Origin: a virus
IMG/VR virus record: IMGVR_UViG_3300044630_001714
Location: 1-23,120 of that record
Reading direction: 5' to 3' (one strand)
Length of the DNA stretch: 23,120 nt
Part shown: positions 1 through 23,120 of the stretch, piece by piece
How positions within the stretch are numbered: the first letter of the stretch is position 1
Layout of the letters: every line of letters begins with the position of its first letter
Position numbers and translations under genes: made by a program
Notes under the pieces: model-generated
Told to the model about the DNA's origin: nothing
The model's input: the letters and a program-made list of their open reading frames with translations, nothing else
Database searches by the model: none

Positions 1-2655
1 CCTTCTAAAGGTAAATTACTAAGTAGAGTTAGGTCTTCAATACAATCATTTAGAAAGAGATATCTATCTGCTAGATCATTTTTACCTAGATCAGTATTTG
101 GATATAAAGAACAGAAGGAAGCATCAGTAGCTTCACACCTAAATATAGTGGATCAGAACGTTACTGACTTTAATAGACTTTATGATAAATATGAAGGAAA
201 TAAAGATAAGCTAAGAAAAGATTTTGACGCATATATACGTGGAGACAAAACTATAGAACTACCTGAAAAGTTCAAGATACTAGCTAATTCTATGCGTAAT
301 CAGATTGATGGGTTGTCTAGACAACTAATAGATTTAGGTTTATTAGATAAAGACACTAAAAAGAATGCTAAGACTAAGCAGAAAATTGAAGAAAACTTAG
401 GCAAGTATCTTACTAGGTCTTATAAAGTATATGACAACGCTAACTGGAAGAATGAAGTAGAAGAAGAGGTTAAGCAGAGAGCCTTAAACTTTATGCGTAC
501 TCAGTATAAAAAAATGGCTGAAGAATTAGCTAAGGCGGAGAACATGTCATTTGAAGAGGCGTTAAACAACTTAGTTAATAATAGATTTGATGAGCTACTT
601 GACAAGGAAGGTGCTACAAACTTTGTTAAGGGATCAAGACTTGGATCTAAGGATTTGTCTGTTTTAAAAGAGAGACAAGATATCCCATTTGAGATACGTG
701 CATTAATGGGCGAGTATCAGGATCCAGCATTAAACTATGCAAGAACAGTTATGAAACTGTCATCATTAGCTGCTAATCATAAATTCTTAACTGAAGTAAA
801 AGATGCTGGAATGGGTAAGTACTTCTTTGAGAAGAACGATCCTAGGAGAGGAAGAGAGTTTAATACACAGATAGCTACAGAGAAAAGTGAGACAATGAAT
901 CCATTAAATGGATTATATACCACTAAGGAAATAGCAGAAGCATTTGAAGCCCAACAAGAAGAGCTTGGTGCATTAATGCAGAAATTTATGAAGCTACAGT
1001 CTGGTATTAGATGGGCAAAAACAATTGGATCTGTAGGTACTCACTTCAAAAACGTAATAGGTAACTTAGGGTTTATATGGATAAATGCCCACTATAAAGA
1101 TATGGGTAAAGCATATATGACAGTAAAGGAAGATTTAATGCCTTACGGAACATATTTAGGAAGAAAAAGAAGAGAAGTGTTTGGTCAAAAGCCAAAAGAA
1201 GCTAATGAAGTTGCAAGAAAAATGATGAATAACTATATTAAGTTAGGTATAGTTAAACAATCTGCTGGCTTGGGAGAGATAAGAGATATGTTCAAAGACG
1301 CAAATTTTGATACTGCTATGGCATCAAGATTATCTAATCAAAAGCTAGGACTTACTGGAAAATTTGTGAGATTTTTCTTGCAAGGCAAGAAGAAGATAGA
1401 GGATACATATCAAGCTGAAGATGATTTCTTTAAGATAGTAGCTTATGAAAATGAGTTAGCCAGATACTCTAAGGCTATGTTTGGAAAATCTAAATCAGAT
1501 CTAACAGAACAAGAACTAGATGAAGTAAATAAAGTTGTTACTGAAATAGTTAAGAATACTTATCCTACATATGATAGGATACCTGAAGCTGTAAAGATGA
1601 TCAGAAGATTTCCATTCGTAGGAAACTTTGTCTCATTCCAAGCAGAAGCATACAGGACAGCATTCAATACTATTGCACTAGCTAAACAAGAGGTAATGTC
1701 TAAAGATCCTAGCATAAGAAAAATTGGTGCTATAAGATTAGCTGGAGCTACTTCATACCTTGCTGCTAAGACAGCAGTTCTTCAGTATGTTGGTATGGCA
1801 GCTGGTACTGGTCTTACTGGTGCATTCGGATACTTCTTTGATGATGATGATGAGGAAGAAAAAGACAAGGATATAAGAGAGTTTGTAGCTCCTTGGTCAA
1901 AGGAGTCAGACTTGCTTGTAATTGATGCTGGTAATGGTAAATTAAAGTACATAGACTTTAGTGCTACCGATCCACATGGAGGTATAAAGAAAGCAATAAA
2001 TGCATTCCTTCTTGGCGAATCAACTACAGATAGTTTTATAGATGGGCTTATAGGAGTAGTACAACCATTCATTGGAGAAGAGATGACTACAGAAGCTATT
2101 CTAGCTCTTAAGAACAATAGAGATAAGTACGGTAAAGAGATTTGGAATCCAGAAGATAATGAGTTTGAAAAGATAAAAGCTATATCAGTAGAGATTTATA
2201 AACTTGTTGAGCCAGGAACAATATCTTCAATTAGAAGAGGAATTGCATCTGAAGATAAGGGGCAAGAACTCGTGGCTAACTTGACTGGATTTAGGACATA
2301 TGATGTGGATATAAACAAACAGTTTGGATTTAAAGTTAAAGACTATTCAGAAAGAATAAAGAACGCAAAACGTATATATAACTCAGCATTCTTTAAAGAA
2401 GAGTCTACTAAACAAGAAAAAGAACAAGCATATAATAAAGCTAATAACGCACTATCTAAGATATACAAAGAAGTAATATCAGTATATAACTCTGCTGAAA
2501 GACTAGGTGTAGATCCAAAAGATTTAAAGAACTCAATGATAGAATTTGGAGATATGAGTAAGTCTGATATATCTAAGTTGCAAGCTGGTGAGATTCCAGA
2601 TCTCAAATCAAAAGATGAAAATAAGAAAAAGAAAATTACACAGATGTGGTTCTAA
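1..2655 (+). CDS. Large virion-associated / polyvalent-like protein, 5' end missing
   Basis: The frame is open from base 1 with no stop, so the GTG at 148 is not a convincing start; the gene begins left of the window and at least 884 residues are encoded here. The visible part is rich in Lys and Glu and mostly helical in character. It has a hydrophobic stretch near 1730-1850 (AGATSYLAAKTAVLQYVGMAAG, in two parts) followed by an acidic run of Asp/Glu at about 1840-1865. A segment with KNVIGNLGFIW and a later RRFPFVGNFVSF...EAYR pattern resembles the large polyvalent or internal virion proteins that some phages inject with their DNA; this is family-level resemblance only. It is transcribed opposite to the replication block and ends at a shared terminator. 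It could instead be another very large structural protein. The role is inferred; the coding status is very secure. Confidence 0.9.
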   Translation, partial: PSKGKLLSRVRSSIQSFRKRYLSARSFLPRSVFGYKEQKEASVASHLNIVDQNVTDFNRLYDKYEGNKDKLRKDFDAYIRGDKTIELPEKFKILANSMRNQIDGLSRQLIDLGLLDKDTKKNAKTKQKIEENLGKYLTRSYKVYDNANWKNEVEEEVKQRALNFMRTQYKKMAEELAKAENMSFEEALNNLVNNRFDELLDKEGATNFVKGSRLGSKDLSVLKERQDIPFEIRALMGEYQDPALNYARTVMKLSSLAANHKFLTEVKDAGMGKYFFEKNDPRRGREFNTQIATEKSETMNPLNGLYTTKEIAEAFEAQQEELGALMQKFMKLQSGIRWAKTIGSVGTHFKNVIGNLGFIWINAHYKDMGKAYMTVKEDLMPYGTYLGRKRREVFGQKPKEANEVARKMMNNYIKLGIVKQSAGLGEIRDMFKDANFDTAMASRLSNQKLGLTGKFVRFFLQGKKKIEDTYQAEDDFFKIVAYENELARYSKAMFGKSKSDLTEQELDEVNKVVTEIVKNTYPTYDRIPEAVKMIRRFPFVGNFVSFQAEAYRTAFNTIALAKQEVMSKDPSIRKIGAIRLAGATSYLAAKTAVLQYVGMAAGTGLTGAFGYFFDDDDEEEKDKDIREFVAPWSKESDLLVIDAGNGKLKYIDFSATDPHGGIKKAINAFLLGESTTDSFIDGLIGVVQPFIGEEMTTEAILALKNNRDKYGKEIWNPEDNEFEKIKAISVEIYKLVEPGTISSIRRGIASEDKGQELVANLTGFRTYDVDINKQFGFKVKDYSERIKNAKRIYNSAFFKEESTKQEKEQAYNKANNALSKIYKEVISVYNSAERLGVDPKDLKNSMIEFGDMSKSDISKLQAGEIPDLKSKDENKKKKITQMWF

Positions 2656-2658
2656 AAA

Positions 2659-2680
2659 AAGGGGTAACTAATTACCCCTT
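2659..2680 (-). terminator. Terminator at convergent ends of the leftward block and the large + gene
   Basis: The stem AAGGGGTAA / TTACCCCTT is a perfect 9-bp inverted repeat with a 4-nt CTAA loop. Read on the minus strand the stem is followed directly by a run of T (the A run at 2654-2660), so it is a good intrinsic terminator for the leftward operon. On the plus strand no T run follows, so it is weaker for the large + gene. The stop codon of the last leftward gene lies inside the stem. Confidence 0.8.
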
Positions 2681-2833
2681 ATAATCTAACGCTACATTGT
2701 AGCAGTAGTGTAGCTTGTCGATATCTGATTGAATTAAGAAAGGGTGGTAGCGTAGTTCAATATGAACACGCACACCTTTCCTTTTGTAGATGTAGTCCTC
2801 GACTACTCTCTTCATCTCTTCAACGGTTACCAT
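2672..2833 (-). CDS. Small hypothetical protein, 53 aa
   Basis: This short frame begins MVTVEEMKRVVEDYI and ends in NVALDYKG. Its ATG overlaps the stop of the upstream phosphoesterase gene by one base (TAATG), a sign of translational coupling. The TAA stop is in the right arm of the terminator hairpin, so it is the last gene of the leftward block. The protein is charged, with one central Tyr/His-rich stretch and no membrane segment. I do not recognise a family. Confidence 0.6.
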   Translation of the reverse strand: MVTVEEMKRVVEDYIYKRKGVRVHIELRYHPFLIQSDIDKLHYCYNVALDYKG

Positions 2834-3951
2834 TAGAACAGGTGTGTTAGCCTGGCAACCTGGCCATGATCTTTGTGATGTATAAATGCTTCTACAGCCT
2901 TCGGTGCATGCTGGTAACCATTTCTATGATGCCAGCTATCTGTACCAGATGGCGAGCGAAGCGTCTCTACACATACAGACATATAGTCCTTAGAGGTCTT
3001 ATGGTGTACGTGATGACCGTAGATGTACCTATGCTTACAATCAGCCCACTGACTTGGAGCCTCGTGTGCCATAAGTAGTGGCAGGTCTTGAGGCTTAGCT
3101 CCATCCATGTGAGTCATGCCTATAAGGTTGCCTCCATAGACAGTGTACTTACGGTGCGACATATCGCTGTTGAATGTAACCTGCGGATGGTTCCTGAACC
3201 AAGACGATATAGAGTCTAGCAGCATGAAGCCACTCATGTAGTCGTGGTTAGATGGGTTGTAGTGCACCTCAACGTCAGCAATCTCAACAAGCGTTTCGAT
3301 TATTTCGACTAGTAGCTTCTTTGCAGTAATGAAGTTGTCGTACCACATACCGTCAGTATCTTGAGGTGTACCAGCTGTAGTTGTCCTTTTAGGTGTATCA
3401 GTATGTAGGATGTCGTTTCCTGCGATGAATATCACCTTATCGATACAGAACCCAGATGACTTACTGATAATGCCATGTAGGCCCTCTCTGACCCTCTTTA
3501 CAGCAGTCTGTTGATCATACGACTCACCAGTCTCAAAGGAAGAAGCAAGCTTACCAATGTGAATATCAGCAGGACTAAACACCATGCAGTGACCTTCACC
3601 ACTATGACTCCTCTTAATCTTCGAATACTTCGGACTCCACTTAGATATCTCTGCAATAAGGTCTTCCTTAAAGTCCTCATACTTAAACTCATTGCTTTCA
3701 CCCTTTACGTTGATTGAGAAGTGCTTGCCTTTGTACCAGTAGTGCTTAACGTTTGATGGATCTATACCAACCTTCTCACACTCATCCTTGAACTCGCTAT
3801 TGTCAACTACCTCTAGCTTGCGAGCTATTCTTCTTCTAAATACATTGTCGTATGGTATGCCTAACTCTTTAGCTACTTCTTTAGCTGTATTTGTCTTAGA
3901 GATTTTTTTCGATAGGTATATCTCTATAGCTTTTTCTATTTCATTCTTCAT
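2833..3951 (-). CDS. Calcineurin-like metallophosphoesterase with N-terminal HTH
   Basis: This 372-aa protein has the metal-binding signature of the calcineurin-like phosphoesterase/nuclease superfamily: D-x-H at residues 129-131, GND at 178-180, SNHD at 234-237, a His at 281, and GHHVHH at 312-317. Residues 1-45 look like a helix-turn-helix (AKEVAKELGIPYDNVFRRRIARKL, in two pieces). The family includes Mre11/SbcD nucleases as well as other phosphoesterases. In a phage replication block a DNA repair or end-processing nuclease is the likely role, possibly recruited to DNA by the HTH; this is inference. No SbcC-like ATPase partner is in the window. The gene overlaps the 56-aa gene upstream by 11 nt and the next gene by 1 nt. 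Confidence 0.85.
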   Translation of the reverse strand: MKNEIEKAIEIYLSKKISKTNTAKEVAKELGIPYDNVFRRRIARKLEVVDNSEFKDECEKVGIDPSNVKHYWYKGKHFSINVKGESNEFKYEDFKEDLIAEISKWSPKYSKIKRSHSGEGHCMVFSPADIHIGKLASSFETGESYDQQTAVKRVREGLHGIISKSSGFCIDKVIFIAGNDILHTDTPKRTTTAGTPQDTDGMWYDNFITAKKLLVEIIETLVEIADVEVHYNPSNHDYMSGFMLLDSISSWFRNHPQVTFNSDMSHRKYTVYGGNLIGMTHMDGAKPQDLPLLMAHEAPSQWADCKHRYIYGHHVHHKTSKDYMSVCVETLRSPSGTDSWHHRNGYQHAPKAVEAFIHHKDHGQVARLTHLF

Positions 3952-4111
3952 GGTAGGATCGTTGTATGTCGCTCAGTAGTTTCTTAAGCTTGATAGCTGT
4001 GTCTTTTACTACCTCTCTGTCCATATCTATCATGGACTCGTAAAGGTCTGAACCGAGCTCGTTGAACTCGTCCATAACTGAGTTAACGTAGGTTACTAGT
4101 CTGACATCCAT
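3941..4111 (-). CDS. Small hypothetical protein, 56 aa
   Basis: The ATG at 4109-4111 opens a frame starting MDVRLVTYVNSVMDEFNELG and ending in QRSYHEE. It reads as one acidic amphipathic helix or coiled coil (Leu/Met/Val spacing from residue 12 to 50). The TGA lies 11 nt inside the start of the phosphoesterase gene (ATGAAGAATGA), which supports a real coupled gene. It fills what would otherwise be a 190-nt gap in a tightly packed operon. No family recognised. Confidence 0.6.
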   Translation of the reverse strand: MDVRLVTYVNSVMDEFNELGSDLYESMIDMDREVVKDTAIKLKKLLSDIQRSYHEE

Positions 4112-4140
4112 TTCGCAAATGTATGTCTTTATTTTTTAGT

Positions 4141-4386
4141 TTACAAGCGATCTCCGTATAACTTACTGCTGAAGACATATCGAAGCACTTCGTAAGAGTA
4201 AGTCCACTCATCAAACTTCTTCACTCTATCCTTAACCATCATGCGTAGTTGTTGGTTTAGATCCTCTGGTGGTATGCGGCCATCCTCTGTAAGGATCACA
4301 GGGTGAAGGATCTTATGTATTTTCAATACCTCCCTCTTCCTCCTGGCTGTTATCACTATGTCCGTTATGTACAGTGCTTTGCTCAT
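4141..4386 (-). CDS. Hypothetical protein, 81 aa
   Basis: A basic small protein with a hydrophobic N-terminus (SKALYITDIVIT) followed by Arg/Lys-rich helices and a C-terminal FDEWTYSYEVLRYVF motif. With this ATG it overlaps the upstream 103-aa gene by 74 nt, which is long even for this phage. A TTG start lower down (near 4327, after an AGGAGG run) would remove most of the overlap, so the start is uncertain. Function not recognised. Confidence 0.55.
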   Translation of the reverse strand: MSKALYITDIVITARRKREVLKIHKILHPVILTEDGRIPPEDLNQQLRMMVKDRVKKFDEWTYSYEVLRYVFSSKLYGDRL

Positions 4387-4624
4387 GTATGTGATTTACC
4401 CATTGTCTAAAAAATCTCTGTAGAGCGATCTGCTGCTCTCCCTCCTCAATCGTTGCGTCCTTCATGAAGTACTCGTCGATGCTACGGATTTGTGCCGCAG
4501 TGTTCTGGAACTTATACTTGATGTGGTTCTTGAATAGACCTTCTTCAATAAGGTCATCGATAAAGTCAGCTAGCACTGGACCAACTGCTGTTATCATTGT
4601 TAGCTTAATTCCTTCCTCTGTCAT
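4313..4624 (-). CDS. Hypothetical protein, 103 aa
   Basis: The start overlaps the end of the upstream 74-aa gene by 20 nt. The protein begins MTEEGIKLTMITAVGPVLAD, has an acidic helix (FIDDLIEEGLF), a middle section IKYKFQNTAAQIRSIDEYF, and a low-complexity tail with SQEEEGG. The tail is the part that overlaps the next gene and may be tolerant to sequence constraint. No family recognised; likely soluble. Confidence 0.6.
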   Translation of the reverse strand: MTEEGIKLTMITAVGPVLADFIDDLIEEGLFKNHIKYKFQNTAAQIRSIDEYFMKDATIEEGEQQIALQRFFRQWVNHIHEQSTVHNGHSDNSQEEEGGIENT

Positions 4625-4829
4625 TGTGCTCTTTTAAATATAAATCAATTACTCTCTTTGTCTTCTCTAGGTCTTCAATGAACTGACCTTTCTTTCGGCA
4701 TCTTACAATACGTTTGCATATATCAAACTCGTAGGCGTTTAACCCATGATCTTCAGCAAACTTGTAAAGGCTTCCGTTACTGTTGTTGTAGTGGCTGTCT
4801 GCACTCATAGAACCATCTTTCTTTATCAC
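4605..4829 (-). CDS. DUF3310-like small phage protein, 74 aa
   Basis: Residues 25-70 carry the pattern YEFDICKRIVRCRKKGQF-EDLEKTKRVIDLYL, which resembles the DUF3310 module of many phages (KY-x-R-x-x-KG...EDL-K-A-x-x-YL), sometimes linked to nucleotide kinase proteins. Function unknown. The first ATG gives a 53-nt overlap with the upstream gene; a second ATG at 4808 (MSADSHYNN) would reduce it to 32 nt and is equally plausible. It ends 20 nt inside the next gene. Confidence 0.6.
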   Translation of the reverse strand: MIKKDGSMSADSHYNNSNGSLYKFAEDHGLNAYEFDICKRIVRCRKKGQFIEDLEKTKRVIDLYLKEHNDRGRN

Positions 4830-5112
4830 TTAAATCTTCGTAATTATAAACCCTATCGGCAAGCATCTCAGACTCCTCCTTGTAGTATGGCTCTGACTTA
4901 TGTCCGCTAACAGTTAGTATTATTCTCGTAGTCTCAGCAGCCATGAACTTCTTGAAGTGTGGGTATATTGAGTCAACATGGCATGCATGTTTCCTGCATA
5001 TATCACTTATCACCATGCCGTCCTTGAAATCCAAGTAAGCTAAATAGCTACGCTTCTCTTGTTGTTCCATCATGGACAAACGTCTTTCCAAATCCTCCTT
5101 TCTTAATTTCAT
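4777..5112 (-). CDS. Hypothetical HTH-like protein, 111 aa
   Basis: A charged protein with a coiled N-terminus (RKEDLERRLSMMEQQEKR) and a possible helix-turn-helix at about residues 30-56 (DGMVISDICRKHACHVDSIY). The C-terminal half is acidic and Tyr-rich. The HTH could bind DNA, but the match is weak. It overlaps the VRR-NUC gene by 65 nt at its start and the DUF3310-like gene at its end. Confidence 0.6.
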   Translation of the reverse strand: MKLRKEDLERRLSMMEQQEKRSYLAYLDFKDGMVISDICRKHACHVDSIYPHFKKFMAAETTRIILTVSGHKSEPYYKEESEMLADRVYNYEDLSDKERWFYECRQPLQQQ

Positions 5113-5305
5113 TCATCCTAAATTTTTGTATTGGCTTTGGTTGCTTGCCCTTCTGCTTTACCTCATAGAATTCAGCGTTGCACCCTGGAGGCAGGGCTAT
5201 TATGTCTGGTATGCCGTTCTTATTTGTTACTGATAGCTTTATGACATAGTAGCCTCTACTCTCTAGGTCTTTAATTAGTGCGGACTGTATCTTTGACTCA
5301 AGCAT
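5048..5305 (-). CDS. VRR-NUC type nuclease, 85 aa
   Basis: The minimal phage-type VRR-NUC fold is visible: an N-terminal helix ESKIQSALIKDLESRGYY, then GIPDIIAL at about residues 31-38 (catalytic Asp), FYEVK at 46-50 (Glu-x-Lys) and KQPKPIQKFR at 54-63 (Gln helix). This is the PD-(D/E)XK core, and the length fits stand-alone phage members. The family acts in viral replication and repair, likely as a structure-specific DNA nuclease. In phages it is often found beside an SNF2-type helicase, and here such a helicase lies immediately upstream. Confidence 0.85.
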   Translation of the reverse strand: MLESKIQSALIKDLESRGYYVIKLSVTNKNGIPDIIALPPGCNAEFYEVKQKGKQPKPIQKFRMNEIKKGGFGKTFVHDGTTREA

Positions 5306-5331
5306 TTGAGCAAATGTACACCAATAATAAG

Positions 5332-6576
5332 TTAATCACAAACCTTGTAGTCTTTTTTAAATATGTTCAGTGTGTACTTCTTCTTGGACTTAACGACCTT
5401 GTATATCTTGTCCTCTATACCATTCTCAGAGAAGATCCAGAACACCTTGTTGTTAAGTCTATCGATGGTAGTCATACGATCTCTCGCCTGCCAGTAGCTC
5501 ACAGCACTGTGCATGATGTTGTAGAACACTAGGTAGTCTGCATTTTTTAAGGATATACCCTCACGCCCAGAAACCGTTTGTAAGGCGATAGCCTTAAACT
5601 TACCTGTATTGAACTCATCAATATCTGTAGTCAAGTCATCTAAGAATATAGACTTAAGAGCAACGAGCTCCTCCTTGAACACATAGAATATACCTATCTT
5701 ATCAGAACTAAACCTATCTCTGATATACTCTGCCTTAGTTGTATCAAGAACCATCGACACTCCTGATTCAAACTTGATCGTCCCTCCGCACAACTGGTGT
5801 ACCTTCTGCATAAGCTTGGCTGCTGTATCAGCGAGTATCACCTCTTCCTTTCCTTCTACAACTCTGTCTGAGAACAGCTGATTGATAATAGCATACGTCT
5901 GAGGTTTCATCTGCACATGCACAATCTCTTCATCAATTGTGGATGAGAACCCTGCCTGTTGCTGTGTGTACGTTATCATCAGATGCGAAAGGTCTGCCAT
6001 TATCTTTTCCTCTATACCTTTAGAGTAGTCGTTGTACATGAACGCACCTATCCTCTTCTGTGAAGCTATGGCGTAGTCATTGGCCCACTTGTAGAACGTT
6101 GAGTACCTGCGCCAAGGGGAGTAGTCTGACACCCACAGCTGATGATAGGCCTGAGAGAATGACTCAGGGAACGGAGTTCCAGATAGGAAGATCATAGGCT
6201 TGCTACTGAATAACTGTCTGAATAGCTTCGCTCCTGCCGATGGCTTAGGGAACGATCCGTGCCTATGTGACTCATCCATGATCACTAAGTCGTACTGACT
6301 AGGGTTCTCTAACTTATGCAATGACTCATTGTTGAGTATTGTTATATCATAATAATTGTTAAAACCAAAGTCGTTGTAGTCAGACTGGATGGATGATATA
6401 GCTTTCTTCTTGGTTAGGAACAGAACATTCTTCGCACCGAAAAGCCTAGCTACCTCCATAGAAGTAGCTGACTTTCCAGTTCTCACTCCCCATGCCATGT
6501 ACAGAATCTTGTACATGTTTAGTATCTCTAGACCCTTCTGTGCGCCAGATGATTGATATTCGCGTAGTTCTTTCAT
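5332..6576 (-). CDS. SF2 helicase, SNF2-like
   Basis: This 414-aa protein has Walker A GVRTGKS at 30-36, a DESH box at 101-104, SGTP (motif III) at 132-135, and a C-terminal helicase domain with SGREGISL (motif V region) and QARDRM at 363-368 (motif VI). This places it in superfamily 2, close to the compact SNF2-like phage helicases. It would use ATP to translocate on DNA during replication, recombination or repair. Its first codon overlaps the methyltransferase stop by 4 nt (ATGA), and VRR-NUC follows 26 nt downstream. Base composition matches the neighbouring replication genes and differs from the methyltransferase gene between them. Confidence 0.9.
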   Translation of the reverse strand: MKELREYQSSGAQKGLEILNMYKILYMAWGVRTGKSATSMEVARLFGAKNVLFLTKKKAISSIQSDYNDFGFNNYYDITILNNESLHKLENPSQYDLVIMDESHRHGSFPKPSAGAKLFRQLFSSKPMIFLSGTPFPESFSQAYHQLWVSDYSPWRRYSTFYKWANDYAIASQKRIGAFMYNDYSKGIEEKIMADLSHLMITYTQQQAGFSSTIDEEIVHVQMKPQTYAIINQLFSDRVVEGKEEVILADTAAKLMQKVHQLCGGTIKFESGVSMVLDTTKAEYIRDRFSSDKIGIFYVFKEELVALKSIFLDDLTTDIDEFNTGKFKAIALQTVSGREGISLKNADYLVFYNIMHSAVSYWQARDRMTTIDRLNNKVFWIFSENGIEDKIYKVVKSKKKYTLNIFKKDYKVCD

Positions 6577-7298
6577 AAATCATTTATTCTTTGCATTGAA
6601 ATATCATAATACTTTTTATTGATTTCACTTCCAATAAATCTTCTATTCATTTTTTTACATACATAAGCAGTTGTTCCAACTCCAATAAATGGATCATAAA
6701 CTATATCATTTTCATTAGAAAAATTTAAAAGTATATTATTGACAAGTTCTTCTGGGAAAACAGCTCCATGTGATTTATCTATTTTTTTACCTCTAGATAT
6801 TTTCCAAATATCAGATAGTGAACCTCTATTAAAATTATACTTATCAAATTTTCTGCTTATTGAGTTATTGTTATCAAACACAAGTATTAATTCACTTTGC
6901 CTATTTAAAACACCAGGTAACATTGATGGTTGAGAATGTCCTTTATCCCATATAATTATGTCTTTTAAATAGTCTGAATATTTACCTATTATTTTAAAGA
7001 ATGCTCTTTTGCTTCCAGTTACAATTTGAATGTTATAAAATATTAAATTACTTGTCCTTAATAATTCTGATAGAACATTAGAATGAAATGAATAAAAATC
7101 ATCTATTGGTAAATTATCATCAAAGCCTTCATATTTTGAACTGAATTCTTTGACTATTTGTCTTGAACAATATTTACCATTCCTAATACGAAGATTCATA
7201 TTATATGGTGGAGATGTTATAACTAAATCAATAGAATTATTACTCATTTTGCTTAATGTATATAAGCAGTCTTCATTATAAATTACATTGGTTTTCAT
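6573..7298 (-). CDS. DNA methyltransferase, beta-class (N6-adenine or N4-cytosine)
   Basis: Catalytic motif IV is TSPPYN at residues 28-33, and the AdoMet-binding motif I is DPFIGVGTT at 202-210 near the C-terminus; this motif order defines the beta class of amino-methyltransferases. At 241 aa it is a compact, complete enzyme. It would methylate adenine N6 or cytosine N4 in a target that cannot be read from sequence. No cognate endonuclease is next to it, so protection from host restriction is the likely role. It starts 2 nt after the primase stop and overlaps the helicase by 4 nt. It is much more AT-rich than its neighbours (11 G+C in 60 at 6601-6660 against 26 in 60 at 7621-7680), which suggests recent acquisition. 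Confidence 0.92.
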   Translation of the reverse strand: MKTNVIYNEDCLYTLSKMSNNSIDLVITSPPYNMNLRIRNGKYCSRQIVKEFSSKYEGFDDNLPIDDFYSFHSNVLSELLRTSNLIFYNIQIVTGSKRAFFKIIGKYSDYLKDIIIWDKGHSQPSMLPGVLNRQSELILVFDNNNSISRKFDKYNFNRGSLSDIWKISRGKKIDKSHGAVFPEELVNNILLNFSNENDIVYDPFIGVGTTAYVCKKMNRRFIGSEINKKYYDISMQRINDL

Positions 7299-7300
7299 TC

Positions 7301-9688
7301 TTAAAACATATTAACTTGTTCATCATACTTTACATCAAACCTAATCATCTTACCTGCCGCTGATCTGTACGAGTGAGGCTTACAGTTGTACTTAAAGTCT
7401 CCCCATAGATCCAACCACTTGTAGAACTTTGTCAGCGGAATAGCTAACTTACCTCGTGGACCGTAGTCAGGGTTCTGCTCTACGAAGCTGTAGTACAGCG
7501 CATTCCCAGGATTCTCTGCATGACTCTTAGTCAGCATGTTGTCCTTGTCAGCACACCAGTCGTAGAAGTTGTAGTCAGTCTGAGCAATGAACTTACGTTC
7601 ACGTAGGTTCTTGAACTTAGCCTTACGCAGTCCCTTCTTAAGGTACATCTGTAGGTTGGAGATCATGTAGTTGTCAAACTTAGCCCACTCCTCTTTACTC
7701 CACTCAGTGAAGAGCTGATGACCGAACTCTGTCTCAGGCGTAAAGTCCTTGCTGTAGTACTGTGCGAACTCTAGCTCCCACTTACGACGCTCAAACGAAT
7801 TACCGTCACCCTTGATCGCATAGTTAGTTGTGATCACTATCTTCGGTGATCGCTCGAACGGTATATGGATCTCATCCTTGTTCTTCTTTTCAAGTGTTAT
7901 ACCCTCAGTGATAACTGAGAATAGTCTCTCGAAGTCAAAGTTCTTGTTCACGTCATCGAACACAAGTAGCTGAGTATCAGCAGATACACGCTGGTATGGG
8001 AACGACTTAGTGAACGAGAACGCCTTACCATCAATAATAACCATTCGCTTCATGTGGCTGATCCCTTGAACATACAACCCCTTACCAGTACCTCCAGATG
8101 GATTGTCAGATATCACCTCGTCATTAATAATTACAGCAGGCGAGAACGAAGGTGGCTTATAACTATGCATTAGGTATCCTGCTGTGGACTCAATGCTGTT
8201 GATTCGATCAGACTCTTGACCTCCAATGTTATGTACAAACTTACGGTATATGCTGTCCTTGTACTCGCACTGTACGTAGTCTCTGTTGATCATCTGGTTC
8301 TGCCATATGTACCCATCAATATCTGAGTAGTCTATGGTCTCAACCTTGTCAGCTGTCACCTTTACAACGCAGTTACGGTAGTACAAGTACGATACGTCCT
8401 TGTCGTCCTTCATAATGTTAGGGTGAATAGTGTTTAAGAACGATAGGTGATCTTCCTTGAACAGCTTACTCTTGTCAGCAAAGTAGTTGTATATACTCTT
8501 GTCTTCAAGGTTGTACAGGTAGTCATTAATTACGTGATCCTTTATCATAGTATCGTTCGCATCAGACACAATGTTGTTGCGTACCTTCACAAATACGAAC
8601 ACACTTCCACCCTCAACAAAGTACTTACCGTACCCAAGGTACTCAAGGTATTCCTTGTACAGGTGATTGATGTGCGTTATAGCACCCTTACTACTCTTTG
8701 TCCAGAACACTGTGGGATCATCTGTCTCAATATCTGAGGCTATAGCCTCAACTACATCAGACGCTATGTTCTTATTTATACTCACAAGTTCACTAACTGG
8801 TGTACCTTTCTTTGCTAAGGTCTTAATACTGTCAACCTTCTCGTTGTCCTCGTAGAACTTGCTCCCATGAGCAGCTGTATTCTTGTATGCAGACCTAACG
8901 ATGTTCATTATCTCACGATCCTTGTCTCCCTCATCGTAGCTCAGTAAAACAGTCTGTGCCTCTGACTCAGGTATACCAAAGTCGTTCAGTGCTGAGGCTA
9001 GGATAAACAAGTTGTTGTTCTTCTGGCCTTGCACCATTCCGAAGTCACGATCCCACCATATAAGTAGCCTTCTGACTATCTCGTTGGTGTTGTCTAGCTT
9101 AATGGTGTTACGTGATGTCTTGGTGTCAAATACTGTATGTTCTTCGGTAGTTATTTGGTTAAATTCCTCGCTATCTGCGTTAACAAATAGCTCTGGATCG
9201 TATGACTCGTAGCATACACGGCTAATATCCTTCGTGCTGTTGTCAAACTCAGGGACGTTGTAGTATTTTTTTAGGGATAAAAAGTAATTCTGATGGCTTT
9301 CGATGTCCTTTGGTATCTTCACAATCACCTTCAGTCCGTCACCGCTAGGAGAAGTAAACACAGCGTAAGAGTACTTGTCCTTCACTAAGAAGTCACGGTA
9401 GTCTATCATTGACCACTCGTCAATGAATCCATCGAAGTCTATGCATATGAACCCACTGTGCTCTACTATTCCTGCCTTTGATCGCTTGGTGAACTTACCA
9501 CTAAAACATATTGCAGGTAGATGCTTCTTGATCTCGTTACGCTTATGCTTACTGTCAGCCCCAGGGTACATCCTGATCTGCTCACACAACTCCTTTGATT
9601 TACCAGTGCGTATACGATCAAGAGCCTTGTCAACAGATATGTAGTAAGGTTTATCAGTTTCAGATATGTTCCTGAATAGAGTTATCAT
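7301..9688 (-). CDS. Primase-helicase with VirE-N/BT4734-like domain and SF3-type ATPase
   Basis: This 795-aa multidomain protein begins with a BT4734/VirE-N-like primase-type domain: CIDFDGF with DFD at 84-86, SPSGDGLKV at 113-121 and SRVCYES near 156-162, the pattern of archaeo-eukaryotic primase catalytic residues. A helical linker with DDPTVFW follows. The C-terminal ATPase has Walker A GGTGKG at 532-537, Walker B LLVFDDV at 574-580 and a sensor ITTNY near 614-618, as in D5/SF3 helicases. It would prime and unwind DNA at the phage replication fork. An intrinsic terminator lies just upstream, and its ATG has an AACCAATTAATT-type leader 8 nt before it, so it may be separately controlled. 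Confidence 0.92.
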   Translation of the reverse strand: MITLFRNISETDKPYYISVDKALDRIRTGKSKELCEQIRMYPGADSKHKRNEIKKHLPAICFSGKFTKRSKAGIVEHSGFICIDFDGFIDEWSMIDYRDFLVKDKYSYAVFTSPSGDGLKVIVKIPKDIESHQNYFLSLKKYYNVPEFDNSTKDISRVCYESYDPELFVNADSEEFNQITTEEHTVFDTKTSRNTIKLDNTNEIVRRLLIWWDRDFGMVQGQKNNNLFILASALNDFGIPESEAQTVLLSYDEGDKDREIMNIVRSAYKNTAAHGSKFYEDNEKVDSIKTLAKKGTPVSELVSINKNIASDVVEAIASDIETDDPTVFWTKSSKGAITHINHLYKEYLEYLGYGKYFVEGGSVFVFVKVRNNIVSDANDTMIKDHVINDYLYNLEDKSIYNYFADKSKLFKEDHLSFLNTIHPNIMKDDKDVSYLYYRNCVVKVTADKVETIDYSDIDGYIWQNQMINRDYVQCEYKDSIYRKFVHNIGGQESDRINSIESTAGYLMHSYKPPSFSPAVIINDEVISDNPSGGTGKGLYVQGISHMKRMVIIDGKAFSFTKSFPYQRVSADTQLLVFDDVNKNFDFERLFSVITEGITLEKKNKDEIHIPFERSPKIVITTNYAIKGDGNSFERRKWELEFAQYYSKDFTPETEFGHQLFTEWSKEEWAKFDNYMISNLQMYLKKGLRKAKFKNLRERKFIAQTDYNFYDWCADKDNMLTKSHAENPGNALYYSFVEQNPDYGPRGKLAIPLTKFYKWLDLWGDFKYNCKPHSYRSAAGKMIRFDVKYDEQVNMF

Positions 9689-9708
9689 GAGATTAAAATT
9701 AATTGGTT

Positions 9709-9737
9709 AAAAAACCCACAGACATTACATCTGTGGG
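9709..9737 (-). terminator. Intrinsic terminator between SSB and primase genes
   Basis: On the minus strand CCCACAGA pairs with TCTGTGGG (8 bp, loop 7 nt) and is followed by six T (A run at 9709-9714). It lies after the SSB-like stop and before the primase start, so it should end or attenuate transcription from the SSB/exonuclease genes before the primase. Confidence 0.8.
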
Positions 9738-9759
9738 CTCTACGTTTATGGTTACCTAA

Positions 9760-10125
9760 TTAGAAAGGAAGATCCTCGTCATCTGCTGGTGCAGATTCTA
9801 AGACTACAGGCTGTGGTGCAGATGAGCCTTCTTCGGCCTCTACACGCCATGCTTCCAATGTGTTGAAGTACTTGGTCTCTCCTTGTGGAGAAAGCCACTC
9901 ACGTCCTCTTAGATTGAACGACACCTTAACTGACTGCCCCGTTCCGAATGAGTTAATCAAGTCGCACTTGTCCTGAGTAAGTTGGAACACTATGTGCTGA
10001 TCATACTTCGAGTCCTTGTCGCTTAGCTCTGTTACAACGAATTCACGCTTCTTGAACTTCTCAGATACCTGTGCAGTATCTCCGATAAACTTGATGACAC
10101 CAGTCATCTGAAATTGATTTGTCAT
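9760..10125 (-). CDS. DUF3127-like single-stranded DNA-binding protein
   Basis: This 121-aa protein has an OB-fold-like beta pattern (TGVIKFIG, KREFVVTEL, DQHIVFQLT, SVKVSFNLRGREW, KYFNTLEAWRVE) and ends in the acidic tip DDEDLPF (115-121), the hallmark C-terminal peptide by which SSB proteins bind partners. The body resembles DUF3127, common in Bacteroidetes and their phages. It would coat single-stranded DNA during replication and recombination. Its ATG overlaps the exonuclease stop by 4 nt, tying it to that gene. A terminator follows it. Confidence 0.88.
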   Translation of the reverse strand: MTNQFQMTGVIKFIGDTAQVSEKFKKREFVVTELSDKDSKYDQHIVFQLTQDKCDLINSFGTGQSVKVSFNLRGREWLSPQGETKYFNTLEAWRVEAEEGSSAPQPVVLESAPADDEDLPF

Positions 10126-10889
10126 TTGTTTTTGTTTAATAAATAATCCTTATACTCTTGCGCATACTTGAATGCAGCCTTTAATCTTCTGTCCATGTGA
10201 ACGATGTCATCATCTGATAAGTACACTGGACACACAGTCACACGTAGGTTGTCAGCTAGGTTATCAGCGAAGTGTAAGCTGTCGTGCTCGTACTCTGGGA
10301 CCAACTCCTCTGGAGTAGTAACCAAGCTGTGGAACACCTCACCTTTACGCCAGTCCATACCCGTCATACCACGTAGCATGTACAAGTACATCTTAACCTG
10401 CCATGTGTACGTACTGTTGTCAGCCTTCTCAGGAGTCTTAGGGAAGGTCTTCTTAGACCACGAACTCTTCGCGTCCTTAACCATTAGGTTCTCCTTGTCA
10501 ACTACATCTGGGTGACCAACAACACTCTTATACGACAGCTCGTAGTACTCGTCAGACTCTGTAAGCTTCTTGTGATCAGTGAAGAACACACGGTTATACA
10601 GCTCGATAGCTTGGTCCTCAACATCTCTACCCTTCGCTACTTCCTTGCTATCAAACGTATCCTTGTAATCGTATACCTCACTGTCAACATAAGACTCAAT
10701 AAGACTCTTAGCACCTACTGGAAGATCTACGTCAGCATCACGCTTAGCGATCAGCTTATCTCTCTCCTCTGCCTGCTTCTCAGTAAGCTTGATCTTGTTT
10801 AGTAACTCATCCAGCTTATTGCTCTGTACCTCTGTTAGGCCATCCGTGCCTAAGAAAAGTGGTGCGATGTTATACGTTCTCAATCGCAT
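10122..10889 (-). CDS. PD-(D/E)XK exonuclease, YqaJ/Cas4-like
   Basis: At 255 aa it has the motifs of the YqaJ/RecB-like nuclease group: KGRDVEDQAIELY at 86-98 (Glu of motif I), GHPD at 125-128 and DAK at 139-141 (PD...DxK core), and QVKMYLY at 164-170 (QxxxY). Phage members are 5'-3' exonucleases that feed single-strand-annealing recombination. The SSB-like gene overlaps its end, and the 168-aa gene upstream may be a third member of the same set. The N-terminal 60 residues are a charged coiled coil of unknown use. It overlaps the upstream gene by 20 nt. Confidence 0.88.
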   Translation of the reverse strand: MRLRTYNIAPLFLGTDGLTEVQSNKLDELLNKIKLTEKQAEERDKLIAKRDADVDLPVGAKSLIESYVDSEVYDYKDTFDSKEVAKGRDVEDQAIELYNRVFFTDHKKLTESDEYYELSYKSVVGHPDVVDKENLMVKDAKSSWSKKTFPKTPEKADNSTYTWQVKMYLYMLRGMTGMDWRKGEVFHSLVTTPEELVPEYEHDSLHFADNLADNLRVTVCPVYLSDDDIVHMDRRLKAAFKYAQEYKDYLLNKNK

Positions 10890-11376
10890 CCTTCAACAGT
10901 TTAATCTGGTTAGGTGTAAGTGTACGACTCGCCATAAGCTTCTCGATAGTCGTTGATCCCTTCTGTACCGATGCAATCGCCTTCGGGAAATCATCGTCAG
11001 AGATCCCAGGCTTAGCCTCCTTCTGTGCTACCTGTGGAGGTCTACTACTGAAACGTAGTGCGTCAACCTTACCTTCAGGTGATGACACCTTCTCCACACC
11101 TAGTGCGATTGGCTTACCTAGGTACACGTCCTGCTCGACTGTCTCGAACAACTTCTGCAATCGCTTGAAGTTAGTTACGTTTACAACCATTGGCTTTGTG
11201 AACTCCTTGAGCTTACAGAACACCTTACGTTCCTTACCCATTGATCCTACCATCTCATCAACAAAGAACTTGTCGATGGTTACTACGAGCTGTGCGTAGC
11301 CTTTCTTCTTGTCGTCCCATAGGTCTACTGCGCCTAGGTACTTGTCACTGTCTTTAAAATTTTGTCTCCAGTGCAT
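10870..11376 (-). CDS. Hypothetical recombination-set protein, 168 aa
   Basis: The protein opens MHWRQNFKDSDKYLGAVDLW and has alternating hydrophobic strands (YAQLVVTIDKFFV, KERKVFCKLKEF, MVVNVTNFKRLQKLF) that suggest a small beta-rich, possibly nucleic-acid-binding domain. A linker with RPPQVAQKEA follows, then a C-terminal acidic/helical piece (ISDDDFP; LTPNQIKLLKDAIENV). It is first in the 168-aa/exonuclease/SSB set and overlaps the exonuclease by 20 nt. That context suggests an annealing or loading accessory role, but no family is recognised. The 51-nt spacer upstream may hold a weak promoter (CATCTTTG on the minus strand near 11430). Confidence 0.75.
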   Translation of the reverse strand: MHWRQNFKDSDKYLGAVDLWDDKKKGYAQLVVTIDKFFVDEMVGSMGKERKVFCKLKEFTKPMVVNVTNFKRLQKLFETVEQDVYLGKPIALGVEKVSSPEGKVDALRFSSRPPQVAQKEAKPGISDDDFPKAIASVQKGSTTIEKLMASRTLTPNQIKLLKDAIENV

Positions 11377-11427
11377 AATTAAATTGATTTGAGTTGAGTA
11401 GTGAATTAACCCATCACTAATTAGGGG

Positions 11428-11823
11428 CTACAAAGATGAGGATAATTTGCTTATCCTATCCTCATAATCTAAATGTTTGTTGAAAACTTTTAAGTACGTA
11501 TCATTTAACCTAGCCGCAAGCTCAGTCCTGTCATCTCTTAGAGCAAGCTCTATGTTGTACATGACCTTGTCAGCTCTGTTCTTGTGTACATACGAACACA
11601 CTGCGAATGCACCGTGATCGAACCCTACTTCCTTGAATATCTGTAGGATCTCCCAGGGCACATCCTCGTAGTGATCGCTGTTAGTCATTGTGTTCTTTAC
11701 CTCGATCCTTCCATCGTTGAACCGTTCTATCTTTACACCGTGGTTTACATAGAACTCACTGTTGTCTGTCTTAACAAACGAGACGTGTGGTCTCTCCTTT
11801 AATTCACTCCATGCCTTCATCAT
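11428..11823 (-). CDS. Hypothetical protein, 131 aa
   Basis: A mixed alpha/beta soluble protein with SFVKTDNSEFYVNHGVKIERF in the first half and an amphipathic C-terminal helix with RISKLSSSL. It overlaps the upstream HTH-like gene by 20 nt (ATGATGAAGGCATGG; either of two adjacent ATGs may be used). The stop lies in a short spacer with an imperfect TAGTGA/TCACTA inverted repeat at about 11397-11417. No family recognised. Confidence 0.7.
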   Translation of the reverse strand: MMKAWSELKERPHVSFVKTDNSEFYVNHGVKIERFNDGRIEVKNTMTNSDHYEDVPWEILQIFKEVGFDHGAFAVCSYVHKNRADKVMYNIELALRDDRTELAARLNDTYLKVFNKHLDYEDRISKLSSSL

Positions 11824-12187
11824 ACCCTGCTGTTAGTTTCTGAATCTTGTGCCTGATATCACCACGCATGTAGCCATCTGAGTGAAGACTCAGCTGATAT
11901 GCCGCGTACCTCTCAGCAAGCTCGTACTTGTTGAAGATATCGTTCTCAGCCTCAAACTGCTGAGGTGTTAGCTCCGCAAGTGATGTCATCACCTTACGCC
12001 ACGAGTAGTAGATCGTTGACTGGTTCACTGAGAAGTTGTAGTTGTCAAGCAAGTACTGCTGTATCTTAGGAGCACTCTGGTACTTCTGAAACGCATGGTA
12101 GTAAACCTCTTGTCTCTGTCTCACTACCTCTGCTTTGCGACTTCTCGTCTTGAAGATCTCATGATTTTCGTTGATTATCTCTTTCAT
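11804..12187 (-). CDS. Hypothetical HTH-type protein, 127 aa
   Basis: Residues 28-68 (YHAFQKYQSAPKIQQYLLDN, then FSVNQSTIYYSWRKVMTSL) look like a homeodomain-like helix-turn-helix with a resolvase/terminase-small-subunit flavour. The rest is helical with ELTPQQFEAENDIFNKYELAERYAAYQ (in pieces). It is probably a DNA-binding protein, perhaps a regulator. It overlaps the upstream membrane-protein gene by 29 nt and the next gene by 20 nt. Confidence 0.7.
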   Translation of the reverse strand: MKEIINENHEIFKTRSRKAEVVRQRQEVYYHAFQKYQSAPKIQQYLLDNYNFSVNQSTIYYSWRKVMTSLAELTPQQFEAENDIFNKYELAERYAAYQLSLHSDGYMRGDIRHKIQKLTAGYDEGME

Positions 12188-12356
12188 TATAACTAATTAA
12201 AAATCCAATAAATACAATTAAATTCATCCCTAATGATGCAATTATCTCGTGTATATCCTCATACACATTTACAGATAGATGCACATGACCTACCATCCAG
12301 AATGGAACAGATAGGTTTTGTGATATCCATACGACTAAGTATTTGATAAATTGCAT
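12159..12356 (-). CDS. Small membrane protein, 65 aa
   Basis: Two hydrophobic segments are visible, about residues 3-22 (FIKYLVVWISQNLSVPFWMV) and 37-55 (HEIIASLGMNLIVFIGFLIS), with a charged C-terminus (YNERDNQRKS). A two-helix membrane protein is likely. It lies among early/middle genes rather than beside the endolysin, so it is a weaker holin candidate than the protein at 16126-16281. It overlaps neighbours on both sides. Confidence 0.6.
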   Translation of the reverse strand: MQFIKYLVVWISQNLSVPFWMVGHVHLSVNVYEDIHEIIASLGMNLIVFIGFLISYNERDNQRKS

Positions 12357-12550
12357 ATGTACTTTCTTACATCTATCCAGTACCTCTTTGTGTAGTAGAT
12401 AGGTATTATACCATAACCACGCCTGAAGAACGCCATCTCGATCATTCTGTCTGCGTGCATAATAGCTAGTCTCTTAGACTTTTCTCTGTGGCCAACCTCC
12501 ATCCATATCTCGTTGAAGATCTTTACCGCCATATACTCCTCACTCATCAT
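12335..12550 (-). CDS. Hypothetical protein, 71 aa
   Basis: The frame starts MMSEEYMAVKIFNEIWMEVG and is rich in aromatic and basic residues (FFRRGYGIIPIYYTKRYWID). The second ATG (12547) may be the true start. It overlaps the upstream 88-aa gene by 11 nt and the membrane-protein gene by 22 nt, as expected of an operon with coupled translation. Function unknown. Confidence 0.6.
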   Translation of the reverse strand: MMSEEYMAVKIFNEIWMEVGHREKSKRLAIMHADRMIEMAFFRRGYGIIPIYYTKRYWIDVRKYICNLSNT

Positions 12551-12806
12551 TTTTTATTTTAAGTCCGTACATCATATTTAACCACATCATTTCTTTGTGG
12601 CATATCTTCTTTGGGTACCTGAACACCTTCTTTATAAGTGCCTCGCCATAATTAACCCATTCTTCATTCTGTTCACTAGTCATAGTCCACTTGCTGTACC
12701 ATGCGTCCTTCCTATCCACAATATCCTCGTACTTAACATCGTGACCTGCGATCTCGAACATCTTGTTGATCAGGTCAACTAAGAATTCTTTTTTTCTTTC
12801 CGACAT
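12540..12806 (-). CDS. Hypothetical protein, 88 aa
   Basis: A charged helical protein (SERKKEFLVDLINKMFEIAG; DAWYSKWTMTSEQNEEWVNY; KKICHKEMMWLNMMYGLK). It starts one base after the stop of the AT-rich HTH gene and has the more moderate base composition of the older operon, so an AT boundary falls exactly here. No family recognised. Confidence 0.65.
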   Translation of the reverse strand: MSERKKEFLVDLINKMFEIAGHDVKYEDIVDRKDAWYSKWTMTSEQNEEWVNYGEALIKKVFRYPKKICHKEMMWLNMMYGLKIKNDE

Positions 12807-12807
12807 A

Positions 12808-13215
12808 TTATATTACATTTAAAATTTCCTTATTATATTTCTCTTTAACTCCTTGAAACAAATGTTTCCATGTATTACCTCTACATATATGACTAACTGT
12901 GCTTTGATGTAAGTTATACATTTCAGCTATCATTCTCTGAGTCATCTGACCACTCATGTAAAGAATCAAAATACGTGTAGCAATATCCTCATTTATTTTT
13001 GTCCAATTGCAATATTTAGATACCTTGCCTGCTCCTCGTCTCTTATTATCTGAATCAACATTTTTTAATTTCCTCCAAATAGTTGTTGTGGTTACATTAT
13101 ATTGATTAGCCAGTTCTTCCATAGTTATTTTTGAAGATGAGTATTGTTTTTCTATATCTTCAATTGATAATAAAGATAGTTTGGCCGCATTACTATTTCC
13201 CTTTTTCATAATCAC
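12808..13215 (-). CDS. Double HTH DNA-binding protein, 135 aa (AT-rich insert)
   Basis: Two helix-turn-helix units can be read: residues 29-53 (KITMEELANQYNVTTTTIWR) and about 90-116 (QMTQRMIAEMYNLHQSTVSH), followed by ICRGNTWKHL. That ending is like the small DNA-binding motif often seen in phage HNH homing endonucleases and resolvases, but no nuclease domain is present. It is probably a sequence-specific DNA-binding protein. It overlaps the P-loop gene upstream by 23 nt, and both are much more AT-rich than their neighbours (12 G+C in 60 at 13381-13440). The start MIMKK has two near ATGs. Confidence 0.75.
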   Translation of the reverse strand: MIMKKGNSNAAKLSLLSIEDIEKQYSSSKITMEELANQYNVTTTTIWRKLKNVDSDNKRRGAGKVSKYCNWTKINEDIATRILILYMSGQMTQRMIAEMYNLHQSTVSHICRGNTWKHLFQGVKEKYNKEILNVI

Positions 13216-13594
13216 AATTTATTATTAAAAAACGTCTATTAAAAGCATTAGATTGTGTAGGTAAATCATCTATAGATACTTCTGATGAACATCCAATAAT
13301 TATTTTTGGATGTATTTTAAATGGATCTTGAAACCTTTTTTCTACGACAACGCCATCTGCTATTAAACTATATAATTTGTCTATATTTGAAACATCTTTA
13401 AAGTCATCTATTATTACTAATTCAGTATTTAAATTACAACGATGCCAATAAAAATGACTAGAATGCTTATTATCTAGTGTCCTACCATCTATCCAAGTAA
13501 CATTTTCTTTATTATACAAACTTGCTATTTCTTTAGCTTTTAGTGTTTTTCCACTTTCAGGTTTTCCTATTATTATAATTATTTTTTTCTCCAT
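13193..13594 (-). CDS. Minimal P-loop ATPase, SF3/D5-like, 133 aa (AT-rich insert)
   Basis: Walker A is GKPESGKT at 10-17, Walker B VIIDDF at 60-65, a sensor-like IIIGCSSE at 98-105 and paired Arg at 120-121. The order and spacing, including EKRFQDPFKIHPKIII before the sensor, match the ATPase half of the primase-helicase in this window (SPKIVITTNY, then FERR). This looks like a stand-alone SF3-type AAA+ core without a primase domain. It could act as an oligomeric DNA translocase with its HTH partner, or be a plasmid or satellite remnant. An AAGGAGAT Shine-Dalgarno-like site precedes the ATG, unlike most genes here. It overlaps the 123-aa gene by 16 nt. Confidence 0.75.
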   Translation of the reverse strand: MEKKIIIIIGKPESGKTLKAKEIASLYNKENVTWIDGRTLDNKHSSHFYWHRCNLNTELVIIDDFKDVSNIDKLYSLIADGVVVEKRFQDPFKIHPKIIIGCSSEVSIDDLPTQSNAFNRRFLIINCDYEKGK

Positions 13595-13950
13595 TCTATC
13601 TCCTTTTTAATTAATTTTATGTGCCAATCTGCACCACCATACTCCAATACCTTCTGTAGGTAGTCGTCGTCCATATCGCATATTGGTACGTACTTCATTG
13701 GCTCTATACCACTCACACCTCTGCTACCTCTAAAGGCATGCTTTCTGACTAACTCAAAGTCATCGTCTGCGTAGATGTTGATCGATGTGATCTTCTTCAA
13801 GGTCTTCGCGCCATACCTGGCGTAGTCCAGGCCACCATCAACAATTGCCTCGTTCGGGCAACCGCACGTCTTGTAGTCGTGCCTACTGTAGCTGACTATC
13901 GTCTTTTCACACTCATGGCATCTTACTGCGTTGTAAACTAATTGTCTCAT
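13579..13950 (-). CDS. Conserved phage-type protein with Cys/His knuckle, 123 aa
   Basis: The N-terminus has CHEC (about residues 11-14), H25 and CGC (29-31), a likely zinc-ribbon-type site, followed by VDGGLDYARYG, a pattern seen in short phage proteins of unknown function. The C-terminal part is helical (DDDYLQKVLEYGGADWHIKL). It may be a small metal-binding regulator or structural helper. Its stop overlaps the start of the P-loop gene (GAATGGAGAAAAAAATAA), so the AT-rich insert is fused flush to its end. Confidence 0.75.
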   Translation of the reverse strand: MRQLVYNAVRCHECEKTIVSYSRHDYKTCGCPNEAIVDGGLDYARYGAKTLKKITSINIYADDDFELVRKHAFRGSRGVSGIEPMKYVPICDMDDDYLQKVLEYGGADWHIKLIKKEIEWRKK

Positions 13951-14128
13951 TTCTCTTCAATTGTGCAACATACTGCACTTTAGTTAAACATTTAATCGGA
14001 TGAATTCCGTTTAATAGTGCATAATATTACACTTTTTAGTTATGCTTTACGCAACTATTGCGCATAGCAACTAGTTATAGCACATTAAAACGATGCTATA
14101 ACACGGGCTATATGCAATGCTTAGTTCC

Positions 14129-14140
14129 GTGCTTCGTATC
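14129..14140. repeat. Left copy of 12-bp direct repeat around the TAGT-like cassette
   Basis: GTGCTTCGTATC occurs here and again at 15159-15170 in the same orientation, outside both copies of the 19-bp inverted repeat. A mixed-composition 12-mer repeated at the two edges of one gene is suggestive of a target duplication or recombination site. Confidence 0.55.
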
Positions 14141-14161
14141 GAGTTTTGTACTAATTTGATC

Positions 14162-14180
14162 ATAATTTTAAAATATTTTT
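14162..14180. repeat. Left copy of 19-bp inverted repeat flanking the TAGT-like gene
   Basis: ATAATTTTAAAATATTTTT at 14162-14180 is the exact reverse complement of 15133-15151 on the other side of the glycosyltransferase gene. The sequence contains only A and T, so chance is not excluded. Confidence 0.6.
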
Positions 14181-14209
14181 CCCACCGCACTTTGGCTTTT
14201 TCAAAGCCA

Positions 14210-15118
14210 TTAAGGTTTGGTTAGTTGGTTGTTTCTAAATTTACTATAATTTACTTCGTGATGCCATCTATTAAATCTCCAAACTACTTTTACAATATCA
14301 GGGTGCTGTTGCTGCAAACTTTCAGCGAACTCTTTTCTATTGTTAGTTTCTGCGTAAATAGTGTCCGTGTTTCCGCCTTTCATTGACATTGTTCCAGCCT
14401 TATTGCAATAGCACCAAGTAAAAAGCATAGTGCATAATCCGTCTTTCAATATTCGTAAACTAATGTCAGTGTCCTCGTTATATTTACCACGCCACCTATA
14501 ATTAATGTTGTTGTCAATTAAAATGCAGGAGTATATCCTTGTATTTAAATAGTATGGGCTTTTAACGTAGTTGTGATGAAATCGGTATCTTATACCTGCC
14601 ATAGCAATATTTTTATACCTATCTACAAAATCTTCACACAATCTAAAAAAATCACCATTTACTCCATTTATTCTCCTACCGCCTTTTTGATAACCGAACC
14701 CGTTTATATTATCATCTAATATCCAATGGCGTTTATCTCCATTTTTTATGGAGTGTTCAAATACCCAATTACGAGCAGGAATTGAACCTTGTCCTAAATT
14801 ATCAAAAGGTAATAATAAAATCCTTTCTTTCGGTATGGTCGTACAATATTTATCATACTCCAGAGGTTCTACAACTATTTTATATTCAATTCCTAATTTA
14901 TCAAGTGCCTTTGCTGTAAGTGGGTTTTCCCATCTTCCTTTTGATATAATATAAATTGGGTACTTTGGTTTTATTGTTGTTTTTTTATTTGCTAATTCCT
15001 GAGTATCGGTTACATCAATTTTATTACGCTTTTCAGTATCTCTTGTTGGCATATAAAACTCAGGCATATTAATCCAATGTTCCTTCCAATCGTGTTCTTC
15101 GTTTCCAAATAAATCCAT
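14210..15118 (-). CDS. TAGT-like DNA-base glycosyltransferase
   Basis: At 302 aa it has the features of TET-associated glycosyltransferases (GT-A fold): IYIISKGR at 55-62, ENPLTAKALDKLGIEYKIVV (64-83), LPFDNLGQGSIPARNWVFEH (103-122), WILDDNI at 132-138 with a DDN metal/nucleotide site, and EDTDISLR at 215-222. Known members sit in phages and are thought to glycosylate hydroxymethylated bases made by TET/JBP oxygenases. No TET/JBP gene is in the window, so the substrate is unknown. An AAGGAGGAG Shine-Dalgarno lies about 5 nt before the ATG, rare here. The gene is AT-rich and bounded by repeats, which suggests acquisition as a cassette. A general sugar transferase is the alternative. Confidence 0.75.
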   Translation of the reverse strand: MDLFGNEEHDWKEHWINMPEFYMPTRDTEKRNKIDVTDTQELANKKTTIKPKYPIYIISKGRWENPLTAKALDKLGIEYKIVVEPLEYDKYCTTIPKERILLLPFDNLGQGSIPARNWVFEHSIKNGDKRHWILDDNINGFGYQKGGRRINGVNGDFFRLCEDFVDRYKNIAMAGIRYRFHHNYVKSPYYLNTRIYSCILIDNNINYRWRGKYNEDTDISLRILKDGLCTMLFTWCYCNKAGTMSMKGGNTDTIYAETNNRKEFAESLQQQHPDIVKVVWRFNRWHHEVNYSKFRNNQLTKP

Positions 15119-15132
15119 AAAAACTCCTCCTT

Positions 15133-15151
15133 AAAAATATTTTAAAATTAT
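15133..15151. repeat. Right copy of 19-bp inverted repeat flanking the TAGT-like gene
   Basis: This is the exact reverse complement of 14162-14180. It lies just upstream of the Shine-Dalgarno of the glycosyltransferase gene. Confidence 0.6.
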
Positions 15152-15158
15152 TACTGTT

Positions 15159-15170
15159 GTGCTTCGTATC
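15159..15170. repeat. Right copy of 12-bp direct repeat around the TAGT-like cassette
   Basis: Second copy of GTGCTTCGTATC. Further right, 15191-15205 is an imperfect inverse of 14106-14120 (13 of 15 by eye), and CACATA-CGT-TATGTG forms a small hairpin at about 15203-15217, so the right edge is also structured. Confidence 0.5.
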
Positions 15171-15211
15171 ATCTTTTTTAGGTTATTTCGCACTGCATAT
15201 AACCACATACG

Positions 15212-15460
15212 TTATGTGTAAGTGTTTATTTCTTTTTTAACTTCCTCCCAGTAATCCATCATCAACCTATTCTGCCAACGGTTTTCTTCTAGTGCATTAA
15301 GCACTTCATCGCATGTAATCAACGCCGCCTGACGCGCGTTATCTTCCTGCTGTTCTGATGTCTGTGCCTCGACTAAGTCGAAGTACTTGTCAATCAGTTC
15401 TTTCGCTTTTTCTTTTGTATCCATATCTTTATCAATCATCTGTTCTTCCATTCCTTCCAT
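15212..15460 (-). CDS. Hypothetical phage protein, 82 aa
   Basis: An acidic helical protein with KAKELIDKYFDLVEAQ near the N-terminus, ALITCDEVLNALEENRWQNR in the middle and YWEEVKKEIN at the end. This layout is common among short Bacteroidetes phage proteins of unknown function. The start overlaps the upstream gene by 25 nt; the second Met (MEEQ) is possible too. It is the last gene before the glycosyltransferase cassette. Confidence 0.65.
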   Translation of the reverse strand: MEGMEEQMIDKDMDTKEKAKELIDKYFDLVEAQTSEQQEDNARQAALITCDEVLNALEENRWQNRLMMDYWEEVKKEINTYT

Positions 15461-15651
15461 GTTTCAAAGTCTTTTAGTTTTTCTTCTTTCTCTTTAGCTT
15501 TCTTCAGCAACGAATGCCACGTAAACTTATCTTTTGGCTCGTCCCATAGCTTATAGAACAGCCATTCGACTGAGCTTTGTTCCTCCATGTACAACCCTGA
15601 CTTCTCATCGGCAGAAATCATGTCCGTTAGTGCTTTCTTTCTGTCTTCCAT
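15436..15651 (-). CDS. Hypothetical phage protein, 71 aa
   Basis: A charged protein with SSVEWLFYKLWDEPKD in the centre and a Lys/Glu-rich C-terminal helix (KKAKEKEEKLKDFETWKEWK). Its ATG follows the endolysin stop almost at once (TGATATG). It is probably co-translated with the lysis genes, but nothing ties it to lysis. No family recognised. Confidence 0.65.
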   Translation of the reverse strand: MEDRKKALTDMISADEKSGLYMEEQSSVEWLFYKLWDEPKDKFTWHSLLKKAKEKEEKLKDFETWKEWKNR

Positions 15652-15652
15652 A

Positions 15653-16150
15653 TCACTTATATTTTTCTGCTATGCGTCGTACCTTTTCAACGTAAGTCGG
15701 ATCACCTGCATAGCTACCGTCCAACCTATCGTAGTACTCATCCTCAGACCTAACCTTACGCATATATGCCGCCTGATACAGCGCATAGTCCTGGACGGAC
15801 AAACGCCAGTCGTCGTAGTACGCATGGCCCGTATGCTCACGACTGCATGTCGTAGGTCTCTGCCTAGCTACCTTCATGCCGAACGCATTGTTGGTCAGCC
15901 TGAATCGATTAGATGTAAAGTGACCACTCTCCAAGATAGCCTGAGCGAACGCGATGTGCGGAAACTTAATACCGCACTGCTTCACGTAGCTATAAAAAAC
16001 TTCAGGGCTGAAAGAAGGATGATTGTGAACAACGGCCTTCTTCCCCTCAACGATCTTCGTCACTACTATTGTCTCCTTACTCTTATAGGATAAGAGCACA
16101 AATGATATTAGCCCTACAGCGACTATCAAATTATTTCGATGATAAACCAT
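15653..16150 (-). CDS. Membrane-anchored endolysin, GH73-like glucosaminidase
   Basis: At 165 aa it has one N-terminal hydrophobic segment (about 8-21, LIVAVGLISFVLLS), a short linker, then a glucosaminidase-like domain: FAQAILESGHF (68-78) with the likely catalytic Glu at 74, NNAFGMK (87-93), GHAYYDDWRLSVQDYALYQ (108-126) and a C-terminal YVEKVRRIAEKYK helix. This fold cuts N-acetylglucosaminyl bonds in peptidoglycan. The N-terminal segment would act as a signal anchor, exporting it to the periplasm. A small two-helix membrane gene overlaps its start, forming a probable lysis pair. Confidence 0.88.
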   Translation of the reverse strand: MVYHRNNLIVAVGLISFVLLSYKSKETIVVTKIVEGKKAVVHNHPSFSPEVFYSYVKQCGIKFPHIAFAQAILESGHFTSNRFRLTNNAFGMKVARQRPTTCSREHTGHAYYDDWRLSVQDYALYQAAYMRKVRSEDEYYDRLDGSYAGDPTYVEKVRRIAEKYK

Positions 16151-16281
16151 AACGTTCCGATTAGATTAATAAATATGCACATGAATAACACCCATACAGT
16201 GTACCTATGCCAGGGATTGTGTAACGCTGAGAAGATCACAGCGTAAAAACAAAAGATTAAAAATAAAGGACTGTACCACAT
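16126..16281 (-). CDS. Holin-like small membrane protein, 51 aa
   Basis: The frame starts MWYSPLFLIFCFYAVIFSAL, a first transmembrane helix (about 3-20), then a short polar turn HNPWHRY, and a second helix VWVLFMCIFINLIGTLWFII (29-48). Two helices with a short charged turn, directly upstream of and overlapping the endolysin start by 25 nt, is the classic holin position. Its leader TTAATTTAAATTCAATTAACT is A/T-rich with no Shine-Dalgarno. The holin function is inferred from topology and context only. Confidence 0.65.
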   Translation of the reverse strand: MWYSPLFLIFCFYAVIFSALHNPWHRYTVWVLFMCIFINLIGTLWFIIEII

Positions 16282-16312
16282 AGTTAATTGAATTTAAATT
16301 AAGTTAAACAAA

Positions 16313-16332
16313 GGAGGGGAACCACCCCCTCC
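16313..16332 (-). terminator. Probable terminator or processing hairpin after the tRNA-like gene
   Basis: GGAGGGG (16313-16319) pairs with CCCCTCC (16326-16332), a strong 7-bp G/C stem with a 6-nt loop. On the minus strand it lies downstream of the tRNA-like gene and is followed by TTTGTTTAAC, a weak T tract. It may end tRNA transcription or only partly attenuate into the lysis genes. Confidence 0.5.
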
Positions 16333-16373
16333 TATGAAACCAAATAAAACATGTCTACCATGAACATGTTTTG

Positions 16374-16499
16374 TGGAGCAGACAGGATTCGAACCTGTAC
16401 CTATGATTGGATTTCTCCTAAGTATGAGGTGTGCTTACGATTATACTCTCAAATCTTTATCACTCCATCCTATAACGTCTACCGTTCCGCCACTGCTCC
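16374..16499 (-). tRNA. tRNA-like gene of abnormal length (class II type), anticodon unassigned
   Basis: On the minus strand GGAGCAG (16499-16493) pairs with CTGCTCC (16381-16375) to give a perfect 7-bp acceptor, with A as discriminator base; CCA is not encoded. The T arm is ACAGG-TTCGAAT-CCTGT, and the D arm GCGGAACGGTAGACG is of the leucine type. The total, 126 nt, is roughly 40 nt longer than a normal class II tRNA. I could not find a canonical 5-bp anticodon stem with a 7-nt loop; CTTAGGA, a Leu(UAG)-like loop, is present but its flanks do not pair. The gene may hold an insertion or small intron, have a very large variable arm, or be a decayed or tRNA-mimic RNA. Confidence 0.6.
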
Positions 16500-16629
16500 A
16501 TGTCCCAAACGTCATTCAGCACGTCTGCTGAAGAGAGGTCTGGTAATCTACCATAACTTATGTATTCGTTTACGTAGAGAAATGACCACCGCATTGTTCT
16601 TATGGTTGAATACAGAGGTACTGTTGATG

Positions 16630-16661
16630 CAAATCTATGCAATTCTTATAAACTTTGCAAA
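16630..16661 (-). promoter_or_regulatory. Bacteroidetes-type promoter for tRNA-like gene and lysis genes
   Basis: On the minus strand, TTTG (-33, 16661-16658) and TAGATTTG (-7, 16637-16630) are separated by 20 nt, matching the Bacteroidetes consensus TTTG-N19/20-TAnnTTTG. Transcription should begin near 16622, about 120 nt before the tRNA-like gene. Just upstream, GTCAACA (16667-16673) and TGTTGAC (16686-16692) form a perfect inverted repeat, a possible operator. Confidence 0.75.
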
Positions 16662-16980
16662 TCTCTGTCAACAAATGTTGCAAAATGTTGACTCAGTGCT
16701 GACACAAAAATGTGTAACTGCCTGACTACCAATAGACTAACCTATTTTAGTGCTGAGATGACGACATGACGCAGATTTTTTTTATTTTTTTTATCTCCAC
16801 GCCCCTTCTCCCTTTATATATACTCTATTATTTTTTTTTCTAATTAATTAGAGTAAAGAGTAACATCTTAACACTAAGAAAGCTGAAAGCTAGATAAACA
16901 AAGGGCTAGACATAGTTTTGCGGGCAACATCAACACAACATTTGTCAGCACGATTTAACAGATTTTAACAAATCTCGACA
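16662..16980. other. Non-coding spacer upstream of the tRNA promoter
   Basis: No convincing gene is seen. It contains the operator-like inverted repeat at 16667-16692, two copies of AAATGTTG 10 nt apart (16673-16680, 16683-16690), long T runs near 16780-16795 and 16830-16839, a 14-bp perfect palindrome TCTAATTAATTAGA at 16839-16852, a tandem GATTTAACA / GATTTTAACA at 16952-16970, and one copy of TCTCGACAC at 16973-16981 shared with the iteron-like cluster near 20.1 kb. Confidence 0.5.
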
Positions 16981-17178
16981 CTAATTCAGGAAGATATCCT
17001 CGATCGCTACAGCTGTACACCGCAATGGTGCATAGTGCATCACCTCGAATTCTTGGATACCCATATCTAACATATACGATACGATCTCGCTGTACCTCTC
17101 CACATGACTCTCCCCATACAGCACACCTATCACCCATTCCTCTGGAATGCCAACAGGTCTGACGACTGCTTGCCACAT
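16981..17178 (-). CDS. Hypothetical protein, 65 aa
   Basis: The ATG at 17178 lies 1 nt past the stop of the small membrane gene (TGATATG), so I prefer it over the longer TTG start at 17199. The protein begins MWQAVVRPVGIPEEWVIGVL and continues with YGESHVERYSEIVSYMLDMG; it is compact alpha/beta and soluble. It is the last gene of this small-gene run. No family recognised. Confidence 0.6.
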   Translation of the reverse strand: MWQAVVRPVGIPEEWVIGVLYGESHVERYSEIVSYMLDMGIQEFEVMHYAPLRCTAVAIEDIFLN

Positions 17179-17179
17179 A

Positions 17180-17281
17180 TCACTTACGTTCTTCCTCAAT
17201 TAGCACATCGATTACTCCGATCAACCCATAGAAGCCTGCCATCAACAGCAGGCATTCTACTACAAAGATAACTACTTCCAT
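17180..17281 (-). CDS. Tiny single-pass membrane protein, 33 aa
   Basis: The frame starts MEVVIFVVECLLLMAGFYGL and ends IEEERK. One hydrophobic helix spans about residues 3-25, with an acidic/basic tail. It fits exactly between two genes (5-nt gap upstream, 1-nt gap downstream), which supports it being real. Function unknown. Confidence 0.5.
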   Translation of the reverse strand: MEVVIFVVECLLLMAGFYGLIGVIDVLIEEERK

Positions 17282-17286
17282 GGCTT

Positions 17287-17847
17287 CTAATTTTCGTTAA
17301 TACTATACTGGCTAATCTCGTCCTTGTAGAACGATGAGATATGAAGATCATCGAAGTACATAGGCTCTTCAACCTCCTCATTGCGTAGGATAAAGTCCAG
17401 GACAGCACCGAGTTTATGTTCGTCGTTCGTGAATTCATCCAACCAATCGAATGGATCTGTTGAGTGATAGCTAATGAAACCGTCTCGACTTGTGTACCTG
17501 TCAGCTATATACCTATCGAACGTTTGGAAGTTAGCAAGTAGGTATCTGTATACCTTTAGGTAATCGAATTCAACATCGATGTAGATCGCATCGTTCTCAA
17601 AGTTGTAGTACTTAGGACTCGCAATACGTTCGAACGTGATATCTGATACGAATGGACGCAGTTCCTCTTCAACGAAATCACACATCTTTTTCGCTATCGT
17701 CTCATGGTACGTCTCCCAATCAACCATATCATCGAACGTCGTTCCTTCAGGTAACTGGTAGTATTCGTCCTCTCCGTAAAAATCTACGTCATCCCATACT
17801 GATCCGTAGAACCCTGTGAACAGGGGTAAAAATGTTTTTGCTTTCAT
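17287..17847 (-). CDS. Acidic conserved hypothetical protein, 186 aa
   Basis: The protein begins MKAKTFLPLFTGFYGSVWDD and is strikingly rich in Asp, Glu and Tyr (DFYGEDEYYQLPEGTTFDD; VDWETYHETIAKKM; EEVEEPMYFDDLH). Similar acidic proteins with the FTGFYGS..WD start occur in Bacteroidetes mobile elements. A DNA-mimic or anti-restriction role is possible from acidity and early position but is speculation. The start has the AACCAATTAAAA leader 8 nt upstream and ends in ACCATG, as in the nearby small genes. Confidence 0.8.
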   Translation of the reverse strand: MKAKTFLPLFTGFYGSVWDDVDFYGEDEYYQLPEGTTFDDMVDWETYHETIAKKMCDFVEEELRPFVSDITFERIASPKYYNFENDAIYIDVEFDYLKVYRYLLANFQTFDRYIADRYTSRDGFISYHSTDPFDWLDEFTNDEHKLGAVLDFILRNEEVEEPMYFDDLHISSFYKDEISQYSINEN

Positions 17848-17852
17848 GGTAA

Positions 17853-18068
17853 TTATTTTAATTGGTTTAACATCTGTCTATCTATAGACTCCCATTGCTC
17901 GATCATCTCCAGGTCATTTAAATCCTGGATCGCATCTTTGCTCATGGTGTACGTCTTCTCGCTACCTTGGAATCTAACGTGGCGCATGTACCTATTCAAC
18001 TTGTTAGGCCAATACTCTACGATCTTTCCGTAGCTTTTAAGCTTCTGATCTGTTACTCTTCCGTACAT
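17853..18068 (-). CDS. Hypothetical protein, 71 aa
   Basis: A basic protein (MYGRVTDQKLKSYGKIVEYW; RYMRHVRFQGSEKTYTMSKD) with an acidic helical C-terminus. It starts 2 nt after the upstream gene's stop and ends 5 nt before the next start; the last codons supply the leader motif of the downstream 186-aa gene. No family recognised. Confidence 0.7.
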   Translation of the reverse strand: MYGRVTDQKLKSYGKIVEYWPNKLNRYMRHVRFQGSEKTYTMSKDAIQDLNDLEMIEQWESIDRQMLNQLK

Positions 18069-18070
18069 GG

Positions 18071-18235
18071 CTATCTGTTTTGTTCTACAAATCGTTGCAA
18101 TACCTCTTGCAACTGTTCCTTTATATCTTCAATGATCATATCATCAAGGGGACTGATGTCCCCTGTTGACAATCCATTCTCCTGCGCAACACCGACAAAC
18201 ATGTCGTTGATTGCTTGATCGATTATTTCTTGCAT
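18071..18235 (-). CDS. Small acidic protein, 54 aa
   Basis: The frame begins MQEIIDQAINDMFVGVAQEN and ends with QLQEVLQRFVEQNR, an amphipathic helix. The AACCAAATAAAA leader lies 10 nt upstream (18246-18257). It stops 2 nt before the next ATG. No family recognised. Confidence 0.6.
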   Translation of the reverse strand: MQEIIDQAINDMFVGVAQENGLSTGDISPLDDMIIEDIKEQLQEVLQRFVEQNR

Positions 18236-18258
18236 GATTTCTATTTTTTATTTGGTTA

Positions 18259-18372
18259 TTAATTAAATGCTAACAGATAACAGTTAATACTATCTGCCAA
18301 TGTGATACGCAAAGCTTTCATGCGTAATTGCGTCATGCGATCATTGAGATCGTGAAATTCGTTTGCTTGCAT
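18259..18372 (-). CDS. Tiny hypothetical protein, 37 aa
   Basis: MQANEFHDLNDRMTQLRMKA followed by LRITLADSINCYLLAFN. It starts 4 nt after the stop of the 61-aa gene with ACCATG context. Its N-terminal part is a likely amphipathic helix. Coding is supported by fit and start context only. Confidence 0.45.
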   Translation of the reverse strand: MQANEFHDLNDRMTQLRMKALRITLADSINCYLLAFN

Positions 18373-18376
18373 GGTT

Positions 18377-18562
18377 CTATAGATTATAAGTTTTTAATAC
18401 CTTGTCGTTTTGGTAAACTAATTTTTTCACTTTGTCTACCCTTGCAATTTGATTTGGAAATTCAGCATTCAAATACTTTAATGCTTCCAATAATGTATCC
18501 GTAGATTTTACTTGTATAAATCTATCGGGCAACATTTCTACTTTGATTGAATAATACGTCAT
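18377..18562 (-). CDS. Hypothetical protein, 61 aa
   Basis: A small alpha/beta protein (MTYYSIKVEMLPDRFIQVKS; TLLEALKYLNAEFPNQIARV; KKLVYQNDKVLKTY). It has a perfect AACCAAATAAAA leader 8 nt upstream (18571-18582) and ACCATG at the start. The leader is preceded by a hairpin at 18586-18606. No family recognised. Confidence 0.65.
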   Translation of the reverse strand: MTYYSIKVEMLPDRFIQVKSTDTLLEALKYLNAEFPNQIARVDKVKKLVYQNDKVLKTYNL

Positions 18563-18585
18563 GGTAATTGTTTTATTTGGTTAAG

Positions 18586-18606
18586 ACGGCATCTTGTGAA
18601 TGCCGT
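18586..18606 (-). promoter_or_regulatory. Hairpin in the 5' leader of the 61-aa gene
   Basis: ACGGCAT (18586-18592) pairs perfectly with ATGCCGT (18600-18606), loop 7 nt. No T run follows on either strand, so it is more likely an RNA stability or processing element than a terminator. Confidence 0.45.
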
Positions 18607-18634
18607 TTCGAATATTGAATTCTCATCAGTTAAC

Positions 18635-18739
18635 CTATTTCCAAGCAGTGATTCTTCGCTTGCTTGTGCTTACTAATTTACCCTCTACGAAGAATCCGAT
18701 AATCTCGAATTGACCTTCAATTTTAATGATCTTGCTCAT
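18635..18739 (-). CDS. Tiny basic protein, 34 aa
   Basis: MSKIIKIEGQFEIIGFFVEG then KLVSTSKRRITAWK, a short beta-strand pattern ending in a basic tail. The start is preceded by an AACCAAATAAAC leader (18749-18760) and ACCATG context, the same as its neighbours. Function unknown. Confidence 0.55.
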   Translation of the reverse strand: MSKIIKIEGQFEIIGFFVEGKLVSTSKRRITAWK

Positions 18740-18770
18740 GGTGTTTTGGTTTATTTGGTTTATTAATCTA

Positions 18771-18893
18771 CTATCCTAATCCCGTATGGCTTGCATATAC
18801 ATGCCCACTACATGCCATAACTACGACAAACATAAATGCCGCTACAAATAAGCTAATGAAAGCTACTTCGATCAATCTTTCTACTGTTCTCAT
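18771..18893 (-). CDS. Tiny membrane protein or lipoprotein-like peptide, 40 aa
   Basis: MRTVERLIEVAFISLFVAAF then MFVVVMACSG gives one strong hydrophobic helix (about 7-27), followed by a Cys at 28 and a short tail. The helix plus Cys could be a transmembrane anchor or a lipobox (VMAC). The AACCAAATAAAA leader is perfect and 8 nt upstream (18902-18913). Confidence 0.55.
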   Translation of the reverse strand: MRTVERLIEVAFISLFVAAFMFVVVMACSGHVYASHTGLG

Positions 18894-18911
18894 GGTGTTT
18901 ATTTTATTTGG

Positions 18912-19010
18912 TTACCGTTTCGTCCTTTTGGACTCTTCAGAACAGATACACATCTGTTTACGGTCATGAGCGAACACCATTCTCACCATTCTTTTTTGTC
19001 TTGTCATCAT
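18912..19010 (-). CDS. Possible tiny basic protein, 32 aa
   Basis: The frame MMTRQKRMVRMVFAHDRKQM continues to CICSEESKRTKR, very basic with two Cys. It lacks the AACC leader of the genes below it, and its TAA overlaps the next gene's leader. It would be the first gene after the promoter at 19231-19262. Weakly supported. Confidence 0.35.
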   Translation of the reverse strand: MMTRQKRMVRMVFAHDRKQMCICSEESKRTKR

Positions 19011-19230
19011 TAAACCTTAACTTGCTTCCCTTTCATCTATTCGTGTCACCGACCTAGCGACAAAAGTTACCTCTGATAAGGCTTTTTTGACATCGTGTTG
19101 TCTTTTGCGTGAAATCGTTTTAAGACCGAACGTCTAATGTAAAGAACTGTTGTTGTTGTTAGCTTTCTCTCGTCTTCGGTGGTTAGCTTTGTTACTCCCT
19201 TTTAATTACCCTTCCGATTGATTGCTGAAA

Positions 19231-19262
19231 CAAATTTAAGGTAGTTGATTGGATTATGCAAA
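19231..19262 (-). promoter_or_regulatory. Bacteroidetes-type promoter for the leftward early genes
   Basis: On the minus strand TTTG (19262-19259) is followed after exactly 20 nt by TAAATTTG (19238-19231), a full match to TTTG-N19/20-TAnnTTTG. Predicted start is near 19224, giving a leader of about 215 nt before the first candidate gene. It is the best candidate for the main leftward early promoter. Confidence 0.75.
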
Positions 19263-20083
19263 CTTTCGCATAACTTTTTTTCATTTTATAGCTTATTTAT
19301 ACTCATTCTAAATAAAAATACATGTTATACTTTGCTTTTATATCGGTCTATCTATTGATTATCAGATAGTTACGCGGATATTACGTCGGATTTTGCTAGA
19401 TTTTCAATAGTTTGGTTGGTGACTAATGTTATTCAACGTCTAAGAACATGCGGCCTTGATCCACGAACGAACGAACGGCATGCCGATTGGTTGAACGGTT
19501 GATCGTCTTGCATGGTGTTAGGTATGCTTGTCCTATAATACACATTATGTTAAATAGAATGGATGATCGAATGGACGTCGGCACATACATACGTATGTAC
19601 GTCGGTAGGTCTATCTATATACCTACAGCTGTACCCATCTATATACATACATGTGTGTATACATATATACATGTATACCTACCTACCTATGCACCCCCTC
19701 AACAAAAAGCTAAAAACTTCCATGCATTTACCCAAAATGCATACCCCCCACCTCGATTTAGATCGGTTTTCGTTTGATGGGTGCTTACGTCAAATGGGTA
19801 TATTACCCACTACCCCCGAATATGCGACCCCCGAAAAAAGATGTTAGAATTTGTTGAAAAGCCCGATTTAGTGTCGGTTTGTGCTGAGTTGATGTTACAT
19901 GCAAAACTCCTACAGCCCAGTCGTAGTAAGGGTTTTATTGTTTTTAGTGTTAAGATGTTGACTTTTTTACCAATTATAAATAAAAAAAAAATTAGTATAT
20001 ATATAGTAGTAGTAGTAGGAAAAAATAAAAAAAATATTTTTTTTTGCAGTAAAGTCGACATCTCGACACTAAAAATGGTTAAC
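19263..20083. other. Gene-poor central region, candidate origin/control region
   Basis: About 820 nt without a credible gene; the open frames here translate repeats. It holds three tandem CGAA units (19463-19476), a palindrome CGGCATGCCG (19476-19485), a 14-bp palindrome TACATACGTATGTA (19586-19599), a Y-R alternating tract to about 19680 with a perfect 8-bp stem (19657-19664 with 19671-19678), three tandem ACCT units near 19677, an A-run at 19982-19991, five tandem TAG (20004-20018) and an A/T-only-like stretch to 20045. Such features are typical of origin or control regions between divergent operons. Confidence 0.5.
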
Positions 20084-20170
20084 ATGCACAGAATCAATAA
20101 CTTACGTGTTTTTGAGTCGACATTTTCTCGACACTGGACCGACATTTCTCGACACAAGTCAACATTTTCG
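20054..20170. repeat. Iteron-like repeats GTCGACAT(TT)TCTCGACACT
   Basis: Three units of about 17-20 bp: 20054-20070, 20116-20135 and 20137-20156, each with TCTCGACAC (20061-20069, 20126-20134, 20147-20155), and a partial fourth at 20158-20170. The last two full cores are 21 nt apart, two helical turns. They adjoin the A/T-rich tract at 19981-20045. Confidence 0.6.
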
Positions 20171-20263
20171 TACATTCAGAGGTCTAAGAGGCGTCAGACG
20201 AACTATGTGCTGCGTTGGCTTACCGATGGTAAGAGGTATATAATGATGAACAATGAAGAGTAG
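20084..20263 (+). CDS. Possible small basic protein, 59 aa, overlapping the iteron-like repeats
   Basis: The last 27 codons (RSKRRQTNYVLRWLTDGKRY then IMMNNEE) look coding in composition, and the stop overlaps the next gene's ATG (ATGAAGAGTAG) by 11 nt. The part upstream of about 20165 is made of the repeats, and no good start lies between them, so the ATG at 20084 is only a guess. It may be a real small gene or a remnant fused to the repeats. Confidence 0.35.
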   Translation: MHRINNLRVFESTFSRHWTDISRHKSTFSYIQRSKRRQTNYVLRWLTDGKRYIMMNNEE

Positions 20264-20549
20264 GTTATTGTGCATAGATGATTCCATCAAGGCGGACCAG
20301 ATAGAGTTCGTGTGCATGGTGTACCCACAGTGGGTGAAGAAGGGTGAGCAGTACACTGTGAGGCAGGTATTGGAGAACGATGGGATTGTCACTGGTGTTT
20401 TATTGGAGGAGGTTCGTAACGAGGAGATCTATCAGCAGCTTCTTGGTCGGTATCAGGAGCCAGCGTTTAGGATGAGTAGGTTTGTAGAAATAACTGCGTG
20501 CGAGAACTCTGTTTGTAATTCATTTGAATTTACTAACTTTGTCGAGTAA
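20253..20549 (+). CDS. Hypothetical phage protein, 98 aa
   Basis: Starts MKSRLLCIDDSIKADQIEFV, then VYPQWVKKGEQYTVRQVLEN and GIVTGVLLEEVRNEEIY, ending in SRFVEITACENSV. The pattern is a compact beta-rich domain (an SH3-like barrel is possible from YPQWVKKGEQYTVRQV). It is the first convincing rightward gene of the late side. Its 3' end contains the likely promoter of the next gene. Function unknown. Confidence 0.8.
   Translation: MKSRLLCIDDSIKADQIEFVCMVYPQWVKKGEQYTVRQVLENDGIVTGVLLEEVRNEEIYQQLLGRYQEPAFRMSRFVEITACENSVCNSFEFTNFVE
20512..20541 (+). promoter_or_regulatory. Probable promoter of the basic virion-like gene
   Basis: TTTG (20512-20515) and TAACTTTG (20534-20541) with an 18-nt spacer, slightly short of the Bacteroidetes optimum. 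It lies inside the 3' end of the preceding gene; the start would be near 20548, 24 nt before the next ATG. Confidence 0.5.
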
Positions 20550-20571
20550 TTACTTTTAAAAAACATATGTC

Positions 20572-21564
20572 ATGGCATTAATGAGAACAAGCCGTAAGGC
20601 AACAAAAGGTCCTGGTGACCCAGTTAAACCTAAGAACTTAAAGCAAGTAACTGTCACTAGTAAAAAACCTACTTCTGGTGGTAGAACACAAGCTCAATAT
20701 AAAAGTATGAGTGCTGAAGATCAGTATAAAGAATGGGTTTCGGAGCAGAGAAAAGCACCTAATTATGAATATACAGCTGGTATTGGCAGAAAGGCTGGAG
20801 GGTCTAAACTTACACCTTCAGAGCTTGAGTTATTTAATAAAGAGCAGGAATCTATGGGATACAATATGAAGGCTAAAGAGGTATGGTATGCAAAAGGTTC
20901 TGAAGGTTCTGAAGGAGCTAAATATGGAAAACCTGGACCACACCAAGTTTACTATGCTGATCCTTCAAAAGAAAAGCAGTATTACAAATCTCCAGCTAAA
21001 GTAACTCCTGCTACTCCAGTTAAGACACCTGAGAAAGTTGAGGTAGGTAAGTTGCCAACAAGAAAGCTTACTCAATCTACACCTAGCCCTACAATTATTC
21101 AAAAAAAGAAGCCTGAGATGGTTAACAAAGCTATTGAAGGTCCTGGGGTAAAAGGTAAAAGCTTTAAGAATAAAGCAAGTGTAACAAATAGATTAAAAGG
21201 TGGATCAATTAATACTGGTTCTGAAGGTCGTAAGTTCCGTAGAGAAGAAAAATTGGCTGGTGCTTATACACGTACTAAGGCATTAGCTGATGAAAACCAA
21301 GGACCTAGAGTTGTTGCAGGTGCATTTTCTAAAGAGAAAAAAGCTGGATATAAAACTATGCGTAGTGATCTTAGAGCTGCTAGAAAAGAGACTGGTGTAA
21401 AAGTTGGTAGTGCTATAAGAGACACTCGTAAAGCACAGAAGTTCGAAAAGAAGGAGCAGGTAGGAAAAACTAGGTACTTCACTAAAGAAAAAATGGCTGA
21501 ACAAGTTGAGAAAAAACCTGGTATGAAAGGAAGAATGCAAGCTGGAAAGATGCGATATAAGTGA
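20572..21564 (+). CDS. Very basic low-complexity protein, probable virion or DNA-binding, 330 aa
   Basis: This protein is dominated by Lys, Arg, Gly, Ser and Pro with few large hydrophobic stretches, so it is mostly disordered. Short ordered-looking parts are YKSMSAEDQYKEWVSEQRK and HQVYYADPSKEKQYY; the middle is Pro/Thr-Lys-rich (TPATPVKTPEKV), and the C-terminal 130 residues repeat Lys/Arg-rich helical pieces. Such proteins occur among structural genes and may bind packaged DNA or act as a scaffold; this is inference from composition. It has its own promoter-like site and a strong terminator after it. The ATG at 20572 (MALMRTSRK) is preferred; a second Met at residue 4 is possible. Confidence 0.85.
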   Translation: MALMRTSRKATKGPGDPVKPKNLKQVTVTSKKPTSGGRTQAQYKSMSAEDQYKEWVSEQRKAPNYEYTAGIGRKAGGSKLTPSELELFNKEQESMGYNMKAKEVWYAKGSEGSEGAKYGKPGPHQVYYADPSKEKQYYKSPAKVTPATPVKTPEKVEVGKLPTRKLTQSTPSPTIIQKKKPEMVNKAIEGPGVKGKSFKNKASVTNRLKGGSINTGSEGRKFRREEKLAGAYTRTKALADENQGPRVVAGAFSKEKKAGYKTMRSDLRAARKETGVKVGSAIRDTRKAQKFEKKEQVGKTRYFTKEKMAEQVEKKPGMKGRMQAGKMRYK

Positions 21565-21582
21565 TAAATATATTTTTTTTTA

Positions 21583-21620
21583 AAAATACCTGCCAAAAAA
21601 TTTGGTGGGTATTTTTTTTT
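21583..21620 (+). terminator. Strong terminator after the basic protein gene
   Basis: Bases 21583-21597 pair with 21601-21615 over 15 positions (13 Watson-Crick and two G-U), with a 3-nt A loop, and are followed by T to 21620. The right arm also contains the TTTG of the next promoter. Confidence 0.85.
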
Positions 21621-21631
21621 GACTACATTTG
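21601..21631 (+). promoter_or_regulatory. Promoter of the secreted 115-aa protein, overlapping the terminator
   Basis: TTTG (21601-21604) and TACATTTG (21624-21631) are separated by 19 nt, an exact Bacteroidetes-type match. The -33 box is the start of the terminator's right arm. Transcription would start near 21638, about 20 nt before the ATG. Confidence 0.75.
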
Positions 21632-21658
21632 AAGTAGAAACTCAATTAAATAACAACT

Positions 21659-22006
21659 ATGAAGAAAGCAATTTTATCGGCAATCATGTTAGCGTTTAGC
21701 TTCATGGCCACAGCACAAGAGACTTACAAGAACCACAGCTCAGCTCCAGACTTTGAGTGGTATTATGTAAAAGGTGACACTAACCTAGTATCATTTAAAG
21801 GAAGCAGCTTTGACATGAATGGTATTGTTTACAACTGGTTAGATGCATATGGAATGAATGCCGCAAACCCTGACGAAAAATTCACAGACAAGAAATCAGG
21901 TGCAGAGGTTAACGTATGGTTCTACAAGAATGAGTACGATCAGAATGTAAGAATGATGTTCTACAAGAACACTGATAGAAGCATGATTATGTGCAGGGTA
22001 TTATAA
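21659..22006 (+). CDS. Secreted small protein with Sec signal peptide, 115 aa
   Basis: The N-terminus (MKK, then AILSAIMLAFSFMATAQ) is a typical Bacteroidetes signal peptide, likely cut after Ala-Thr-Ala or at AQ-ET near residue 20. The mature part has aromatic and charged patches (PDFEWYYVKGDTNLVSFKGS; EVNVWFYKNEYDQNVRMMF) and looks like a small beta-sheet domain. A phage coding an exported protein suggests action in the host envelope, for example superinfection exclusion or receptor masking; this is unproven. It has a dedicated promoter and terminator. Its last 20 codons and terminator recur at 22775-22886. Confidence 0.85.
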   Translation: MKKAILSAIMLAFSFMATAQETYKNHSSAPDFEWYYVKGDTNLVSFKGSSFDMNGIVYNWLDAYGMNAANPDEKFTDKKSGAEVNVWFYKNEYDQNVRMMFYKNTDRSMIMCRVL

Positions 22007-22030
22007 CAACCACCACTCTACATAACGAAG

Positions 22031-22058
22031 ACGCATACTTAACGGTGTGCGTTTTTTT
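22031..22058 (+). terminator. Terminator of the secreted protein gene
   Basis: ACGCATAC (22031-22038) pairs with GTGTGCGT (22045-22052), one G-U pair, loop TTAACG, followed by seven T to 22058. Confidence 0.85.
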
Positions 22059-22061
22059 ATT

Positions 22062-22069
22062 TATCTTTG
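22062..22069 (+). promoter_or_regulatory. Promoter -7 box TATCTTTG for the 229-aa gene
   Basis: TATCTTTG fits TAnnTTTG and lies 4 nt after the terminator T tract. The expected -33 position (near 22038-22042) reads CTTAA, not TTTG, so the promoter is weaker on consensus grounds or needs a phage factor. The start near 22076 would give a leader of about 13 nt. Confidence 0.55.
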
Positions 22070-22088
22070 TCAAAAAAAAAAGGAAATT

Positions 22089-22778
22089 ATGCCAACAGTA
22101 CCAAGTGGAACCAAGTTTATAGGCATCTCATCTAATGTAGACACATTGGAGCGGAAGTCATCTTTAGCGAACAGCCCATCACAGATTTATACGATTGATG
22201 ATATAGTATCTTCTGTACCTGCTCAAGAATCAGTATCGGGTATTCATGCATTGATTAAGCCAATTTCAGGAATGTTGATTACTCCAGCTGTAGCAGGTGG
22301 AGGACAGACTACTGTTAACTATCCAGCAGCTGACACTATAGTTGCATACCCGTTTATACCTAATAATACTTTTAGTGTTACAGAGTTAAATGTAGAGGTA
22401 ACTACAGCAGCTTCAGGCAACAACATAAGAGTTATGATATACTCTCATGGTGAATCAACTGCTCTTCCAGATCAGAAGTTATTTGAATCTGACAATGTAT
22501 CAACAACATCAACAGGAGTTAAGGTTATACCATGTAGTTTTGAGTTTGTAGCTGGAGAGACGTATTGGTTTGCATCGCATGGTGGGTCATTGGGTATTGG
22601 CATGAGGGCGTTAGATTCACCTCAGTTGTTTAGTATAGGTATCAATCCAGCTGACGGTAATATTATCAATATAATACTTAAGACAGGTGTTCCAGTTGGT
22701 TCAGCACCACAGACATTTGGCACATCTGTATCACCATCGTTTGGTAAGGCGTGGAGAGTTATTTTAAAAGCTGAGTAA
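22089..22778 (+). CDS. Virion-like beta-rich protein, 229 aa
   Basis: The ATG at 22089 (MPTVPSGTKFIGISSNVDTL) follows AAAGGAAATT; the upstream ATG at 22047 lies inside the terminator and is rejected. The N-terminus includes SLANSPSQIYTIDDIVSSV, a pattern seen near trimerisation or attachment parts of Bacteroidetes phage tail proteins. The C-terminal 150 residues are Thr/Ser/Gly-rich beta strands (YPFIPNNTFSVTELNVEVTT; AGETYWFASHGGSLGIGM), like a receptor-binding or fibre head. It is bracketed by the two copies of the 133-bp repeat. Its stop codon begins within the second repeat copy. Confidence 0.85.
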   Translation: MPTVPSGTKFIGISSNVDTLERKSSLANSPSQIYTIDDIVSSVPAQESVSGIHALIKPISGMLITPAVAGGGQTTVNYPAADTIVAYPFIPNNTFSVTELNVEVTTAASGNNIRVMIYSHGESTALPDQKLFESDNVSTTSTGVKVIPCSFEFVAGETYWFASHGGSLGIGMRALDSPQLFSIGINPADGNIINIILKTGVPVGSAPQTFGTSVSPSFGKAWRVILKAE

Positions 22779-22780
22779 GA

Positions 22781-22834
22781 ATGATGTTCTACAAGAACAC
22801 TGATAGAAGCATGATTATGTGCAGGGTATTATAA
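22781..22834 (+). pseudogene. Duplicated 3' fragment of the secreted protein gene
   Basis: An ATG-started 17-codon remnant (MMFYKNTDRSMIMCRVL) identical to the C-terminus of the 115-aa protein. It follows a different gene here and has no promoter or signal peptide, so it is a duplicated gene end rather than a gene. Confidence 0.75.
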
Positions 22835-22858
22835 CAACCACCACTCTACATAACGAAG

Positions 22859-22886
22859 ACGCACACTTAACGGTGTGCGTTTTTTT
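22859..22886 (+). terminator. Terminator of the 229-aa gene (second copy)
   Basis: ACGCACAC pairs perfectly with GTGTGCGT across the same TTAACG loop and is followed by seven T. Confidence 0.85.
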
Positions 22887-22889
22887 ATT

Positions 22890-22897
22890 TATCTTTG
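22890..22897 (+). promoter_or_regulatory. Promoter -7 box TATCTTTG for the DUF1566-like gene
   Basis: Same box and context as 22062-22069. A start near 22904 would put the ATG at 22910 almost at the 5' end, so the transcript may be nearly leaderless. Confidence 0.5.
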
Positions 22898-22909
22898 TCA
22901 AAAAAAAGA

Positions 22910-23120
22910 ATGATAAGTCCATTTGGTATAAAGATAGGAGGTAGCTCTTCCCCTGCACCAGCAGCACCAGTAGGAGCAACATTGATGAAGACAGGGCAAA
23001 CCACTTCATATCGTACAGGCGATGATGGTGATATAGAAGCTGGTAGAGCAACTGATTTCTTTACTTTACCTAGTAATAACCCATTCGGAAACAACAAGAG
23101 GTTTACTGGTATTACAGGAG
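22910..23120 (+). CDS. DUF1566/Lcl-like adhesin-type protein, 3' end missing
   Basis: The first 70 residues are visible. MISPFGIKIGGSSSPAPAAP is a Ser/Pro/Ala linker, followed by LMKTGQTTSYRTGDDGD and IEAGRATDFFTL, which resembles the KTGQT-x-x-Y-x-x-GDDGD start of DUF1566 (Lcl C-terminal) domains in surface and phage attachment proteins. In phages of Bacteroidetes such C-type-lectin-like domains are often at fibre tips. The frame is open at the right edge, so domain content and any variable region are unknown. Confidence 0.8.
   Translation, partial: MISPFGIKIGGSSSPAPAAPVGATLMKTGQTTSYRTGDDGDIEAGRATDFFTLPSNNPFGNNKRFTGITG

Follow-up and report, generated by a model that had tools for sequence, protein, structure and literature searches.

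Terminator-promoter spacers as probable recombination joints at an attachment-gene locus of metagenomic phages

Why does a phage genome carry the same gene end, terminator and promoter box twice, on either side of one small gene? The window analyzed here, which is the entire IMG/VR record IMGVR_UViG_3300044630_001714 (23,120 nt), contains two direct copies of a 133-nt sequence that agree at 132 of 133 bases and are spaced 828 nt apart, as a sequence-only reading of this DNA had described them. Their sole mismatch is a T at 22036 versus a C at 22864. Exact direct repeats in the window reach 89 nt, compared with a maximum of 13 to 16 nt in 20 second-order Markov sequences, and the 133-bp repeat is far beyond chance. 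In each copy, about 60 nt from the 3′ end of the secreted-type protein gene P0002 precede 72 nt of intergenic sequence that hold a terminator hairpin and the box TATCTTTG (Table 1). The sequence-only reading took this arrangement for a cassette through which attachment genes are gained or lost while their regulation is kept. Comparison with relatives shows that gain and loss with retained regulation was broadly right, and lends no support to a dedicated or recurrently excised cassette. The probable explanation is that conserved terminator-promoter spacers serve as recombination joints at this locus, and that one unequal or illegitimate exchange turned a gene swap into a gene gain.

Table 1. 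Features of the repeat-bearing locus, in window coordinates (W, window; transcription signals and protein functions are predictions)
Feature	Position	Strand	Remarks
330-aa gene left of the variable site	20572..21564	+	ORF; relatives 47-86% aa
IGR1, terminator-like hairpin plus TACATTTG box, second conserved joint	21565..21658	.	97-100% in six contigs
TACATTTG box of IGR1	21624-21631		
P0002, 115-aa secreted-type protein, allele A	21659..22006	+	allele B ~28% aa in G004
Repeat copy 1	21947..22079	+	last 19-20 codons of P0002 plus IGR2
IGR2, terminator plus promoter-like spacer, proposed recombination joint	22007..22088	.	95-99% in W, G004, L002, L022, L023
Terminator hairpin, copy 1 (G:U variant)	22027..22056	+	fold -15.6 kcal/mol, z -3.45
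TATCTTTG, -7 box for the 229-aa gene P0001	22062..22069	+	Bacteroidota consensus (PMC6847099)
P0001, 229-aa probable attachment protein, fibre-type N-terminus	22089..22778	+	nt-identical in G004
Repeat copy 2	22775..22907	+	same arrangement in G004 at L005:7126-7259
Stranded 3′ tail of P0002 allele A	22775..22834	+	begins in the P0001 stop codon
Terminator hairpin, copy 2	22855..22884	+	fold -17.5 kcal/mol, z -4.69
TATCTTTG box for the DUF1566/Lcl_C-like gene	22890..22897	+	
Lcl_C (DUF1566)-like gene, 5′ part, cut by the contig end	22910..23120	+	

The terminator and promoter content that had been ascribed to each copy is supported by the predicted folds and by the boxes. None of 200 shuffles was as stable as the hairpin of either copy, and the single mismatch does leave the predicted stem paired, through a G:U in copy 1. 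In both copies, TATCTTTG fits the −7 element of Bacteroidota, TANNTTTG (PMC6847099). Among genes of this phage and its relatives with a spacer of at least 35 nt, a set in which the near-identical G001 and G002 make the counts partly redundant, TANNTTTG stands upstream of 36 of 102, versus 4.9 expected and a shuffle maximum of 11. The window as a whole is not enriched in this type of box (28 sites versus 23 expected). By eye, no clear −33 TTTG element could be made out, and the terminator stem occupies that position. Both promoter and terminator activity are predicted for the spacers. In copy 2 of G004, a related contig from another metagenome, one pair of the terminator stem is broken (GTGTTCG, −12.1 kcal/mol), perhaps reflecting relaxed constraint on one terminator.

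An attachment function of P0001, the gene between the copies, is suggested by its first 66 residues, which resemble the N-termini of tandem fibre-like genes in L049 and L050; its middle part resembles phrog_25093, and its structure predicted alone is poor (pLDDT 38). Those tandem genes lie behind groEL in two distant relatives (L049:9844-12122, L050:8041-12733) and have repeated N-terminal anchors (about 81% repeats). Of the DUF1566-like gene, the window contains only the 5′ part, as the record ends 213 nt after copy 2. The gene has its N-terminus in common with the corresponding gene of G004 and then continues as a different allele. The full G004 gene matches Lcl_C (PF07603) with an E value of 2e-6, below Pfam's cut-off, which agrees with the earlier guess of DUF1566; the gene has hundreds of relatives among viral contigs. 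In 79 of the 80 best viral loci (L057-L136; L005:7262-8131 in G004) it is followed by a homologue of a 79-aa gene, the exception, L075, ending at a contig edge. The pair looks like a conserved two-gene module, perhaps an adhesin plus its assembly partner.

P0001 and P0002 have no match in named phages, and the region has no DNA match there either. The nearest named record is the podovirus MW202828, and Flavobacterium elemo podophages (vB_FspP) also match; together with the promoter type, these relatives suggest that the phage group infects Bacteroidota. The hairpin pattern is absent from genome_contigs and a 98-aa gene of the left flank has no relative there, so cellular genomes provide no prophage or host assignment. 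Elsewhere in the window, a TET-associated glycosyltransferase (PF20691; 14210-15118, minus strand) and an N6/N4 DNA methylase (6573-7298, minus strand) suggest modified phage DNA. Repeated CGACAT..TCGACAC motifs beside an AT-rich tract (20040-20165), 97-100% conserved in L002 and G004, mark a possible replication or regulatory region.

The locus is common to six distinct contigs, the window counted in; L002 and L003 are one phage from two metagenomes (99.93% identical). Its left part reads 98-aa gene, 330-aa gene, IGR1, secreted-protein gene (115-119 aa) and IGR2, after which come at least one attachment-like gene, sometimes the 79-aa gene, and then groEL, groES and a fibre gene. The chaperonin genes lie directly behind the variable site in 5/5 close relatives that reach so far (L002:6854-8699, L005:8184-10029) and also occur in MW202828; the window stops earlier. 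In the window and G004, P0001 lies to the right of IGR2 and is followed by the second unit and the DUF1566/Lcl_C gene. L002/L003 have a single unit and an Ig-like gene without the 229-aa gene, L023 likewise has an Ig-like gene, L022 has a 519-aa gene whose matches are to arabinofuranosidase and virion-structural entries, and L004 has the 79-aa gene alone, without the Lcl_C/DUF1566 gene. The alternative genes are adhesin-like (Lcl_C, Ig/Hoc-like, arabinofuranosidase/virion structural), and their sequences point to attachment functions, as for P0001. Gene content therefore varies at this site among relatives, in keeping with the claimed gain and loss of attachment-like genes.

The secreted-protein gene varies as well, with allele A in the window, L002 and L004 and allele B in G004, L022 and L023, at about 28-31% protein identity between the two. 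All four combinations with the right-hand gene occur (A with P0001 in the window, B with P0001 in G004, A with the Ig-like gene in L002/L003, B with the Ig-like gene in L023), as broad classes, because the B alleles vary among themselves (52-53% aa between G004 and L022/L023). The end of the unit, sought as an exact 36-nt pattern, has no match in viral_contigs. A similar-looking 103-bp repeat in L061/L062 was set aside, since it lies within a set of paralogous small genes.

Across contigs whose flanking genes differ, IGR1 and IGR2 are more alike than the genes between them, except for IGR2 of L004, which has a different stem. Identity spans the whole spacers (94 and 72-76 nt), beyond stem and box, and the breakpoints of homology coincide with the conserved spacer. 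Between the window and G004, identity begins at 22008, and from the spacer into the DUF1566 gene 949 of 952 aligned positions agree, versus 1341 of 1390 in the backbone further upstream (Fisher p about 1e-8). To the left of the spacer, similarity drops sharply to an unrelated level (P0002 A versus B, 28% aa); to the right, the allele change falls inside the DUF1566 gene. The 99.3% identity of L022 and L023 runs through IGR2 and continues for about 40 nt into the following gene; the attachment genes beyond are unrelated, and the two contigs become alike again at groEL (96.8%). They also have an older IGR1 duplication (80-82%) around two genes. A global DNA alignment of the unrelated right-hand genes (79-96%, many gaps) is an artefact and was disregarded. 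IGR2 occurs only at this locus, in one copy or, in the window and G004, two. The sequence that recurs as a joint is the 72-76-bp intergenic part and not, as first proposed, the whole 133-bp unit, whose gene tail is a by-product.

We propose, on the basis of these six contigs, that small attachment-type genes are exchanged in the region between the 330-aa gene/secreted-protein gene and groEL. IGR1 and IGR2, which lie around the secreted-protein gene and each place a terminator hairpin beside a TANNTTTG box, would be its homologous joints. Co-infecting phages would cross over in these spacers, and any arriving gene would thereby come under a working promoter, with a terminator upstream. The 133-bp repeat would be the scar of a single unequal or illegitimate exchange that joined the 3′ end of P0001, from a phage with IGR2-P0001, to that of an A-type secreted gene, from a phage with A-IGR2-DUF1566. 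The join may be placed at GTAA in the P0001 stop codon, where a few bases are shared (GAGTAAG versus ATGTAAG), as expected for an illegitimate or unequal exchange. Both attachment genes would have been retained, each with a promoter of its own.

The order of events can be read from the stranded tail, MMFYKNTDRSMIMCRVL, which, read from the first ATG beyond the stop, has 17 codons and matches 19 P0002 residues in tblastn. The tail belongs to allele A in the window and in G004 alike, though the upstream gene of G004 is B, so the duplication arose beside an A gene and was reshuffled later. The A-type tail also supports the claimed origin of copy 2 from an upstream gene, here one of type A. Later spacer crossovers would have carried the cassette between A and B backgrounds, and L002 most likely represents the uninserted form, the state before the gain. 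As the process, we infer general homologous recombination. Exact pairing over 23-27 bp for Red-beta and 31-34 for RecA suffices (PMC3945230); the 72-133 nt available would therefore be enough. The window proteins tested include two exonucleases and an SSB, and no annealing recombinase was recognised in that set; no dedicated recombinase for the site and no single-gene IGR2-P0001 donor phage were found either.

Spacer conservation could be partly due to functional constraint. If constraint on transcription signals accounted for it entirely, the repeat would be a one-off tandem duplication without a role, and the allelic differences would have arisen independently elsewhere. It is plausible that terminator stems and −7 boxes are under constraint, and L004 retains, at the same position, a hairpin of different sequence. 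We nonetheless regard this account as quite unlikely: the identity covers entire spacers rather than stem and box, it falls at the spacer edges, and the flanking alleles reassort in four combinations.

Also improbable is an active device in which homologous recombination between the 133-bp copies repeatedly deletes exactly 828 bp in the population and so changes the attachment gene. In length, the copies suffice for RecA or phage recombinases (minimal efficient lengths, MEPS, of 23-34 bp; PMC3945230). Both window copies and the upstream copy of G004 carry a 7T-A variant, whereas copy 2 of G004 and the single-copy relatives L002, L022 and L023 carry 8T-G, which hints at exchange between the window copies, with copy 2 converted by copy 1. 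We did not accept this as proof of active exchange, since it comes down to two adjacent sites beside a homopolymer, which are too few. The single-copy alleles have other downstream genes, and a search of IMG/VR did not find the predicted 828-bp deletion product, an A gene followed by one unit and the DUF1566 gene. Excision of the 828 bp may still occur in the future.

The direct repeat flanking P0001 might also recall a mobile element, or a gene inserted by a site-specific recombinase that duplicates its target. This is very improbable, as 133 nt far exceeds the target duplication of transposition, neither an integrase nor a transposase turned up among the window proteins tested, and the flanking repeats in G004 are unequal (72 versus 133 nt). 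Misassembly near the contig end, where copy 2 lies, is hardly credible, because G004 independently carries the second copy with both its P0001-tail and unit-DUF1566 junctions and an upstream repeat of only 72 nt, and the longest exact repeat of the window is below usual read length.

For recombination at the spacers, the nearest structural precedent is gene 68 of mycobacteriophage Island3. Genes 67 and 68 of that phage have about 60 bp in common, their last 18 codons among them, and its sister Brujita has one copy without the extra gene; general recombination between the copies was proposed (PMC3029335). Both cases have a sequence common to gene 3′ ends and a relative with a single copy and no extra gene. 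However, the two genes that end in the Island3/Brujita repeat are both intact, whereas here the second tail sits stranded after a stop codon, the repeat adds a terminator and a promoter box, and several alleles show reassortment. Boundary sequences of phages are not specifically promoter-terminator units and are not known to leave a duplicated scar. According to the work cited in PMC3029335, they lie at module borders and allow homologous exchange. The spacers described here share with them, as so characterized, a short conserved sequence at module borders that permits such exchange.

PeSL work on T4-type phages is reportedly that of Arbiol (2010) and Comeau (2014). As presented in PMC4503421, PeSLs are composite promoter-terminator motifs of these phages, and the promoter plus stem-loop spacer is a homologous joint for gene shuffling with expression kept. 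Like PeSLs in that account, both copies and the relatives combine a promoter element and a stem-loop terminator in one spacer. Unlike PeSLs, described there as many copies dispersed in regions of intense shuffling, the present spacers are locus-specific, and the shuffled genes are adhesin-like. The PeSL promoter is given as early and host-type, in a T4-like myovirus, whereas here the box is the Bacteroidota TANNTTTG and the nearest named record is a podovirus. We do not file the spacers under PeSLs because they are not dispersed and have another promoter type.

To conclude, this locus presents a probable recombination joint of a known kind and not a new mechanism, in a well-documented new variant. 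It is rather unlikely, though conceivable, that terminator-promoter spacers are selected as recombination joints, forming near-identical sockets around a receptor-binding site in which attachment genes are swapped or stacked with their promoters and from which stacks collapse by recombination in the population. The locus provides a natural worked example, in several allelic states, of how allele swapping would have turned into gene gain at an attachment site, and the gene tail stranded in G004 narrows down the order of events, as can seldom be done. The idea of the promoter-terminator joint, known from T4-type phages, may thus be extended to phages with the Bacteroidota promoter.
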